NCBI RefSeq assembly: GCF_947493765.1
Contig: NZ_CANLSZ010000002.1
Location: 1-64,000 of the forward strand
Length of the DNA stretch: 64,000 bases
Source of the DNA: an uncultured Arthrobacter sp.
GTDB taxonomy: Bacteria; Actinomycetota; Actinomycetes; Actinomycetales; Micrococcaceae
Direction: 5' to 3'
How positions within the stretch are numbered: the stretch's first letter is position 1; every line of letters starts with the position of its first letter. Positions 1 through 64,000 of the stretch are shown in pieces. A program made the position numbers and the translations under genes. The notes beneath the pieces are model-generated. The model did no database searches and was not told where the DNA came from. It saw only the letters and a list, made by a program, of their open reading frames with translations.

Positions 1-78
1 CATCCGAAAGACTACGAGTACGCGACATTCCACAATCATCTCGTTCATCCCACCAAAAGGTTAGGAGACACGCCCTAG
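1..78 (+). CDS. possible 3' end of an unidentified gene
   Basis: An open frame enters from the left edge and stops at TAG 76-78, giving 25 residues that end in KRLGDTP. Codon third positions are only moderately GC-rich and no domain is recognisable. The plus-strand terminator at 209-255 fits a gene reading in from the left. It could equally be chance open frame. Confidence 0.2.
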   Translation, partial: HPKDYEYATFHNHLVHPTKRLGDTP

Positions 79-208
79 GGGCAGATGCGTCAGAGTAGTG
101 CGGCGGGAGCTACCGAGCCTTCCCACTCGATCGAGCCCCTTGGAGAGGTCCGACGTCGCTGCACCGGTCCCATGACCTGACCCGTGCATCTCCGCGGTCA
201 CCGCCACT

Positions 209-255
209 GAAACCCCCGCGAATCCTGCATAAGCACTGGGAGCGCGGGGGTTTTA
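209..255 (+). terminator. rho-independent-type terminator
   Basis: Twelve-base arms (209-220 and 243-254, GC-rich core CCCCCGCG/CGCGGGGG) flank a 22-base loop. A T-rich run follows at 251-260 on the plus strand only, so it would stop transcription entering from the left. The rest of 79-341 shows no convincing gene. Confidence 0.6.
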
Positions 256-341
256 CTTTTGCCATATAGCCGCAGCTGATGAGGCGTCCGGTGGTGCGCA
301 TGGCACGGGGCTAACGTCATTGCTCTCTCTTCAGCGACTTC

Positions 342-347
342 CCTAGC
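342..347. repeat. IS481 target duplication, left copy
   Basis: CCTAGC directly abuts the left end of the IS481-family element and is repeated at 2998-3003. It fits the NCTAGN target preference known for IS481. The transposase stop codon (TAG on the minus strand, 343-345) lies inside this duplication. Confidence 0.85.
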
Positions 348-855
348 TGTTCTGTGTCATGACGTTGGTGATGGTCTGGTGGAGGCGTGAGGCTGGGGGT
401 TGGTCACCGATCGCAGTATGTGCTCGATGGTAGTTGTAGTGGATGTTCCAGATGGTGATGGCGTCGGCGCGCTGGGTTTCTGAGATCCATTCGCGGGCGT
501 AGAGAAGCTCTTCGGCGAGGGTCCGGTTGTAGCGCTCCACCTTGCCGTTGTGCTTCGGGGTGTGGGGTCGGATGCGTTGGTGGCGGACCGCGGTGGACAC
601 GATGGTCCGGGTGAAGTTCCTCGCCCGGTAGTTGGACCCGTTGTCGGTCACGACACGAGTGATGCGGTGGATGCCGTGGGCAGCGAAGAAGACCCTGGCA
701 CGAGACCAGAACCCGATCGTGGTCGCCGCGGTCTCGTTGGGCAGGGCCTCGGTGTAGGCCAGGCGGGAGAAGCCGTCCACGGCCGAGTGCAAGTACACGT
801 ACCCGGCCCGGCCGCCGGTCGTCTTCCCTTCGGTCCTGGCGGCGGTCCTGGCTGT

Positions 856-863
856 GGTTTTGG
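856..863. repeat. ISL3 target duplication, left copy
   Basis: GGTTTTGG abuts the left end of the ISL3 element and is repeated exactly at 2350-2357. Eight base pairs is the usual duplication size of the ISL3 family. Confidence 0.88.
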
Positions 864-2349
864 GGCCCTTCGCATTTAGGCGTGGTTGGTTCGTTTCGTG
901 CGGTAGGGGCGGTGGCCGCCGGCGGCGAGGAGGCAGCGGAGTCTGTAGTTGGTGAAGTTGCGGAATCCTCGGGCGATGCGGCGGGTGGTTTCGATGACAC
1001 CGTTCACGGCTTCGGTAGGCCCGTTGGACGCGCCGTCGGTGTCGAAGTACGCCAGGATCGCGGACTTCCACTGCCGTAGTGTCCGGCCGAGTCGTGCGAT
1101 CTCGGGGATCGGACAAGAGGGGAACGAGGCCAGGATGGTGGCGACCAGGGCCCGGCCCTTCTCCGGTTTGACGTGATAGATCGAGCGGAGCTGTTGATAG
1201 CACTGCCAGGCGAGGGTGACTTCGTGGTCGGGGTCCCCGAAGTCGAGCTTGGTGTTCAGGCGGGCAACTTGTTTGTCGGTGAGGTGCTCGACCCCGCATT
1301 GCAGGGTCCGTCTGATTCCGTAGAGCGGATCCCCGCTGCGTCCGCGGTGCCCGAGGGTGTTCTGCTGGACACGGCGGCGGACCTCGTCGACCATGGCCGA
1401 GCCGAGCTTCACGACATGGAACGCATCGAGCACGGTGATGGCTTCGGGGAGTTCGTCGCGGATCGCGTTCGCGTACCCGCGGAACGGGTCCAGGGCCGCA
1501 GTTTTGATGCCGGTCGTGAAGTTCGGGCCGTGGTCGGTGAGCCAGGTGGCGTAGGCCTTACCCGACCGGCCCGGAACGAGATCCAGCAACCTCGCATGAA
1601 CCACGCCGTTCGCGTCGCGGGTGTGGTCCACAATGCCGGTGACCATACCCGTGCCCGGTGGTCCGGTGTGAGCCCAGACGTGCTCATCGACACCGAGAGC
1701 GTCGACTCCGGTCAGCCGTCCGGGCCCGGTGGTGCGGCGGATCGCCTCGGGTGTGATCGCGTCCCAGAGCGTGTGCCAGGACACCCCGAGTTGATAGGCC
1801 AGGGCGGAGACTGAGGTGTCGTAACGGGACAGGGCGTCGACCGCCCACCCGATGGCCCGGCCGGTGAGCTTCGACCGTGGACTGGCCAGCGGGTGCTCTT
1901 CGGTGAACGTGGTCGTCGGGCATCCCGGGTCTGGGCACCGCCAGATGCGTTTGGACCAGACCAGGCGCACGGGCCGGCCAAAACACGGGATGTCATGCAG
2001 CCGGACCGGTCGGCGTCCGTGGCCGACCGCGATGACTCCGCAGGCCGGGCAGCCAGCGATCGTGTCGCCGGTTTCAACGCCGAGGACCAGGGCCGTCGGC
2101 GTTGTCGTGACGGTAGTGAGGTGGATGCTGGCGACGCCGAGCATGGTGTCCGCGCGTGCGCACCAGCGGTCGCCGGAGCACGACATAGAGTTATTCATGT
2201 CAGGGTCTCTTCTGAATCTCGGTTGCTTGGTCGCTACCAATTCAAAGAGGCCCTGACCTCATTCCTCCCACACCACGCCGCAACAACCCCAGCGAACCCC
2301 TGCCGCGTTAGTCCCCGACCGCCCTACCCACGCTCAACTGCGAAGGGCC
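864..2349 (-). mobile_element. ISL3-family insertion sequence (1,486 bp)
   Basis: Terminal inverted repeats start with GGCCCTTCGCA at 864-874 and TGCGAAGGGCC at 2339-2349. The similarity extends about 22 bases with 3 mismatches. Both sides carry the duplication GGTTTTGG. The element holds one intact transposase on the minus strand and sits inside the IS481 transposase in the same orientation. Length, ends, duplication size and transposase all agree with ISL3. It inserted after the IS481 element and may still be active. Confidence 0.93.
876..2198 (-). CDS. ISL3-family transposase
   Basis: This DDE transposase of about 440 residues catalyses movement of the surrounding element. The N-terminal zinc-ribbon-like part has CPACG and, further on, CPDPGC. 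A helix-turn-helix stretch follows (YDTSVSALAYQLGVSWHTLW). The catalytic core shows D in ALGVDEHVW, D in VLDAFHVVKL and E in GPTEAVNGVIETTRR. All three acidic residues are present and the frame is complete, so the enzyme looks functional. ATG 2198 is the likely start; an in-frame TTG at 2240 would add 14 residues. The stop lies just inside the left inverted repeat. Confidence 0.92.
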   Translation of the reverse strand: MNNSMSCSGDRWCARADTMLGVASIHLTTVTTTPTALVLGVETGDTIAGCPACGVIAVGHGRRPVRLHDIPCFGRPVRLVWSKRIWRCPDPGCPTTTFTEEHPLASPRSKLTGRAIGWAVDALSRYDTSVSALAYQLGVSWHTLWDAITPEAIRRTTGPGRLTGVDALGVDEHVWAHTGPPGTGMVTGIVDHTRDANGVVHARLLDLVPGRSGKAYATWLTDHGPNFTTGIKTAALDPFRGYANAIRDELPEAITVLDAFHVVKLGSAMVDEVRRRVQQNTLGHRGRSGDPLYGIRRTLQCGVEHLTDKQVARLNTKLDFGDPDHEVTLAWQCYQQLRSIYHVKPEKGRALVATILASFPSCPIPEIARLGRTLRQWKSAILAYFDTDGASNGPTEAVNGVIETTRRIARGFRNFTNYRLRCLLAAGGHRPYRTKRTNHA

Positions 2350-2357
2350 GGTTTTGG
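2350..2357. repeat. ISL3 target duplication, right copy
   Basis: Second copy of GGTTTTGG, directly outside the right inverted repeat of the ISL3 element. On the minus strand it encodes part of the AKT codons of the interrupted IS481 transposase. Confidence 0.88.
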
Positions 2358-2997
2358 CACGGTCGGCGGCTTTGGCGGCCGCGGAGCCGCGTCCGTGGGC
2401 CCGCCAGCCCCCACCATCGGGTATCCGTCCGACTTTCTTCACATCCAGATGAACCATGTGCCCGGCATACCGGGCCACGATCTTGGTGCTGGTGCGGTTA
2501 CTGGCACCGGTGGGGTCGATGTCCCGCCGACGGGAGATCCCGAGCCTGCGCAACCAGCGGGCCACGGTCACCGAGGAGATCCGGTGACCGTCCCGGACGA
2601 GCTCGAGGTGGATCTGCCGTGCCGTCCATTGTGCTCCCGACGCAGGACCTCGATCCGGTCCACCACCGTCTTGGGGATCTGGGTGGGGCTGGTGTGGGGT
2701 GCGCTGGACCGGTCGACCAGCCCAGCCTCACCAAGTACCTGGTACCGGTGCACCCACTTCGTCACCGTCTGGCGTGCCACCCCTGCTTCCGCGGCGACGT
2801 GGGCGATCGGGCGGTGCTGGCAGCGCTCGACCAGGCGCAGTCTTCCAGCAGGGGTCAACGGGGCATTAGCGTGGGTCATGAGGGGTAGGTCCTTCGTGCG
2901 AATGGCTTGTAGAGGTACTTCCATCCTGCAACCAGAGACCTACCCCTTCTTCACACCAACACACCCACCCGTGTCACTAACCTCATGACCCACAACA

Positions 2998-3003
2998 CCT
3001 AGC
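2998..3003. repeat. IS481 target duplication, right copy
   Basis: Second copy of CCTAGC, directly outside the right end of the IS481 element. The chromosomal sequence of the dehydrogenase promoter region resumes at 3004. Confidence 0.85.
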
Positions 3004-3018
3004 CTGGATTCGAGGTCC

Positions 3019-3034
3019 AATGACGGGCGTCATT
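3019..3034. promoter_or_regulatory. palindromic operator-like site before the alcohol dehydrogenase
   Basis: AATGACG-GG-CGTCATT is a perfect palindrome with 7-base arms, centred about 28 bases before the start codon and ahead of the ribosome binding site AAGGGGAG (3041-3048). The position suits a repressor. No regulator gene is adjacent, so the binding protein is unknown. Confidence 0.4.
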
Positions 3035-3054
3035 CCTATCAAGGGGAGCTTCTC

Positions 3055-4092
3055 ATGCGCGCTTTGCAGATTGAATCCGCCGGTGTCCTGAAGATCAAGG
3101 ACGTACCGGTTCCCGAGATCGATTCCGACGAGGTCCTCGTGAAGGTCGCAGGAGTTGGCCTGTGCCACTCGGACATCCACGTGCGCCACATGCCCGAGTG
3201 GCCGATCCCGAACATGACGCTGGCCCACGAGACCGCCGGCTACGTCGAGAAGCTCGGCGAGAACGTCACGGAGGTTTCCGAAGGCCAGGCAGTCCTGGTC
3301 TACCTCGTCTGGGCATGCGGAGTCTGCCGTCCGTGTATCGAGGGCCGCGACAATGTCTGCGCGAACTATGGAGGGCGCCTGGGCATGCCCCCCTGCCCGG
3401 GACTCGGGCCCGATGGCGGTATGGCCGAGTACATGAAGGTCAAAGCACGCTACCTCGAACCCCTCGGTGATCTCGATCCGGTGACCGCCGGCCCCTTGGC
3501 CGACGCCGGACTGACGCCGATGCATGCCGTGAACGGCGCCCGGCACCGCCTCACCCCGGGTTCCACCGCCGTCGTCATCGGTTTGGGCGGCCTCGGACAT
3601 ATGGGGCTTCAGATCCTCAAGGCCACTACGGGCGCCCGGATCATCGCCATCGACTCGAGCGAGCAGAAGCTGGAGCTGGCCCGCAAGCACGGCGCGGACG
3701 AGACCTTCATCAGTGATGGCGAGACCGCGGCGAAGGTGCTGGCGCTCACCGATGACTACGGTGCCGATGCCGTCTTCGACTTCGTCGGTGTCCAGCCGAC
3801 CGTGGACCTCGCGACGAACATCATCGCCCCCGACGGCGCGCTTCGTTTCGCCGGTCTGGGTGAGGGATCTTTCACCTACGCAGCCGACGCGCTCACCTCG
3901 ACTCTGCCGTGGGGTGTCGATGTGCGCCGTTCCTATGGCGGGACACGCTCCGATCAGCGCCAAGTCATCGAGCTCGCCAAACTCGGGAAGATCTCCGTCG
4001 ATGTGAAGCAGTATTCTCTTGAGGACGGCATCCAGGCCTTCGACGACCTCGAGGCCGGAAACGTCCCAGGACGCGCCGTCCTCGTCCCGTAG
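3055..4092 (+). CDS. zinc-dependent NAD(P) alcohol dehydrogenase (ADH-A type)
   Basis: A medium-chain dehydrogenase of 345 residues, the usual length, oxidising alcohols or reducing carbonyls in the cytoplasm. Catalytic zinc ligands are visible: C37 in GLCHSD, the H58-E59 pair and D150 in PLADAGLTPMHA. The four structural-zinc cysteines are C88, C91, C94 and C102. The Rossmann motif is GLGGLGHMG near residue 176. From memory the overall pattern resembles Rhodococcus ADH-A, but the substrate cannot be read from sequence. The ATG is preceded by AAGGGGAG at good spacing. The gene stands alone, with an IS481 element starting about 50 bp upstream that may have changed its expression. Confidence 0.9.
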   Translation: MRALQIESAGVLKIKDVPVPEIDSDEVLVKVAGVGLCHSDIHVRHMPEWPIPNMTLAHETAGYVEKLGENVTEVSEGQAVLVYLVWACGVCRPCIEGRDNVCANYGGRLGMPPCPGLGPDGGMAEYMKVKARYLEPLGDLDPVTAGPLADAGLTPMHAVNGARHRLTPGSTAVVIGLGGLGHMGLQILKATTGARIIAIDSSEQKLELARKHGADETFISDGETAAKVLALTDDYGADAVFDFVGVQPTVDLATNIIAPDGALRFAGLGEGSFTYAADALTSTLPWGVDVRRSYGGTRSDQRQVIELAKLGKISVDVKQYSLEDGIQAFDDLEAGNVPGRAVLVP

Positions 4093-4105
4093 TCGACAGC
4101 CTTGT

Positions 4106-4135
4106 GGCCCCGTTGGGAAAGACCCCGGCGGGGCC
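4106..4135 (+). terminator. hairpin after the alcohol dehydrogenase
   Basis: GGCCCCG (4106-4112) pairs with CGGGGCC (4129-4135), 14 bases after the stop codon. There is no T run, which is common for high-GC actinobacterial terminators. Confidence 0.4.
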
Positions 4136-4203
4136 GCCAAAACCGTCCGGTCAAGTTGAACCGGCCATTCTGCACAAGCGGGATCGCTAGACTCACAGGC
4201 ACC

Positions 4204-4590
4204 ATGGACGAAGATTTCGTAGGCCTGCTCTTTCTGCTCGCATCTCTCGTCGGTCTGCCTGCCGTGTGTGTCTTCGTCACACGACAGGCGGCCGAGGGAT
4301 TGATTGGCCGGAATGCCTCTGGCGGGATCCGTACGCGCTACACCAAAGCATCAGACACCGCCTGGATCGCCGGGCATGCAGCTGCCCTTCCAGTGGTGAA
4401 AAAGATGTGGCTGGCCGCAGGCGCGGGAGTCCTGCTGACCATCAGCGCGCAGGTTCTCGTGGGCGGGGAAGCAGGCGCCGTCGTCGGCGTCGCCGCGCTC
4501 CTGGCCCAGACAGTGATTCTCCTTCGCGCTGCCTCGGCTGCCAACAGCGCTGCTCGGTCGGTCACCGATCATCGGACCGGGAAGTATTAG
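4204..4590 (+). CDS. SdpI-family membrane protein
   Basis: A membrane protein of 128 residues. The motif LIGRNASGGIRTRYTKASDTAWIAGH matches the core of the SdpI family: a glycine-arginine turn, then TR, then D-W-x-x-x-H. Bacillus SdpI gives immunity to the toxin SdpC; most actinobacterial members are uncharacterised. Hydrophobic segments cover about residues 5-25, 60-80 and 85-105. The frame is open upstream to 4102, but ATG 4204 gives the family's normal beginning, and TAGACT at 4188-4193 could be its -10 box. No toxin gene is nearby, so an immunity role is not supported here. Confidence 0.75.
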   Translation: MDEDFVGLLFLLASLVGLPAVCVFVTRQAAEGLIGRNASGGIRTRYTKASDTAWIAGHAAALPVVKKMWLAAGAGVLLTISAQVLVGGEAGAVVGVAALLAQTVILLRAASAANSAARSVTDHRTGKY

Positions 4591-4624
4591 GCCCGTGACT
4601 TCCTCCGAGAACAGGAACTCAGCG

Positions 4625-5173
4625 ATGCCCATCAGCTTCATAACCCTCGACGCCGTCGGGCATGACCGCGAACCGCTGATCGACTTCATGACGCGTAACG
4701 AGTTCCCCTTCCACGGGAGACCGCATCCGGTCCGCGAAGACATCGAGAACGCCATCAGCGAGGGCGCGTACCAGGACGAGGACAATCAGTCCTTCTGGAT
4801 CGATCATGACGAACTCGGACGTATCGGCTTCTTTCGGCTCGAGGATCTGGGAGATCCCACTCCGGTCTTCGATCTGCGACTCGACGGCGCCTTCCGGGGA
4901 CGAGGACTGGGCGTGGAGGTCCTGCAGGCTGCGACGCGGCACGTCTTCACCTCGATGCCGCAGGTCGACCGTTTCGAAGGCCAGACCCGGGAGGACAACA
5001 TCGCGATGCGCCGAACGTTCCTCAAGTGCGGCTGGGTCAAGGAAGCCCACTACCGGGAGGGCTGGCCCGTCGAGGGCGGCGAGCCTCTCGCGTCCGTGGC
5101 CTACGCGATCCTGCGCCGCGACTGGGAAACAGGCCGGACGACGACGTTCGTCTGGGAGGATCTTGTCCTGTGA
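4625..5173 (+). CDS. GNAT-family acetyltransferase
   Basis: A single-domain N-acetyltransferase of about 182 residues that moves an acetyl group from acetyl-CoA to an unknown amine. The acetyl-CoA-binding motif A is visible as FDLRLDGAFRGRGLGVEVLQ, followed by NIAMRRTFLKCGWVKEAHYR typical of the C-terminal half. ATG 4625 is chosen because AGGAA lies seven bases upstream; an upstream GTG at 4595 would add ten residues. It follows the SdpI-like gene closely and may share its transcript. Confidence 0.82.
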   Translation: MPISFITLDAVGHDREPLIDFMTRNEFPFHGRPHPVREDIENAISEGAYQDEDNQSFWIDHDELGRIGFFRLEDLGDPTPVFDLRLDGAFRGRGLGVEVLQAATRHVFTSMPQVDRFEGQTREDNIAMRRTFLKCGWVKEAHYREGWPVEGGEPLASVAYAILRRDWETGRTTTFVWEDLVL

Positions 5174-5230
5174 CGAAACGGCCTGGAGCGCCTTGCCAAC
5201 CCGGTAGAAGCGCCGTGTTTGGATGATGCC

Positions 5231-6283
5231 ATGACGAACGACCACCGGATGCGGTCCCTGGCGAAGCTCACCGCTGGCGATCGCGTGGCGATCCTGTCGC
5301 CGTCGTTCGCTGCTCCTGGTTTCGCCCCTGCTGTCCATGAGCAGGCGATGAACCGTTTCTCGACGGCGACCGGCCTGGTCCCCGTGGAGTTCCCGACCAC
5401 CCGCCAGCTCGGCGCGAGTCCACAAGAACGCGCGAGGGACATCAACGCCGCGTTCGCCAATCCAAGCATTCGGGCGATCCTCGCGACGGTCGGCGGTGAC
5501 GACCAGGTGACCGTGATCCCCCACCTCGACGCCGAGCTCGCGCGGGCCGACCCGAAGATCTTCCTCGGCTACAGCGACAACACGAATCTGCTCAACTGGC
5601 TGTGGACCAACGGCATCCCGGGCTTCTACGGTGGCTCCAGCCAAGTGCATCTGGGCCCCGGACCACACCTCGACGACGTGCATCTCGCCTCACTGCGAGC
5701 CGCCCTCCTGACCGGCGAGGACCTCGAGATCACCGATCCCGGAGAATCGGAGGACTTCGGCCGGGACTGGCTCGACCCGCGGGCCCTGACCGAGTTCGGC
5801 GACCGCGAGGATACCGAGCCGTGGGTCTGGGCCGGGCCGCGGCGTGAGGTGACGGGCCGAACGTGGGGCGGCTGCCTCGAAGTGATCGACCAGCTGGCCG
5901 TGGCCCAGCGGATGCCCTCGGCCAGCGACCTCGAAGGCACGATCCTGCTGCTGGAGACGAGCGAGGAACTCCCGCCTGCGAGCGCCGTCAAGCGCTGGAT
6001 CCGCTCCCTGGGCGAGGCAGGCATTCTCGGCGCTGTGGACGGGGTCATCCTTGCCAGAGCGCCGACCAGCAGCTCCTCATCGCGCCCGGGCTCCGGCGAG
6101 CGCGCCGACCTGAGGGCGCAGCAGCAGGACGCCGTCCTGTCGCAACTCAGTCAGTACAATCCGGACGCGGCGGTCTGCGTCGGCGTTCCCTTCGGGCACA
6201 CGCGGCCCCAGTGGATCATCCCCTACGGCGGCCACATCACGCTGAACGGTGACACCCGGACCATCACCGCACGCTACAGCTGA
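5231..6283 (+). CDS. S66-family peptidase (LD-carboxypeptidase / MccF-like)
   Basis: A cytoplasmic serine peptidase of about 350 residues. The S66 triad can be assigned: nucleophile S115 in LGYSDNT, E242 in ILLLETSEE and H323 in PFGHTRP. The family comprises LD-carboxypeptidases that trim the terminal D-Ala of murein tetrapeptides and MccF proteins that cleave microcin C-like aminoacyl nucleotides. The sequence style (SDNTNLLNWL, long insert before the Glu) looks closer to MccF, but this is judgement. ATG 5231 is preferred over the TTG at 5219. No peptide-nucleotide antibiotic genes lie nearby. Confidence 0.85.
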   Translation: MTNDHRMRSLAKLTAGDRVAILSPSFAAPGFAPAVHEQAMNRFSTATGLVPVEFPTTRQLGASPQERARDINAAFANPSIRAILATVGGDDQVTVIPHLDAELARADPKIFLGYSDNTNLLNWLWTNGIPGFYGGSSQVHLGPGPHLDDVHLASLRAALLTGEDLEITDPGESEDFGRDWLDPRALTEFGDREDTEPWVWAGPRREVTGRTWGGCLEVIDQLAVAQRMPSASDLEGTILLLETSEELPPASAVKRWIRSLGEAGILGAVDGVILARAPTSSSSSRPGSGERADLRAQQQDAVLSQLSQYNPDAAVCVGVPFGHTRPQWIIPYGGHITLNGDTRTITARYS

Positions 6284-6317
6284 GCCTTCTGCACAGCGGG
6301 CTACGGAGACGCACCGG

Positions 6318-6878
6318 TCACGAGCCTGCGGTGACCTCGAGGATCCGCCGTCGCTCCTCGTCGGTCAGGGTGGACACGGCCAGAATCTCCTGCAGCACCG
6401 CGGACTTGCCTGCGATGTAGCGGTCGATGGTCATGCCCGGTTTGCGGGCCAACTGTTGCTTGACGGCTCCGTAGCGGTCCCGGAGATCGGACCGTGCCCG
6501 CAGCACATCGCGCACGGCCAGATGGTTGCGAAGATGCAGCGTGTCCGCGACGCAGAGATACACATTCCGGGAGGGCCGTTCATCCGTTGCGGTGAACGCT
6601 ACGCGATCGGTCAGACCGAGGTCGCCGCAGTGGATGTATCCGCCGCACTCGAGCGCCCTGATGGCGCTCGTCACGGTCTCTCGCTGGACGACGACGTCGA
6701 CGTCGAGGACCGGCTTTGCCGGTAGCCCCGGGACCGACGTCGAGCCGACATGCTCGATCGCGTTCACCGGCACCCCGGCCAGGATCGTCGCCAGCTCTCC
6801 GGCGACCAGCTCGAACTGGCGGGCCCACTCGGGCGAGTGTGCGACCACCGAGATGCCCCTGCTGTACCGATCGCTCAC
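6318..6878 (-). CDS. GrpB / UPF0157 family protein
   Basis: A protein of 186 residues with the nucleotidyltransferase-like fold of the GrpB family. Diagnostic stretches are AIEHVGSTSVPGLPAKPVLDVDVVV, which carries the acidic pair, and RNVYLCVADTLHLRNHLAVRDVL. Function in cells is unknown; some members are fused to CoaE. It starts with GTG 6878, and TAGTGT lies exactly six bases before that codon, suggesting a leaderless mRNA. It converges on the S66 peptidase gene with 34 bases between the stops. Confidence 0.85.
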   Translation of the reverse strand: MSDRYSRGISVVAHSPEWARQFELVAGELATILAGVPVNAIEHVGSTSVPGLPAKPVLDVDVVVQRETVTSAIRALECGGYIHCGDLGLTDRVAFTATDERPSRNVYLCVADTLHLRNHLAVRDVLRARSDLRDRYGAVKQQLARKPGMTIDRYIAGKSAVLQEILAVSTLTDEERRRILEVTAGS

Positions 6879-6884
6879 GGAGCC

Positions 6885-6890
6885 ACACTA
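6885..6890 (-). promoter_or_regulatory. -10 box for leaderless grpB-like gene
   Basis: TAGTGT on the minus strand, six bases before GTG 6878, so the predicted first transcribed base is the start codon. Confidence 0.45.
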
Positions 6891-6936
6891 CCGACGTCTT
6901 CACATGTTGCACCTCCACCAGCAGTGGCTTTGGAAG

Positions 6937-7548
6937 TCAGGGCAGGAGCAGCGACACGGCGAAGACCAGGCATCCGACCGCGTGACCCGCGAGCACCTGA
7001 CCCGGGGAGTGAGCCCCGACACGGATCCTGGACCACCCGACAGCGGAGGCCAGGAGCAGCGCAAGGGCCGGTCCGAGTGCCGGGACGGGGGCGAGCAGCG
7101 CCAGCGCGATGTAGGCGGCCACAGCCGAGTGCACGGAGAGCTTCCACACCAGGTTCACCAGCAGGCAGAGCACCAGACCGACGAAGACCGCACCGATCGC
7201 ACCGATCGCACCGAACAGCCCAGCCGGCGCACCCAGGTGCACCAGCAGCAACGCGCCGATTCCGAGCGAGAGCGCGGCGAATGCCATGACCGGGGCGCGA
7301 TCCTCGCGCACGCTGATGTGGTGGTCCGTGACAGCACCACGATGCTTCAGCCACAGGAGCAGTGCGAAGGGCAGACCCACGGTGAAGACCATAGCCGTGA
7401 CCGACTGCAGCCAGGTTGCTCCCGGCGTGAGCAGGGGCTGCGCCAGCAGGAAGACACCGACCAGAACAGTCGGAGCGAACACCTCGGTGACGGTCAGAGC
7501 CAGCGTCCGGCTGAGATGGGCACCGATGGACGGGGCGGTTTCTGGCAT
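6937..7548 (-). CDS. PAP2-family membrane phosphatase
   Basis: An integral membrane protein of 203 residues with about six hydrophobic helices. The C-terminal part carries PAP2 signatures: a degenerate KLSVHSAVAA for the SGH motif and SRIRVGAHSPGQVLAGHAVG for the SRxxxxxHxxxD motif, with Q in place of the final Asp. Such proteins dephosphorylate lipid phosphates or prenyl diphosphates at the membrane. The Q replacement makes full activity less certain. The start codon lies six bases after TATGAT, a near-consensus -10 box. Confidence 0.75.
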   Translation of the reverse strand: MPETAPSIGAHLSRTLALTVTEVFAPTVLVGVFLLAQPLLTPGATWLQSVTAMVFTVGLPFALLLWLKHRGAVTDHHISVREDRAPVMAFAALSLGIGALLLVHLGAPAGLFGAIGAIGAVFVGLVLCLLVNLVWKLSVHSAVAAYIALALLAPVPALGPALALLLASAVGWSRIRVGAHSPGQVLAGHAVGCLVFAVSLLLP

Positions 7549-7554
7549 CAGGCG

Positions 7555-7560
7555 ATCATA
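7555..7560 (-). promoter_or_regulatory. -10 box for leaderless PAP2 gene
   Basis: TATGAT on the minus strand is one mismatch from TATAAT and sits six bases before ATG 7548. It is one of the strongest examples of the leaderless arrangement in this window. Confidence 0.55.
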
Positions 7561-7628
7561 CGATCAATTCGGTCTGCAGTAGCCCGCCTGCCAAGCAGCG
7601 CGCTGCGAGCCCAGTGGAGCCGGCCCGC

Positions 7629-7787
7629 CTACTCGGAGGGGCCGGGACGAGTGGCAGCGTCGGCGTAGTAGGAGCGCATCCCGTGCTTCACGCCCAACCG
7701 GATGACGACGTACAGAACCAGCGCACCGATCAGCAGAGGCACGATCCACGCAAAGAGGACGACGACCTCGAACCCGTTCATAGCCAT
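7629..7787 (-). CDS. small single-pass membrane protein (52 aa)
   Basis: A short frame begins MAMNGFEVVVLFAWIVPLL, with one strongly hydrophobic helix at about residues 5-29, followed by a basic, polar tail ending TRPGPSE. A clear ribosome binding site, GGGGGAG, lies about six bases before ATG 7787, and codon use matches neighbours. It is divergent from the arsR gene. No function is recognised; hypothetical proteins of this kind, one helix with a short tail, are common in Micrococcaceae. Confidence 0.6.
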   Translation of the reverse strand: MAMNGFEVVVLFAWIVPLLIGALVLYVVIRLGVKHGMRSYYADAATRPGPSE

Positions 7788-7895
7788 GACTGCTCCCCCA
7801 TCTCGTATTTCTGCACTCGCCGTCAGCCTAGCCGGAGACCCACGCCGTCCTCGGAGGCCAGCGCCTCAACTTGAACCAAACAATCCACAAGAACT

Positions 7896-7924
7896 ATTGC
7901 GCAATGATCATTGTGGAGTAGCGT
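7896..7924 (+). promoter_or_regulatory. arsR promoter with overlapping palindromes
   Basis: Two palindromes overlap: ATTGCGCAAT (7896-7905) and CAATGATCATTG (7902-7913). A wider CCACAA/TTGTGG pair frames them (7885-7890, 7911-7916). TAGCGT (7919-7924) lies six bases before ATG 7931. The palindromes would cover the -35 region, ideal for autorepression by the ArsR protein. Confidence 0.55.
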
Positions 7925-7930
7925 GAAGGA

Positions 7931-8503
7931 ATGGAACCTCAGCGAAATCTGCACAGCGCGGCTCACCTGCGCGTCCTGGCCCACCCCACCCGCCTCCGTC
8001 TGCTGGGGCTACTCCGGCGTCTTGGCCCCCAGACTGCGGCAAGTCTGGCCGAGCATGTCGACGAGGCGCCCGGCACCCTGAGCTATCACCTGTCGAAACT
8101 CGCTGCAGCGGAGCTGATCGAGCAGGACGCCCGCCCCGGCAGCGATCGGCGTGAACGCTGGTGGCGAGCGAGCCAGGAGCAGACGGTGTGGGACGACGCC
8201 GACTTCGCCGGAGATCCCGAGAAGTTCCGGGTGGCGAAGGACTACTACCGCATCCTGGGCCAGCATTACGCCCGCCAGCACGAGGCGTACGTGGAGTCCA
8301 TGCCCCAGCTGGACCGCGTGTGGGTTGACGGCGCCGTCGGCAGCGACCGCCGACTCCGCCTCACCGCGGAGCAACTACACGAACTCCGCGACGACTTCCA
8401 TGCACTCGAGGCCAAATGGGCGGCCATCAGTGCTGACCACACGGCCGGCGATGATGGCGAGGAGATCTTCCTCCTCATGCAGGCGTATCGCAGCGCCACA
8501 TGA
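7931..8503 (+). CDS. ArsR-family winged-helix transcriptional regulator
   Basis: A regulator of 190 residues. The N-terminal winged helix (about 10-80) reads LRVLAHPTRLRLLGLLRRLG, then TAASLAEHVDEAPGTLSYHLSKL as the recognition helix-turn-helix. No metal-binding CxC is present. The C-terminal half, rich in charged and aromatic residues, resembles the ligand or dimer domain of HTH_20-type regulators. ATGA overlap (8500-8503) couples it to an MFS transporter, so it most likely controls that transporter in response to an exported compound. Palindromes in the promoter are its probable operator. Confidence 0.87.
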   Translation: MEPQRNLHSAAHLRVLAHPTRLRLLGLLRRLGPQTAASLAEHVDEAPGTLSYHLSKLAAAELIEQDARPGSDRRERWWRASQEQTVWDDADFAGDPEKFRVAKDYYRILGQHYARQHEAYVESMPQLDRVWVDGAVGSDRRLRLTAEQLHELRDDFHALEAKWAAISADHTAGDDGEEIFLLMQAYRSAT

Positions 8504-9870
8504 ATACTCCCGGACGCGCCCGCCTGTCCCTCACGGCACTGTTGGCCGCCCACACGGTGTCGCGTACCGGGAACGTCGTCACGCTCTTCGCCATCCCCTT
8601 CCTTGTCCTCGAAACCGGCGGTGGGCCGGTTCAGGTCGGTATCGCAGCTGCAGCAGCGACCGCTCCCGTGGTCCTCGGTGCTCCACTGGGCGGGGTGCTC
8701 GTCGACCGCATCGGATACCTGCGCTCGTCGGTCAGCTCCGACGTCGTGAGCGGGGCGACCATCGCGCTCGTCCCCGTTCTCGCAGCTCTGACCGGCCTTC
8801 CGTTCCCGGCACTGCTTGCGCTGGTGTTCCTCGGCGGACTTCTCGACACTCCGGGAGAGACAGCGCGCCGCGTCCTGCTCCCGGACCTCTCGACGGAGGC
8901 ACGGATTCCGCTGGAGCGATCCGTCGGCTTCCTCGACGGTGCCACCCGTACAGCGACACTCACCGGGGCGCCCCTGGCAGCACTCCTCGTGGCCTCGCTC
9001 GGAGCCTTTCCCGCGCTTCTGGTAACCGCTGCAGCATTCGCGCTCTCCGCCATCATCACGGGGCTCCTCGTCCGTCCGCCGGCCCCGACGGCCGATGCCG
9101 GGGCCGATGCGGGCAGCTACTGGACGGATTTGCGGGACGGGCTGTGCTTCGTCAGGGACGACCGCCTGCTCCGACCGCTGATCGTCCTGGTCCTGGTGAC
9201 GAATACGCTCGACGCCGCGCGGGGCGGCACCCTGCTACCCCTGTATGCCAGCCAGGAGCTCGCCGGGCCGGCGTCCCTCGGGATCATTGCCGGCGCCTTC
9301 GGCGGCGCGGCGCTCCTCGGTTCCGTCGTGTTCGGCTTCATCGCCCACCGACTCCCCCGCCGGGTACCGTTCGTCATGTGCTACACCCTCGTCGCCGGTT
9401 CCTCGCTCGGGCCCGCCTTGGGCCTGGACACTCCATGGCTGCTCGGGGTGTTCATCCTGTCCGGTCTGGCAGCCGGTGCGATCAATCCCATCATCGGCGC
9501 CGTCGAGCTCGAGCGCATTCCACCGCACCTGCGCGCTCGGGTCCTGGGGCTGATCACCGCCGGAGCCTGGGCCGGAATGCCCCTCGGAGGTCTCCTGGGC
9601 GGATTCGCTGCGAACTCCTTCGGCCTGACGGCAACCTTCACCGCAGCCTTCGTCATCTACATCACCGCGACTCTGACCCCGCTTCGCGGAGGGCCGTGGA
9701 AGCTCATGGAGCGCACCGGTGGGCCGGCAATCGACGATCACGGCAAAGCCCCGGACTGGATCAGTCGGTCTTGTAGAAGATTCTCACCTGATAGGTGGCG
9801 TCCGGATCACTCGTGGTCACCTCGGTCGATTCCTGACCTGCCGAAAGAGGCAGCGACCAGATGGTGGTAG
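8500..9870 (+). CDS. MFS transporter (drug-export type)
   Basis: A major facilitator protein with about 12 hydrophobic helices over residues 10-400. GAPLGGVLVDRIGYLRS is the loop 2-3 motif A, and the related RLPRRVPF lies in the second half. It presumably exports a small toxic molecule by proton antiport, under control of the overlapping ArsR gene. The last 40 or so residues (HGKAPDWISRSCRRFSP onward) are Arg/Trp/Pro-rich and are antisense to the end of the convergent lipoprotein gene. The natural stop has probably been lost, or the tail is an artefact. Substrate unknown. Confidence 0.88.
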   Translation: MNTPGRARLSLTALLAAHTVSRTGNVVTLFAIPFLVLETGGGPVQVGIAAAAATAPVVLGAPLGGVLVDRIGYLRSSVSSDVVSGATIALVPVLAALTGLPFPALLALVFLGGLLDTPGETARRVLLPDLSTEARIPLERSVGFLDGATRTATLTGAPLAALLVASLGAFPALLVTAAAFALSAIITGLLVRPPAPTADAGADAGSYWTDLRDGLCFVRDDRLLRPLIVLVLVTNTLDAARGGTLLPLYASQELAGPASLGIIAGAFGGAALLGSVVFGFIAHRLPRRVPFVMCYTLVAGSSLGPALGLDTPWLLGVFILSGLAAGAINPIIGAVELERIPPHLRARVLGLITAGAWAGMPLGGLLGGFAANSFGLTATFTAAFVIYITATLTPLRGGPWKLMERTGGPAIDDHGKAPDWISRSCRRFSPDRWRPDHSWSPRSIPDLPKEAATRWW

Positions 9871-10189
9871 CTCCGGGAGCCTCCTCGTTGACGCCGTCGT
9901 CGCACAGGGCTTCCCCGCCGCCTTCCACACCGAAGGTGCCCGGGCTGAGGCACATCAGCGTGATCGAGATAGTGGTGGCACCCTCCGGTGCAGGGCCGAG
10001 ATCGAACGTGGTGGTCCCCGTATAGGTGCCCGTCACCGGGTCAGCTGCGACGGATGTACCCGCCGACGACGGCGTGGCAGGAGTGGGTTCTCCCTCGGGC
10101 TCCGGCTCGTTCTGCGCCGTACAGCCCGAGAGGAGCGCTGCCAAGAGCAGGGTCACCGCTGGAACGCCCACCCGCATCCGTCGTGTCAT
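9761..10189 (-). CDS. predicted lipoprotein
   Basis: 142 residues. A type II signal (RRMRVGVPAVTLLLAALLSGC) puts the lipidated Cys at about residue 23. A short acidic Pro/Thr/Ser linker precedes a compact domain of about 90 residues containing CLSPGTFGVEGGGEALCDDG, whose two cysteines could pair. No domain family is recognised. The protein should sit on the outer face of the membrane. Its 3' end overlaps the MFS gene by 110 bp tail to tail. Confidence 0.75.
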   Translation of the reverse strand: MTRRMRVGVPAVTLLLAALLSGCTAQNEPEPEGEPTPATPSSAGTSVAADPVTGTYTGTTTFDLGPAPEGATTISITLMCLSPGTFGVEGGGEALCDDGVNEEAPGATTIWSLPLSAGQESTEVTTSDPDATYQVRIFYKTD

Positions 10190-10276
10190 GGGTCAGAAGG
10201 TACCAACAGAGCCGCAGAACTCCTCGAACAGCAGTACATCGTTACCAGGATGTGTTGTCCGAAGGAACGAGAGGTT

Positions 10277-10810
10277 TCACCCGGCGATGCTGACGGCGTC
10301 GAGGTCTGGTGCCGGGTCGGTGTGGAGACGTGCGTGGGCCTCGACGTCGAACCGTCGGCTGCCGTAGCGCAGCTTCCCGCGCTCGATCCCCTCGGGAACG
10401 AAGCCCGCCCGCGTGGCGACCCTGCACGACGCCGGGTTATTGACGCGGTGCCCGAGCTCGAGACGGAAGAGGCCGTCGTCGAAGGCCCAAAGGGCAGCGG
10501 CACCGAGGGCCCGCGCTGCATAGCCGTTGCCGCGGGCTGCGGGAACGAGCCAGTAGGAGGCCCACGCCGTCTCGTGCTCGCGCTCGATGTTCGACAGGCC
10601 GACGTTGCCCACGACGGCGCCGTCGACACTCAGTGCCCAAGATCGGCGGGACGGCAGTGCGACAAGATGCTCACCGATGAAGACCCGGGCCTGTTCGACG
10701 GAGGAGATATCGGTGCCGCCGAATTGCGTGACCAGATCCGGAGTCTCTTGGTAGGCCGACAGGAGGGCCGGCGCGTCGTCGTGCGTCCAGGGACGGAGTT
10801 CGAAGGTCAT
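10277..10810 (-). CDS. GNAT acetyltransferase, RimJ/RimL type
   Basis: 177 residues in the Acetyltransf_3 style. It opens with FELRPWTHDDAPALLSAY and carries the CoA-binding turn WLVPAARGNGYAARALGAAA, then RLELGHRVNNPASCRVATRAGFVPEGI. Family members acetylate protein N-termini, amino sugars or antibiotics; the target here is unknown. TATAGA on the minus strand lies six bases before ATG 10810. It is divergent from a second acetyltransferase of the same subtype, but the two are clearly different proteins. Confidence 0.87.
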   Translation of the reverse strand: MTFELRPWTHDDAPALLSAYQETPDLVTQFGGTDISSVEQARVFIGEHLVALPSRRSWALSVDGAVVGNVGLSNIEREHETAWASYWLVPAARGNGYAARALGAAALWAFDDGLFRLELGHRVNNPASCRVATRAGFVPEGIERGKLRYGSRRFDVEAHARLHTDPAPDLDAVSIAG

Positions 10811-10881
10811 GAACCATCTATACCGCGCTCACTGCTCCGCCGATCAGCATGGAGATCGGTACGGCATGGCACTCTGGGATC

Positions 10882-11400
10882 GTGTCCTCCCGCCTCCGTC
10901 TCGTCAGCGTGCACGACGCCGCAGAGCTGGCGGAGCTACTTCGGCGTCATCGTCGGTTCCTGGCACCGTGGGAGCCGCTGCGCGAGGAGGGCTATTTCAC
11001 CGTCGCCGGGCAACGCGCCGACATCGATGCAGTGTTGATGCGGCAGGAGCGCGGGGACGCGGTTCCACTGGTCATCCTCGACGACGACGGGACGATCGCG
11101 GGTCGATTGACCCTGAACGGTCTTGTCCGTGGGCCGTTCCAGTCGTGCCGCATGGGCTACTGGCTCGCCGAGGATCGAACCGGCCGGGGACTCGCCACGC
11201 AGGCCGTGCAGGCAGCCGTCTCGCTGGCGTTCTCGGAGCTCGGCCTCCACCGCGTCCAGGCTGAAACGCTGACGAGCAATGCTGCCTCCCGCCGAGTTCT
11301 TGCCAGGGCGGGTTTCGAGCAGTACGGGCTGGCTCCGAGGTATCTGCAGATCGCCGGCGTCTGGCAGGACCATGTGATGTACCAGAGGCTGAACGACTGA
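10882..11400 (+). CDS. GNAT acetyltransferase, RimJ/RimL type
   Basis: About 172 residues. The fold markers are SSRLRLVSVHDAAELAELL, HRRFLAPWEP, YWLAEDRTGRGLATQAVQAA (acetyl-CoA site) and RVQAETLTSNAASRRVLARAGF. This combination is typical of RimJ-like N-acetyltransferases. GTG 10882 is chosen because the family normally starts at this point and CACTCT lies six bases upstream (leaderless); ATG 10849 would add eleven residues with no family support. Substrate unknown. Confidence 0.83.
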   Translation: MSSRLRLVSVHDAAELAELLRRHRRFLAPWEPLREEGYFTVAGQRADIDAVLMRQERGDAVPLVILDDDGTIAGRLTLNGLVRGPFQSCRMGYWLAEDRTGRGLATQAVQAAVSLAFSELGLHRVQAETLTSNAASRRVLARAGFEQYGLAPRYLQIAGVWQDHVMYQRLND

Positions 11401-11436
11401 CGCGAGCGATGGGCGCGTTCAGTAAGGAGAGCCTGC

Positions 11437-12204
11437 TCAGCCCTCGTTGTCCTCCGCAGCAGCTTTCAGCGCATCCTTCTCGGCCCGCACGGCCTCCGTC
11501 TCGTGCTGCTCCTCGGCCTTCTCCCGATGGATGACCTCCGCGAGGAGCTTCTCCATCTCCTTGGCCACACCGGCGGCCGACGCCGGGTTCTGACCGGTGA
11601 CCAGTCGCTCGTCGACCACCACCTTCTCCTCGAAGACCTCCGCGGAGACATGCGTGGCGCCCTGGTCCTCGAGCCGGTCGGCCAGGAAGAACGGGATGAC
11701 CGTGTCCTTGCCGGCGGCGACCTCCTCGTCGTTGGTGAAGGCGGCCACCCTCCGGCCCTCCACGAGGCGGAGTCCGTTCGCCAGCTCCACGCCCAACAGC
11801 CCGGCCGGCCCATGGCAGACCGCGCCGACCAGGCCGCCGGCGTCATAGACCGCGGCAACGAGCTTCCGCAGGCCCTCGCTGTCGGGGAAGTCCCACATGG
11901 TGCCGTGCCCGCCCACGAGGTAGACGCCGTCGTACTGGTCCGGATCGACGACGTCGACGCGCGCCGTGTTGTAGAGCCCCGCTCGGGTGGTCTCGTCCTC
12001 GGTGAAGGCGACCTGGATGGGATCCGACGTGTCCACCTCGTCGCGCGGCGGCTGCCCGCCCTTGATGGAGGCGAAGTCGACGAAGTGGCCGGAATCCTTG
12101 AACACCTTCCAGGGATGCGCGGCCTCGGCCACGTTGTAGCCGGTCTTCTCACCCGTGTCTCCGAGCTCGGAGACGCTGGTCAGAACCATGAGGATCTTCT
12201 TCAT
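11437..12204 (-). CDS. DJ-1/PfpI family class I glutamine amidotransferase-like protein
   Basis: 255 residues, in the Hsp31-like branch. The nucleophile is C130 in VGAVCHGPAGLL, with H131 next to it. GVYLVGGHGTMWDFPDSE forms the oxyanion region, and a Glu near residue 27 is probable. Such proteins act as glyoxalase III (glutathione-independent methylglyoxal removal), protein deglycase or chaperone. The last 30 or so residues form an unusual charged tail (HREKAEEQHETEAVRAEKDA) likely to be helical. A strong ribosome binding site (AAGGAG) precedes ATG 12204. Confidence 0.87.
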   Translation of the reverse strand: MKKILMVLTSVSELGDTGEKTGYNVAEAAHPWKVFKDSGHFVDFASIKGGQPPRDEVDTSDPIQVAFTEDETTRAGLYNTARVDVVDPDQYDGVYLVGGHGTMWDFPDSEGLRKLVAAVYDAGGLVGAVCHGPAGLLGVELANGLRLVEGRRVAAFTNDEEVAAGKDTVIPFFLADRLEDQGATHVSAEVFEEKVVVDERLVTGQNPASAAGVAKEMEKLLAEVIHREKAEEQHETEAVRAEKDALKAAAEDNEG

Positions 12205-12287
12205 GTGGTGCTCCTTCTCGTCGGCTGCGCCTGCGGCGCTGCTGGCCCGGTCCGATCGCCTGCGGCATGGACCCGTGATCCGGGCGA

Positions 12288-12293
12288 TAGCCT
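12288..12293 (+). promoter_or_regulatory. -10 box for leaderless rlmH
   Basis: TAGCCT lies six bases before ATG 12300; no Shine-Dalgarno sequence is present. Confidence 0.4.
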
Positions 12294-12299
12294 GAGCCC

Positions 12300-12755
12300 A
12301 TGGTAATCCGGGTGCTCGCAGTGGGCCGCAAGCACGAGAGCTGGGTGGCGGAGGGCATCGAGCGCTACACCAAACGCCTGAAGAAGCCGTTCGAGCTCTC
12401 CTGGCAGCTGATCGCCCACTCCGCCCGCGAGCAGGACGCCGCCCGCACCGAGGAATCGGAGCGGCTCCTCAGCAAGGTGGGAACAGACTTCGTGGTGCTG
12501 CTCGACGAGCGCGGCAAGGCCATCGACTCCCCGGCCCTGTCCCGAACCCTGCTCGCGCCCCTGGAGTCCTCGCGCAGCGTCACCGTGATCATCGGTGGCG
12601 CCTACGGGGTGGACCCGGCGGTCCACCAGCGGGCCGATTTCGTCTGGTCCCTCTCCCCGCTGGTCTTCCCGCACCAGCTCGTGCGCCTCATCCTCGCCGA
12701 GCAGGTCTACCGGGCCCAGGAGATAGCGGGCGGTCGCTCGTACCACCACGAATGA
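12300..12755 (+). CDS. rlmH: 23S rRNA (pseudouridine1915-N3)-methyltransferase RlmH
   Basis: A SPOUT methyltransferase of 151 residues, the usual length. It methylates N3 of pseudouridine 1915 in helix 69 of 23S rRNA using S-adenosylmethionine, acting as a homodimer on 70S ribosomes. The trefoil-knot SAM site is visible as VVLLDERGKAIDSPALS, VTVIIGGAYGVDPAV and SLSPLVFPHQLVRLILAEQVYRA. The C-terminal Tyr-His-His (SYHHE) matches the family ending, where it takes part in catalysis. Confidence 0.96.
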   Translation: MVIRVLAVGRKHESWVAEGIERYTKRLKKPFELSWQLIAHSAREQDAARTEESERLLSKVGTDFVVLLDERGKAIDSPALSRTLLAPLESSRSVTVIIGGAYGVDPAVHQRADFVWSLSPLVFPHQLVRLILAEQVYRAQEIAGGRSYHHE

Positions 12756-12818
12756 CCGGCTCCGGATAACGATTCGGCACACCTGGCTGCGCCCTCCGGA
12801 TGTGTGGCGCGCCGACCC

Positions 12819-12824
12819 TACAGT
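12819..12824 (+). promoter_or_regulatory. -10 box for leaderless lipoprotein gene
   Basis: TACAGT lies six bases before ATG 12831. A weak GAGGGC sits directly before the start, but too close to act as a normal ribosome binding site. Confidence 0.45.
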
Positions 12825-12830
12825 GAGGGC

Positions 12831-13568
12831 ATGACGACATTGCTGGGGAGCAAGTACTGGATCACGACCCTTCTGGCTGCAGGGGCGCTGGTCGCGGTGA
12901 GCGGCTGCACGGCGTCCGCGGTGGGCGACGACGGGGCAGCCGCACCGGCGTCGTCGTCGCCCACCGCGCCCGACATCGCGAGCGCAGGGTCGACCGCCGC
13001 TCCTACCGCCACCACGGGCGAGACGCCCTCCGCCGCCGCGACGCCGGCAGCCAGTGTGCCGCCCGGCCCGACGACGTCGTCCGCGCCCCCGGCAGCCTCG
13101 TCCGCACCTCAGAACTCCGCAGCCTCGTCCTCCGCACCCCTGGCGCCGGCCACCTGCACGGCGGCCCAGCTCGGTGGAGCGGTCGAGAGCCGGCTCGGCG
13201 GAGGTGCGGCCGGCAGCGTGTACCGGACCCTCCGGTTGACCAATATCTCCCAGGCGGACTGCACCATGGCGGGCTACCCGGGAGTGTCCTTCGTCGATGC
13301 TGCCGGGAACCAGCTCGGCGCGCCGGCTGACCGCGCCGATGCCGCCGTCGTCCCCGTCACCCTCGCCCCGGGCACGTCCGTCTCGACGACGCTGCAGCAG
13401 ACCAACGCGCAGAACTACGGGGCCGACTGCGGTCTCACCCAGGCCGCAGGCGTCCGCGTCTACCCACCCGGCGCCACCGACTCGCTGATCCTGCCGCAGG
13501 ACATCGCTGCGTGCTCGGCGGGCTCGATCGTCCTGATGACCGTGGGGGCCGTCCAGCCCGTCGGGTGA
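12831..13568 (+). CDS. DUF4232 domain lipoprotein
   Basis: About 245 residues. The lipobox VSGC follows a hydrophobic stretch (TTLLAAGALVAVSGC). Residues 25-105 are a low-complexity Ala/Ser/Pro/Thr linker. The DUF4232 domain fills the C-terminal half: ATCTAAQLGGAVESRLGGG, YRTLRLTNISQADCTMAGYPGVSFVD, VVPVTLAPGTSVSTTLQ. The domain is a beta sandwich found in many actinobacterial secreted proteins; its function is unknown. The linker suggests it is held away from the membrane. ATG 12831 is preferred to an upstream start at 12804, which would bury the signal. Confidence 0.85.
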   Translation: MTTLLGSKYWITTLLAAGALVAVSGCTASAVGDDGAAAPASSSPTAPDIASAGSTAAPTATTGETPSAAATPAASVPPGPTTSSAPPAASSAPQNSAASSSAPLAPATCTAAQLGGAVESRLGGGAAGSVYRTLRLTNISQADCTMAGYPGVSFVDAAGNQLGAPADRADAAVVPVTLAPGTSVSTTLQQTNAQNYGADCGLTQAAGVRVYPPGATDSLILPQDIAACSAGSIVLMTVGAVQPVG

Positions 13569-13686
13569 GGTCGCGGCGGAAGCTGCCCGCCCCGTCCGAC
13601 GCGTCGTTCCTCCCCTCTTCCGCGGGCTGGTGGACAGCGCGCCAGCGACGCGATCGAGTGTCGGCGCGCTGGGGCATGATGAACAG

Positions 13687-16600
13687 ATGACGCAGGTGCT
13701 GACCAGATTCACCCCGGCCACCCATGAGTGGTTCGCCGGAGCCTTCTCGGCACCCACACCGGCCCAGGAAGGGGCCTGGTCGGCGATCTCCGCCGGGTCC
13801 AACGCGCTCGTCGTCGCGCCCACCGGATCCGGCAAGACCCTGGCCGCGTTCCTCTGGGCGCTCGACCGGCTGATCGCCTCCGGAGAGGGCAGCGGGGACG
13901 ACGACGAGCCCGCGCCGACGCCGGCCAAGGGCCTGGCTCCGGCGTCGAAGAAGCCGAAGCGCACCACCCGCGTGCTCTACATCTCCCCCCTGAAGGCTCT
14001 CGGCGTGGACGTGGAGCGGAACCTGCGGGCACCGCTGATCGGTATCACCCAGACGGCCAAGCGCCTCGGCCTGCCGGCACCGAGCATCACGGTGGGTGTC
14101 CGCTCCGGCGACACCCCGCAGGCCGAGCGGCGCACCATGCTCACGCGCCCACCGGACATCCTCATCACCACGCCCGAATCGCTGTTCCTCATGCTCACCT
14201 CGAAAGCCCGGGAGACCCTGATGGAGGTGGACACCGTCATCATCGACGAGGTCCACGCCGTCGCCGGCACCAAGCGCGGCGCGCATCTGGCCGTGTCGCT
14301 GGCCCGGCTCGATGCCCTGCTGGACAAGCCCGTGCAGCGCATCGGGCTCTCCGCCACGGTGGAGCCCAAGGAGACGGTGGCCCGCTTCCTCTCCGGCAAC
14401 GCCCCGGTGGAGATCGTGGCGCCGCCGTCGAACAAGCAGTGGGATCTGACAGTCACCGTCCCGGTGGAGGACATGACGGAGCTCGGCGGCGCGGCGGCCA
14501 ACACCGACGACGACGGCGACGCCGTGCCGCAGGCGAGCATCTGGCCGCACGTCGAGGAGAAGATCGTCGACCTGATCGAGCAGAACCGGTCGACGATCGT
14601 CTTCGCCAACTCACGCCGGCTGGCCGAGCGCCTCACCGCCCGGCTCAACGAAATCCACGCCGAACGTCGGGAGCGCGACGCCGTCTGGGCAGCCGGTGGC
14701 CCGGACGCCGAGCGTGGAGCCGTCGAGCCCGGTACCGCACCGACGCCGTCGTACGCCCACACCACCGGCACGCCCGCGCAGGTCATGGCGCAGTCCGGCC
14801 AGAGCGAGGGGGCGGAGCCGCTCCTGGCACGCGCCCACCACGGCTCCGTGTCCAAGGACCAGCGTGCGCTCATCGAGGACGACCTGAAGTCGGGCCGCCT
14901 GCGCTGCGTGGTCGCGACGAGCTCGCTGGAACTCGGGATCGACATGGGCGCGGTGGATCTCGTGGTGCAGGTGGAGTCCCCGCACTCCGTGGCCAGCGGC
15001 CTGCAGCGCGTGGGCCGGGCGGGGCACCAGGTGGGCGAGGTCTCGCAGGGAGTCCTGTTCCCGAAGCACCGCGGCGATCTGGTCAATACCACGGTCACGG
15101 TGGAGCGTATGCTCGCCGGCCGGATCGAACCCCTGTACATCCCCACCAATCCGCTGGACATCCTGGCGCAGCAGACCGTGGCCGCCGCAGCTCTCGGGAC
15201 CATCGACGTCGAGGAGTGGTTCGACGTCGTCCGGGCATCGGCGCCGTTCGCCACCCTGCCGCGGTCGGCCTTCGAGGCGACCCTGGATCTCCTCGCGGGC
15301 CGCTACCCCTCGGACGAGTTCGCCGAGCTGCGCCCGCGCATCATCTGGGACCGCGTGGAGGGCACCATCACGGGACGCCCCGGGGCGCAGCGCCTCGCGG
15401 TCACCTCCGGCGGCACCATCCCGGACCGCGGGCTCTTCGGGGTGTTCCTCGTGGGCTCGGAGGGCGAGGGCGCGCGGGCGGGCGGTCGCCGCGTGGGCGA
15501 GCTCGACGAGGAGATGGTCTACGAGTCGCGCGTGGGCGACGTCTTCGCGCTCGGGGCCACGAGCTGGCGGATCGAGGAGATCACGCACGACCGCGTCCTG
15601 GTGTCCCCCGCCTTCGGCCAGCCCGGCAAGCTGCCCTTCTGGAAGGGTGACTCGCTCGGCAGGCCGGTGGAACTGGGCCGTGCGCTCGGCGCCTTCAACC
15701 GCGAGATGTCCGGCGGCACACCGGAGGCCGCACGCGAGCGATGCTCGGCGATCGGCCTCGACACGTGGGCCTCCGACAATCTCATCACCTACCTGACGGA
15801 GCAGCGGGAGGCCACCGAGGTGGTGCCGAACGACAGGACGCTCGTGGTGGAGCGGTTCCACGACGAGCTCGGCGACTGGCGCGTGGTGCTGCACAGCCCG
15901 TTCGGCATGCCGGTGCACGCGCCGTGGGCCCTGGCGGTCGGTGCGCGCCTCGAGCAGCGCTACGGCATGGACGGCTCCGCCATGGCCTCAGACGACGGCA
16001 TCGTGCTGCGTGTGCCGCTCATGGAGGACGAGCCGCCGGGCGCCGATCTGTTCCTGTTCGACGCCGAGGAACTCGACGGCATGGTGACCGCGGAGGTGGG
16101 CGGCTCCGCACTCTTCGCCTCGCGCTTCCGCGAGTGCGCCGCCCGGGCACTCCTGCTGCCCCGCCAGAACCCGGGCAAGCGCTCGCCGCTCTGGCAGCAA
16201 CGGCAGCGCTCGGCCCAGCTGCTCGACGTCGCCAAGAAGTACCCCACGTTCCCCATCGTGCTGGAGACCGTGCGCGAGGTGCTCCAGGACGTCTACGATC
16301 TCCCTGCCCTGAAGGATCTCACGGCGTCCCTGGAGCGCAGGGAGCTGCGAATCGTGGAGGTCACCACGCAGCAGCCCTCACCCTTCGCGCGGTCCATGCT
16401 GTTCGGCTACGTGGCGTCCTTCCTCTACGAGGGTGACTCCCCGCTGGCCGAGCGCCGCGCCGCCGCGCTCTCGCTCGACCCGACCCTGCTGAACGAACTC
16501 CTGGGGCGGGCGGAGCTGCGCGAGCTGCTCGACGCGCGGGTCATCGCCGAGACCGAGCTGGAACTGCAGCGGCTCAAGCCGGACCGCCTGGCCCGCGGGC

Positions 16601-18687
16601 TCGAGGGGGTCGCGGACCTGCTGCGCCTGCTCGGACCGCTCACCGTCGACGAGCTCACCCAGCGGCTCGAAGCCCCCGCCGGGATCGGGACGACGGCACC
16701 GCCCACCGCAGAACTGGCACCCACCGACGCCGACGACGCCGACGACATCGAGGGTGATCCTGCCGCACACGAGCTCGCGCCCGGCGCCGACGGCGAGCCT
16801 GCCGCACTGGCCGGCCGAGCGTCGCCCGAGCTCGTACGGGAGCACGTCGCAGCGCTCGTGAAGGCCAACCGAGCGTTGACCGTGAACATCGCCGGTGTGG
16901 AGAGGATCTCCGCCGTCGAGGACGCCGCACGCCTGCGCGATGCCCTCGGCGTCCCGCTGCCCATGGGCATCCCGCTCGCGTTCATCGAGCCGGTGGCGGA
17001 TCCGCTCGGGGACCTCGTAGGACGCTACGCGCGCACCCACGGCCCGTTCACCGCCGCCGAAGCAGCCGCGCAGCTGGGACTCGGCGTCGCCGTCGTCGCC
17101 GGATCCCTGCAGCGCCTCGCCGGTGCCGGCCGCGTGATCGAGGGCGAGTTCCGCCCCGTGGAGTCGGTCCCGGCGCTCGACATCTCCGCGGAGTCCGGCG
17201 CGGCGCCCGGGACCATCACCGTCCACACGCCCGCGGCGAGCGAGTGGTGCGACGTCGAGGTGCTCCGGCGCCTGCGCCGTCGCTCGCTGGCCGTACTGCG
17301 CCAGGACGTGGAGCCGGTCGACCCTGCGGCCTACGGGCGCTTCCTGCCCGCCTGGCAGCATATCGGCTCCGGTCTGCGCGGGCTCGACGGCGTCATCACC
17401 GTGATCGACCAGCTCTCGGGCGTGCCGATCCCCGCGTCGGCCTGGGAACCGCTGATCCTCGCCCAGCGCGTGGCCAACTACTCCCCCGCCATGCTCGACG
17501 AACTGACCGCGACGGGCGAGGTGCTCTGGTCCGGCGCCGGATCGCTGGCCGGCAACGACGGCTGGATCGCCCTGCACCTGGCCGAGAACGCGGCCCTGAC
17601 GCTCAAGCCCGATCCCGACTTCGAAGCCTCCGCCCTGCAGTCGGCCCTCCTGGAACTGCTGGCCGGAGGCGGCGGCTACTTCCTGCGCCAGCTCACGCCC
17701 CAGCTCGACGTGCAGGAGCCGACGAGCGACGCGGCGATCGTCACCGCCCTCTGGGATCTCGTCTGGGCCGGGCGGATCAGCAACGACACCTTCACACCGG
17801 TGCGGGCCCTGCTCGCCAACGGCAAGACGGCCCACAAGCAGCGACCCGTCCCCGCCCGGGCGCGCACGTCCCGCGCGGGACGCCTCGGCCGCGCCCCGGG
17901 CAAATCCCTCACCGGGGCGTCGATGCGCCTGAGCGCAGCGTCCGGCTCCGATGACGGCGCCGGCGCGAGCGGTGGCTACCAGCGCGCCACGCCTCCCCTG
18001 GCGGCCGGGCGCTGGAACATCCTCCCCCCGGTGGAGCCCGAGAGGACACTGCACGCCCACGCCACGGCGGAGCTCCTGCTCGATCGCTACGGTGTGGTGA
18101 CGCGCGGCGCCGTCGGCATGGAGGGCATCCCCGGCGGCTTCGGTCTCATGTACAAGGTGCTGGCCCGGCTCGAGGAGATGGGCCGGTGCCGGCGCGGCTA
18201 CTTCATCGAGCACCTCGGCGCCGCCCAGTTCGCCGTCCCCGCTACGGTGGACCGGCTGCGCTCCTTCAGCGCCGACAACCAGCTCCCCACCGCGCAGGAC
18301 GTGCTCGGCGGCGAGGCCGCACCGCTGCACGCCGTCGCCCTGGCCGCCACCGACCCGGCGAATCCCTACGGCGCCGCGCTCAGCTGGCCCCAGGCCGACG
18401 GCGGCCACCGCGCCGGGCGGAAGGCCGGTGCGCTCGTGGTGCTCGTCGACGGAGCGCTCGCCCTGTACGTGGAGCGGGGCGGCAAGACGCTGCTCGTGTT
18501 CACGGAGGAAGCCGGCGTGCTGCGCGCCGCGGCGCTCGCCCTGGTGACCATCATCCGGCGCGGTGCGGCCGACAAGATGGCGCTGGAGAAGGTCAACGGC
18601 GGCGAGATCCTCGACACCGAGGTGGGCCGTGCGCTCGCCGACGCCGGCTTCTACACGACGCCGAGGGGACTGAGGATCCGTGCCTGA
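13687..18687 (+). CDS. lhr: Lhr-type ATP-dependent DNA helicase, full length
   Basis: A very large superfamily 2 helicase of about 1,666 residues, the length of full actinobacterial Lhr with both core and C-terminal domain. Motif I (VAPTGSGKT) is near residue 45, motif Ia in LYISPLKALGVDVERNL, motif II DEVH near 187, motif III SATV, and motif VI in LQRVGRAGHQVGEV. Winged-helix and Lhr core domains follow, then the long C-terminal domain. Known Lhr translocates 3'-5' on DNA and unwinds RNA:DNA hybrids, linked to DNA repair. The next gene, a Nei2 glycosylase, overlaps by 8 bp, which supports a repair role. Two acidic or Ala-rich inserts are near residues 75-95 and 1010-1040. CATGAT lies six bases before ATG 13687. 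Confidence 0.95.
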   Translation: MTQVLTRFTPATHEWFAGAFSAPTPAQEGAWSAISAGSNALVVAPTGSGKTLAAFLWALDRLIASGEGSGDDDEPAPTPAKGLAPASKKPKRTTRVLYISPLKALGVDVERNLRAPLIGITQTAKRLGLPAPSITVGVRSGDTPQAERRTMLTRPPDILITTPESLFLMLTSKARETLMEVDTVIIDEVHAVAGTKRGAHLAVSLARLDALLDKPVQRIGLSATVEPKETVARFLSGNAPVEIVAPPSNKQWDLTVTVPVEDMTELGGAAANTDDDGDAVPQASIWPHVEEKIVDLIEQNRSTIVFANSRRLAERLTARLNEIHAERRERDAVWAAGGPDAERGAVEPGTAPTPSYAHTTGTPAQVMAQSGQSEGAEPLLARAHHGSVSKDQRALIEDDLKSGRLRCVVATSSLELGIDMGAVDLVVQVESPHSVASGLQRVGRAGHQVGEVSQGVLFPKHRGDLVNTTVTVERMLAGRIEPLYIPTNPLDILAQQTVAAAALGTIDVEEWFDVVRASAPFATLPRSAFEATLDLLAGRYPSDEFAELRPRIIWDRVEGTITGRPGAQRLAVTSGGTIPDRGLFGVFLVGSEGEGARAGGRRVGELDEEMVYESRVGDVFALGATSWRIEEITHDRVLVSPAFGQPGKLPFWKGDSLGRPVELGRALGAFNREMSGGTPEAARERCSAIGLDTWASDNLITYLTEQREATEVVPNDRTLVVERFHDELGDWRVVLHSPFGMPVHAPWALAVGARLEQRYGMDGSAMASDDGIVLRVPLMEDEPPGADLFLFDAEELDGMVTAEVGGSALFASRFRECAARALLLPRQNPGKRSPLWQQRQRSAQLLDVAKKYPTFPIVLETVREVLQDVYDLPALKDLTASLERRELRIVEVTTQQPSPFARSMLFGYVASFLYEGDSPLAERRAAALSLDPTLLNELLGRAELRELLDARVIAETELELQRLKPDRLARGLEGVADLLRLLGPLTVDELTQRLEAPAGIGTTAPPTAELAPTDADDADDIEGDPAAHELAPGADGEPAALAGRASPELVREHVAALVKANRALTVNIAGVERISAVEDAARLRDALGVPLPMGIPLAFIEPVADPLGDLVGRYARTHGPFTAAEAAAQLGLGVAVVAGSLQRLAGAGRVIEGEFRPVESVPALDISAESGAAPGTITVHTPAASEWCDVEVLRRLRRRSLAVLRQDVEPVDPAAYGRFLPAWQHIGSGLRGLDGVITVIDQLSGVPIPASAWEPLILAQRVANYSPAMLDELTATGEVLWSGAGSLAGNDGWIALHLAENAALTLKPDPDFEASALQSALLELLAGGGGYFLRQLTPQLDVQEPTSDAAIVTALWDLVWAGRISNDTFTPVRALLANGKTAHKQRPVPARARTSRAGRLGRAPGKSLTGASMRLSAASGSDDGAGASGGYQRATPPLAAGRWNILPPVEPERTLHAHATAELLLDRYGVVTRGAVGMEGIPGGFGLMYKVLARLEEMGRCRRGYFIEHLGAAQFAVPATVDRLRSFSADNQLPTAQDVLGGEAAPLHAVALAATDPANPYGAALSWPQADGGHRAGRKAGALVVLVDGALALYVERGGKTLLVFTEEAGVLRAAALALVTIIRRGAADKMALEKVNGGEILDTEVGRALADAGFYTTPRGLRIRA

Positions 18688-19498
18688 GGGAGATACCGTC
18701 TGGCGGGCCGCCCGCGAGCTGCACCGCGCCCTGGCAGGGAAGATCCTCACGCGGTGCGACATCCGGGTGCCGCGCTTCGCGACCGTGGACTTCACCGGCG
18801 ACACCGTGCAGGAGGCCGTGGCGCACGGGAAGCACCTGCTGATCCGCGGCGGAGGCGACGACGGCTGGGACATCCACTCGCACCTCAAGATGGAGGGCCT
18901 GTGGCACGTGTATGCGCGCGGGGAGAAATGGCGCCGTCCGGCGTTCAAGGCGCGCTGCATCCTGGAGACCGACGACGCCGTCGTCGTCGGCTTCGAACTC
19001 GGGTTCCTCCGGGTGATCTCCCGGGCCGAGGAGGACGACGCCGTCGGCTATCTGGGGCCTGATCTGCTCGGCCCGGACTGGGATCCGGACGAGGCGCTGC
19101 GGCGGTTGCTCGAGGAGCCGGAACGGCCCATCGGCCTGGCGCTGCTGGACCAGCGGAATCTCGCCGGGATCGGCAACGTCTACCGGTGCGAGCTGTGCTT
19201 CCTCGCCGGTGTCCACCCGCTCACGCCGACGGGCGAGGTGCCGAATCTGCCGCGCATGGTGGAGCTGTCGAAGAAGCTCCTCGAGGCGAACAAGAACCGC
19301 AGCACCAGGGCCACCACCGGGCAGCTGCGCGGCAACAACCTGTGGGTCTACGGTCGCTCCCACAGGGGGTGCCTGCGCTGCGGGACCCCCGTGGCGCTCG
19401 AGCAGCTCGGGGACAGGGACACCGAGCTGCGCGAGCTCTACTACTGTCCGCACTGCCAGCCGCGAATGGTGGTGCCGGCCCGCACGGCACTACCCTGA
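18680..19498 (+). CDS. nei2: Fpg/Nei-family DNA glycosylase (endonuclease VIII, Nei2 type)
   Basis: 272 residues. It starts PEGDTVWRAARELHRAL: Pro2 and Glu3 are the catalytic pair that form the Schiff base and open the sugar when an oxidised pyrimidine is removed. The helix-two-turn-helix lies around LLDQRNLAGIGNVYRCELCF, and a C-terminal zinc finger is formed by CLRCG and YYCPHCQ. GTG 18680 overlaps the end of lhr, so the two are translationally coupled; this lhr-nei2 pairing recurs in actinobacteria. It acts in base excision repair of oxidised DNA. Confidence 0.92.
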   Translation: MPEGDTVWRAARELHRALAGKILTRCDIRVPRFATVDFTGDTVQEAVAHGKHLLIRGGGDDGWDIHSHLKMEGLWHVYARGEKWRRPAFKARCILETDDAVVVGFELGFLRVISRAEEDDAVGYLGPDLLGPDWDPDEALRRLLEEPERPIGLALLDQRNLAGIGNVYRCELCFLAGVHPLTPTGEVPNLPRMVELSKKLLEANKNRSTRATTGQLRGNNLWVYGRSHRGCLRCGTPVALEQLGDRDTELRELYYCPHCQPRMVVPARTALP

Positions 19499-19531
19499 CA
19501 GGGTGGGAACGATGAGGCAGGTGAGCGGCGG

Positions 19532-20476
19532 ATGGCGATGACGTCGCCCCTGCCGGTGCGCGACGGCGTGAACGCGACCCGCCTCCGCCTGCCACAGGAC
19601 GGCCCGTGGAGTACGGCGCTCGAGTACATCCTCGACCGCTTCGACCACGTGGACCCCGAGGGCATGGGCCGGCGGTTCGACCGCGGGGAGGTGGTGGCGC
19701 TCGGAGGAGAGGCCCTGACGCGCTCCACACCGCTCGGGAAGCACACCTTCGTCTGGTACTACCGCGAGCTTCCGGTCGAGGAGCGGCTGCCGGTGGAGCT
19801 GTCGGTCCTGCACCGGGACGACCACCTGCTCGTCGTCGACAAGCCGCACTTCCTGCCCACCACTCCCGGCGGCCGGTACGTGGCGGAGTCGGCGCTGGTG
19901 CGGCTGCGCGTGGAGCTCGGCCTGCCCGAGCTCATCCCCATGCACCGTCTCGACCGGATGACCGCGGGCGTGCTGATGTTCTCCGTGAACCCGGAGACCC
20001 GAGGCGCGTACCAGCTGCTCTTCGAGAACCGGCGGATCCGCAAGGAGTACCGGGCGGTGGCAGCCGTACGCCCGGAGCTGCGGCTGGAGACGGAGCCCCT
20101 CGAGGTGCGGAGCCGGATCGTGAAGTCCCGGACGTATCTGCTCGCGCAGGAGGTGGAGGGCCCGGAGAACACCCTGACCACCATCAGCCTGCTCGATCGG
20201 ACGGGCACCGGAGCGGAGGAGCGCGGGCTGTACCGGCTGCAGCCGCACACCGGCAAGACGCACCAGCTCCGACTGCACATGGCGTCGCTCGGCCTGGGAA
20301 TCGTCAACGACCCCTTCTATCCCGTGCTGCTGCCGCAGGCGCCGGACGACTACGGCAGGCCCCTGCAACTCCTGGCCCACAGCATCGCGTTCACCGATCC
20401 CCTGAGCGGCACCGATCGACGCTTCGAATCGGGGCTGACCCTGGCGGGGTTCTCCGGGGACGGAGCGCCGCGGTAG
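19532..20476 (+). CDS. RluA-family pseudouridine synthase
   Basis: 314 residues. HRLDRMTAGVLMFS holds the catalytic Asp of the RluA family; other motifs are LSVLHRDDHLLVVDKPHFLPTTPGG and LYRLQPHTGKTHQLRLHMASLG. It converts uridine to pseudouridine in rRNA or tRNA; the target position cannot be told. The N-terminal 80 residues (RFDRGEVVALGGEALTRSTPL) look like a reduced S4-like RNA-binding part. It follows nei2 by 33 bp and probably shares its transcript. ATG 19538 is an alternative start. Confidence 0.9.
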   Translation: MAMTSPLPVRDGVNATRLRLPQDGPWSTALEYILDRFDHVDPEGMGRRFDRGEVVALGGEALTRSTPLGKHTFVWYYRELPVEERLPVELSVLHRDDHLLVVDKPHFLPTTPGGRYVAESALVRLRVELGLPELIPMHRLDRMTAGVLMFSVNPETRGAYQLLFENRRIRKEYRAVAAVRPELRLETEPLEVRSRIVKSRTYLLAQEVEGPENTLTTISLLDRTGTGAEERGLYRLQPHTGKTHQLRLHMASLGLGIVNDPFYPVLLPQAPDDYGRPLQLLAHSIAFTDPLSGTDRRFESGLTLAGFSGDGAPR

Positions 20477-20583
20477 ACCCCGGAGGGCCGCGGTGACCCG
20501 GTCGGGCGATGATCGGTACGCTGGTGACGTCATCACGGCGGTACGCCACGCCCTGAAGCAGCACCGGAAGGCCACACCAGCGC

Positions 20584-21930
20584 ATGAGCACCCCGAAGAG
20601 CCCGGGATCCCAGCTTCCCGACACACCGGGCAGGCCGCCGAGGATCACCGCGGACCCGGCCACCACTGGCGGGACCCCGAGTGTCCTCGAACGCCTGAAG
20701 GCAGCACGACCGCGCACGGCCGGGTCCGAGCCGTCCACTGTTCCCGGGACGTCCGCGTCGGCAGGTAAGGGCAATGCCGACAGTGCCGGCACTGACGACG
20801 CGGCGGACGTCGGACCGAGCGACGGGACGACCTCGGCAGGTCACGACACTCCTGGCAACGACGCCGCAGCGGCGGCCGCCGCCGACCGGCGTCGGGCCGG
20901 TGTGGAGCGGCGTCGGGCCGCGGTCCAGAGGGCCCGCTTCACTGCGGGAGCCACTGCCCGGACGATCGGGCGGGGTAGCCGCACCGCCGGTCGATCCATC
21001 GGGCGGGGTAGCCGTGTCGCCGGACAGGCCATCGGCCGGGGAAGCGCCGCGGCCGGCCACCGGATCAGAGCGTGGGACCCGGACATCGTCCGGCAATCGG
21101 TGGTCACCCTCAGCGTCGTGGCCTGCATTCTGGGGTCGGCGGCCGGCGTCGGCGTCTTCGGGGGCCCGTCCATCGCGGATGCCGCCGGCGGGCTGTTCTC
21201 GCCGGACGCGACCCTCCTGGCGCCGTCGTCGTCGGCCTTCTCCATCTGGAGCCTGATCTACGTGGGCCTCGTGGCCTACACCGTCTTCCAGTGGCTGCCG
21301 TCGCAGCGCCGATCAGCGCGGCAACGACGGCTGGGCTGGACCGTAGCCGCCTCGATGCTGCTGAATGTCGCGTGGATCCTCAGCGCCCAGGCCGGGCTGC
21401 TGGTCCTGAGCCTGATCATCATTCTGCTGTTGTTCTTCACCCTGCTCGCGGCCGTTCGGATCCTGAACGCTTTCCCGGGCACCTCGCGGCTCGAGGGTGC
21501 GCTCGTCGATACACCGGTCGGCCTCTATCTGGGGTGGATCCTGGTGGCCGCAGCAGCGAATGCGGCCGCTCTCCTCACGGCGAGGAATGTCGATCTCTTC
21601 GCCTGGGCCGGCGACACCTGGGCCATCGTGGGCATCGCCGCGGTCCTGATCACGGCGGCCGTCATCTGTTCCACGGCTCGAGGCCGCCTCGCGGTGGCCG
21701 CCGCGACCTCGTGGGGTCTGCTCTGGATCGCCGTCGAGCGCGCTTTCGGCGAACCCTCGGCGATCGACGTCGCCTTCACCGCCGTCCTGGCGGTCTTCCT
21801 CCTGGTCATCACCGCCGGGTCCCGCAGGCACCGCGTGGACCACGCCTACCGGCGTCGACTCCGTGCGGAGGAGGACGCCGAGCGCGAGCCGCTGGATCTG
21901 CTCGCCGATGATCGGGAGACTCTCCTGTAG
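20584..21930 (+). CDS. TspO/MBR-like membrane protein with long basic N-terminal extension
   Basis: 448 residues in two parts. Residues 1-165 are disordered and rich in Pro, Ala, Gly and Arg, ending in three 11-residue repeats of IGRGSRxAGxx. From about 170 there are roughly ten hydrophobic helices; FSIWSLIYVGLVAYTVFQWLP and GWTVAASMLLNVAWILSAQ match the tryptophan-rich sensory (TspO/MBR) pattern. Related bacterial proteins bind porphyrins or act in stress response. More helices than the usual five are present, so the family link is to the extended actinobacterial type. Substrate and role unknown. Confidence 0.72.
   Translation: MSTPKSPGSQLPDTPGRPPRITADPATTGGTPSVLERLKAARPRTAGSEPSTVPGTSASAGKGNADSAGTDDAADVGPSDGTTSAGHDTPGNDAAAAAAADRRRAGVERRRAAVQRARFTAGATARTIGRGSRTAGRSIGRGSRVAGQAIGRGSAAAGHRIRAWDPDIVRQSVVTLSVVACILGSAAGVGVFGGPSIADAAGGLFSPDATLLAPSSSAFSIWSLIYVGLVAYTVFQWLPSQRRSARQRRLGWTVAASMLLNVAWILSAQAGLLVLSLIIILLLFFTLLAAVRILNAFPGTSRLEGALVDTPVGLYLGWILVAAAANAAALLTARNVDLFAWAGDTWAIVGIAAVLITAAVICSTARGRLAVAAATSWGLLWIAVERAFGEPSAIDVAFTAVLAVFLLVITAGSRRHRVDHAYRRRLRAEEDAEREPLDLLADDRETLL
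20965..21063 (+). repeat. three 33-bp in-frame repeats
   Basis: Units at 20965, 20998 and 21031 encode residues 128-160 of the TspO-like protein (IGRGSRTAGRS, IGRGSRVAGQA, IGRGSAAAGHR). The first two are most alike at DNA level (ATCGGGCGGGGTAGCCG shared). The repeat gives a short basic, glycine-rich tether just before the first membrane helix. Confidence 0.8.
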
Positions 21931-21942
21931 GACCACCGGAAC

Positions 21943-21971
21943 GGGCCTCGCATCCCTGGGACGCGAGGCCC
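21943..21971. terminator. bidirectional hairpin between convergent genes
   Basis: GGGCCTCGC (21943-21951) pairs with GCGAGGCCC (21963-21971) across an 11-base loop. It lies in the 47-bp gap between the TspO-like gene and the convergent oxidoreductase, so it can serve both. Confidence 0.6.
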
Positions 21972-21977
21972 GGTGCA

Positions 21978-22910
21978 CTAGCTCGCGTCGCCCACCGTGA
22001 TGGCGATCTTGCCGGGCGCATGGCCGTCCATGTTGCTGCGGAAGGCTTCCGCCGCCCGCTCGAGGCGGAAGATGCCCGCGATGATGGGCTTCACCTTCTC
22101 CGCCTCCACCAGTTCGGTGAGCGCGAGCAGATCGGCCGGATTCGGGCGGACGAAGATGTAGAGTCCACCCCTGTCCTTGACCTCCGCGTCGGCCACCGAG
22201 GCGATGCGCCCCGGTACCTTCAGCTGGTCGATAGTGGCCACCCAGTCCTCGCCGCCAACGAAATCGACGATCGCGTCGACCCCGTCCGGGACAAGTTCGG
22301 CCAGGCGCCCGGCAAGACCCTCGCCGTAGGTCAAGGGCTCGGCGCCGAGAGACCGCAGGAAGTCGTGGTTCTTCTCGGAGGACGTGGCGATCACCCGTGC
22401 ACCCCAGGCCTTCGCGATCTGGATGGCGTAGGTACCGACGCCTCCGGCGCCGTTGTGTATCAGGACGACATCGCCCTCGCCCACTCCGACGGCCCGGAGA
22501 GACTGGTAGGCCGTCAATCCGGTCAGCGGCATGGTGCCTGCTTCGGCCCAGGAGACATTGCGTGGCTTGCGCGCGAGCGCCCGCACCGGGGCTGCCACCT
22601 TCTCGGCGAAGGTGCCGAGGCCCACGGTGTCCATGCGCACATAGCCGATCACCTCGTCGCCCGCCTGGAACTCCGTCACGGACGGGCCGGGCTCGACGAC
22701 GACGCCTGCCACGTCCCAGCCCGGGATCGCCGGGAAGTAGGTGTGGAGGGCGCCGTCGAGGTAACCGGCCGTGATCTTCCAGTCGACGGGGTTCACCGAG
22801 GACGCGCGCACATCGACGAGGACGGAATCCGGCCCGATCTTCGGGTCTGGCCGTTCCCCGTACTGCAGGGTGTCGGGATCGCCGTACTTCTCGTAGAAAA
22901 TAGCCTTCAT
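21978..22910 (-). CDS. NADP-dependent zinc-free MDR oxidoreductase (quinone reductase type)
   Basis: 310 residues. It starts MKAIFYEKYGDPDTLQYGE and has the GroES-like fold (SSVNPVDWKITAGYLDG) and nucleotide motif IHNGAGGVGTYAIQIAKAWGARV. Zinc-ligand cysteines are absent, as in quinone oxidoreductases and enone reductases. It probably reduces quinones or unsaturated carbonyls with NADPH. A good ribosome binding site (AAGGAG) precedes ATG 22910. The 250 bp upstream, to 23161, hold nothing recognisable. Confidence 0.88.
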   Translation of the reverse strand: MKAIFYEKYGDPDTLQYGERPDPKIGPDSVLVDVRASSVNPVDWKITAGYLDGALHTYFPAIPGWDVAGVVVEPGPSVTEFQAGDEVIGYVRMDTVGLGTFAEKVAAPVRALARKPRNVSWAEAGTMPLTGLTAYQSLRAVGVGEGDVVLIHNGAGGVGTYAIQIAKAWGARVIATSSEKNHDFLRSLGAEPLTYGEGLAGRLAELVPDGVDAIVDFVGGEDWVATIDQLKVPGRIASVADAEVKDRGGLYIFVRPNPADLLALTELVEAEKVKPIIAGIFRLERAAEAFRSNMDGHAPGKIAITVGDAS

Positions 22911-23160
22911 GGTGCTCCTTCTCGTGGATCGCTGTTCGTCTCCTGGGCGGTAACCGGCAGCCGTTCACGCGTATTCCGAGGTGTCGCGGTCCAGGGGCAG
23001 CCGACAGAAGAACAGGGCACTACTCGGGGCACTGTCGGAGACAGGCCCGAAGTTCCCTGCTCAGCCGGGCCCGTGCCTCGCCGATCGCCCTGGTGGACCC
23101 GTGCCGGGGCATGCCCGTGAGGGAAGGTCCTCGGCTCATCTGCCCAGCCACTTCGGGCTG

Positions 23161-23613
23161 CTATGTCTGGGTGGAGACCATGAGACGTTCCACCTCGTCC
23201 GCCAGCTCTGAGATCGGTCGGCGACCATCGAGCTCGAGGGTCGCCCCCTTGCGCAGCAGCGGCTCGACGTCGAGGACCTGCTGACGAATCAGCAGCTGCT
23301 CTTCTGCTGCTCTCCCGTAGGAGTTGTTCGTGCGGGTCGAGACGCGCTCGATGAGCACTTCCACCGGGGCGCTGAGGAGGACGACGGCCGCGAAGTGGTC
23401 GTAGAAGCGCCCCTGGTTCTCCACCGTGCCCTGGAGGACGAGCGACGGATCGGACGCGAGAAGCGCGGACATGCGCGGCTCATCCCAGGTGCCGTCAGGC
23501 AGCGTCCAGCCGTCGTAGTCGGTGTCGAGAGTTCGGTGACCCCGCCGGGACAGCTCGCCGAGCAGCGTCGTCTTTCCTGCCCCTGACATACCGGTGATCA
23601 GGATTCGGGACAT
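23161..23613 (-). CDS. P-loop NTPase of the AAA_18 / small-kinase type
   Basis: 150 residues. The Walker A motif ITGMSGAGKTTLL stands at the very N-terminus. RRGHRTLDTDYDGW resembles the substrate region of shikimate or adenylate kinase-like folds, and AAVVLLSAPVEVLIERVSTR is the lid region. It likely phosphorylates a small metabolite, but none can be named. TAGGCT on the minus strand (23620-23625) lies six bases before ATG 23613. It is divergent from the DinB-type gene. Confidence 0.75.
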   Translation of the reverse strand: MSRILITGMSGAGKTTLLGELSRRGHRTLDTDYDGWTLPDGTWDEPRMSALLASDPSLVLQGTVENQGRFYDHFAAVVLLSAPVEVLIERVSTRTNNSYGRAAEEQLLIRQQVLDVEPLLRKGATLELDGRRPISELADEVERLMVSTQT

Positions 23614-23619
23614 GGGGTC

Positions 23620-23625
23620 AGCCTA
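23620..23625 (-). promoter_or_regulatory. -10 box for leaderless P-loop gene
   Basis: TAGGCT on the minus strand, six bases before ATG 23613. Confidence 0.4.
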
Positions 23626-23679
23626 CCGAGGCACCTGTCGGCGGGAATACCTCACCCTTGAAATGTCCGTCACGGCGCT

Positions 23680-23685
23680 GATAAT
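23680..23685 (+). promoter_or_regulatory. -10 box for leaderless DinB-type gene
   Basis: GATAAT, close to consensus, lies six bases before ATG 23692. TTGAAA at 23659-23664 is a plausible -35 box, with a 15-base spacer. Confidence 0.55.
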
Positions 23686-23691
23686 TGGGCG

Positions 23692-24423
23692 ATGGCGACC
23701 TATTCCAAGACGAAGGAATTCGAAGGCGCAACCTTCGTCAACGCGAGCTTCAAAGGCGCGGCGCTCCGGTTCTCCGATGTGAGTGGTCTGCGGATGCGTG
23801 GTGTCGAGGTAGACGGACTCGACATCGACAGTCATGATCTGTTCTTCGGCAGCCTCTTCGTCAACGGCGTCGACGTGGTGCCGCTCGTGGACGCCGAACT
23901 CAATCGGCAGTTCCCAGGACGTGAGCTGCAGAACGCGCAGACGCCCGAGGGCCTACGCGAGGCTTGGGTCGCTGCACGGAATGCGTGGCAGGAGACCGTG
24001 GCCGACACTCCGCGGGAGCTGGTGGACGCCCATGTCGAGGACGAGTGGTCGCTGGCCCAGACGCTCCGGCACCTGATCCTGGCGTCGGACGGCTGGTTGC
24101 GCGGTGGAATCCAACAGCTGGAACAACCGTTCCATGAGATCGGGCTGATCTTCACCGGTGCCGAGGACACGGGCTTCGACATGTCGATCTTCCGGGTGGA
24201 TCCGCCATCGTACGAGGAGATTCTCGCGGTCCGGGCCGAACGACAGCAGCAGGTGACCGACTTCCTTTCCTCCGTCACGACGGAGTTGCTCGCAGACGAA
24301 CGCGAGAACCCCTGGGGCGGCGGCGACTGGCGTCCCAGTGTCGGCGACTGCGTCCGCGTGATCCTGGAGGAGGAATGGGCGCACCTGCGCTACATCCGAC
24401 GGGATCTCGCCCTTCTCCGGTGA
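23692..24423 (+). CDS. pentapeptide-repeat plus DinB-fold protein
   Basis: 243 residues. The first 60 or so have pentapeptide-like periodicity (FEGATFVNASFKGAALRFSD, LRMRGVEVDGLDID), seen in proteins with a right-handed beta helix. From about residue 85 a DinB-like four-helix bundle follows, with metal-ligand histidines in SLAQTLRHLILASDGW and ILEEEWAHLRYIRRDL. DinB-fold proteins include thiol transferases using mycothiol or bacillithiol, which suits an actinobacterium, but the substrate is unknown. The start follows GATAAT by six bases. Confidence 0.8.
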   Translation: MATYSKTKEFEGATFVNASFKGAALRFSDVSGLRMRGVEVDGLDIDSHDLFFGSLFVNGVDVVPLVDAELNRQFPGRELQNAQTPEGLREAWVAARNAWQETVADTPRELVDAHVEDEWSLAQTLRHLILASDGWLRGGIQQLEQPFHEIGLIFTGAEDTGFDMSIFRVDPPSYEEILAVRAERQQQVTDFLSSVTTELLADERENPWGGGDWRPSVGDCVRVILEEEWAHLRYIRRDLALLR

Positions 24424-24589
24424 TCCGCAGCAGCCAGCAGAGCCTGATGTCCGGTCCTGCCGGTCGAGATGTGTGTCAGGTAATTCGACCGAGTCGGCCC
24501 AGGATCCGGGCCCGTCGGTCCGCATCCGGAGGGACGAGTGGGGCGGGTCTACAAATGCGCTCTAGAGTGCTCGACCTCGTCGGTCCCAG

Positions 24590-25009
24590 TCAGCTCGAGC
24601 GTCGATCGAGGACGGCCGCGACCGCTTCGATCTCGACGAGCTGGTGCTCATAGCCGAGAACGGTCACGCCCAGCAGGGTGCTCGGGACATCGTGGTCACC
24701 GAACCTGGCGCGTACAACGTCCCAGGCCGTCACGAGGTCCGCCCGGACGGTGGATGCCACGAGGACACGCGTACTGATCACGTCCTCGAGTCTCGCGCCA
24801 GCGTCACCCAACGCCGCCAGCAGATTGTCGAGGCACTGCATCGCCTGCGCCGCGTAATCGCCCCGACCGACGATCGCACCGGCCTCGTCGAGCGGACAGG
24901 ACCCGGCGAGGAAGACCAGCCGTGCGTCCGCCGGCGCAGTAGCCGCATACGCGTACGGCACGGAGTGGGCCAGAGTGCTGGAGCGGATCAGAGTCACAGC
25001 AGACTTCAT
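24590..25009 (-). CDS. RidA-family (YjgF/UK114) protein
   Basis: 139 residues. Family features are SVPYAYAATAPADARLVFLAGSCPLDEAG, ALGDAGARLEDVISTRVLVAS and STLLGVTVLGYEHQLVEIEAVA. RidA hydrolyses reactive enamine and imine intermediates made by PLP enzymes; its active-site Arg is usually in the RVLV position as here. ATG 25009 is chosen because GGGAGG stands six bases before it; the open frame upstream to 25222 has no family match. No PLP enzyme gene is adjacent. Confidence 0.85.
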   Translation of the reverse strand: MKSAVTLIRSSTLAHSVPYAYAATAPADARLVFLAGSCPLDEAGAIVGRGDYAAQAMQCLDNLLAALGDAGARLEDVISTRVLVASTVRADLVTAWDVVRARFGDHDVPSTLLGVTVLGYEHQLVEIEAVAAVLDRRSS

Positions 25010-25097
25010 GGGACCTCCCTTTCTGTCGTCGTCCTGAACGCTTCCACCCTTCCCCTCGGTCCCTCCGGATGCTCCTCCGCGATCGGCGCCCTCCACT

Positions 25098-25478
25098 TCA
25101 GTGCAGCGGCAGTGCGACGACGACGACCAGCGCCAGCACACTGACCAGCGCGACGGCGGCCGCCATCCAGGCGACGCCGACGACGTAGGCCCCGATCCGG
25201 CCGGAGCGCATACCCCGCACATCCCGCCGATAGCGGCGCCCCTGACCGGTGGCGATGCCCAGCGCGATGCACACCGTCAGGCCGCTGATCACGAGAGGGA
25301 ACCACCCGTGCAGCGGGACCCAGCGGAGCAACAGCACCCCGGCCAGGATCAGCGCGAGGAGGGTGCGGTTCCAGGCGAGTGACGTGCGCTCGGGCTGCAG
25401 ACCGGGATCGACCGGACCGTTCGGGAGCGGCAGACCCGAACCTGCCTCCCGATCCCCGGACGCACCGTGCGCGTTCAT
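25098..25478 (-). CDS. DUF202 membrane protein (short form)
   Basis: 126 residues. LQPERTSLAWNRTLLAL is the DUF202 signature. Three hydrophobic helices follow: about 40-58, 62-80 and 103-124. Its start overlaps the stop of the upstream DUF202 gene by four bases (ATGA, 25475-25478), so the two are made together and may form a hetero-oligomer. Members such as YidH and the yeast VTC C-terminal domain are membrane proteins of largely unknown role in bacteria. Confidence 0.85.
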   Translation of the reverse strand: MNAHGASGDREAGSGLPLPNGPVDPGLQPERTSLAWNRTLLALILAGVLLLRWVPLHGWFPLVISGLTVCIALGIATGQGRRYRRDVRGMRSGRIGAYVVGVAWMAAAVALVSVLALVVVVALPLH

Positions 25479-25945
25479 CCGCCGACGAGCACCCCGACGA
25501 GCACGGAAGCGGCGACGAGGGCACCGCCCATCGCCAGGACCGGGACCAGCAGCGGCAGGGGAAGGGGCCCCTGACGGCGCAGCGCCCGCTCCACCCGGAG
25601 CCAGCGGACTCCCGCCGCAAGAGCGAGCACGAGCGCGAGCACCAGCAGGACGACGGCGAGCGCCGTGCGGACAGGAGGCACGAAGGTGTCCGGGGTGAAG
25701 GCCTCCACCGCGATACCGCCCGCCAGGAGCGCCAGAGCCGTCCTGATCCAGGCCAGAAAAGTGCGCTCGTTCGCCAGGGTGAAGCGGGGGTCCGGCTCGA
25801 TGCCGCCGCCGAGGAGTCGGACGGCTCGGGAGGCCCGACGATCGCGATCGGCGACGGGCTGCTCGGGCGTGGCCGCCGCGGCGGGAGCGGCACCGGCGTC
25901 GCCGAGCTGGTCGGGTCGGTCGGCTTCACCGCGGGAAGATCTCAC
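25475..25945 (-). CDS. DUF202 membrane protein (YidH type)
   Basis: 156 residues. A polar N-terminus of about 48 residues is followed by DPRFTLANERTFLAWIRTALALLAGG, the YidH signature, and two more helices near 90-110 and 130-152. It is the first gene of a coupled pair with another DUF202 protein; such pairs recur in actinobacteria. Function is unknown. Confidence 0.86.
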   Translation of the reverse strand: MRSSRGEADRPDQLGDAGAAPAAAATPEQPVADRDRRASRAVRLLGGGIEPDPRFTLANERTFLAWIRTALALLAGGIAVEAFTPDTFVPPVRTALAVVLLVLALVLALAAGVRWLRVERALRRQGPLPLPLLVPVLAMGGALVAASVLVGVLVGG

Positions 25946-26043
25946 GCGCCCATCGTAGGTCCGGTCGGCGGCGCAGCGGGTATCGGCGCCGTCGTCGGTA
26001 CCTGCAGGCCAGACACCGGCTCCCGGACGGACCGGCGCCGGCG

Positions 26044-27207
26044 TCAGGCGAATGCGGAGATGCCCGTCAGCGCCCGTCCCACGATGAGGGAGTTGATCTC
26101 GTAGGAGCCCTCGTAGGTGTAGACGGCCTCGGCGTCCGCGAAGATCTTGGCCATCCCGTAGTCCGTCACGATCCCGTTGCCGCCGAGGATCCCGCGCCCG
26201 AGCGCCACGGTCTCGCGCATGCGCGCCGTGGTGAAGGATTTGGCGAAGGCCGCCTGCGCCATGTCGGAGGCGCCCTGTGCCTGCAGGTCCGCGATCCGCG
26301 CCATGACCGCCAGGCTCGCCGTCGTGTTGCCCATCATGGTCACGAGCTGGTCCTGGACGAGCTGGAAGCCCGCGATCGGCCGGCCGAACTGATGACGCTC
26401 CAGCGCGTACTGCCGGGCGACGTCGAACGCCGCCAGCTGCTGTCCCACCGCCTGCCAGCCCACGAGGATGCGTGAGCCGAGCAGGAGCTGGCGGGTGTCA
26501 TTGAACGAGTCGATGCCGGCGAACCGGTCGGCCTCGGGAACGCGCACGTCGGTGAGGGTGATGTCGGCGTTCTGCACGGTCCGCAGCGCCGTCTTGTTGG
26601 CGATGGCGGTCCGGGTGACTCCGGGCAGGGTGGCGTCGAGGATGAAGCCGCGCACCCCTCCGGTCTCGGTGTCGCGGGCCCACAGGAGCATGTAGTCGCA
26701 GAAGGTGCCGTTGCCGATCCACCGCTTCGCGCCGTTGATGACCCACGTGTCGCCGTCCCGGGTGGCCGTGGTGGTCATGCCACCGGCGACGTCGGAGCCG
26801 TGCAGCGGCTCGGTCAGCGCGAAGGCACCGGTGATGCGCAGGTCCATGGCGTCCTGCAGGAGCCTGGCCTTCTGGTCCTCGCTGCCGAAGGTGTGCAGGG
26901 CTTCGACGAAGAGATCGTGGTGGACCATGAAGAACGTGGCGATCGAGGTGTCGGCGCGGGTCAGCTCGGCGATCACCAGACCGCTGAAGAGGTGGCTGTA
27001 CCCCTGCTGGAGGGGGGTGCTGAGCTGGAGGTCCGCCAGCTTGGGGAGGAGCTCGTGCGGGAACTCGGCTCGGTTCCACCACTCGACGGCGAGCGGCGAG
27101 ACCTCCTTGGCGAGGAAATCGCGCACGTCCTGCAGCTTCTCCCGCTCGTGGGCGGCGAGGAGCGATTCGAACGCGAGGAAGTCCGCGGTGGGTAGCTGGC
27201 TCTCCAT
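26044..27207 (-). CDS. acyl-CoA dehydrogenase (glutaryl-CoA dehydrogenase-like)
   Basis: 387 residues, the standard length. FAD- and substrate-binding motifs include FALTEPLHGSDVAGGMTTTA, WVINGAKRWIGNGTFCDYM and RILVGWQAVGQQLAAFDVARQYALERHQFGRPI. The catalytic base is E366 in YTYEGSYEINSLIVGRALTGISAF, the position used by glutaryl-CoA and short-chain dehydrogenases. It oxidises an acyl-CoA to the enoyl-CoA, passing electrons to ETF. An SDR-type 3-hydroxyacyl-CoA dehydrogenase lies 35 bp upstream on the same strand, so both probably belong to one beta-oxidation or amino-acid breakdown step. Confidence 0.9.
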   Translation of the reverse strand: MESQLPTADFLAFESLLAAHEREKLQDVRDFLAKEVSPLAVEWWNRAEFPHELLPKLADLQLSTPLQQGYSHLFSGLVIAELTRADTSIATFFMVHHDLFVEALHTFGSEDQKARLLQDAMDLRITGAFALTEPLHGSDVAGGMTTTATRDGDTWVINGAKRWIGNGTFCDYMLLWARDTETGGVRGFILDATLPGVTRTAIANKTALRTVQNADITLTDVRVPEADRFAGIDSFNDTRQLLLGSRILVGWQAVGQQLAAFDVARQYALERHQFGRPIAGFQLVQDQLVTMMGNTTASLAVMARIADLQAQGASDMAQAAFAKSFTTARMRETVALGRGILGGNGIVTDYGMAKIFADAEAVYTYEGSYEINSLIVGRALTGISAFA

Positions 27208-27242
27208 GGAGCCGTCCTTTCGATCGTGACCGGTGGCAGCGA

Positions 27243-28028
27243 TTACTTCGGGGCCATCCGGATGGCGCCGTCGAGACGGATGGTCTCCCCGTTGAGCATC
27301 TGGTTCTCCACGATGTGCGCGGCGAGTGCTGCGTACTCGACCGGCTTGCCGAGGCGGGAGGGGTGCGGTACCTGGGTGCCCAGGGAGTCCTGGGCCTCCT
27401 GCGGCAGGGAGGACATCATCGGGGTCTCGAAGATGCCCGGGGCGATCGTGACCACGCGGATGAGCGAACGGGCGAGCTCGCGTGCGATCGGAAGCGTCAT
27501 GGCCGCGACGCCGCCCTTCGAGGCGGAGTACGCGGCCTGGCCGATCTGCCCGTCGAAGGCGGCGACGGATGCGGTGTTGATGATGACGCCGCGCTCGTCC
27601 GAGCCGCCGAGCCCGGTCACCGTCGGCGTGAGGGCCATGGCTGCGGCGGCGAGTCGGATCACGTTGAAGGTGCCGAGGAGATTGACGGTGATGACGCGCG
27701 TGAACTGCTCGAGTGGCAGGACCCCGTCGCGGCCGAGGACCTTGCCGGGAGTGGCGATACCGGCGCAGTTGACGACGATCCGCAGCGGGCCGAGCCCGGT
27801 GGCGGCGTCGACCGCTGCCTGCACCTGCTCCGGATCGGCGACGTCGGCGGCGACGAAGCGGATGCGCTCCCCCGACGGATCCAGCTCGACGGCCGCGTCT
27901 GCTCCGGCGGACTGCGGCAGATCGACGAGGACCACGGAGGCGCCGCCGTCGAACAGTCTGCGAGCCGTGGCGAGACCGAGTCCCGAGGCGCCACCGGTGA
28001 CGAGAGCCACCGCTCTACTGATGTCCAT
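27243..28028 (-). CDS. SDR-family 3-hydroxyacyl-CoA dehydrogenase (HSD10-like)
   Basis: 261 residues. Cofactor motif [15 protein letters not shown], then [11 protein letters not shown], and the catalytic [20 protein letters not shown] with Tyr and Lys four apart. [10 protein letters not shown]-like and [14 protein letters not shown] segments match type 10 hydroxysteroid / 3-hydroxy-2-methylbutyryl-CoA dehydrogenases. It uses NAD to oxidise a 3-hydroxyacyl-CoA. ATG 28028 has GGAAGGA upstream; the frame's open extension to 28133 does not match the family. It is probably co-transcribed with the acyl-CoA dehydrogenase that follows. Confidence 0.88.
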
Positions 28029-28155
28029 GCTGATCCTTCCGCCCGGGGACCGCCGTTGGTCCATCCGGGGCCAGACTACTGTGACCTGGCCCACTGCGCA
28101 CCCGCGCGGAGTTCTACTGAGCATTGTGCCCAACGGCAGGGCAGGGCGAGCTGGC

Positions 28156-28161
28156 TAGGGT
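28156..28161 (+). promoter_or_regulatory. -10 box for leaderless GH76 gene
   Basis: TAGGGT lies six bases before ATG 28168. Confidence 0.4.
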
Positions 28162-28167
28162 GGTCGT

Positions 28168-29205
28168 ATGCCCATCCCCGACGACGCCGCGCCCGCGGCC
28201 GCAGCCAGCATCCGGCAGCTGTTCGCCCGCCGCAGCCTGAGCGTCCCCGGCACGCGATTGGGAGCCATCGCCCTCCCTGCACCGGCCGGCCTGCGGAGCC
28301 ACTGGCACTACTGGTGGCAGGCGCACTTCCTCGACTGCCTCATCGACGAGCACGTCCGTGATCCCTCGGGTCACGCGCTCCCCGAGGCACGAAAACTGGC
28401 CCGCGGGATCTGGCTGCGCAATGGTGCCCGATGGCGCAACGCCTACTACGACGACATGGCCTGGCTGGCCCTGGCCCTGCAGCGCCTCGACGCGGTGGAG
28501 CGGCGACGCCGACCCAGTCGCCCCGTGCGGGTCCTCGGCGACGCACTGCGCTCCGCGCATACGCAGGAGCTGGGTGGCGGCGTCTTCTGGAACACGACGC
28601 GGGACTACAAGAACACGCCCAGCACGGCCCCCGCTGCGCTCTTCTTCGCGAGGGCAGGGGAGGAGGAGCGCGCGCAGCGCCTTCTCGACTGGCTGAGGGA
28701 ACACCTGTTCGAGACGGGGAGCGGGCTCTACCTCGACGGCATCAGGACCGACGGCCGGGTGGAACGCACGCTCCACACCTACAACCAGGGCACGGTGCTC
28801 GGTGCGCTCGTCGCCGTCGGCGGACCCAGCAATCTGCAGCACGCCGGCGAGCTCGTGGAAGCGATCGCGCGCGACATGGCCGCCGACGACGGCGTGCTGC
28901 CGCTGGGATCCACCGGCGACGGCGGTCTCTTCACCGGGATCCTCGCGCGCTATCTGGCGCGGGCCGCCGCATCGGACGTCGTCGGGTCGGACATCGGCGG
29001 GTCGGCGGCGACGACGGCCCGGCACCTGCTCGAGTCCACGGCCGCGTACGTGTGGACCGGGCGCACCCCGATCGCCGGCGGCGGCATCGTCTTCCCCCCG
29101 CCGCAGGACGGAGCGATCAGTCTGTCGTCGCAGCTCCAAGCCTGGATGATCCTGGAGGCGGAGCGGGCTTCGCGGAGCAGACAGGATCCTGGCCCCCGGA
29201 TCTGA
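28168..29205 (+). CDS. glycoside hydrolase family 76 protein
   Basis: 345 residues, forming an (alpha/alpha)6 barrel. The catalytic pair of acidic residues is in NAYYDDMAWLALALQR; TLHTYNQGTVLGALVAVGG and GGGVFWNTTRDYKNTPSTAP are further GH76 markers. The family cleaves alpha-1,6-mannan. There is no signal peptide, so it would act in the cytoplasm, perhaps on imported oligosaccharides or on mannose-containing wall intermediates. Neighbours give no further clue. Confidence 0.86.
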   Translation: MPIPDDAAPAAAASIRQLFARRSLSVPGTRLGAIALPAPAGLRSHWHYWWQAHFLDCLIDEHVRDPSGHALPEARKLARGIWLRNGARWRNAYYDDMAWLALALQRLDAVERRRRPSRPVRVLGDALRSAHTQELGGGVFWNTTRDYKNTPSTAPAALFFARAGEEERAQRLLDWLREHLFETGSGLYLDGIRTDGRVERTLHTYNQGTVLGALVAVGGPSNLQHAGELVEAIARDMAADDGVLPLGSTGDGGLFTGILARYLARAAASDVVGSDIGGSAATTARHLLESTAAYVWTGRTPIAGGGIVFPPPQDGAISLSSQLQAWMILEAERASRSRQDPGPRI

Positions 29206-29258
29206 TCCGTACGGACCATCCTGGCGGGACGTCACCCGCAGCGCACCCGCCCCGATGA

Positions 29259-29264
29259 CAGACT
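29259..29264 (+). promoter_or_regulatory. -10 box for leaderless reductase gene
   Basis: CAGACT lies six bases before ATG 29271. Confidence 0.35.
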
Positions 29265-29270
29265 GCTCCC

Positions 29271-30503
29271 ATGGAGAACACAGAACGCGCTTACGACCTC
29301 GTCATCTACGGAGCCACGGGTTTCGTCGGTGAGCTGATCGCCGCATACGTCGCGGAACATGCCCCGGCCGGCCTCAGGGTAGGCATCGCCGGCCGGTCGA
29401 GAAGCAAGCTCGAGGCCGTCCGGTCGCGGCTTCCGGCGGCCGCTCGCGAGTGGTCCCTCATCGAGGCCGACTCGGAGGACGCCGGCGCCCTCACCGCCCT
29501 CGCCGAGAGCACACAGGTGCTCTTCACCACCGTGGGTCCCTACGTGAAGTACGGGCTGCCCGTCGTCGAGGCCTGCGCCCAGGCCGGTACCCACTACGGC
29601 GATCTGACCGGCGAGGTGTCCTTCGTCCGCGACGCCATCGATCGCTGCGACGCGCTCGCCAAGGCGAGCGGCGCGAGGATCGTGCATGCGTGCGGCTACG
29701 ACTCGGTCCCGTCGGATCTCGCGGTCCTCCTGCTGCACAGGGCAGCCGAGGCCGACGACGCCGGTGCGCTGACCGACGTCCAGCTCGTCGCGACGGCGAA
29801 GGGCGGCGTCAGCGGAGGCACCGTCGACTCGATGCGCGGCCAGCTCGACGGTGCACGCTCGGACCCCGCACTGAAATCGCTCGCCGGCGATCCCTACGCG
29901 CTCAGCCCGGACCGCGCCGCGGAACCGTCCACGGACCAGCCCGCGGATTACGGCCCCGTGAGCCGCTCGACGAACGGCCTGTGGACGGCGCCGTTCGTGA
30001 TGGCCGCCGGCAACACGCGGATCGTCCGCCGCAGCAACGCCCTGCAGGGCTGGGCCTACGGCCGCTCGCTCAGCTACGGCGAGGTGATGGGCATCTCCAG
30101 CGGACCGGCAGGGGCCGTCGTCGCCCGCATCATCGCCGTGGGGCTGAAGATCTTCATGGGCGCCATGGCGGTACCGGTGACCCGGCGACTGCTCGATCGC
30201 GTGCTGCCCGCTCCGGGCAAGGGCCCGAGCCGGGAGGCACAGGAGGCGGGCTGGTTCCGCTCCACGGTGACCGCCCGCACCGAGGGCGGCCGACGCTATC
30301 GGGCGACGGTGAAGGCTCCGGGCGATCCGGGGTACGCCGCGACCGCCGTCATGGCGGGTGAGACCGCGCTCTCCCTGGCGCTCGACGGCGACCGGCTCCC
30401 ACCCGTGAGTGGATCGCTGACGCCGGCCACCGCGCTCGGCGACGTGCTCGTGGAGCGGCTGCGGGCCGCCGGCCACACCTACGAGGTGACCCGGCTGATC
30501 TGA
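29271..30503 (+). CDS. saccharopine dehydrogenase-like / trans-acting enoyl reductase family protein
   Basis: 410 residues. The Rossmann motif YGATGFVGELIAAYVAEH is at the N-terminus, with FTTVGPYVKYGLPVVEACAQAGTHYGDLTGE and ACGYDSVPSDLAVLLLH following. This is the pattern of the mycobacterial trans-acting enoyl reductases and the eukaryotic SCCPDH group. Mycobacterial members reduce an enoyl group in phenolic glycolipid synthesis, but no polyketide synthase is near, so the substrate here is unknown. Confidence 0.85.
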   Translation: MENTERAYDLVIYGATGFVGELIAAYVAEHAPAGLRVGIAGRSRSKLEAVRSRLPAAAREWSLIEADSEDAGALTALAESTQVLFTTVGPYVKYGLPVVEACAQAGTHYGDLTGEVSFVRDAIDRCDALAKASGARIVHACGYDSVPSDLAVLLLHRAAEADDAGALTDVQLVATAKGGVSGGTVDSMRGQLDGARSDPALKSLAGDPYALSPDRAAEPSTDQPADYGPVSRSTNGLWTAPFVMAAGNTRIVRRSNALQGWAYGRSLSYGEVMGISSGPAGAVVARIIAVGLKIFMGAMAVPVTRRLLDRVLPAPGKGPSREAQEAGWFRSTVTARTEGGRRYRATVKAPGDPGYAATAVMAGETALSLALDGDRLPPVSGSLTPATALGDVLVERLRAAGHTYEVTRLI

Positions 30504-30540
30504 GACGCAGACCGGCTCGCGCGGCAGAGGGCAGCGTGCG

Positions 30541-31139
30541 CTAGACGTCCCTCCGCCGGACGCCCTGGGGATGGAAGGTCTCCCCGCGGGCGAGCATGGC
30601 GACGAACTTCGCGATGTTGCGCTCCCTGGCCGCCTCGGTCTTCAGCTGTGACAGGCGGAAGATCAGCGCATAGCGATTCTGGGAACTCAGGGTGGTGAAC
30701 GTGGCGAGCGCGCGTCGTCGGCCTCGATCGCCGCCATGAGCCGGGGCGGCACCTCGGCCGTCGCCGGGCCCGCATAGGCGCGCTCCCACCGTCCGTCGGC
30801 CTGCGCCGCCGCGACAGCCCGCTCACCCGCCTCCTGCATGCGGCCCTCGCCGCGGAGCCGGTCGATGTAGGTCCTGTTGCGCACCGACCAGATGCTCCGC
30901 GGCCCGCGCGGGGTGAAGCGCTGGAGGTAGCTGCCCTCGTCGCGCGTCCTGGCCTGGCCGTCGATCCAGCCGAAGCAGAGCGCTTCGTCGAGCGCCAGCG
31001 CGTAGGTGAGCGCCGTCGTCGTCCCGCCCTTCTTGTGCTGGACGAGCCACACGCCGGGCGAGTCGCCGTGGTGCTCCTCGAGCCAGCGGTGCCACGCCGC
31101 CGCGTCAGGCAGGAGGAGTTCCGGCAGCTCGGGCTTCAT
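30541..31139 (-). pseudogene. YdeI/OmpD-associated family protein, frameshifted
   Basis: The N-terminal frame (31139 to about 30715) reads LPDAAAWHRWLEEHHGDSPGVWLV, DEALCFGWIDGQARTRDEGSYLQRFTPRGPRSIWS and then drifts into DDARSPRSPP and stops. The missing C-terminus, LATFTTLSSQNRYALIFRLSQLKTEAARERNIAKFVAMLARGE, lies in another frame down to 30541. The shift falls within the GC-repeat stretch at about 30705-30720. The family is linked by name to bacteriocin protection, with weak evidence. A sequencing slip is possible. TACAGT stands six bases before ATG 31139. Confidence 0.8.
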
Positions 31140-31145
31140 GCGATC

Positions 31146-31151
31146 ACTGTA
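31146..31151 (-). promoter_or_regulatory. -10 box for leaderless YdeI-type gene
   Basis: TACAGT on the minus strand, six bases before ATG 31139. Confidence 0.4.
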
Positions 31152-31218
31152 GGGCCGCTGTCACTCCTCGTGCACTAGATTGCTGGAGCACGCCCTTCGC
31201 CTATCCGAGGGAGACTTG

Positions 31219-31932
31219 ATGCTCCGCGTCCGCCCGCTCGTGTACACCTCCGATCTGCCCCGCGCCGCCGGATTCCTGGTCGCGCTGGGGCTCGCCCCCG
31301 CCGTCGACCCTGGGCCGAACGACTCCTACGCGGTGTTCGACGCCGGGAGCGGCCGCGTGGCACTCCATGCCTGCGCACCGGGCAGCCCCGAGGACGGCAC
31401 GACGGCGCTGGCGTTCGATGTGTCGGACGTGGCCGAATTCGTCCGGAGGACCAACGCCGCCGGGACCGCCGCCGAGCTGTCGGAGGAAGGGCACCAGCTC
31501 GTGGCGCGCATCACCGCTCCCGACGGGATCTCCTTCCGCGCCGAGGCCGGTCCGCGTGCCACGGGAGCCGCAGCAACCCCGCTGTCCGTGGTCGCCCTCT
31601 GGTACACGCACCGCATCGGCTCCGCCGTGCGTGTCCTGAAGGACATCGGCGCCAGGCCCCGCACCAGTTCGGACGCCGGCACGTGGCACGATTTCAACGC
31701 GAAGAACGGCGGGCTGGTCGCCCTGCACGCCGGCGCGCGCACCGGGCTGGAGCTGGCCTTCGAGGACGACGGCGACGTGCAGTCCCGTGTCTCCGATCTC
31801 ACCGCCGCCGGCGTCGAGTCCGCGCTGATCGACGAGAGCCACGGGCGGTCGTTGCGTGTCCGCCCTCCCTGGGGCGGGGAGCTCTGGATCAACGAGCGGC
31901 AGCAGGATCTCCACGGGTACACCGAGCACTGA
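31219..31932 (+). CDS. two-domain VOC-family (glyoxalase-fold) protein
   Basis: 237 residues with two glyoxalase/bleomycin-resistance folds in tandem. The first covers LRVRPLVYTSDLPRAAGFLVALGLAPA to about residue 110, the second starts at TPLSVVALWYTHRIGSAVRVLKDIGARP. VALHAG and ELWINERQQDLHGY are typical beta-alpha-beta endings. A few His and Glu residues could bind metal, but the activity is unknown. ATG 31219 has GAGGGAG upstream; the open frame to 31180 adds nothing recognisable. Confidence 0.82.
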   Translation: MLRVRPLVYTSDLPRAAGFLVALGLAPAVDPGPNDSYAVFDAGSGRVALHACAPGSPEDGTTALAFDVSDVAEFVRRTNAAGTAAELSEEGHQLVARITAPDGISFRAEAGPRATGAAATPLSVVALWYTHRIGSAVRVLKDIGARPRTSSDAGTWHDFNAKNGGLVALHAGARTGLELAFEDDGDVQSRVSDLTAAGVESALIDESHGRSLRVRPPWGGELWINERQQDLHGYTEH

Positions 31933-32016
31933 TTCCGGGCGGTGCGGTTTTCAGCCACTGGCCGAAGAACCGCCCTGCGGTGACGGAGGGGCCGAGGTCT
32001 GCTATAGAACTAGGGT

Positions 32017-32556
32017 ATGAACGTTCGCACCCCTGACCCCAATCCGGGCTGGCTCTCCGACGAAGATCTGTACGAGGCCCGCCGCCGCCTGCCGATGGTC
32101 TACGTGGAGGCGATCCCCGTGCGCTGTGATGCGCTGGGCTACGTCGACGAGGTGGGCCTGCTGCTCCAGGCGAACGAGCAGGGCGAGATGGTGCGGACGT
32201 TCGTCTCGGGTCGCGTGATGTACCGGGAGACCATCCGGGCAGCCCTGCTCCGGCACCTGGAGAAGGACCTCGGGCCACTGGCCCTGCCGCAGCTGTCCCC
32301 CTCTCCCCTGCCCTTCACCATCGCCGAGTACTTCCCGTCCCCCTCCGAGACCGGGCTGACCGACGATCGCCAGCACGCCGTCGCACTGGCCTACCTGATC
32401 CCGGTGACGGGCGAGTGCAATCCGCGCCAGGATGCCCTCGAGCTGTCGTGGATGACGCCGACGGAGGCGCTGAGCCCGGCGATCCAGGCCGAGTTCTCCG
32501 GCGGGCGCGCCGACCTGCTCCGCCAGGCCCTGGCCCACGCCGGGTGGGGTCGCTGA
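32017..32556 (+). CDS. NUDIX-like protein (DUF4916 type)
   Basis: 179 residues. WLSDEDLYEARRRLPMVYVEAIPVR and VGLLLQANEQGEMVRTFVSGRVMYRETIRAALLRHLEKDLG mark the actinobacterial DUF4916 group. The stretch GRVMYRETIRAALLRHLEKDLG occupies the Nudix-box position but lacks the REUxEE acids, so ordinary pyrophosphatase activity is doubtful. TAGAAC lies six bases before ATG 32017. The gene precedes an unknown protein and tgt on the same strand. Confidence 0.78.
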   Translation: MNVRTPDPNPGWLSDEDLYEARRRLPMVYVEAIPVRCDALGYVDEVGLLLQANEQGEMVRTFVSGRVMYRETIRAALLRHLEKDLGPLALPQLSPSPLPFTIAEYFPSPSETGLTDDRQHAVALAYLIPVTGECNPRQDALELSWMTPTEALSPAIQAEFSGGRADLLRQALAHAGWGR

Positions 32557-32625
32557 GCAGGAGGACCTTCACGGGCAGGCCGTGACGACGGAGCGCCGCA
32601 GGGCGCACACCCAGGAGAGGATCGA

Positions 32626-33489
32626 GTGGCGGACAAGGACATGAGGGGGCTGCGTGCGGTGCCCGCTGACCGGCTCGCGGCCGGGGACATGCTCGCGCTC
32701 CCCCGGGACGAAGGGACGGCGGAGGTCGCCTCCGTGGAGGTGGAGAACGACGATTTCGGGATCGCCGCGCTCGTCATCGCCACGCTCACGGACGGGCGGC
32801 GGATCTCGATCGCGAGTGGGTCCCTGGTCCACCTCGAGCCCGCGGACACGGAGCTCGGGGTCTCGGCCGTGGCGGCCGACCACGGCTCGCCCGAAGCACT
32901 CGTGGCCCAGATTGCCCGGACCCATGAGCACAACCCCGGCCTGCAGGAGATCGCCGGACGCCTGGCACGCGGGATCAATCTCAAGGCCGGGAGCAATCTC
33001 CAGGATCTGCACCAGCTCGCCACCACCCTGCTCGTCGACGAGGCGGACACGGCTGCGGCCCTCGGCATCGCCGATCTGCTCGCCGGGCAAGCGTTCGACG
33101 GCAACTTCGGTCGCTGGAAGTGGATCGAGGGCGGGCTGGCGATCGCGGCCTATCTCACGCGGCACGACGCCGAGCGGTCCGCCGGGTACTCCGCGGCCAT
33201 CCTCGCGGCCGATGCCGCCGAGACGGACCCGCTGCGCGCGAAGACGGCGGCCATCTACCGGCAGCGGCAACTGAACGAGCCCAATGTGTACGACCCGGAG
33301 ATCCTCCGGGCAGCCGCGGCCGGGCAGGACGACGTCGAACGCGACTGGCGCGTGCTGCGCATCGGCGTGCTGCTCTATCTCCGGGCGCACGGCGGCTCCC
33401 AGACCCTGGGCCGCGAGGTGCTCGAACGGCGCATCGCCGCGGAACTCGCCGCCGTCGCAGCCCTGAACGAGCGACTGGCGGAGCGCTGA
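32626..33489 (+). CDS. conserved hypothetical protein upstream of tgt
   Basis: 287 residues, soluble. The first 70 form beta-rich sequence (PADRLAAGDMLALPRDEGTAEVASVEVEND, RRISIASGSLVHLEP) like a small barrel. Residues 90-285 are mostly helical with short repeats of TPR-like size (DTAAALGIADLLAGQAFDGN, DAERSAGYSAAILAADAAET). I do not recognise the family with confidence, though similar proteins seem confined to Micrococcaceae. GTG 32626 is preceded by AGGAGAGG. It stands between the NUDIX-like gene and tgt and could be co-transcribed with either. Confidence 0.7.
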   Translation: MADKDMRGLRAVPADRLAAGDMLALPRDEGTAEVASVEVENDDFGIAALVIATLTDGRRISIASGSLVHLEPADTELGVSAVAADHGSPEALVAQIARTHEHNPGLQEIAGRLARGINLKAGSNLQDLHQLATTLLVDEADTAAALGIADLLAGQAFDGNFGRWKWIEGGLAIAAYLTRHDAERSAGYSAAILAADAAETDPLRAKTAAIYRQRQLNEPNVYDPEILRAAAAGQDDVERDWRVLRIGVLLYLRAHGGSQTLGREVLERRIAAELAAVAALNERLAER

Positions 33490-33512
33490 GGGCGCGACTG
33501 GCGGGCCGCTGA

Positions 33513-34817
<1,305 letters not shown>

Positions 34818-34870
34818 GGCCCCTGCCGGTCCCGGCGCATCGGGACTGGCCGCTCCGGATGCCGGTCGGG

Positions 34871-34876
34871 CAGACT
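34871..34876 (+). promoter_or_regulatory. -10 box for leaderless pdxK-type gene
   Basis: CAGACT lies six bases before ATG 34883. Confidence 0.35.
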
Positions 34877-34882
34877 AGGGGG

Positions 34883-35707
34883 ATGTCCACCACCGAGTCA
34901 TCCGCAGCCCCTGTCACCCTGACCATCGCCGGATCGGAGGCCACCGGCGGTGCCGGCGCCCAGGCCGATCTGCGCACCTTCCAGGAACTCGGCGTCTTCG
35001 GCATCACGGCACTGACCTGCATCGTCTCCTTCGACCCCGAGCACGACTGGCAGCACCGCTTCGTGCCGGTCGACCAGCAGGTCATCGCCGATCAGCTCGA
35101 AGCCATCCGGGCCACCTATCCGCTGTCCACGGTCAAGCTCGGCATGCTCGGCACGCCCGCCACCATCGACACCGTGGCCGCCACACTGCAGAGCCAGGAG
35201 TGGGAGAACGTGGTGCTCGATCCCGTGCTCATCTGCAAGGGCCAGGAACCCGGCGCGGCCCTCGACACAGACCAGGCACTCACGGCGAAGATCCTGCCGC
35301 TGGCCACCTTCGTCACCCCGAACCACTTCGAGGCCGAATCGCTCTCCGGGATGAGCATCGAGAACCTCGAGGACCTCAAGGAGGCCGCCCGCATCATCCA
35401 CCGCAAGAGCGGCGCCGTCGTCCTCGCCAAGGGTGGTGTGCGCATCGAGGGCCCGGACGCCGTCGACGTCTACTTCGACGGCGAGACCCTCGAGGTGCTG
35501 TCCACCCCGAAGATCGGCGACGTCGCCGTGAGCGGCGCGGGCTGCACGCTCGCCGCCGCGGTCGCGGCGGAACTGGCGAAGGGCGCCACACCGCTCGACG
35601 CCGCGCGGACGGCGAAGGACTTCGTGACGGAGGGCATCCGGAACCGCCTCACGTCCAACGCACCGTTCGACGCCGTCCGGCAGGGTGGGGCACGCTCCTC
35701 GGACTGA
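34883..35707 (+). CDS. pdxK: pyridoxal/pyridoxine kinase of the ThiD-like group
   Basis: 274 residues, ribokinase fold. [28 protein letters not shown] is the substrate half, [12 protein letters not shown] and [15 protein letters not shown] follow, and [19 protein letters not shown] is the anion hole with Cys in place of the usual Asp base. That GAGCT signature and ICKG separate ThiD-like pyridoxal kinases (as in Firmicutes) from true ThiD. It probably phosphorylates B6 vitamers; a hydroxymethylpyrimidine kinase activity cannot be excluded. Convergent with a LytR_C gene. Confidence 0.83.
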
Positions 35708-35743
35708 TCCGCCTCGGGAGACCCACGGCCTGTCCTCCGCGCC

Positions 35744-35771
35744 GCAGTCCTGCTAGGGCAGTCCTGCTAGG
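35744..35771. repeat. exact 14-bp tandem duplication at a stop codon
   Basis: GCAGTCCTGCTAGG occurs twice back to back (35744-35757, 35758-35771). The stop codon of the minus-strand LytR_C gene (35767-35769) lies in the second copy. Confidence 0.85.
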
Positions 35772-36468
35772 GCGCCGTCGGCGTGGCCTCCGGCGTCGGG
35801 CTCTGCTCGTCCTCGGCTGTGCAGGACAACCCTGCCGGTGTCTCATCGACCCCCTGCGGCGCCACGAGTCCCTTGTAGGCCGAGCCCAGGATCACGTCGA
35901 CCGTGCGGTCCTCGCGCTCGTCGGGCACGAAGATCGCGTCGGGGATGGTGCGTTGCAGGGTGAAGGCGTTGGCAAGGCCACCCTCCCCGGCGACGATGAT
36001 GGCCGTCATACCCGTCGGGTCCACGTCCCGGTTCCCGATCTCACGAACCGCGAATGCACGCCCGCGCAGTTGCTCGGCCGCGGTTCCGGCGAGGCCGCCG
36101 ATGGTGGTGCTGTTGTAGACGTCGACGGTGATGGAGCTGGGGTCCTGGAGATCGAACGGCCCGGCGGGGCAGTCGGATCCCGAGGTGGCGGACGACGAGG
36201 GCGTGCGCTCGAGGGCGTCGAGGGTGATGTCGCCGCGGGCCATGCCGACCGCCAGGTAGACAGCCGCCGCCACCAGACCGACCAGCAGCACGAGGACCAC
36301 ACCGTGGCGGATGCGTCGCCGCCGCAAGATCCGCTGCCGGTCCGCTGCGTCGTCGGCCTCGAAGGTGGTGCCGAGATCCGTCTCGGTGACGATCCGCTGG
36401 CCGTGCCACTCCCTGGGATCCCGTCTGGCCCTGGCCCGCTGCTTGCGCGGCGAATCCTGTCCGCTCAT
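35767..36468 (-). CDS. LytR_C domain membrane protein
   Basis: 233 residues. A basic N-terminal cytoplasmic part (1-50) leads to one membrane helix (GVVLVLLVGLVAAAVYLAVG, about 55-75). Outside, the LytR C-terminal domain runs from ITVDVYNSTTIGGLAGTAAEQLRG to DVILGSAYKGLV, followed by a Pro/Thr-rich tail. No LCP catalytic domain is present, so it is a stand-alone LytR_C protein, common in actinobacteria and supposed to bind the cell wall. The tail could reach into peptidoglycan. Confidence 0.85.
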   Translation of the reverse strand: MSGQDSPRKQRARARRDPREWHGQRIVTETDLGTTFEADDAADRQRILRRRRIRHGVVLVLLVGLVAAAVYLAVGMARGDITLDALERTPSSSATSGSDCPAGPFDLQDPSSITVDVYNSTTIGGLAGTAAEQLRGRAFAVREIGNRDVDPTGMTAIIVAGEGGLANAFTLQRTIPDAIFVPDEREDRTVDVILGSAYKGLVAPQGVDETPAGLSCTAEDEQSPTPEATPTAP

Positions 36469-36604
36469 CGGGCATCACCAGGGTTGCGGGGGCGAACTGT
36501 TCTGAGGATCACTGCCCCAGCCTAGGTAATCGTCACCCGCAATGGAACGCGGCGCCGTTCCCCGGCATGGCGGCGCCTCCCCGGGTTCCTCGCCTGGTCC
36601 GCCC

Positions 36605-37522
36605 CTACTGCCCTGGCAGCGGTAGACCGTCGTGGAGCGCCGGGTAGGAGGGCTGGGCCCCGGCATGCTGGACCGCATACGCTCCGACCTGCACGGCGAA
36701 CCGGACGGAGTCCTCGAGACCCACCCCCTCGGCGAGCCGTACGGCCAGGGCACCGACGAAGGCATCCCCCGCCCCCGTGGTGTCCACAGCATCCACGCGA
36801 GGAGCGGGCATCTCAGTTACGGCGTCTCCGTCGGAGACCAGGGCACCAGCGGCGCCCAGCGTCATCACCACCGACGCCAGCCCGCACTCCAGCAGCGCTT
36901 CCACTACACCGCGGTGGTCCGTCACCTCCGGGCCTCCGAGGTGCGCCAGGACCAGCATTCCCTCGTGTTCGTTGACCACCAACGGATCGGCGCGCAGGAG
37001 CACGGCGTGGTCGAGCTGGAGGGCCGGAGCCAGATTGAGGATTATCCGCCCCGAGCCCAGTCGCATGGCAGTCTCCGTGGTACCGGCGGGGAGCTCGCCC
37101 TGCACGACGACGACGGTCGCTTCCGCGACGGTCTTCGCGCAGGACTCCACGAGGCCAGGGGTCACGTCGGCGTTCGCTCCGGGAACCACCACGATGGTGT
37201 TCTCGCCGTCGTCGGAGACCTCGACGACGGCGATGCCCGTGGTGCCGGGCGACCTGTGAACCGCTCGCAGGTCCACGCCGGCGCTTCTCAGCATCGAGAG
37301 CGCCGTATCTGCGTACTCGTCCGATCCCACTGCGCCGATCATGGTGACCTGGCCGCCGAGCAGCGCTGCCGCGACCGCCTGATTGGCGCCCTTGCCGCCG
37401 GGCAGCACGGTCAGCGACCGGCCGCGCACTGTCTCCCCGGGCTTGGGATGCCGCTCCAGCGTGACCAGGAGGTCGGCATTGATGGAGCCGACGACGACGA
37501 TCCCGGGCGACCCTGTACTCAT
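36605..37522 (-). CDS. rbsK: ribokinase
   Basis: 305 residues. It phosphorylates ribose at O5, giving ribose 5-phosphate. PfkB signatures are visible: VVGSINADLLVTLERHPKPGETV with GGKGANQAVAAALLGG at the N-terminus, and DTTGAGDAFVGALAVRLAEG near residue 245 with the catalytic Asp. GAGACT on the minus strand lies six bases before ATG 37522. No ribose transporter or lacI-type regulator is adjacent. Confidence 0.92.
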   Translation of the reverse strand: MSTGSPGIVVVGSINADLLVTLERHPKPGETVRGRSLTVLPGGKGANQAVAAALLGGQVTMIGAVGSDEYADTALSMLRSAGVDLRAVHRSPGTTGIAVVEVSDDGENTIVVVPGANADVTPGLVESCAKTVAEATVVVVQGELPAGTTETAMRLGSGRIILNLAPALQLDHAVLLRADPLVVNEHEGMLVLAHLGGPEVTDHRGVVEALLECGLASVVMTLGAAGALVSDGDAVTEMPAPRVDAVDTTGAGDAFVGALAVRLAEGVGLEDSVRFAVQVGAYAVQHAGAQPSYPALHDGLPLPGQ

Positions 37523-37668
37523 GCGGCGAGTCTCTCATGGGCGGCATGAGTTGCCCTGATGACGCCGGAGTCGCGATGTCGCCGGAGACTCAGGGGCAGG
37601 TGCTGGAAGTGACGCAAAGTCCCTTCCTGTAGCGTGCTGAAGCATCGGATCATCAAGAAGGTGGTGCC

Positions 37669-38091
37669 ATGCAGCCAAGACGATACGCCGCGATCGCAGT
37701 CGGGATGTCGGGCCTCGTGAGCCTTGGCGGATGCAGTGGCGGTGGCGGTATCGCTGCCCTTGATCGTGCCCCTACGGCAGATGATCAGCTGCCGGGCTGT
37801 GTGGTGACGCAGGACCTGGACGTCGATTCCGTGCGGCTGGTCGTCGAGCAGGAAGGGATCAACTACTTCATCTCCGAGCGGAAGGAAGGCGTCGGTTTCT
37901 GTTTGACCTTGACGAAAGACCAGGACGAACGGGCCTGGATATCGGCATGCGGCGGACCTGTCGGCGAAGCAATCACTGCCCAATCCAGAGGCATCCCCGG
38001 AGTCGTGAAGCTGGTGGTCGACGGCTACTCCACCGATTACCTCGAAGAAAACGGGTGGACGAAGATCCACGACAATCTCCTCACCCGCTGA
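37669..38091 (+). CDS. predicted lipoprotein
   Basis: 140 residues. Lipobox SLGGC at about residue 22 after a weakly hydrophobic signal. The mature part contains three more Cys (PGCVV, GFCLTL, SACGG) and shows no recognised domain. A ribosome binding site (AAGGTGGTG) precedes ATG 37669, and TAGCGT at about 37632 could be the -10 box. Function unknown. Confidence 0.7.
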   Translation: MQPRRYAAIAVGMSGLVSLGGCSGGGGIAALDRAPTADDQLPGCVVTQDLDVDSVRLVVEQEGINYFISERKEGVGFCLTLTKDQDERAWISACGGPVGEAITAQSRGIPGVVKLVVDGYSTDYLEENGWTKIHDNLLTR

Positions 38092-38135
38092 CCGGCGCGT
38101 GCTGCCGATATCCGATCGGCAGTGGAAGACCCGGA

Positions 38136-38378
38136 TCAGAGCCCCTGGTGCGGTCCGATATCGCCTGCGGCATGGTCGGATTCGTCATCACCGGACAAGA
38201 AGGCCCTCGTGAGGCTGCCTGCAGCGCCGGCGAGGAGCACATAGGCGCCGATGATCAGGGTCCTGTAGAGAGGTTCACCCAGGTGCTCGGCCAGCGTCGT
38301 GCGTCCACCGAAGACGACGACTGCCCCCGCCACGCACAGCGCAGCTACGACGAACCAGAGGGTGCTACGAGTGTTCAA
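38136..38378 (-). CDS. small membrane protein, two helices
   Basis: 80 residues from a TTG start (38378). Hydrophobic stretches LWFVVAALCVAGAVVVFGG and TLIIGAYVLLAGAAGSL give two helices with a short loop; the tail is acidic and ends HQGL. GGAAGGT lies 7-8 bases before TTG. It probably forms an operon with the preceding small membrane gene. Function unknown. Confidence 0.55.
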   Translation of the reverse strand: MNTRSTLWFVVAALCVAGAVVVFGGRTTLAEHLGEPLYRTLIIGAYVLLAGAAGSLTRAFLSGDDESDHAAGDIGPHQGL

Positions 38379-38411
38379 TCTCAGGACCTTCCGTACGAGA
38401 AAGTGGTGGAA

Positions 38412-38615
38412 CTACTTCGACCTGCCGGGCTGGTTGCCGTCCCGAAGGAGTTTAATACCCAAGAACATGGTGCCCCCGGCTCCGGCAATCAACAGCAGTG
38501 GTACCAGAGCCAGATACCAGGCATCTGCGGCCAAGGCGATGACGATCGCGACACCACGCTCAGAACGATGCTTGCGAAGCTGACGCCAAGTGCATTGCCT
38601 CGAGGTGCGGGTCAA
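38412..38615 (-). CDS. small membrane protein, low-confidence
   Basis: About 67 residues if translation begins at TTG 38615, where GGGGA lies a few bases upstream. The basic start (TRTSRQCTWRQLRKHRSERG) is followed by two hydrophobic helices (VAIVIALAADAWYLALVPLL and IAGAGGTMFLGIKLL). The C-terminal part looks genuinely membrane-like and lies 33 bp before the next small membrane gene. The frame is open much further upstream, but that part is the antisense of the HAD gene. Confidence 0.4.
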   Translation of the reverse strand: MTRTSRQCTWRQLRKHRSERGVAIVIALAADAWYLALVPLLLIAGAGGTMFLGIKLLRDGNQPGRSK

Positions 38616-38733
38616 CGTTTCCCCATTGTCATTCGGTGAGTCTACTGGGCTCCTCCCTACCGGCCTTCGGACGACCGTTGCCTGGCGCCAGGCCTGTTCC
38701 GGCGTCGGAATGGAAGCCAGCCCCGCGCGGGAA

Positions 38734-38739
38734 CATACT
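38734..38739 (+). promoter_or_regulatory. -10 box for leaderless HAD gene
   Basis: CATACT lies six bases before ATG 38746. Confidence 0.4.
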
Positions 38740-38745
38740 GGGACC

Positions 38746-39699
38746 ATGCCTACGGATGCCCCCATCGACCTGCTGCCCGACGCCCCCGCCCTGCCCTCGG
38801 AGGAAAGCCACCCCGTGCAGGGGCTGCTCCTCGACGTCGACGGCCCGATCGCCAGTCCTGAGACCCGGACGGTTCCGCCCGGCATCATCACGGATCTGCT
38901 GCTCCTCGCCGCGGCGGGCTGGCCCGTGGTGTTCAACACGGGCCGCTCGGACCACTTCATCCGAACACAGGTGATGGAGCCGATGCTCGCCGTCGGGATC
39001 CCGGCCGGCGTCACCTTCCACGCCGTCTGCGAGAAGGGCGGAACGTGGTTCTCGTTCACGGCCGACGGCGCCGGGGAGGTCCTCGTCGACGAGGGACTCG
39101 CGCTGCCCACCAGCTTCGCCGACGACATCCGGGATCTCGTGGAGGAGAAGTACGCGCACCTCATGTTCTTCGACGAGACGAAGCTCGCGATGGTCTCCGT
39201 GGAGCAGTCACTCACCGCGACGAACGCCGAGTACCTCGAGGGCCAGGCCCACTTCGACGACGATGTGGTCGACGTCATGCACAGCCACGACATGGGCGTG
39301 ACCCGACTGGAGCGCGACGAGCCGGACAGCTCGGGGGACATCGCGTACCGGATCGATCCGACCATCATCTCCACCGACATCGAATCGGTCCGCGTGGGCA
39401 AGGACCTCGGGGCGGAGCGGGCCCTGACGCTCGTGGCACCGCTGATGGACCTCCCCCGCACCTGGCGGACCGTGGGCGATTCCCGTACCGACTACGCCAT
39501 GGCCGACTACCTGCACGACCAGGGCTTCGACGTCGCGCACGTGGACGTCCGCCCGGCTGACGGTATTCCGGACAAGCCCTACGAGGTGCTCACCGAGGGT
39601 CCGCTCATCCACGAGGAGGCGGGAGCCGCGTTCCTCGCGCGCTGCGTGGCGTCGCTCCCCTGGGACGCCGGTGCGTCCGACGGGGCTGCCCCGCTCTGA
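38746..39699 (+). CDS. HAD-superfamily phosphatase
   Basis: About 317 residues. The HAD motif I is LLLDVDGPIASP with D30 and D32; motif II is in VVFNTGRSD, and motif IV is GDSRTDYAMADYLHDQGFDVAHV. The cap between residues 95 and 210 resembles Cof/trehalose-phosphatase-like C2 caps. Substrate unknown. ATG 38746 is preferred to the long open extension upstream because of the -10 box and because family sequence begins there. Confidence 0.82.
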   Translation: MPTDAPIDLLPDAPALPSEESHPVQGLLLDVDGPIASPETRTVPPGIITDLLLLAAAGWPVVFNTGRSDHFIRTQVMEPMLAVGIPAGVTFHAVCEKGGTWFSFTADGAGEVLVDEGLALPTSFADDIRDLVEEKYAHLMFFDETKLAMVSVEQSLTATNAEYLEGQAHFDDDVVDVMHSHDMGVTRLERDEPDSSGDIAYRIDPTIISTDIESVRVGKDLGAERALTLVAPLMDLPRTWRTVGDSRTDYAMADYLHDQGFDVAHVDVRPADGIPDKPYEVLTEGPLIHEEAGAAFLARCVASLPWDAGASDGAAPL

Positions 39700-40014
39700 A
39701 TCGCTGGGCCCTGACGGCCGCGCCGGAGCAGATCGGGCACCGGGGACGTTGGACTCGGGGGACGGCTCCATGGCCGGCTCTCCCTGCCCGACGAGGGCGT
39801 CGACCGGCCGCCGGGCCAGGGAGAGAACAGGGCACCGCCTGGGAATCATCGATACGTGGAAGCTCGAGCTCCCCACCACCTTCACCGACGGTGATCCGAG
39901 CACGCAGCGTTCGACGGCGAACTCACCGACAGCGCGCAGGTCCAGGAGACGCCCACCTACATCCGCCGCCCACCACTGCCGCGCTCGCAGCGCCTCGGAT
40001 ACACCCGCCCGGAT
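39700..40014. other. intergenic stretch with a possible decayed coding remnant
   Basis: No intact gene. On the plus strand, one frame reads LGIIDTWKLELPTTFTDGD (about 39840-39895) and another frame soon after reads FDGELTDSAQVQETPTYIRR (about 39910-39970). Both are protein-like in composition, which could mean a frameshifted remnant, but I do not recognise the protein and chance is possible. Confidence 0.25.
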
Positions 40015-40054
40015 ACACGAAGGACCCCGACCGATGGGCCGGGGTCCTTCGTGT
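40015..40054 (-). terminator. terminator of tRNA-Ser
   Basis: Perfect 15-base arms (ACACGAAGGACCCCG at 40015-40029 and its complement at 40040-40054) with a 10-base loop, ten bases after the tRNA 3' end on the minus strand. Confidence 0.75.
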
Positions 40055-40064
40055 TCTGCTGCAG

Positions 40065-40149
40065 CGGAGGATGGGGGATTTGAACCCCCGAGGGCGTGAA
40101 CCCAACACGCGTTCCAGGCGTGCGCCATAGGCCGCTAGGCGAATCCTCC
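40065..40149 (-). tRNA. tRNA-Ser(GGA)
   Basis: An 85-base tRNA on the minus strand. Acceptor arms GGAGGAT (40149-40143) and ATCCTCC (40072-40066) pair fully, with discriminator G at 40065. The anticodon loop reads CTGGAAC, so the anticodon is GGA (reads UCC, and UCU by wobble). A long variable arm marks a class II tRNA, and the T arm has GGTTCAAATCC. CCA is not encoded. A possible -10 box, TATTCT, is at 40172-40167. Confidence 0.95.
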
Positions 40150-40264
40150 TCAGTGGAGCAGCTCCCAGAATACCCATACAAGGGGATCCTGCCGAATCAC
40201 GGCCCCGGCAGGGCACCCCCGATCGATTCGAAAGCCGTGCAGGCGACTGTGTAGACTGTTTGCT

Positions 40265-40352
40265 GGCCCCTCATGTGGTGTCACCCTGTGAACTCCCCCA
40301 GGACCGGAAGGTAGCAAGGGTAAGCGGGCTCTGGCAGGTGCATGGGGGGTCT
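40265..40352 (+). ncRNA. ffs: signal recognition particle RNA (small, 4.5S type)
   Basis: The conserved apical domain is present: CACCCTGTGAACTCCCCCAG, then CCGGAAGGTAGCAAGGGTAA, then GCGGGCTCTGGCAGGTG. The ends GGCCCCTCAT and ATGGGGGGTC pair to close the long hairpin. GGAAG...AGCAAGGG is the Ffh-binding site. TAGACT at 40252-40257 is a good -10 box about eight bases before the 5' end. The RNA targets membrane and secreted proteins with Ffh. Exact ends are estimated from pairing. Confidence 0.92.
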
Positions 40353-40385
40353 TACCTTTAAGTACCGGCTACAGGAGGTTGCGCG

Positions 40386-41339
40386 GTGGCAGAGACGGGC
40401 GCCGGTCGATTCGCGCCTAGCCCCTCGGGTCCGCTCCACGTGGGCAATCTGCGCACCGCCGTCCTCGCCTGGCTCTTCGCGCGATCGACAGGCCGCCGCT
40501 TCCTCCTCCGGATCGAGGACCTCGACCGCGTCCGGGCCGGAGCGGAGGCCGCGCAGCTGGCCGAACTCTCGGCGCTGGGCCTGGTGTCCGACGCCGCCGT
40601 GATCCGGCAGAGCGAGCGGATCGACCACTACACCCGCGCCCTCGGCCGGCTGCAGGATCTGGGCCTGGTCTACGAGTGCTTCTGCACACGCCGGGACATC
40701 GCCGAGGCCGCCCACGCACCCCACGCCGACCCCGGCCTCTACCCCGGCACGTGCCGGAATCTGGGCGACGGCGAGAGGGCACGACGACGGGCGGAGCGCA
40801 CACCCGCCCTCCGTCTGCGCTCCGGTGTCGACTCCTGGGAGATCGACGACGTCCTGGTCGGCCGCTTCCGGGCGCCGGTGGACGACGTCGTCCTGCGCCG
40901 GAACGACGGCGTGATCTCCTACAACCTCGCCGTGGTCGTGGACGACGCGGCCCAGGGCATCGACCAGGTGGTGCGCGGCGACGACCTGCTCGCCTCCGCT
41001 CCCCGGCAGGCCTACCTCGCCTCGCTGCTCGGACTGCCCGGTCCCACGTACGCCCATGTGCCGCTCGCGCTCTCGCCGCAGGGGAAGCGCTTGGCAAAAC
41101 GGGACGGCGCTGTGACACTGGAGGACCTCGCGGACCTCGGCCACGCGCCGTCGGCCGTGTTGGCCGCCATCCTCGGCTCGCTCGAGCTCCCCACCGGCTC
41201 ACTGGCAGCAGCGCTCGAAGCCTTCGATGCGCAGCGGGTACCTCGTGAGCCGTGGATCGTGGACCCTGCGCACCTGCTCTCCACCGTCGCCCGTCCGGCA
41301 CCCGAACAGTCAGCACCAACCGATAAGGTTCATCCGTGA
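40386..41339 (+). CDS. gluQ: glutamyl-Q tRNA(Asp) synthetase
   Basis: 317 residues: the catalytic core of a glutamyl-tRNA synthetase without the anticodon-binding domain. GRFAPSPSGPLHVGNLRTAVLAWLFAR carries the HIGH-type motif, GKRLAKRDGAVTL the KMSKS-type motif, and CFCTRR with YPGTCR the zinc site. The family attaches glutamate to queuosine 34 in tRNA(Asp), which agrees with tgt some 6 kb upstream. GTG 40386 follows AGGAGG; the stop overlaps the dnaX start (GTGA). Confidence 0.92.
   Translation: MAETGAGRFAPSPSGPLHVGNLRTAVLAWLFARSTGRRFLLRIEDLDRVRAGAEAAQLAELSALGLVSDAAVIRQSERIDHYTRALGRLQDLGLVYECFCTRRDIAEAAHAPHADPGLYPGTCRNLGDGERARRRAERTPALRLRSGVDSWEIDDVLVGRFRAPVDDVVLRRNDGVISYNLAVVVDDAAQGIDQVVRGDDLLASAPRQAYLASLLGLPGPTYAHVPLALSPQGKRLAKRDGAVTLEDLADLGHAPSAVLAAILGSLELPTGSLAAALEAFDAQRVPREPWIVDPAHLLSTVARPAPEQSAPTDKVHP
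41324..41329 (+). promoter_or_regulatory. -10 box for leaderless dnaX inside gluQ
   Basis: TAAGGT lies six bases before GTG 41336, within the last codons of gluQ. It would give dnaX its own leaderless transcript besides coupling to gluQ. Confidence 0.45.
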
Positions 41340-44300
41340 GTACAGCCCTCTACCGCCGCTATCGCCCCGAGACCTTCGCGGACGTCATCGGCCAGGAGCA
41401 CGTCACAGACCCCCTGATGGCGGCCATCGACAAGGACCGCATCAACCACGCCTACCTGTTCTCGGGTCCGCGCGGCTGCGGCAAGACCACGTCGGCGCGG
41501 ATCCTCGCCCGCTGCCTGAACTGTGCCCAGGGCCCCACGTCGACCCCGTGCGGTGTGTGCGACAGCTGCGTGGGACTCGCCCGCAACGGCTCGGGCAGTC
41601 TCGACGTGATGGAGATCGACGCCGCCAGCCACGGCGGCGTCGACGACGCCCGCGATCTCCGCGAGCGCGCCACCTTCGCGCCGGTGCGCGACCGCTTCAA
41701 GATCTTCATCATCGACGAGGCCCACATGGTGACCTCCGCAGGGTTCAACGCCCTGCTGAAGATCGTGGAGGAGCCACCGGAGCACATCCTCTTCATCTTC
41801 GCGACCACCGAGCCCGACAAGGTGATCGGCACCATCCGCTCGCGCACCCACCACTACCCGTTCCGCCTCGTGCCACCCGAGCCGCTCATGGCCTACCTGG
41901 AGCTGCTGTGCCGGCAGGAGAACGTGCCGGTGGCGCCCGGGGTCCTCTCGCTCGTGATCCGGGCCGGCGGCGGATCGGTCCGTGACTCGCTCTCCGTGCT
42001 CGATCAGCTCATGGCCGGAGCCGGCGAGGACGGCCTCGACTACGAGCTGGCCGTCTCCCTCCTGGGGTACACCCACGCGGCACTGCTGGACGACGTCGTC
42101 GATTCCATGGCGGCCGGTGACGCAGCAACGGTCTTCCACGCGGTCGATCGCGTCATCCAGACCGGACACGATCCCCGCCGGTTCGTGGAGGACCTGCTCG
42201 AGCGCTTCCGCGATCTGATCGTCATCAATGCTGTGCCCGAGGGCGCGGCGTCGATCCTCCGCGGTGTGCCCGACGACCAGCTGAACCGCATGCGCACCCA
42301 GGCGAACCAGCTCGGCGCCGGTGAACTCTCGCGCGCCGCCGACGTCACGAACACAGCGCTGACCGAGATGACCGGGGCCACCTCGCCGCGGCTGCACCTG
42401 GAGCTGCTGTGCGCCAGGCTGCTGCTGCCGGCGGCCGACGCGACCGTGCGCGGCACCCTGGCCCGCGTGGACCGCATCGAACGGCGCCTCGAGTACGCCG
42501 GCGGCGCCCCGGTGGTCGAGACGCCGGTCGACACGGGGATCGAGCCGGGGGTCGAGACGGAGGCAGCGCCGGAGGTGCCTGCGCGACCCGCGGAGCGTTC
42601 GCGGCTCGAAGGCGTGCCACGGAACGCCGAGGAGGCGGCCGCGCAGTGGTCCCTGCCCACGGCTGGATCGGACCCGCACGCGCCGGCCGTTCCTGCTGCT
42701 GCACGGACCGGCTCGCCGTCCGCGCCGGAAACGTCGGCCGACTGGGGCGCGAGCTGGGGCGTGTCGACCGACGCAGGCTTCTCCGGAGCGGAGACCGGAG
42801 GTAGGACTGCTCCGACGACGCAGGGCGCTGCCTCGGGAGCCAACCGCCCTGCAGCGCCGGCCTCGGCGGAGCAGTCCGCCGGCGGCCGCCCTGCTTCCGG
42901 TAATGCCGCTTCCGGTGATTCGGGTGTCGGTCTGCCCTCGTCCGGTCGGACCGTCGAAAGCCCCTCCGACGCCGGCCCCTCCGCGGAGTCGGGCGGGCCG
43001 ATGCCGAACAGCCCCGGCGGGGCCGGCCCGACCTCCGTCGATCAGCCCACACCGGGTGATCCGTCGCCTGCCGGGTCCTTCGACGCCGACCGGTCGGTCG
43101 CGCCAGGTGAGTCCGCGCCTGCCGGGTCCTCCGATCCCCACCGGTCGGTCGCGCCGGATGAGTCCGCGCCTGCCGGGTCCACCGACGCCGACGGCTCGGT
43201 CGCGCCGGATGAGTCCGCGTCCACGTCCGTGGAGGCCTCCCCCTCGGGATCCGCGCCGGCTCAGGGATCATCGCCCAGGCATGACCATGCACCGAGCGAG
43301 AACATCGAGATGATCCGCCGCGCGTGGCCCGAGATCATGAGCGAGGTCGCCGGGATCAAGCGAGCCACCTGGCTGATCGTCAACGTCTCGGCAGCGCCGC
43401 GCTCGTTCGACGGCAACCAACTGGTGCTCGCCTTCGCCAATCAGGGCAATGCCATCGGATTCCAGCGCGGACAGCACATGGACAACGTGAAGCAGGCCAT
43501 CCACAAGGTCCTCGGCCTCACCTGTTCCATCGAAGCGGTGCACGATGCCGGCGGAGGAGGTGGGGCCGACCCAAAAGCACCAGCCGGCCCGCCGGCCCCC
43601 ACCAGTGACCGGCGTCCCGCTGCGACCGCACCATCTCCCCAGCGCCCTGCCGCCGCGGAACAGGGGCTAGGCCGGCAGCCCACGCAACCGGCCGCGCCGT
43701 CGAGCGTGAACCGCGGCCCCCGTCCACAGCCCACGCAACCGGCCACGCCGTCGACCCCGGTCCGGGGGCCCTCCTCCCGTGAGGTGGACCCGCTCGCCGG
43801 GACGGCCGGCGCCCCGGATCCCGGTGCGGACTCTGCACGCCGGCCACGTGAGACCCCGCGAGAAGCGTCCCCTGCACGGGCGTCCACCGCCGGACGTTCG
43901 CCGGACGAAGGGGTCGGCGCCTGGGACCCGACCATCACCGATGACTCGTGGGCGCTCGTCGAGCCTCCTGAGGATGCGTTCGACCCCGGCGCAGCCTGGG
44001 GCTCCGTGCCGGAGGACCCCTCCGACCGCCCCAGGACCGCCTCCGCGGACACGACGCGCGCCCCCGGCGGTGCTGCAGCGGATCGCCGGGACCGGGCGTC
44101 GGCGTCGCAGGATCTCACGGAAGGTCCTACGGAGCCGCGATCTGCTGAAGCGGCGCCGTCCCGCTCCGTGGTGTGGAGTCCTCCGGCAGCTCCCGCACCG
44201 ACAGGAGACACCGACGGAGCAGCCGGGACCCCCGGCACTGCACCCGGCACCGGCTGCGGATGGAACGGTCCTGCTGCGACAGCCCGCACCGGTGCGTCCG

Positions 44301-44587
44301 CCGCCGCCCCCCGTGCGGGGGGCGGCTTCGCGACGGAGCAGCGCCAGGCGGCAGGTCCGCTCCGCGAGAAGCCCGTCAGCCGGTACCAGCAGTTGCTCGA
44401 CGAGGGCCAGCGGAAGCGGGCGGAGCAGGCGGCCAGCACCCGCGGCGCCGTCGACCTCCGGTTCGTGGAGGACGAACCCAGCGCCGACGACGAGACGCTC
44501 GAGGACTCCGGACTCGTCGGACGCGCCGCGATCGAGCGGATCCTCAACGGGCGCCTGGTCGAGGAACGGACGCCTGACGGCCAGTAG
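41336..44587 (+). CDS. dnaX: DNA polymerase III subunit gamma/tau
   Basis: 1,083 residues. The clamp-loader ATPase is at the N-terminus: Walker A SGPRGCGKTT (43-52), zinc module C63, C72, C75, C78, Walker B IIDEAH (125-130), sensor FATTEPDKVIGTIRSR. Domain III follows to about residue 380. The middle (390-640) is low complexity Pro/Ala/Ser/Asp and holds three 17-residue repeats. A tau-type domain lies around 650-740 (IEMIRRAWPEIMSEVAGIKRATWLIV), then a second disordered region and a conserved end (SRYQQLLDEGQRKRAE). Actinobacterial DnaX is usually shorter, so the linkers here are expanded. Confidence 0.95.
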   Translation: MSTALYRRYRPETFADVIGQEHVTDPLMAAIDKDRINHAYLFSGPRGCGKTTSARILARCLNCAQGPTSTPCGVCDSCVGLARNGSGSLDVMEIDAASHGGVDDARDLRERATFAPVRDRFKIFIIDEAHMVTSAGFNALLKIVEEPPEHILFIFATTEPDKVIGTIRSRTHHYPFRLVPPEPLMAYLELLCRQENVPVAPGVLSLVIRAGGGSVRDSLSVLDQLMAGAGEDGLDYELAVSLLGYTHAALLDDVVDSMAAGDAATVFHAVDRVIQTGHDPRRFVEDLLERFRDLIVINAVPEGAASILRGVPDDQLNRMRTQANQLGAGELSRAADVTNTALTEMTGATSPRLHLELLCARLLLPAADATVRGTLARVDRIERRLEYAGGAPVVETPVDTGIEPGVETEAAPEVPARPAERSRLEGVPRNAEEAAAQWSLPTAGSDPHAPAVPAAARTGSPSAPETSADWGASWGVSTDAGFSGAETGGRTAPTTQGAASGANRPAAPASAEQSAGGRPASGNAASGDSGVGLPSSGRTVESPSDAGPSAESGGPMPNSPGGAGPTSVDQPTPGDPSPAGSFDADRSVAPGESAPAGSSDPHRSVAPDESAPAGSTDADGSVAPDESASTSVEASPSGSAPAQGSSPRHDHAPSENIEMIRRAWPEIMSEVAGIKRATWLIVNVSAAPRSFDGNQLVLAFANQGNAIGFQRGQHMDNVKQAIHKVLGLTCSIEAVHDAGGGGGADPKAPAGPPAPTSDRRPAATAPSPQRPAAAEQGLGRQPTQPAAPSSVNRGPRPQPTQPATPSTPVRGPSSREVDPLAGTAGAPDPGADSARRPRETPREASPARASTAGRSPDEGVGAWDPTITDDSWALVEPPEDAFDPGAAWGSVPEDPSDRPRTASADTTRAPGGAAADRRDRASASQDLTEGPTEPRSAEAAPSRSVVWSPPAAPAPTGDTDGAAGTPGTAPGTGCGWNGPAATARTGASAAAPRAGGGFATEQRQAAGPLREKPVSRYQQLLDEGQRKRAEQAASTRGAVDLRFVEDEPSADDETLEDSGLVGRAAIERILNGRLVEERTPDGQ
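43067..43219 (+). repeat. three 51-bp tandem repeats in dnaX
   Basis: Units start at 43067, 43118 and 43169 and encode PAGSFDADRSVAPGESA, PAGSSDPHRSVAPDESA and PAGSTDADGSVAPDESA. They keep the frame, so copy number can change without breaking the protein. Confidence 0.92.
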
Positions 44588-44705
44588 CACCGCGGACCGG
44601 ATCGACCGGTCGACGCTCACGGCGTAACCACTGCGCTCCTCGGCGGGCAGCACCCGTCGAGGGCGGACAATGGACACAAGTCATCACCGCAGAAGAGGGA
44701 GCACC

Positions 44706-45302
44706 GTGTACGAAGGCGCAGTCCAGGAGCTGATCGACGAGCTCGGACGCCTCCCAGGGGTGGGTCCGAAATCCGCCCAGCGCCTCGCGTTCCACATCCT
44801 CGAGGCCGACGGCGAGGACATGGCGCGTCTCGTCACCGCCATCACGACCGTGAAGGAGCGGGTCAAGTTCTGTACGGTCTGCGGCAACGTCGCGGAGGAG
44901 GAACGCTGCGCCATCTGCCGCGACCCACGGCGGGATCCGAGCATGATCTGCGTGGTCGAGGAATCGAAGGACGTCATCGCCGTCGAACGCACACGGTCGT
45001 TCCGCGGGAGGTATCACGTCCTCGGGGGCGCCATCAATCCGATCGCCGGCGTGGGACCCGATCAGCTGCGCATCCGCGAACTGCTGGCGCGCCTGTCCGA
45101 CGACCAGGTCCAGGAGATCATCATCGCCACCGACCCGAATCTCGAGGGCGAGGCGACGGCAACCTATCTTGTGCGCATGCTGCGGACCATCGGCATCCCG
45201 GTGACGCGGCTCGCATCCGGGCTGCCGGTGGGCGGTGACCTCGAGTACGCGGACGAGGTGACACTCGGCCGAGCCTTCGAGGGCCGCCGGGTCATGAGCT
45301 GA
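44706..45302 (+). CDS. recR: recombination mediator RecR
   Basis: 198 residues. Works with RecF/RecO to load RecA at gaps. The helix-hairpin-helix ([24 protein letters not shown]), the zinc finger C56-C59-C68-C71 and the Toprim domain ([38 protein letters not shown]) are complete. GTG 44706 has GGGAG upstream; the frame is open to 44670 but the family begins here. The dnaX-recR order is conserved in bacteria. Confidence 0.95.
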
Positions 45303-45344
45303 GCCACCGCCACGGCGGGCCGCATCCCGGTCCCCACACCGGGG

Positions 45345-46484
45345 TCAGGCGATCCGCGTCCCCTTCGCCAGTCGCCGGGCCGGCATGGTCAGGCGCCGGC
45401 GTCCGAGGAGCAGCAGGACTCCCGCGAGGGCTAGCTGGATGCCCAGGCCGAGCGGCCAGATGGGAACCTCCTGGGGCAGCGGGCGCAGTGCCGCTGCGGC
45501 TTCCTCGCAGGTGACGTCCAGATCCGGCCCGGCCTGCGCGGCACGCACCAGTTGGCTCGCCATCTCCATGACACCGGGCGAGTAGTAGTCGCCCGTAGGC
45601 CCGTAGGGGCCGGGTAGGGCGTCCGCCGGTGGTTCGTCGGGGAGACTGTAGGGCACCGCATCGGCCACCACCACGAAGGGGTTGGCTGCGAGGAGCCAGG
45701 CCACGTACTCCGTGTGGGCCACCGGAGTGGTGTAGGTCTGGGTGATGCACTCGAGTTCGGCGTCCTCGTCGAACATCCCGTCGTCCCGGTACGCGGATTC
45801 GGGGTAGTCGTAGTAGGACGTCGTCGTCATCCTCTCCTCCGTCACCAGCGCGCTGCTCAGCCCGAAGACGATCAGCGTCCCGATACTGAGCAGGGCCACC
45901 ACCATGTAGGTGCTGACGATCGAGAACAGGGGCCGGTCGGCGAGCGCGGAGATCCCGACACCGATGGCGCAGAGGATGCCGAGCTCGACGGCGAGCATGA
46001 GCAGGGAGACGAGCGCTTCGGACGCGTCGACGCCGCCGAGAGCCAGGGCCCAGAAGATGAAGGGGCTGCTCAGCACGAGGAAGGCGAGCGATCCGACCGA
46101 GGATGCCAGCCACTTCCCCAGGAGCAACTGCCCAGGGCTCAGCAGTGTCACCTGCAGGATGGCGAGGGTCCCTCCGGCGCGGTCCCCGTTGACGGCGTTG
46201 GCGGAGAGCCCGGGCGCCACGAGCAGCCCGAAGAAGAGGACGAAACCGACCACGAGGTCGAAGAGGATACCGCCCTCGTTGTCCATGGTCCCGAGGAAAG
46301 CGGTCCCGAGCACGAAGATGAAGCCGATCACCACGAACCAGACGCCGAGCATCCAGTACCAGGCCCTGCCGCGCAGACGCTGCTTCATCTCGAGCGAGAA
46401 CACGGTGCGGACGGCCGTCCAGGCGGGAAGGCTCGTGGACGTCCGGACCGGCTGCGGGGTCGACGGCTCGATCACCGTGCTCAT
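45345..46484 (-). CDS. ABC transporter permease (ABC-2 type)
   Basis: 379 residues with about six helices: near 50-70, 80-100, 125-150, 165-185, 195-220 and 350-370. RTVFSLEMKQRLRGRAWYWMLG is the usual ABC-2 beginning. A large outer loop (about 225-345) is rich in acidic and aromatic residues (TTTSYYDYPESAYRDDGM). Its start overlaps the ATPase stop by four bases (ATGA, 46481-46484). Together they form an exporter for an unknown substrate. It is convergent with recR. Confidence 0.87.
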   Translation of the reverse strand: MSTVIEPSTPQPVRTSTSLPAWTAVRTVFSLEMKQRLRGRAWYWMLGVWFVVIGFIFVLGTAFLGTMDNEGGILFDLVVGFVLFFGLLVAPGLSANAVNGDRAGGTLAILQVTLLSPGQLLLGKWLASSVGSLAFLVLSSPFIFWALALGGVDASEALVSLLMLAVELGILCAIGVGISALADRPLFSIVSTYMVVALLSIGTLIVFGLSSALVTEERMTTTSYYDYPESAYRDDGMFDEDAELECITQTYTTPVAHTEYVAWLLAANPFVVVADAVPYSLPDEPPADALPGPYGPTGDYYSPGVMEMASQLVRAAQAGPDLDVTCEEAAAALRPLPQEVPIWPLGLGIQLALAGVLLLLGRRRLTMPARRLAKGTRIA

Positions 46485-47413
46485 CGTCTGTCCGTATCGA
46501 GGCTCATGTAGGTCTCCTCCAGTGCGCCGCCCGCGGGCGCGAAAGCCGTGACGACCACGTCGCCGAGCACGAGGGTCCGCAGCAACCACGACGCCTCCGC
46601 GGTGCTGCCGAGCTGGATGAGGAACTCCTCGCGCCGGGAGTCCCCGCGTGCCTCGAAGCGCACCCCGTAGCTCTGCAGTGCCGCCGCGAGCTCCGACATC
46701 GGCTCCGCGCGCACGTAGTAGCGCCTCGTCTGGCTGCCGGCCTCGTCGAGGGTCTGGCTCTTCACCGACCGCCCTCGGCTCACGAAGACGGCGCGGTCGG
46801 CGATCTCGTCGAGCTCGGACAGGACATGACTGGACACGACCACGGTCTTGCCGGCCGCCGCCAGCGACCGCAGGAGGGAGCGCAGCTCCACGCGCGATCC
46901 CGGGTCCAGGCCCGACGCCGGCTCGTCCAGCAACAGGACCTGCGGGTCGTGGATGAGCGCCCGCGCCAGGCTCAGGCGCTGCTGCTGACCGCGCGAGAGG
47001 ACCCGCGCCGGTTGCTTCGCGTACTCGGTGAGGTTCACCGTGCCGAGCAGATCCTCGGCCCGGGCGACGCGGTCCGCCTCGCCCAGCCCGTAGAGGGCAC
47101 CCATGGTCCTCAGGACCTCCGACGCCGTGAGGGAATCCCAGACACCGAGGGTGTCCGGCATCCAGCCCATGCGCCTGCGGACTTCGCCCGGCTGGGCGAC
47201 CGGGTCGAAGCCCGCCACCCGGACGGTCCCCCTGTCGGGGGCCAGCAAGCTCGCCAGGATCAATAGCAGCGTGGTCTTCCCGGAGCCGTTCGGGCCGATC
47301 AAGGCCGTCACTTCTCCGGGCGGGGCCATGAAATCGACGTCGTCGACGGCCTGCACCGAGCCGAAGCTCCTGGCGACGCCCTCGACGACGATTCCCCCAT
47401 TCTCGTCGGTCAT
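46481..47413 (-). CDS. ABC transporter ATP-binding protein
   Basis: 310 residues. Walker A IGPNGSGKTTLL, Q-loop region RRRMGWMPDTLGVWDSLTA, signature LSRGQQQRLSLARAL, Walker B VLLLDEPASGLD, H-loop VVVSSHVLSELDEIA. The last 80 residues form an extra domain, as in multidrug or antibiotic exporters of the CcmA/NatA type. TACCCT on the minus strand lies six bases before ATG 47413 (leaderless). It is coupled to the permease gene. Confidence 0.9.
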   Translation of the reverse strand: MTDENGGIVVEGVARSFGSVQAVDDVDFMAPPGEVTALIGPNGSGKTTLLLILASLLAPDRGTVRVAGFDPVAQPGEVRRRMGWMPDTLGVWDSLTASEVLRTMGALYGLGEADRVARAEDLLGTVNLTEYAKQPARVLSRGQQQRLSLARALIHDPQVLLLDEPASGLDPGSRVELRSLLRSLAAAGKTVVVSSHVLSELDEIADRAVFVSRGRSVKSQTLDEAGSQTRRYYVRAEPMSELAAALQSYGVRFEARGDSRREEFLIQLGSTAEASWLLRTLVLGDVVVTAFAPAGGALEETYMSLDTDRR

Positions 47414-47419
47414 GGTAAG

Positions 47420-47425
47420 AGGGTA
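47420..47425 (-). promoter_or_regulatory. -10 box for leaderless ABC exporter operon
   Basis: TACCCT on the minus strand, six bases before ATG 47413. Confidence 0.4.
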
Positions 47426-47639
47426 TGCGATACCGGCGCTCCCGGACCCCGGCCGGGCGCATATTTTCCGGCGGAAGCGCACGTACACAAACGGACACCG
47501 ACTTCCGGTCCGCAATCACGGCGTCCTACACTGACACGGGTGCCCGGGCCCGGCCGCAGGGTCCAGGTCGCGAGGCACCCGCGAATGGTCCCGACAACGC
47601 GGCGCGGTCCCGCCGTCCTCCCTAGCAGTGAGCGAGTGC

Positions 47640-48929
47640 ATGAGCCTCATAGTCCAGAAGTTCGGGGGCTCCTCGGTGTCCGACGCCGAGGGGATCAAGC
47701 GCGTTGCGCGGCGCATCATCGACACCCAGGCCGCCGGTCACGACGTGGTGGTGGTCGTCTCCGCCATGGGCGACAGCACCGACGAGCTGCTCGATCTCGC
47801 CGCGCAGGTGGGCCCCGAGTCGTCGAGCGACCGGGAGATGGACATGCTCCTCAGCGCCGGCGAGCGCATCTCGATGGCGCTGCTGGCCATGGCGATCCAC
47901 GGGCTCGGCGCCTCGGCGCAGTCGTTCACGGGCAGCCAGGCGGGCATGATCACCGACGCCATCCACGGCAAGGCGCGCATCATCGCCGTCTCCCCCCACC
48001 GGATCCGGACGGCCATCGAGAAGGGCGACGTCGCCATCGTCGCGGGCTTCCAGGGCATGAGCCGGGACAGCAACGACATCACCACGCTCGGGCGCGGCGG
48101 GTCGGACACCACCGCCGTCGCCCTCGCAGCGGCCCTCGACGCCGATGTCTGCGAGATCTACACGGACGTGGACGGCGTCTACACCGCGGATCCGCGCGTG
48201 GTCCCCTCCGCGCAGAAGATCGAGGCCATCTCCAGCCAGGAGATGCTCGAGATGGCGGCCTCGGGTGCCAAGATCCTGCATCTGCGCTGCGTCGAGTACG
48301 CGCGCCGCTTCGGGGTGCCCCTCCACGTCCGCTCCTCCTTCACGCACAACGAGGGCACCTGGGTGCTCCCGGCGCCCGACGACCAGATCACGATCGAAGA
48401 GGGAGAACCCTTGGAACAGCCCATCATCTCCGGCGTTGCGCACGACAGGTCCGAGGCCAAGGTCACCGTCATCGGCGTCCCGGACATCCCCGGCAAGGCC
48501 GCCGACATCTTCGGCATCGTCGCCGGAGCCAACACGAACATCGACATGATCGTGCAGAACATCTCGACGCACGGCTCGGGCCGGACCGACATCTCGTTCA
48601 CCCTGCCGATGGTGGACGGTTCCGCCGCCCTCGCGGCCCTCGACTCCGCGCGGGACCGAGTGGGCTTCGAATCGGTCGAGTACAACGAGAGGATCGGCAA
48701 GCTCTCCCTGATCGGGGCGGGCATGCGCTCCAATCCCGGGGTCTCCTACCGGTTCTTCCGGGCCCTGTCCGACGCCGGCGTGAACATCGACATGATCTCC
48801 ACCTCCGAGATCCGTATCTCCGTGGTCACCGAGGCGGAGCTGCTGGACACCGCGGTCCGCGCGGTCCACGCGGCGTTCGAGCTCGACGGCGAATCCCCCG
48901 CTGTGGTGCATGCGGGGACGGGACGCTGA
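47640..48929 (+). CDS. lysC: aspartate kinase (alpha2-beta2 type)
   Basis: 429 residues. It phosphorylates aspartate, the first step to lysine, threonine, methionine and diaminopimelate for the cell wall. LIVQKFGGSSVSD opens the kinase domain, with TTLGRGGSDTTAVALAAAL and EIYTDVDGVYTADPRVV. Two ACT domains follow, with SEAKVTVIGVPDIPGKAADIF and KLSLIGAGMRSNPGVSYRF, where lysine plus threonine bind in relatives. An internal TTG (48412) with AGGGAGA at 48401-48407 could start the beta subunit. asd, which often follows lysC, is not next here. ATG 47640 matches the family start; GTG 47628 is possible. Confidence 0.95.
   Translation: MSLIVQKFGGSSVSDAEGIKRVARRIIDTQAAGHDVVVVVSAMGDSTDELLDLAAQVGPESSSDREMDMLLSAGERISMALLAMAIHGLGASAQSFTGSQAGMITDAIHGKARIIAVSPHRIRTAIEKGDVAIVAGFQGMSRDSNDITTLGRGGSDTTAVALAAALDADVCEIYTDVDGVYTADPRVVPSAQKIEAISSQEMLEMAASGAKILHLRCVEYARRFGVPLHVRSSFTHNEGTWVLPAPDDQITIEEGEPLEQPIISGVAHDRSEAKVTVIGVPDIPGKAADIFGIVAGANTNIDMIVQNISTHGSGRTDISFTLPMVDGSAALAALDSARDRVGFESVEYNERIGKLSLIGAGMRSNPGVSYRFFRALSDAGVNIDMISTSEIRISVVTEAELLDTAVRAVHAAFELDGESPAVVHAGTGR
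48401..48414 (+). promoter_or_regulatory. possible internal translation start for the LysC beta subunit
   Basis: AGGGAGA (48401-48407) precedes TTG 48412 in frame with lysC, giving a C-terminal ACT-domain protein of about 172 residues. In Corynebacterium and Bacillus the beta subunit of this enzyme arises from such an internal start. Confidence 0.5.
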
Positions 48930-49024
48930 TCCTCCCCTGATCCGGGCCGTTCCCTCGGCAAGGGCCCGCTCCCTCTCTTCGGCGGTGCGCCTGCTCGACC
49001 CGCCGCTCAACCCTTCTTGTGGCG

Positions 49025-49432
49025 CCCGGGCCCCAGCACCGGGATCGATACCCACCGCCGGCTCGCTCCCACCGTTCGGGCCCCGGCTCTGGGATCGATG
49101 CCCACCCTCGGCTCGCTCCCACCGTCCGGGACCCAACAGTGGGAACGAGCGCTCATCCCCACCGCTTCAACGCCGGTAGTGGGATCGACGAGGACGCACC
49201 ACGCCCAATCCCACTACTCAGTGCCCAGCACTGGGATCGAAGTGCATGCCCGGCTCAACCCCACTGATCGAGCGCGAGTGCTGGGGTGGAAGGCCCTGGA
49301 CTACTCGTTCCCACTGCTCGAGGCCCACCAGTGGGAACGACCGCTCATCCCCACTGCTTCGACGCCAGTGATGGGATCGAGGAGGACGCACCATGCTCGA
49401 TCCCACCGTTCGGGAACCGACACTGGGAGTGA
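49025..49432. repeat. array of nine imperfect hairpins with 192-bp superperiod
   Basis: A motif GGGATCGA (variants GGGAACGA, GGGGTGGA, GGGAGTGA) recurs at 49041, 49091, 49141, 49181, 49233, 49283, 49333, 49373 and 49425: spacings 50, 50, 40, 52, then 50, 50, 40, 52. In most units it pairs with an upstream TCCCAC-type arm, forming a hairpin. The best is 49305-49316 against 49329-49340, twelve bases perfect. Blocks 49137-49214 and 49329-49406 are near-identical direct copies 192 bp apart. The remaining gene-free DNA of 48930-49636 shows only the terminator at 49562. Frames through the array encode repetitive, unlikely peptides. Confidence 0.85.
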
Positions 49433-49561
49433 CGCCCACAGCCCGAGACCGACGTCCGCCCGAGAACCCGTACAGCCCGTGACCGACGCCCCACCCGAAG
49501 CCCCGCCCGAACACCAGCGCCGAGACCACAGACCCCAGCTCCCGCCCGGAGCCGGAACGCA

Positions 49562-49596
49562 GGAAGGCCGATGGATCGATGATCCATCGGCCTTCC
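49562..49596 (-). terminator. strong hairpin after the subtilase gene
   Basis: Perfect 16-base arms (49562-49577 and 49581-49596, core GGCCGATGGATC) with a 3-base loop, 40 bases after the subtilase stop on the minus strand. No T run. Confidence 0.7.
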
Positions 49597-49636
49597 CGTG
49601 CTGATCACTCAGCTGGTGTCACAGGTTGAGCTGGTG

Positions 49637-52600
49637 CTACTTGTCGCCGGTCGGGGTGGTCGACTGGGCGGGTCCCGTCAGGAGCTTGTCGGCCGGGTTG
49701 ACGGAGGGGAGCTGGGCCGTGGCCTGACCCTTCCCGTCGACCAGGACGGTCACGTAGGTCGTCGCAGAGGATCCTGCGTAACTCACGCGGCCCACGTAGG
49801 AGCCCGGCGCGAGTCCGGTCCAGGTGAGCGTGACCGCACCGGTGGTGCCGTTCGCCAGGCGAAGCGGATTGGGTGTCACCTTCGCGTTGTTCTCGTCGCC
49901 GCCCAGAATCGCAGCGTCGATCGTGCCGGTAGCGGGCTTGCCATCGACACTGGAGTACAGATTGGCGATGATGCGGTAGGCGCCGGGAGCCGGATTCTCG
50001 AGCGTGATCGTCTCACTGGAGTCCGACGTCGCCACCTGGGTGAGGGTGCCGGCCGGCGTGATGAGGAACATGTCGAAGTCGGCGGTCGGATCGTCCGAGA
50101 GCACCGAGAACTTCGCCACCGGAGTGCCCTTGGGGACGGTGACGTCCTTGACGGCGTTGGAGGCGTTGTTCCCGTTGATCAGCCCACCGGGGACCAGGCT
50201 GATCGCGGAGGAGTCGGCCTTCGACAGACCCTCGAGCGTCATCTTGATCGGGGTGTTGGTACCCGAGGTGACGTCGAAGGTACCGCTGCCGTCGGCATCG
50301 GCGGACGTGAAGCCGACCTCGGCAGGCGCGTTCACGGCCTGGGGACGGACGGCCACCGGGGAGGTGACCTTCTTGCCCTGACCCGACCAGGTGAGCGAAC
50401 CCTTGGCGAACTCACCGAAGGCGGCGCCCTGGTTCTCGAAGGAGACCTTGAACGTGCGGGTCTCGCCGGCCGCGCTGAAGTTCAGGATGGACGGCGTGAC
50501 CGTGACCTTCACTCCGGGCACGTTCGAGGTGGCGCGGTAGATGCCGGGCGTCACGGCGGTGACCGTACGGGTCACCTCGGTGCGTCCGGTCAGGTTACCG
50601 AGGGCGAAGGACGGCACATTGGTGTCCTTCGCGGCGACGGCCTCGAGGCCCTCGATCCCGAGGTCGAGCCCGGTGCCCTGGATGAAGCGCAGGTAGTCGT
50701 CGGCATCCTGGTCGTACACCAGACCCGGGCTGAGGACACTGGCCGGGTTGATGTGACCGGCACCCACGGCGAGGACGTCGGTCTCGACGCCGCCGGATGC
50801 GGTCTTCAGCGGGTAGGCCGTGGTCATCATCGCGGACTTGACCGCAGCGGGCGACCAGTTGGGCTTCTGCCCGAGGACCAGGGCACCGAGACCCGCGACG
50901 TGCGGCGAGGCCATGGAGGTTCCGGACAGGAACCCGAACTGCTCACCGTTCGACCCGACGGTGGAGACGCCTGCGAGGACGGCGACACCGGGAGCGGTGA
51001 TGTCCGGCTTCAACAGATCGGAGTCGGTGGCCAGGAGCGGCCCGCGCGAGGAGAAGCCGGCCACCTGCGGTGTGGGAGGCAGGGGCTTGCCGGTGGTGTC
51101 CGTGGGCTTCAGGGCAACCTTGATCGACGGGTTCGCCGCGACCTTCGCCTTGAGCTCGAGCGCCTCCGGAGCATTCACGTGCACGGTGGGAACTGCATGC
51201 ACATCGGTGTCCGTCGACGAATCGACGAGGTTCACCAGGATCATGCCGACGCCGCCGGCGCGGGCGACTTCGTCGCTCTTGTCGGTCCGGGCGATGGCAC
51301 CGCGGTCGCAGACCACGATCTTGCCGGCGACCTTCGCCGGATCGAGCGTGTTCGCGCCACAGAGATTCGGACTGGCTGCTCCCGCTGCCGCGACGTTCGC
51401 CGCGATGACGACCGGGCTGGCCGGGACGCCGCTGCGCATGATGGACGCTCCGCGGTACTTGGACCCGTCGGAGAACTCGGCCGTGCCCTGGAGCTCGTAG
51501 CTGAAGGTGCTGGCGGCGACGGTGGTCATCCACGGTCCGCCGTGGTTGACCGTGCTCGCGGTGGGACCGGAGTTGCCCGCGGATGCCGCGACGAAGACGC
51601 CGGCGGAGGTCGCGGACAGGAAGGCGAGGGATACGGGGTCCGTCGTCGTCGTCGTGCTGCCCGAGATCGAGTAGTTCAGCACGTCCACGCCGTCGAGGAT
51701 GGCCTGGTTGATGGCGGCGATGGCGGCGGAGGAGTAGCAACCGCCGGTATCGGGATCGGTGTCCTCCCAGCAGACCTTGTAGACGGAGATCTTCGCCTCG
51801 GGGGCGACGCCCGACGATTCACCGAACGCGCGGCCCGCGGCCCGCTGCTCCACGCCGGAGTTGCCGGCGGCGGTGCTGGCGGTGTGGGTTCCGTGGTTGT
51901 CGATGTCCACCGGGGAGATGACTTCCTCAGGGGCACGCTTGGCGGCCGGGACGTTGTCGAGGAAGGTGTCCGCGAAGTAGCGGGCCGAGACGACCTTCGA
52001 GTTGCAGAGGCTGCCGTCGAAGTCCTCACCGACCTGGCACTCGCCCTCGAAGGTGGTGCCGTCGCTCTTGAGCATGGCGATGGAACCCGCGGGGGTGAGG
52101 TAGGGCTCGCCGACCTTGGGCTGCTGCTTGCCCTTGAGCGGCTTGACCTTCTTGCCCTCGAAGAAGGGGTTGTCCGGGGCATAGCCGGTGTCGATGACAC
52201 CGACGACGGTCCCCTTGCCCGCGTTCTTCTTGCCGCCGAACTGCGTCTTCCAGGCACCCTTGCCGCCATCGAGACCGAGGAAGTCGATGCTCGAGTAGTC
52301 CGGGGCGTTCTCGACGTCGGGCGCCACGAGGAGCACGTCGTCGCTCTTGGCCAGCTGGACCGCCTGGCTGGTGCTGAGGTCGGCCGCGAAGCCGTTGATG
52401 GCCGCCGTGTAGGTGCGGGCGATCTCCACGTTCTCCTCGGCTGCGACGTCCTCCTGCTTCGACTCGAGGAACTCCGAGTACTGCTGGACGTACTCGGCGG
52501 TGGCGTCGAGCTTGGCGCCCTCTTCAGGCTTGGTGGGCGCCAGTCCCTCCACGCCGCCCTCGTAGGTGGCCACCGGCTTGTCGGCGAGTACGACGATGTA

Positions 52601-52798
52601 CTTGCCGTCCGGGTACTTCGCAGGGTCCAGATCCTTGGCCGGCGCTTTCTGGGGCGAGACCGAGGTGGACGGAGTGGGTGCTGCGAACGCAGCGGGTGCC
52701 ACGGCGGTCGAGGTGACCAGTAACGGCAGACCCAGGACGATCGCCGTGGCGGCGCGCAGCGTACTGCGGCCCTGCACGGCTTTTCTCCGTTGTGTCAT
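49637..52798 (-). CDS. secreted S8-family subtilisin-like serine protease
   Basis: 1,053 residues. Signal peptide 1-40 (cut after AAFAA). An I9-type propeptide covers about 60-165 (YIVVLADKPVATYEGG, RTYTAAINGFAADLS). Catalytic triad: D203 in GVIDTGYAPDN, H302 in DNHGTHTAS, S628 in LSGTSMASPHVAGLGAL; oxyanion N409 in SAGNSG. A protease-associated (PA) domain sits at about 450-560. After the catalytic domain come Fn3-like beta domains and an end without LPXTG or membrane anchor, so it is released or wall-bound. An inhibitor-like lipoprotein gene lies 1.2 kb away. The 217 bp upstream hold its promoter region but no obvious operator. Confidence 0.94.
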   Translation of the reverse strand: MTQRRKAVQGRSTLRAATAIVLGLPLLVTSTAVAPAAFAAPTPSTSVSPQKAPAKDLDPAKYPDGKYIVVLADKPVATYEGGVEGLAPTKPEEGAKLDATAEYVQQYSEFLESKQEDVAAEENVEIARTYTAAINGFAADLSTSQAVQLAKSDDVLLVAPDVENAPDYSSIDFLGLDGGKGAWKTQFGGKKNAGKGTVVGVIDTGYAPDNPFFEGKKVKPLKGKQQPKVGEPYLTPAGSIAMLKSDGTTFEGECQVGEDFDGSLCNSKVVSARYFADTFLDNVPAAKRAPEEVISPVDIDNHGTHTASTAAGNSGVEQRAAGRAFGESSGVAPEAKISVYKVCWEDTDPDTGGCYSSAAIAAINQAILDGVDVLNYSISGSTTTTTDPVSLAFLSATSAGVFVAASAGNSGPTASTVNHGGPWMTTVAASTFSYELQGTAEFSDGSKYRGASIMRSGVPASPVVIAANVAAAGAASPNLCGANTLDPAKVAGKIVVCDRGAIARTDKSDEVARAGGVGMILVNLVDSSTDTDVHAVPTVHVNAPEALELKAKVAANPSIKVALKPTDTTGKPLPPTPQVAGFSSRGPLLATDSDLLKPDITAPGVAVLAGVSTVGSNGEQFGFLSGTSMASPHVAGLGALVLGQKPNWSPAAVKSAMMTTAYPLKTASGGVETDVLAVGAGHINPASVLSPGLVYDQDADDYLRFIQGTGLDLGIEGLEAVAAKDTNVPSFALGNLTGRTEVTRTVTAVTPGIYRATSNVPGVKVTVTPSILNFSAAGETRTFKVSFENQGAAFGEFAKGSLTWSGQGKKVTSPVAVRPQAVNAPAEVGFTSADADGSGTFDVTSGTNTPIKMTLEGLSKADSSAISLVPGGLINGNNASNAVKDVTVPKGTPVAKFSVLSDDPTADFDMFLITPAGTLTQVATSDSSETITLENPAPGAYRIIANLYSSVDGKPATGTIDAAILGGDENNAKVTPNPLRLANGTTGAVTLTWTGLAPGSYVGRVSYAGSSATTYVTVLVDGKGQATAQLPSVNPADKLLTGPAQSTTPTGDK

Positions 52799-53003
52799 AA
52801 GAAGGTTGTGCCTCTCGTCATTGTGCGGGCCGGCCTGTGCCGTTCCCCCTGTGCCGCGATCCCGGATAGGACCCCCTGCCTGTGATGATGCTCACAGACG
52901 TCGCGGCGAGGACAAACTTACCCGAGGCAACACACCATGACCAGCAACTCCGGAGGGCGATTCCCGGAATCTTCCCAGGGTATTTACGCCCACCGGTACG
53001 GGT

Positions 53004-53009
53004 GATAAT
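53004..53009 (+). promoter_or_regulatory. -10 box for leaderless gene at 53016
   Basis: GATAAT, near consensus, lies six bases before GTG 53016; no Shine-Dalgarno sequence fits. Confidence 0.55.
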
Positions 53010-53015
53010 GAGAGG

Positions 53016-53894
53016 GTGCCCCACCGTCCGCTCCGCCTCTCCGAAGGGGAATGGCAGGACCGCCGGAGCCGGCACCGGGAGCGCGTGGCGAGGTTCGCCG
53101 AGCCGTACCTGGACCGCCGCTCGCGCGGCGAGAAGCATCCGGTGGAGGACTTCCTCTTCACCTACTACAGCCAGAAACCCGGTCAACTCCTCCGCTGGCA
53201 CCCCGGGGCGGGCGTGCTCCTGGAGGGCACCGCCGCAGCGGAACGCGCCGACTGGAAGTACTACGTCGCCGACGACGACGGCGTGCGCGTCGATGCCGGG
53301 CGGTTCGCCGAGGAGCGGCGCGAGGCCGTCGACTTCGCACGCGTGATCCTCGCCCGGACGGCGGCCCGGCCCGGCCAGTTCGGCTGCTTCGGACTTCACG
53401 AGTGGGCCATGGCCTACCGCTCGACCGTCAACGGCGTGCGGCACGAGTACCTCCGGCTGCGCCTCGGCGCGGCCGGGACCGACGACGTCGTCGAGGGCTC
53501 CCGCCTCCGCTGCACCCACTTCGACGCGTTCCGGTTCTACACCCCCGAGGCAGAACCGCTCAACGAGCACACCCCCACCCGGCAGACCCAGCGCGACCTC
53601 GAGCAGCCCGCCTGCCTGCACGCCAACATGGATCTGTACAAGTGGGCGTACAAGCTCACGCCCCTGCTGGCGAGCGAACTCGTGATGGACTGCTTCGAGC
53701 TGTCCTGGCGTATCCGGACGATGGACATGCGCGCCTCCCCCTACGATCTCGAGGCCTGGGGCTACACGCCCATCGCCATCGAGACCACCGCCGGCAAGTC
53801 CGAGTACGTCCGGCTGCAGCGCGGGTTCGCCGAGGAGTCCCAGGCCCTGCGGGAACGGCTCCTGCGTGACCTGGAGTCCGCGCTCGCACCCTGA
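53016..53894 (+). CDS. conserved actinobacterial protein often labelled 3-methyladenine DNA glycosylase
   Basis: 292 residues, soluble. Distinctive segments are HPVEDFLFTYYSQKPGQLLRWHPGAGVLLEG, FGCFGLHEWAMAYRS, LRCTHFDAFRFYTPEA and QPACLHANMDLYKWAYKLTPLLASELVMDCFEL. Database relatives are widely named 3-methyladenine DNA glycosylase, but I see neither the helix-hairpin-helix and Asp of AlkA/Tag nor the AAG pattern, so the name is doubtful. Many conserved His, Asp and Tyr suggest an enzyme. GTG start with GATAAT six bases before. Confidence 0.75.
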   Translation: MPHRPLRLSEGEWQDRRSRHRERVARFAEPYLDRRSRGEKHPVEDFLFTYYSQKPGQLLRWHPGAGVLLEGTAAAERADWKYYVADDDGVRVDAGRFAEERREAVDFARVILARTAARPGQFGCFGLHEWAMAYRSTVNGVRHEYLRLRLGAAGTDDVVEGSRLRCTHFDAFRFYTPEAEPLNEHTPTRQTQRDLEQPACLHANMDLYKWAYKLTPLLASELVMDCFELSWRIRTMDMRASPYDLEAWGYTPIAIETTAGKSEYVRLQRGFAEESQALRERLLRDLESALAP

Positions 53895-53970
53895 GCCGGC
53901 ACGCGCCGCGGCCGCCGTCCGTTGACCGGGCATCAACCGCTAGGCTGGAGGGCCAGCCGAAGGGGACATC

Positions 53971-54621
53971 ATGGCACGTACATCCGGGATCTCGCCCGCA
54001 GCCGGGCCGCGCCGGCTCGTCAGCACGGTCGTGGTCCCGCTTGCCGCCCTGACCCTCGCGCTCTCGGCCTGCACCACGAGCGGGCCGGGCACCGGGCCGA
54101 CGGCCGAATCGACAGGAACGGAGAGCCCCGTGCAGTCACCCACCCCCGAACCTCCCGCATCCTCGGCCCCCGCCTCGCCGACGGGGCCGACAGGGCCGAC
54201 GGGGCCGGCAGGGCCGACGGGGCCGGCAGGGCCGACGGCGGAGAGCACGCCGACGCCGTCCGCCTCCTCGCCCGACGCCGCGGCGTCGAGCGCGAGACTG
54301 ACGGTCGCCATCCGGCAGGACGCCTCGTCCGAACCGGTGCAGTACGTCCTCGAGTGCGTCGACGGCGTGCCCGGCCCGGGGTCCACCCTCCCGAACGCGG
54401 AGGCCGCCTGCGCCAGGCTCGCGCAGCTCGGGACGGACTTCTTCACGGCCCGGCCGAACAAGGACATCATCTGCACGCAGCAGTACGGCGGCCCGCAGAC
54501 GGCGAGCATCATGGGAGAGCTCGACGGCACCTCCGTGCTGGCCTCCTTCGCCCTCACGGACGGCTGCGAGATCTCGCGCTGGAAGCAGGCCCAGGACATC
54601 CTCGGCGCGCCCGGGGCGTAG
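53971..54621 (+). CDS. SSI-type subtilisin inhibitor-like lipoprotein with collagen-like stalk
   Basis: 216 residues. Lipobox LSAC (C34) anchors it to the outer membrane face. Residues 35-100 are a Pro/Thr/Ser linker that includes a (GPT/GPA) stretch of six triplets. The C-terminal 110 residues match the Streptomyces subtilisin inhibitor fold: four cysteines (129, 147, 168, 199) at the spacing of the two SSI disulfides, then ICTQQYGGPQTASIMGELDG at the reactive-loop position and ALTDGCEISRWK at the end. Whether it inhibits proteases is untested; the loop has Gln where SSI has Met. A secreted subtilase is encoded 1.2 kb upstream on the other strand. AGGGGAC precedes the ATG. Confidence 0.83.
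   Translation: MARTSGISPAAGPRRLVSTVVVPLAALTLALSACTTSGPGTGPTAESTGTESPVQSPTPEPPASSAPASPTGPTGPTGPAGPTGPAGPTAESTPTPSASSPDAAASSARLTVAIRQDASSEPVQYVLECVDGVPGPGSTLPNAEAACARLAQLGTDFFTARPNKDIICTQQYGGPQTASIMGELDGTSVLASFALTDGCEISRWKQAQDILGAPGA
54181..54234 (+). repeat. six 9-bp collagen-like repeats
   Basis: Alternating ACGGGGCCG, ACAGGGCCG and GCAGGGCCG units encode TGP/AGP triplets (residues 71-88 of the lipoprotein). Copy number can change in frame and would set stalk length. Confidence 0.85.
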
Positions 54622-54691
54622 GAGAGGGACCCGGGGCACGGGGGAAGCGACCGGGGCACGGAGGCGGGCCCGGACGCCGTCGGGTGCCCGG

Positions 54692-54816
54692 TAGACTTGA
54701 CGGGCAAGCTCGCGGAGCGCTCGTGTCACCCCGATACGGCGTGAGACGGCACTCCCGGGCCCCTGCACGACTGCTGGAACCGCCAGCGTTTGCCGCTCAC
54801 GCACAGGAGTTGCCGG
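54692..54816 (+). promoter_or_regulatory. promoter and leader of the purSQL operon
   Basis: TAGACT (54692-54697) is the likely -10 box, giving a leader of about 113 bases before purS. The leader is GC-rich and contains TCACCCCGATACGGCGTGA, which can fold. No purine riboswitch core was recognised. Confidence 0.4.
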
Positions 54817-55077
54817 ATGCCCCGGATTGTTGTCGACGTCATGCCGAAGCCCGAGATCCTCGACCCGCAGGGGAAGGCCATCGCCGGGGCCCTGCCCCGG
54901 ATCGGGCTGACGGGGTTCGCCGCCGTCCGCCAGGGCAAGCGCTTCGAACTGACGGTGGACGGTGAGATCACCGAGCAGATCCTCGAACAGGCACGTCACG
55001 CCGCCACCACCCTGCTCTCCAATCCCGTGATCGAGGACGTCACCCGCGTGGAGGTCATCGAGGAGGACGCCCCGTGA
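54817..55077 (+). CDS. purS: phosphoribosylformylglycinamidine synthase subunit PurS
   Basis: 86 residues. The small subunit that bridges PurQ and PurL and helps channel ammonia in the fourth step of purine synthesis. [29 protein letters not shown] is the family's start. ATG 54817 has AGGAG seven bases upstream; 54790 would add an unconserved stretch. Its end overlaps purQ (GTGA). Confidence 0.95.
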
Positions 55078-55865
55078 CGAGCACGAGTATCGAGACACCG
55101 CTCATCGGCGACCTGCAGGCCGTGACCGACGACGACGGTCCGCTCGCCACGGTGCGGGTGGGCGTCGTGACGTTCCCCGGCTCGCTCGACGACCGCGACG
55201 CGATGCGCGCGGTCCGGCTCGCCGGGGGCAGCGCCGTGCAGCTGTGGCACGGCGACCACGATCTGCAGGAGGTGGACGCCGTGATCATCCCCGGCGGCTT
55301 CTCCTACGGCGACTACCTGCGCGCCGGCGCCATCTCCCGGTTCGCCCCGCTCATGGAGCAGATCACGCACGCCGCCTCCGGCGGCGCGAACGCCCTGCCC
55401 GTCCTCGGCATCTGCAACGGATTCCAGATCCTCACCGAGGCGCATCTGCTGCCCGGGTCCATGATCAAGAACGAGCACCTCCACTTCCTCTGCCGGGACC
55501 AGCGCCTGCGGGTGGAGAACGCCGACACCCACTGGACCGGCGAGTACTGGGCCGGTGAGGAGGTCGTGATCCCGCTCAAGAACCAGGACGGGCAGTTCGT
55601 CGCCGACAACCGGACGCTCGACGAGCTCGAGGGTGAGGGCCGCGTGGTGTTCCGCTACGTGGACGAGAATCCCAACGGGTCGCGCCGCAACATCGCCGGC
55701 ATCTCGAACGCGGCAGGCAACGTGGTGGGCCTGATGCCGCACCCCGAGCATGCGGTGGAGGCCGGGTTCGGCCCGGATTCCTCGGCGCGCGGTGACGTGG
55801 GGCTGCGCGGCGGCACCGACGGGCTCGGGATCTTCACCTCGGTACTCAGGAAGCTGGTGGGCTAG
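55074..55865 (+). CDS. purQ: phosphoribosylformylglycinamidine synthase subunit PurQ
   Basis: 263 residues. Class I glutaminase releasing ammonia for PurL. Nucleophile C114 in [14 protein letters not shown], then the His-Pro-Glu-His of [28 protein letters not shown] is the oxyanion region. The N-terminal 25 residues before [14 protein letters not shown] are an extension with no match. GTG 55074 overlaps the purS stop; purL follows the stop directly. Confidence 0.95.
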
Positions 55866-58154
55866 ATGACGGCAGAGGCGATGTCCAGGAAGTTCAATAT
55901 CGACACCGTGGCGCAGGCCGAGGCGACACCGGGCCAGGATCTGCCCTGGGCCGCGCTCGGACTCACGGAGAGCGAGTACCGGCGCATCGGGGAGATCCTC
56001 GGCCGCAGGCCCACGGGCGCCGAGCTCGCCATGTACTCGGTGATGTGGAGCGAGCACTGCTCCTACAAGTCCTCCAAGGTGCACCTGCGCCAGTTCGGCG
56101 ACAAGGTCACCGACGGCATGAAGGAACACCTCCTCGTGGGGATCGGCGAGAACGCCGGCGTCGTGGACATCGGTGACGGCTGGGCCGTGACGTTCAAGGT
56201 GGAGAGCCACAACCACCCCTCCTTCGTGGAGCCGTACCAGGGCGCCGCGACCGGCGTCGGCGGGATCGTCCGCGACATCATCTCCATGGGCGCACGCCCG
56301 GTGGCCGTCATGGACCCGCTCCGCTTCGGGGCGATCGACCACCCCGACACCGCCCGCCTGGTCCACGGGATCGTGGCCGGGATCGGCGGGTACGGGAACT
56401 CCCTCGGCCTGCCGAACATCGGCGGCGAGGTGGTCTTCGACGCCGTCTACCAGGGCAACCCGCTGGTCAACGCCCTCGCCGTCGGCGTGCTGCGGCACGA
56501 GGACATCCGGCTCGCCAACGCGTCAGGCACCGGCAACAGGGTGGTGCTCTTCGGGGCACGCACCGGCGGCGACGGCATCGGCGGCGCCTCGGTGCTCGCC
56601 TCGGAGTCCTTCGACTCCTCCAAGCCGTCCAAGCGCCCTGCGGTGCAGGTGGGCGATCCGTTCGCCGAGAAGGTATTGATCGAGTGCTGCCTCGAGCTGT
56701 TCAAGGCCTCCGTGGTGGAGGGCATCCAGGACCTCGGGGCGGCAGGGATCTCCTGCGCGACGTCGGAGCTCGCCTCCAACGGCGACGGCGGCATGCACGT
56801 GGAACTGACCAACGTGCTGCTGCGCGATCCGTCCCTGACCCCCGGCGAGATCCTCATGTCGGAGTCGCAGGAGCGCATGATGGCCGTGGTCACGCCCGAG
56901 AACGTGAGCGCGTTCGAGGCGATCATGGACCGGTGGGCCGTCGAGTACTCGTGGCTGGGCGAGGTCACCGACACGGGCCGCCTGATCATCGAGTGGGACG
57001 GCGAGACCATCGTGGACGTGGATCCGCGCACCGTCGCCCATGACGGCCCGGTGTACGAGCGCCCCTATCATCGGCCCGCCTGGCTCGACGACGTCCAGGC
57101 CGACGCCTTCGACGCCGAGCAGCCCACCGATCTGCGCGCCGCGGTGCTCGAGCTCATGGCCTCCCCGAACCTGTGCTCCAAGGACTGGGTGACCGATCAG
57201 TTCGACCGCTACGTGCAGGGCAACACGGCACTGGCCATGCCCGACGACGCCGGTGTGGTCCGGGTGGACGAGGAGACCGGCCTCGGCGTCGCGATCTCCA
57301 CCGACGCGAACGGCCGCTATTCCTATCTCGACCCGTACGAGGGCGCACGCCTGGCCCTCGCCGAGGCGTACCGCAACGTGGCGACGTCGGGCGCCGAGCC
57401 CCTCGCCGTCTCCGACTGCCTGAACTTCGGCTCCCCGGAGGATCCCGAGGTCATGTGGCAGTTCGCCGAGAGCGTCCGCGGGCTCGCCGACGCCTGCCAG
57501 GAACTCGGCGTCCCGGTGACCGGCGGCAACGTCTCGCTGTACAACCAGACCGGCGGCGTGGCGGTGCACCCCACCCCGGTGGTCGGCGTGCTGGGCGTGT
57601 TCGACGACGTCGCCCGCCGGACGCCGTCGGGCTGGCGCGAGGACGGCCAGGCCATCTACCTGCTCGGGACCACGAAGGACGAGCTGGACGGCTCGGAGTG
57701 GGCGAATCTGCGCGGGCACCTCGGCGGGAGGCCCCCGGCGGTGGATCTGGCCGCGGAGAAGACGCTCGCCGCGATCCTCGTGAACTGCTCGCGCGACGGC
57801 ATGATCGACGCCGCCCACGATCTCTCCGAGGGCGGTCTCGCGGCGGTCCTGAGCGAGATGGCGCTGCGCTTCGGCGTGGGCGCGCGCATCGGACTCGATG
57901 AGCTGTGCGAACGCGATCGGATCGACGCCTTCACCGCCCTGTTCAGCGAGAGCCAGGGGCGCGCCGTCGTCGCGGTGCCGCGGTCCGAGGAGGTGCGCTA
58001 CAACGACATGTGTACCGCGCGGAACTACCCCACCCTGCGGATCGGCGTGGTGGACACGGAGAACGAGGCGCTCGATCTGCAGGGCTACTTCAATCTGCCG
58101 CTGGACCAGCTCCGTGAGGCGCACCGGGGAACGCTGCCGAGGCACTTCGGCTAG
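55866..58154 (+). CDS. purL: phosphoribosylformylglycinamidine synthase subunit PurL
   Basis: 762 residues, the small-type PurL that needs PurQ and PurS. It turns FGAR into FGAM using ATP and ammonia. [16 protein letters not shown], the [29 protein letters not shown] segment and [16 protein letters not shown] mark the first half; the second half repeats the fold with [15 protein letters not shown] and [14 protein letters not shown]. The start codon begins one base after the purQ stop. Confidence 0.96.
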
Positions 58155-58177
58155 GACTGCGGGGCAGCCGGGGCCGC

Positions 58178-58209
58178 GCTCAGCCGGCCTTGGCTGCTCA
58201 GCCGGCCTT
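58178..58209. repeat. 14-bp direct repeat at the sortase stop codon
   Basis: GCTCAGCCGGCCTT occurs at 58178-58191 and 58196-58209. The stop codon of the sortase gene lies in the second copy, as with the repeat at 35744. Confidence 0.75.
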
Positions 58210-58902
58210 CGGCAGGGCCGTGATGACGACGTTCTTGCCCCACGGGTCCTCGGTGTAGCAGCTGATGAGGACCACGCGGTTCGGCACGACGTCCCAGATG
58301 TCGCTGTCCTTCAGGGTGTCCTTGTCGTGCGTGGTCACGGAGTCGACGACGAAGGTCATGGTGCCCGTCCCCGTGGTGAGGCTGAACTCCTTCCCCACGA
58401 GGGACTCGTCGCTCAACCGGTTGAACGGTGCGTCCCTGCCCTCCCAGCTGTGACCGGCGATGTAGGTGGTGTTGACCGAGCCGTCGCCCGGGACGCCGTA
58501 GGGCGTCAGCCAGTAGGCGTCGACCGTGAGCGGCGGGACGAGGGTCTGCGCGGCGAGCTCCGATCCGCTCGGGGTGAGTGGCAGGACCCCCATGTCGATC
58601 CCCGCGGCGGGGAAGGTGAATCCGGTGGGTGCGGAGGCCGCCGGGCGGCGGTCCGGCGTGGGGTGCGTGGTGGGAACTGTCGGGGCAGGCGTCGTGGCAG
58701 GCGTTGCGGCAGGCGACGACGGTGCTGCGACGGCGGAGAGGGTCGGCGGCGCCGCCGGGGGCGTGGGAGCAGGCTCCAGCGGCAGGACCGACGCGGCGAT
58801 CGCCAGTCCGACGGCCGCCACGACGGGGAGGGCCAGCCAGCGCCGGCGGAGTGACGTGCGCGGCGGCGCTGCTGCGCGTTGCGGTGCGGAGTCGTCGGGC
58901 AT
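58198..58902 (-). CDS. class F sortase
   Basis: 234 residues. One membrane helix near the N-terminus (LALPVVAAVGLAIAASVLPL), a Pro/Ala/Thr linker to about 90, then the sortase barrel. Catalytic H151 in TTYIAGHSW and C215 in VLISCYTEDPWGKNVVI; the Arg expected after the Cys in canonical sortases appears as K223. It should link a surface protein to peptidoglycan. AAGGAG stands six bases before ATG 58902. The gene lies 109 bp after its probable substrate on the same strand. Confidence 0.87.
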   Translation of the reverse strand: MPDDSAPQRAAAPPRTSLRRRWLALPVVAAVGLAIAASVLPLEPAPTPPAAPPTLSAVAAPSSPAATPATTPAPTVPTTHPTPDRRPAASAPTGFTFPAAGIDMGVLPLTPSGSELAAQTLVPPLTVDAYWLTPYGVPGDGSVNTTYIAGHSWEGRDAPFNRLSDESLVGKEFSLTTGTGTMTFVVDSVTTHDKDTLKDSDIWDVVPNRVVLISCYTEDPWGKNVVITALPKAG

Positions 58903-59011
58903 GCCCTGCTCCTTCATCCCTGCGATGTCCTGACTCGAATCCTGGCCGGGCGTCGTCCGGCCCGGACCCGTGATCCCTCGATCACAGGTCCGGGCCGGCC
59001 ATGGTGCAGTG

Positions 59012-59956
59012 CTAGCGCTGGGCGCGCTCGAGGCGGCGCATCCGCGCGGCGGTGGCCACGGGGACGGCCACACCGGCGGCCAGCAGTGCCGCGATGAGTG
59101 CGAGCGCCGGACCACCCGTGTCCTCGGCGGCGGCAGCGGTCTGGACATTCAGCCCCTGATTGGTGGCGACCGGCGCCGGAGCAACTGGGGCGACACCGGG
59201 AACCACCGCCGGGGCTGCCGGTGCCACGGGTGTCACGGGCACGACGGGCGTCGCGACCGGCGCCGGGACCACGACGGGCGTGACCGGATCCGTACCGATG
59301 GCGCTCGCGTCGCACGCTGCGAGGAACGCCTCGAACAGACCGAGCAGCTGATCGGCGACCGCCTCGTCCACGCCCACCTGACCGAGGAGAGCCTGGACCT
59401 CCTGGGCCGCGGCGTCGAGTTCCAGCTCCGCGGCGGCCAGCGCCGGGTCCTCGAAGGCCGCCTGGACAGCGGCATCGGCCGCGTCGGAGTCAGCGATGGC
59501 GGCGAGTTCCAGGTTCTCGGCCGCCGTCAGCGCCTCACGAGCCTTGCGGACGCGCTCATCGTTCTCGGGGTCACCGTCCATGTCGGTGTCCTCCGCGGTG
59601 GCCAGGGCGACCGCGTCGTCGACGCCCTGCTGCGCGACGGCCACGGCATTCTGCGCGTCCTCGACGAGCTGGTCGGTGCGCTCCATCTCGTCGAACAGTG
59701 CCTCGAGCCCGAGTGCCGCCCCGATGCTCTCGTACTTCTCCTCCGCGATGAGGACCGCGTCGGTTGCCGCTTCGAACCGGTCCACGAAGTCGACGGTGAT
59801 GCCGGCCGCCGCGAGTGCCGCCTCGAACTGCGTCGAGGCCTGCAGGCAGGCGGCGTCGCCGGGAGCGGCCGAGGCCATCGGGGTGCCGAGGAACAGTCCT
59901 CCGGCCAGAAGGGTTACCGTCGACCCAGCAGCGACCCACTTCTTCGGAACAATCAT
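59012..59956 (-). CDS. secreted surface protein, probable class F sortase substrate
   Basis: 314 residues. Signal peptide 1-30 (ASA cut). Residues 35-190 are Ala/Glu/Asp-rich and mostly helical, likely a helical bundle. Residues 210-265 are Pro/Val/Ala-rich, wall-spanning in style. The C-terminus has the layout of a sorting signal: a polar motif around NVQTAAAAEDTGG, a hydrophobic helix (PALALIAALLAAGVAVPVA) and a basic tail (RMRRLERAQR), but no LPXTG. CAGGAGA precedes ATG 59956. Direct linkage to the sortase gene makes it the natural substrate. Confidence 0.8.
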   Translation of the reverse strand: MIVPKKWVAAGSTVTLLAGGLFLGTPMASAAPGDAACLQASTQFEAALAAAGITVDFVDRFEAATDAVLIAEEKYESIGAALGLEALFDEMERTDQLVEDAQNAVAVAQQGVDDAVALATAEDTDMDGDPENDERVRKAREALTAAENLELAAIADSDAADAAVQAAFEDPALAAAELELDAAAQEVQALLGQVGVDEAVADQLLGLFEAFLAACDASAIGTDPVTPVVVPAPVATPVVPVTPVAPAAPAVVPGVAPVAPAPVATNQGLNVQTAAAAEDTGGPALALIAALLAAGVAVPVATAARMRRLERAQR

Positions 59957-60233
59957 TTTCGCGTCTCCTGAAACACGTAGTATCCCCCGGGCCATCCCCG
60001 ACGGCGCAGCTGCGCAACCACAGGGAAGCGGCGTCCTCCGGGGAGGGCGCCGCTGGGATCCATGATGTCGCCGATCGTGAGACCAGGACCCGGAACTGAA
60101 CGGACCCTGTGCGATCGCTGTACGACTCAACATAGGGCCAGCAGGGGGTCGCGGCAAGAGACGCGACACGCGCGCTCCCATAACACTTCGGTATCGGTCC
60201 GAGCTCACAGATCCGGCCCGCAGGAGTGCCCGC

Positions 60234-60797
60234 TCAGCCGCGAGCCAGCGCCTCGGCAGCCTTCGCGTACCGCGCCAGGACGTAGCGCTGCCCCAGCCGG
60301 GTCACGGGTGCTGCCAGCCGGTACAGCGCACTGGCCGGGACGCTGTAGGCCGAGCAGCTGAACAGCACGCGATTGTCGGCGGTCAACTCGGCGTAGAAGC
60401 CCTCCTCGCCCCGCACCGGATGGCCGGGAAGTGTGCCGTACCCGAAGCCCCCGCGCTGCCCCGGCACCGCCCGGCCGGCGCCGTCGAGCTGGGGGTCCCT
60501 GGCCCACAGGACCCGGCAGGGTGCCTTGATCCGCGCGGGTCCGATCCCGAGCCCGGAGGTGACCTGCACCCCCGGTGCCGCCCGGCCGGCGTCGGACTCC
60601 ATGGTCAGACCCGCGCCGCGGTGCAGCTCCCACGCGAGGATCCCCTCCGTGAGCGCGATGAAGGCGGCCGACGGATCCGCCGCGCCGATCTCGTGGGTCT
60701 CGACCATGACGGTGTAGCCGGGGGGCCAGCCGCCGTCGAGCGACGCCGGATAGGGCCTGTCGGTGGCACCCTGCTCCTCGTAGGTGAACTGCTCCAT
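60234..60797 (-). CDS. DUF1990 family protein
   Basis: 187 residues. RIKAPCRVLWARDPQLDGAGR and RGGFGYGTLPGHPVRGEEGFYAEL are the DUF1990 signature. The fold resembles lipid-binding START-like proteins; the role is unknown. AAGGAG precedes ATG 60797. It is followed at some distance by the sortase pair and preceded by a CoA-binding protein, all on the minus strand. Confidence 0.85.
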   Translation of the reverse strand: MEQFTYEEQGATDRPYPASLDGGWPPGYTVMVETHEIGAADPSAAFIALTEGILAWELHRGAGLTMESDAGRAAPGVQVTSGLGIGPARIKAPCRVLWARDPQLDGAGRAVPGQRGGFGYGTLPGHPVRGEEGFYAELTADNRVLFSCSAYSVPASALYRLAAPVTRLGQRYVLARYAKAAEALARG

Positions 60798-60874
60798 GCG
60801 TGCTCCTTCGTCGTCATGTGCGGGCAGCCGTCCGGCCGCGGTCGCCCTGCCGGATACCGGATGCTACGGGGGTG

Positions 60875-61291
60875 TCAGAGACCGAGGGCCGGTCCCTCGA
60901 TGGCGGGGCACGCATCCATGACGACGTCGAGCCCGGCAGCCGAGGCCCGCTGAGCCGCGGCCTCGTCGATCACGCCCAGCTGCAGCCACACGGCGCGCGC
61001 TCCGACCTCGATGGCCTGGTCCACAACCGCTCCCACCTTCTCGGAGTTCACGAAGCAGTCGACCACGTCGATCTGCCCCGGTACGTCCGAGAGCCGCGTG
61101 TAGCCCTGCTGCCCGTGGACGTCGTCGCCCTTCAGGCTCACCGGGACGATCTCCATCCCGAGCCCGTCCATCAGGTACCGCGAGACGCCGACGGCCACGC
61201 GGCGCGGATTGCTGGACAGTCCCACCACGGCCCAGCGGCCGTGCCCGGTCAGGAGCCTTTCGATCACGTCGGGATCGTTCTGGTGCGCCAT
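60875..61291 (-). CDS. CoA-binding domain protein (YccU type)
   Basis: 138 residues: a single Rossmann domain. WAVVGLSSNPRRVAVGVSRYLMDGLGMEIVPV, DVVDCFVNSEKVGAVVDQAIEVGARAVWLQLGV and the C-terminal VVMDACPAIE match the family. Such proteins bind CoA or a nucleotide; the role is unknown. GGGAGG precedes ATG 61291. It is divergent from the riboswitch-controlled transporter. Confidence 0.87.
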   Translation of the reverse strand: MAHQNDPDVIERLLTGHGRWAVVGLSSNPRRVAVGVSRYLMDGLGMEIVPVSLKGDDVHGQQGYTRLSDVPGQIDVVDCFVNSEKVGAVVDQAIEVGARAVWLQLGVIDEAAAQRASAAGLDVVMDACPAIEGPALGL

Positions 61292-61380
61292 GGTGCCTCC
61301 CCGTGCTTCTGCGTCGATTGTTACGGTCTCTATTACACGTCCTCGCCGCAGGATTTTGTTCACCCGCGCCTCCGAGCGTT

Positions 61381-61494
61381 TCATGGGAGTGACCATCCCG
61401 AGCGGCTGAGAGACCTGGATCAGTGACGCCGCAGCAACCCTGGTTGTCCGCATCACCCTGATGCCGGGCAATAACGAGGTTCGAGCCATGGGAC
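61381..61494 (+). promoter_or_regulatory. SAM-type (S-box-like) riboswitch
   Basis: The core CGAGCGGCTGAGAGACC, then GACGCCGCAGCAACC, follows the SAM-I pattern GAGxGGCxGAGGGA...GACGCCxCgGCAACC. GCATCA and TGATGC (61450-61455, 61459-61464) form the next hairpin. CATGG and CCATG close the outer stem. A further hairpin, CCACCG/CGGTGG (61494-61509), stands between it and the transporter start and could be the expression platform. It should switch the importer off when S-adenosylmethionine is plentiful. Confidence 0.72.
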
Positions 61495-61556
61495 CACCGG
61501 CAGCGGTGGCAAGGCTCGATCCGTAGGGTGCTCCCGCCAGGATCGATGGAGACACG

Positions 61557-62369
61557 ATGACTGCACTTCTGACGCCGGGCAGCACCCACCCGCACCACGA
61601 CCACAGGGCCTTCGGCATCCGCTTCTCCCGCCTCGGGCAGAGCTTCGGCACGGCGGAGAAGCGGCGCGCCGTCCTCCGCGACGTGAGCCTCGAGGTCCGG
61701 CCCGGTGAGATCCTGGCCATCCTCGGGACCAGCGGGTGCGGCAAGTCCACCCTGCTCCGGACGGCGGCCGGCCTGGACGCGCCGGACACGGGCGAGGTGC
61801 TGATCGACGGCCATCCCGTCCGCGGTATCGACGAGCGGTGCGCGGTCGCCTTCCAGGAGCCACGCCTGCTGCCGTGGCACACGCTCCGGGCCAATGTGGC
61901 GATGGGTCTGCCCAGATCCTCCAGCGCGAGTGCGGGCAAGGCCAGGGTGCTGGAGCTGCTGGAGCTCGTGGGGCTCACGGCCTTCGCGAAGCACCGTCCG
62001 CGCGAGGTCTCCGGCGGCATGGCCCAGCGCACCTCCCTGGCGCGCGCGCTCGCCCGGAATCCGGGAGTGCTCCTCCTCGACGAACCGTTCGGCGCGCTCG
62101 ATGCGCTCACGCGCATCAGGATGCAGGATCTCCTCCTGGACATCCATGGCGTCCGGCCCACCACCGTGCTGCTCGTCACCCACGACGTCGACGAGGCACT
62201 GCTGCTCGCCGATCGCATCCTCGTCCTCGGACCGGGGGCCGGGCAAACCGGCTCCACCATCGCGGAGCTCCTCGCCGTGCCGGGCACCCGGCCGCGGGAC
62301 CGCGCCTCGGCGGATCTCGCCGCGCTCCGCAGCACCCTGCTCTCGATGCTCGGCGTCGACGGCCACTAG
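61557..62369 (+). CDS. ABC importer ATP-binding protein (sulfonate/nitrate/taurine type)
   Basis: 270 residues. Walker A LGTSGCGKSTLL, Q-loop VAFQEPRLLPWHTLRANVAMGL, signature VSGGMAQRTSLARAL, Walker B VLLLDEPFGALDALTR, H-loop LLVTHDVDEALLLADRIL. This matches the SsuB/TauB/NrtD group. It powers the importer formed with the next two genes. The SAM riboswitch in front of it argues for a sulfur compound such as an alkanesulfonate or methionine precursor. GGAG precedes the ATG. Confidence 0.9.
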   Translation: MTALLTPGSTHPHHDHRAFGIRFSRLGQSFGTAEKRRAVLRDVSLEVRPGEILAILGTSGCGKSTLLRTAAGLDAPDTGEVLIDGHPVRGIDERCAVAFQEPRLLPWHTLRANVAMGLPRSSSASAGKARVLELLELVGLTAFAKHRPREVSGGMAQRTSLARALARNPGVLLLDEPFGALDALTRIRMQDLLLDIHGVRPTTVLLVTHDVDEALLLADRILVLGPGAGQTGSTIAELLAVPGTRPRDRASADLAALRSTLLSMLGVDGH

Positions 62370-62448
62370 GCCCCTCGGCGCCCCTCCTCCCCCTCTCGCC
62401 GCACACCGTGCGCGCGTGTCCTCCTGCCTACCCTCCGAAGGATCCATC

Positions 62449-63474
62449 ATGCATCGCACCCTCCTGCCCCTGACCCTCACCGCCGTCCTCGCCGTCGGCC
62501 TGACCGGCTGCCTCGCCGGAGAGGACGCCTCCACCACGCAGTCCACCGACGAGTCCGGGGCCACGGAACTCACCCTCGACTTCGCGACCTACAATCCGCT
62601 GAGCCTCGTCATCAAGGACCAGGGGTGGCTCGAGGACGAGCTCGCAGACCAGGACATCAGCGTCACCTGGGTGCAGTCCGCCGGCTCGAACAAGGCGAAC
62701 GAGGCGCTGCGGGCAGGCGCTATCGACATCGGCTCCACCGCGGGATCCGCCGCGCTGCTGGCCCGCTCGAACGGCTCACCCATCAAGACCATCGACATCT
62801 ACTCGCAGCCCGAGTGGTCGGCCCTGGTCACGGTGGACGGCACCGGGGTCGACGGCGTGGAGGACCTCCGTGGCAGATCCGTCGCGGCCACGAAGGGGAC
62901 CGATCCGTACTTCTTCCTCGTCCAGGCCCTCGAGGCCGCCGGGCTGGACAGCTCGGAGGTGACGGTCCAGAATCTGCAGCACGCCGACGGATGGGCCGCC
63001 CTGAACAACGGGTCGGTGGACGCGTGGGCCGGTCTCGATCCGATCATGGCGTCGGCGGAGCAGGAGGGAGCCGACCTGTTCTACCGGAACATCGACTTCA
63101 ACACCTACGGCTTCCTCAACGCCACCGAGGACTTCCTCACCACCAGCCCCGAGCTGGCGCAGACCGTGGTCGACGCGTACGAGAAGGCGCGCCGGTGGGC
63201 CGGGGAGAATCCGGAGGAGACAGCGCGCATCCTCGCGGAGGAGGCGGGCATCGACGTGGAGCTGGCGACGACGGTGATCGTCGAACGGACGAATCTGGAC
63301 GTCGACCCCGTTCCCGGTGAGGCGCAACGGCGTGTCCTCGAGACGGTGGGGCCGAACTTCGTGGAGACCGGCGACGTCTCCTCGCAGGACTCGATCGACG
63401 AGGCCCTCGACACGCTCTTCGACGAGAGCTTCGCGACGAACGCGGACCCGGACGCCATCGGCGCCGCCTCGTGA
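62449..63474 (+). CDS. ABC importer substrate-binding lipoprotein
   Basis: 341 residues. Lipobox LTGC (C21). The mature part has the SsuA/NMT1 fold: LDFATYNPLSLVIKDQGWLEDEL, VQSAGSNKANEALRAGAIDIGSTAGSAALLARSNG, VAATKGTDPYFFLVQALEAAGL, NGSVDAWAGLDPIMASAEQEG. It binds the imported solute outside the membrane; aliphatic sulfonates are the likely class. GAAGGA precedes ATG 62449. The stop overlaps the permease start (GTGA). Confidence 0.9.
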   Translation: MHRTLLPLTLTAVLAVGLTGCLAGEDASTTQSTDESGATELTLDFATYNPLSLVIKDQGWLEDELADQDISVTWVQSAGSNKANEALRAGAIDIGSTAGSAALLARSNGSPIKTIDIYSQPEWSALVTVDGTGVDGVEDLRGRSVAATKGTDPYFFLVQALEAAGLDSSEVTVQNLQHADGWAALNNGSVDAWAGLDPIMASAEQEGADLFYRNIDFNTYGFLNATEDFLTTSPELAQTVVDAYEKARRWAGENPEETARILAEEAGIDVELATTVIVERTNLDVDPVPGEAQRRVLETVGPNFVETGDVSSQDSIDEALDTLFDESFATNADPDAIGAAS

Positions 63475-64000
63475 GCCAGGAGGCCAGGACCGCCGTCGGC
63501 GCCCGGACCGCTGCGTCCCGCACCGGTCAGCGGGGCGACGCGGAGGACGACACCAGGAGCCGGTCCGCACGGGATCCCGCCCGCATCCGTCGGACCGGTG
63601 CATCGAGCGGTGCTCTCTCCCACGGCCCCGTGCGCCTGCTGCTGGGACTGGTCGTCCCCTTGCTGATCCTCGGCGCCTGGCAGGCCAACGCGGTGCTCGG
63701 CGTGTTCAGCGCGGTCCAGCTACCGTCCCCGGGAGCGGTCCTCGCGGCGGGGGCCGAGCTGGCCGCCCGGGGCGAGCTCTGGCTGCACATCGTCATCTCC
63801 ACCCAGCGCGTGCTCATCGGCTTCGCGATCGGCTCCGTCCTCGGCCTCGCCGTGGGAGCGCTCCTGGGCCTGTCCCGACTGGCGGACGCGCTCCTGACAC
63901 CGGTCGTCGGCGCCCTGCGCGCGGTGCCCTCGCTCGCCTGGGTTCCGCTGCTGATCCTCTGGATGAAGATCGGGGAGGATTCCAAGGTGACGCTGATCCT
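63471..64000 (+). CDS. ABC importer permease, cut by the window edge
   Basis: The first 176 residues are present from GTG 63471, four bases overlapping the previous gene. A charged cytoplasmic start of about 55 residues (rich in Arg, Ser, Ala) precedes LLLGLVVPLLILGAWQANAVLG. IVISTQRVLIGFAIGSVLGLAVGALLGLS and LTPVVGALRAVPSLAWVPLLILWMKIGED match SsuC/TauC permeases, the last being the start of the EAA region. The long N-terminus is unusual for the family. Confidence 0.88.
   Translation, partial: MSQEARTAVGARTAASRTGQRGDAEDDTRSRSARDPARIRRTGASSGALSHGPVRLLLGLVVPLLILGAWQANAVLGVFSAVQLPSPGAVLAAGAELAARGELWLHIVISTQRVLIGFAIGSVLGLAVGALLGLSRLADALLTPVVGALRAVPSLAWVPLLILWMKIGEDSKVTLI

What the first reader, a model, noticed from the sequence alone, without database searches (positions are those of the whole stretch)
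49025..49432. Nine-hairpin array with an exact 50-50-40-52 spacing repeated twice
Between lysC and the subtilase lies gene-free DNA in which GGGATCGA-like motifs recur at spacings 50, 50, 40, 52, 50, 50, 40, 52. Most pair with an upstream TCCCAC-type arm; 49305-49340 is a perfect 12-base stem. A four-hairpin module of 192 bp has thus been duplicated, and one sub-block (49137-49214 / 49329-49406) has stayed nearly identical while the rest diverged. This looks like a REP/BIME-type or palindromic mobile repeat and not like CRISPR or ordinary terminators. It could bind a protein, shape mRNA ends, or be a target for a transposase encoded elsewhere.
Basis: seen in the sequence. Interest (0 to 1): 0.8.

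Follow-up and report, generated by a model that had tools for sequence, protein, structure and literature searches.

The report
Helix-phased twin-palindrome arrays in Arthrobacter
Between two ordinary genes lies one of many DNA arrays of a small group of Arthrobacter bacteria, in which a 28-letter mirror-like site recurs at distances that differ by whole turns of the DNA helix, as one would expect of landing sites for a still unknown DNA-binding protein.

Summary
In detail: nine unit copies spaced 50,50,40,52,50,50,40,52 between lysC and a subtilase gene. They belong to a chromosome-wide family. In 32 stretches of three close genomes I found 37 intergenic arrays; 310 of 316 short spacings are 39-41, 50-52, 60-64 or 71-75 bp, that is 40 plus whole helical turns. 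Equal-length linkers of different arrays are nearly unrelated. Shared loci change spacing class between species, in one alignment by a 12-bp indel. The seed is a twin palindrome 40 bp apart, detected in 32 of 38 congeners. A more distant congener has arrays with a changed core letter and the same steps. Stems do not covary in the arrays, although the RNA would fold well; RAYT is absent from 38 of 38 genomes. Best reading: phased double-stranded binding sites for an unidentified protein, laid out like BIMEs but not RAYT-linked REPs. The protein, the binding and the function are not shown. New variant of a known kind.

The parts
47628..48929 (+). lysC, aspartate kinase (AA_kinase plus ACT domains); left neighbour
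49011..49450 (.). the array: nine unit copies, spacing 50,50,40,52,50,50,40,52
49032..49223 (.). 192-bp module, copy 1
49224..49415 (.). 192-bp module, copy 2 (139 of 192 identical)
49017..49044 (.). first, degenerate palindrome; below the site-model threshold
   Evidence: inferred from the register; not found by the model
49067..49094 (.). 28-bp palindromic site
49117..49144 (.). 28-bp palindromic site, first member of a 40-bp twin
49157..49184 (.). 28-bp palindromic site, second member of the twin 49117-49184
49209..49236 (.). 28-bp palindromic site
49259..49286 (.). 28-bp palindromic site
49309..49336 (.). 28-bp palindromic site with the perfect 12-bp arms 49305-49340; first member of a 40-bp twin
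49349..49376 (.). 28-bp palindromic site, second member of the twin 49309-49376
49401..49428 (.). 28-bp palindromic site
49562..49596 (.). separate terminator-like hairpin (16-bp perfect arms, 3-nt loop), seen by eye in 16 of 16 congener gaps printed
   Evidence: its function as a terminator is inferred
49637..52798 (-). subtilase (Peptidase_S8, PA, fn3_6); right neighbour, convergent with lysC

Best explanation
The array is a row of double-stranded binding sites for a sequence-specific DNA-binding protein that is not identified. One dimer would cover one 28-bp palindrome (arms about TCCCAcTGnTCG / CGAncAgTGGGA). Neighbouring dimers would touch, or bend the DNA, in a fixed rotational relation, which is why spacings are 40 bp or 40 plus one, two or three helical turns. 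The ancestral unit is a twin palindrome 40 bp apart in intergenic DNA, often between convergent genes; in some lineages it grew by tandem duplication into arrays that still hold 40-bp twins. By analogy with E. coli BIMEs it would anchor or organise DNA at the ends of transcription units. Shown by sequence: the site family, the spacing rule, the seed, the conserved core, no RAYT, no stem covariation in the arrays. Inferred: that a protein binds, that it reads duplex DNA, and the organising role.
For: 310 of 316 spacings up to 80 bp lie at 39-41, 50-52, 60-64 or 71-75; best period 10.8-10.9 bp, R 0.91, or 0.84 with each value once per array. One mode per locus: 16 loci p<=5e-5; with nine loci of G013, 25 loci p<=2e-5 for phase relative to 40 bp. 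Equal-length linkers of different arrays hardly alike (62-bp steps 0.35 against 0.30 shuffled). Shared loci change class between species, once by a 12-bp indel. Core diverges 0.094, linkers 0.276 between orthologous arrays. 40-bp steps in 37 of 37 arrays but adjacent only twice against 23.6 +/- 3.5 permuted. Same steps in G013 with another core letter. No covariation in arrays, no sense-strand G-T excess. Two of 17 loci lie between divergent genes.
Against: No protein or candidate gene was found. The outer half of the site is no better conserved than linkers (0.283 against 0.276). Loci may descend from a common ancestral array, so they are not fully independent; between-array linker similarity is slightly above shuffles, and the 4-base junction of the 40-bp step is clearly above (0.52 against 0.35). 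The long dyad of congener twins covaries, which a pure duplex site does not need. The array RNA folds well on both strands. G013 gained arrays that close relatives lack, as a mobile element would.
Confidence: 0.5

Rival explanations
1. A REPIN/MITE-like miniature mobile element: the twin palindrome (about 68-76 bp) is moved as a long hairpin by an unknown transposase, and the arrays are by-products of amplification.
For: Long-dyad covariation in 25 congener twins (90 cells changed on both sides against 59.3 +/- 7.0, 0 of 500 shuffles). Arrays of G013 absent at one locus from G007 and G012 and at another from G012. One core letter throughout G013 (105 of 106 half-sites) could be a founder effect.
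Against: RAYT family absent from 38 of 38 congeners; no obvious target duplication at the one empty site read; several loci shared between species by both flanking genes; mobility does not explain linker lengths set in helical turns. The 25 twins include orthologous rows, which can mimic covariation.
Confidence: 0.22
2. Transcribed hairpins that act in mRNA 3' ends (stability, processing or termination), here downstream of lysC.
For: Window array lies between the lysC stop and the terminator-like hairpin; convergent gene pairs are frequent (6 of 17 echini-clade loci, 7 of 13 congener loci, 4 of 10 G013 loci); RNA folds with z -5.0 and -7.0.
Against: No covariation in arrays; in 14 co-directional stretches sense-strand G-T mismatches are fewer, not more, than A-C ones (138 against 240; G-T ahead in 5 of 14); a separate terminator-like hairpin exists; two loci lie between divergent genes; RNA needs no helical linker lengths.
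Confidence: 0.1
3. Neutral satellite-like repeats: duplication made the arrays and the spacing classes are inherited from a few founders without selection.
For: Within-array duplication is plain (linker identity 0.67-0.94 for steps over 40); slight residual similarity between arrays.
Against: The core is about three times more conserved than linkers in 17 array comparisons (alignment words of 7 bases may favour cores); classes switch by whole turns with few intermediates (6 of 316); G013 shows the same classes, and for 10 of its 11 loci no shared neighbour was found.
Confidence: 0.13

Closest known systems
REP sequences and BIMEs (bacterial interspersed mosaic elements)
   Same: Extragenic imperfect palindromes of 20-40 bp in regularly spaced clusters, often downstream of genes; BIMEs bind gyrase and IHF (passages of PMC2817692; PMC3733652).
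   Different: No RAYT, no GTAG or constant CGTC tag, no stem covariation in arrays. In Stenotrophomonas BIMEs inter-REP segments lack homology and vary in length (PMC2817692 passage); here they lack homology but their lengths are quantised.
REPINs (inverted REP doublets)
   Same: A doublet as basic unit, dyad symmetry of the twin, some ordered tandem clusters (PMC3116915 passages).
   Different: No RAYT; 40-bp doublet; several positions kept between species; helical ladder of spacings.
CGTC-tagged REPs
   Same: Palindromes without a dedicated transposase, mostly dimers (PMC3733652 passages).
   Different: CGTC stands at the expected edge in only 134 of 726 half-sites.
Plasmid centromere arrays such as sopC or parC (recalled, no call)
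   Same: Rows of sites at near-helical spacing read by a DNA-binding protein.
   Different: Seventeen arrays found over the contigs of one genome, mixed steps 40/51/62/72; no linked partition gene was looked for.

Membership tests
RAYT-linked REP/BIME | extragenic location | tested here: met
   None of 37 arrays overlaps a gene called by a home-made caller; one isolated single hit in L077 does. Congener twins and G013 arrays also clear.
RAYT-linked REP/BIME | palindromic units of 20-40 bp in clusters | tested here: met
   28-bp unit, 2-21 sites per array.
RAYT-linked REP/BIME | cognate RAYT (Y1_Tnp) transposase | tested here: not met
   PF01797 in 0 of 38 genus genomes; 5 of 14 controls ring.
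RAYT-linked REP/BIME | GTAG tag at one end | tested here: not met
   No fixed GTAG offset; the commonest occurs in 6 of 726 half-sites.
RAYT-linked REP/BIME | stems kept by complementary changes | tested here: not met
   Arrays: 68.8% against 70.0% shuffled. Congener twins: local stems 79.8% against 78.0%, 11 of 500 shuffles.
CGTC-tagged REP | terminal CGTC | tested here: not met
   134 of 726 half-sites at the commonest offset.
REPIN | inverted doublet able to fold as one hairpin | tested here: inconclusive
   25 congener twins: long dyad 73.6% against 68.6%, 0 of 500, rows not independent; echini-clade twins: no signal.
CRISPR array | unique spacers between identical repeats | tested here: not met
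   Linkers within an array are alike (0.67-0.94 for steps over 40) and units vary. cas genes were not searched for.
intrinsic terminator | G+C-rich hairpin followed by T run at a gene end | tested here: not met
   By eye no T run follows the units in the window; a separate hairpin lies at 49562-49596.
protein-binding (operator or centromere-like) array | cognate DNA-binding protein | not testable with these tools
   No candidate gene identified; binding needs an experiment.
protein-binding (operator or centromere-like) array | helically phased inverted half-sites with a conserved core | tested here: met

The most novel reading that the evidence does not exclude
A chromosome-wide set of phased site arrays, grown in place in the A. 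echini clade and separately in a second Arthrobacter lineage, read by an unknown protein that assembles along one rotational register of DNA: a bacterial satellite with a nucleoid-organising or centromere-like role, whose specificity shifted in G013 (TCCCA to GCCCA) while the spacing rule stayed.
Probability: 0.3. Interest if true: 0.85.

Novelty: new variant of a known kind. Interest (0 to 1): 0.63.

Why it matters
What REP/BIME-type repeats do has long been open. Here is a family in which linker sequence is nearly free while its length is held to whole helical turns, in two lineages. That makes the question testable: the rule predicts a duplex DNA binder and says which insertions should hurt (about 5 bp) and which should not (10-11 bp).

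Tried and rejected
RAYT mobility: PF01797 absent from 38 of 38 congeners. RNA hairpins as the working form of the arrays: covariation and strand-specific wobble do not support it; the opposite excess (A-C 240, G-T 138) is unexplained, and sites within arrays are not independent. Coding repeat: steps of 40, 50, 52 and 62 are not multiples of three and no array overlaps a called gene. Phage or plasmid origin: no match in 50,697 phage and 72,556 plasmid records. Terminator: a separate hairpin is present. A weak hit in another order (G033, 30 bases) showed no array when scanned. Neighbour genes: 30 of 32 proteins flanking 17 arrays were scanned (the two beside L085 were not); 24 had a Pfam match, with no common theme. 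A first site search of the wrong length gave nothing useful. Rows dropped: 3 of 152 distinct units before alignment A1; 2 of 27 twins, both of the echini clade, before A2.

Papers: eight searches in an open-licence library listed no paper that describes these repeats in Arthrobacter. Passages only were seen of PMC12306157, PMC3733652, PMC3116915 and PMC2817692. PMC12306157 gives REP-tool counts for Arthrobacter livingstonensis; whether this repeat is among them I did not see. Comparisons with sopC and parC are recalled. My notebook gives 142 bp for the module indel; the alignment shows 92 bp (40+52), used here.

Full report
CHECK. Window 49011-49450 holds nine copies of a 45-nt unit spaced 50, 50, 40, 52, 50, 50, 40, 52, and a 192-bp module repeated once at 72%. 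The best-kept sub-block is 68 of 78 identical, the rest of the module compared 68 of 105. Eight copies pass a position-weight model of the site, which has no hit above 8 bits in the rest of the window. The array lies between lysC (+) and a subtilase (-), with a separate perfect 16-bp hairpin at 49562-49596 beside the subtilase; a similar hairpin is seen by eye in 16 of 16 congener gaps printed.

WHERE ELSE. BLAST of the array gives 20 matches in the window's own genome. A 44-column sequence model (R1, 149 units) gives 206 matches at E<=1; the sites are palindromic, so many count on both strands; the 150 listed fall in 16 clusters. Of 38 genomes of the genus, four (G000, G001, G016, G048) have 123-170 matches at E<=0.001 and the other 34 have 0-8 (at most 150 candidates scored per genome). 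An exact pattern in the collection of 84,980 species' genomes returned 11 stretches, all of Arthrobacter echini AM23, A. echini P9 or one Arthrobacter MAG (the pattern fits only 17 of 156 known units, and the window's own record may be left out). Contig lengths equate G001 with P9 and G016 with AM23; G048 is probably the MAG.

ANATOMY. Each site is an inverted pair of half-sites, about TCGwTCCCAcTGnTCG; the strongest letters are the TCCCA core and the outer T. In 32 stretches from three genomes, chosen from hit lists and so not a census, I found 37 arrays of 2-21 sites, 362 sites in all, 17 of the arrays in the window's genome. Of 325 spacings 316 are 80 bp or less: 106 at 39-41, 53 at 50-52, 139 at 60-64, 12 at 71-75 and 6 elsewhere. 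Of the nine larger ones (88 to 259 bp), six equal sums of usual steps. All 37 arrays contain a 40-bp step, yet two such steps are adjacent only twice against 23.6 +/- 3.5 when order is permuted. Units used to train the model had a neighbour within 104 bp, but no spacing class was asked for.

THE SPACING RULE. The best period is 10.8-10.9 bp (R 0.91; 0.84 with each value once per array). Collapsed by hand to 18 loci, 16 have a step other than 40; their modes are 50 (4), 51 (2), 61 (3), 62 (6) and 63 (1), p<=5e-5 against random values; the best period in that small set is 11.6. Linkers of equal length from different arrays are little more alike than shuffled ones (62-bp steps: 0.35 against 0.30, 1% of pairs above 0.7), whereas within arrays they are 0.67; the 4-base junction of the 40-bp step is the exception (0.52 against 0.35). 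Loci shared between species change site number and class: one has 61-62 (and one 67) in G000, 50-51 mixed with 61 in G001, and 50-52 in G016. The window array and its P9 counterpart differ by a 12-bp indel that turns a 50 step into 62 and by a 92-bp indel, equal to steps 40 + 52. In 17 orthologous comparisons the core diverges 0.094 (1764 columns), linkers 0.276 (2824), the outer site 0.283 (3826) and the centre 0.339 (702); so the core is kept and the outer site is not.

THE SEED. In ten other congeners the weaker R1 hits are, apart from one single site (L108) and one triple (L110), twins of the palindrome; 22 of 24 adjacent steps are 40 and two are 41. R1 says nothing of a neighbour, so this was not built in. 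A twin model (R2, 25 twins) finds matches in 32 of 38 congeners, some with one weak hit, and in a family sample in 21 of 295 genomes, 18 of this genus and 3 of one other (15 candidates scored per genome, strict filters, a lower bound). Four groups of twins sit at the same place in different species by both flanking genes. One twin shares both neighbours with an echini-clade array (L113) and three share one (L109, L121, L127). In the lysC-subtilase gap, four of 15 other species were scanned and three have a twin; three of the 15 gaps, 75-91 bp, are too short to hold one beside the hairpin.

SECOND LINEAGE. G013, whose LysC is 88% identical to that of the window, has twins or arrays in 11 of 11 stretches fetched around its R2 hits. 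R2 selects for the 40 step but not for others; the 42 steps are 40 (18), 51-52 (8), 62-63 (15) and one 115. G stands in place of T at the first core position in 105 of 106 half-sites. For 10 of 11 loci no flanking gene matched one beside an echini-clade array or congener twin; L161 shares a neighbour at 56% with twin L109, itself at an echini array place, so that locus may be old (one gene per side compared). With nine G013 loci added, 25 loci give p<=2e-5 for phase relative to 40 bp. At one locus the relatives G012 and G007 have 19 and 24 bp instead of the 4-site array; at another G007 has a smaller array and G012 none. Arrays thus also appear at new places; I saw no target duplication at the one empty site read.

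HAIRPIN OR DUPLEX SITE. In the arrays pairing of the arms is explained by each arm's own consensus: 68.8% against 70.0% shuffled, three pairs kept by RNAalifold, and for 37 twins, one per array, local stems 0.677 against 0.701 and long dyad 0.676 against 0.676. In 14 co-directional stretches sense-strand G-T mismatches are fewer than A-C ones (138 against 240; G-T ahead in 5 of 14). Against this, both strands of the window array fold better than shuffles (z -5.0 and -7.0), which inverted half-sites give by themselves, and in 25 congener twins the long dyad covaries (73.6% against 68.6%, 0 of 500) while local stems do so weakly (79.8% against 78.0%, 11 of 500); these rows include orthologs. A hairpin stage for the seed is therefore not excluded. 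RAYT is absent from 38 of 38.

PLACEMENT. After grouping by hand, 17 echini-clade loci are 9 co-directional, 6 convergent, 2 divergent; 13 congener loci are 7 convergent, 6 co-directional; 10 G013 loci are 6 co-directional, 4 convergent (L127 and L168 dropped for want of one neighbour). Genes were called with a home-made caller. Neighbours are ordinary: lysC, subtilase, a chaperonin, a glutamine synthetase and GlnE, a Crp-type regulator, a semialdehyde dehydrogenase and others.

READING. Nearly free linker sequence with lengths held to helical turns, a conserved core, no stem covariation in arrays, and a few arrays between divergent genes point to a protein that reads duplex DNA in a fixed rotational register. 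The layout is that of BIMEs; the tested marks of RAYT-linked REPs (RAYT, GTAG, compensated stems) are not met. Which protein it is, whether it binds, and what the arrays do remain open.

Noticed in passing
lysC-subtilase gap of L057, L058, L060 (G049, G023, G020): Another palindromic element (GTCGTTCCTGG ... CAGGAACGAC, about 100 bp) occupies the same gap; DNA search found it in 4 of 38 genomes (G023, G049, G046, G003) in 1-3 places each, and missed the copy seen by eye in G020.
   Followed up: partly
window 40262-40357: Bacterial small SRP RNA, the only Rfam match of the window at gathering score.
   Followed up: no
window 49438-49511: Imperfect tandem repeats of 17 bp and 12 bp directly after the array, unlike the array unit.
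   Followed up: no
L182 about 2320-2430 (G012): Where G013 has an array, G012 has a run of about 17-bp direct repeats (GGCGCGGTCGGTGGTCA-like).
   Followed up: no
L083 (G000:C8): A semialdehyde dehydrogenase gene of the aspartate-family type also flanks an array, as lysC does; the two are not adjacent here.
   Followed up: no
L031 (G033, other order): A 30-base match to the array at E 3.6e-4; probably chance, no array seen.
   Followed up: partly
14 co-directional stretches, echini clade: Mismatches in the palindromes are A-C on the sense strand more often than G-T (240 against 138), mainly from a few arrays such as L097; no explanation.
   Followed up: no
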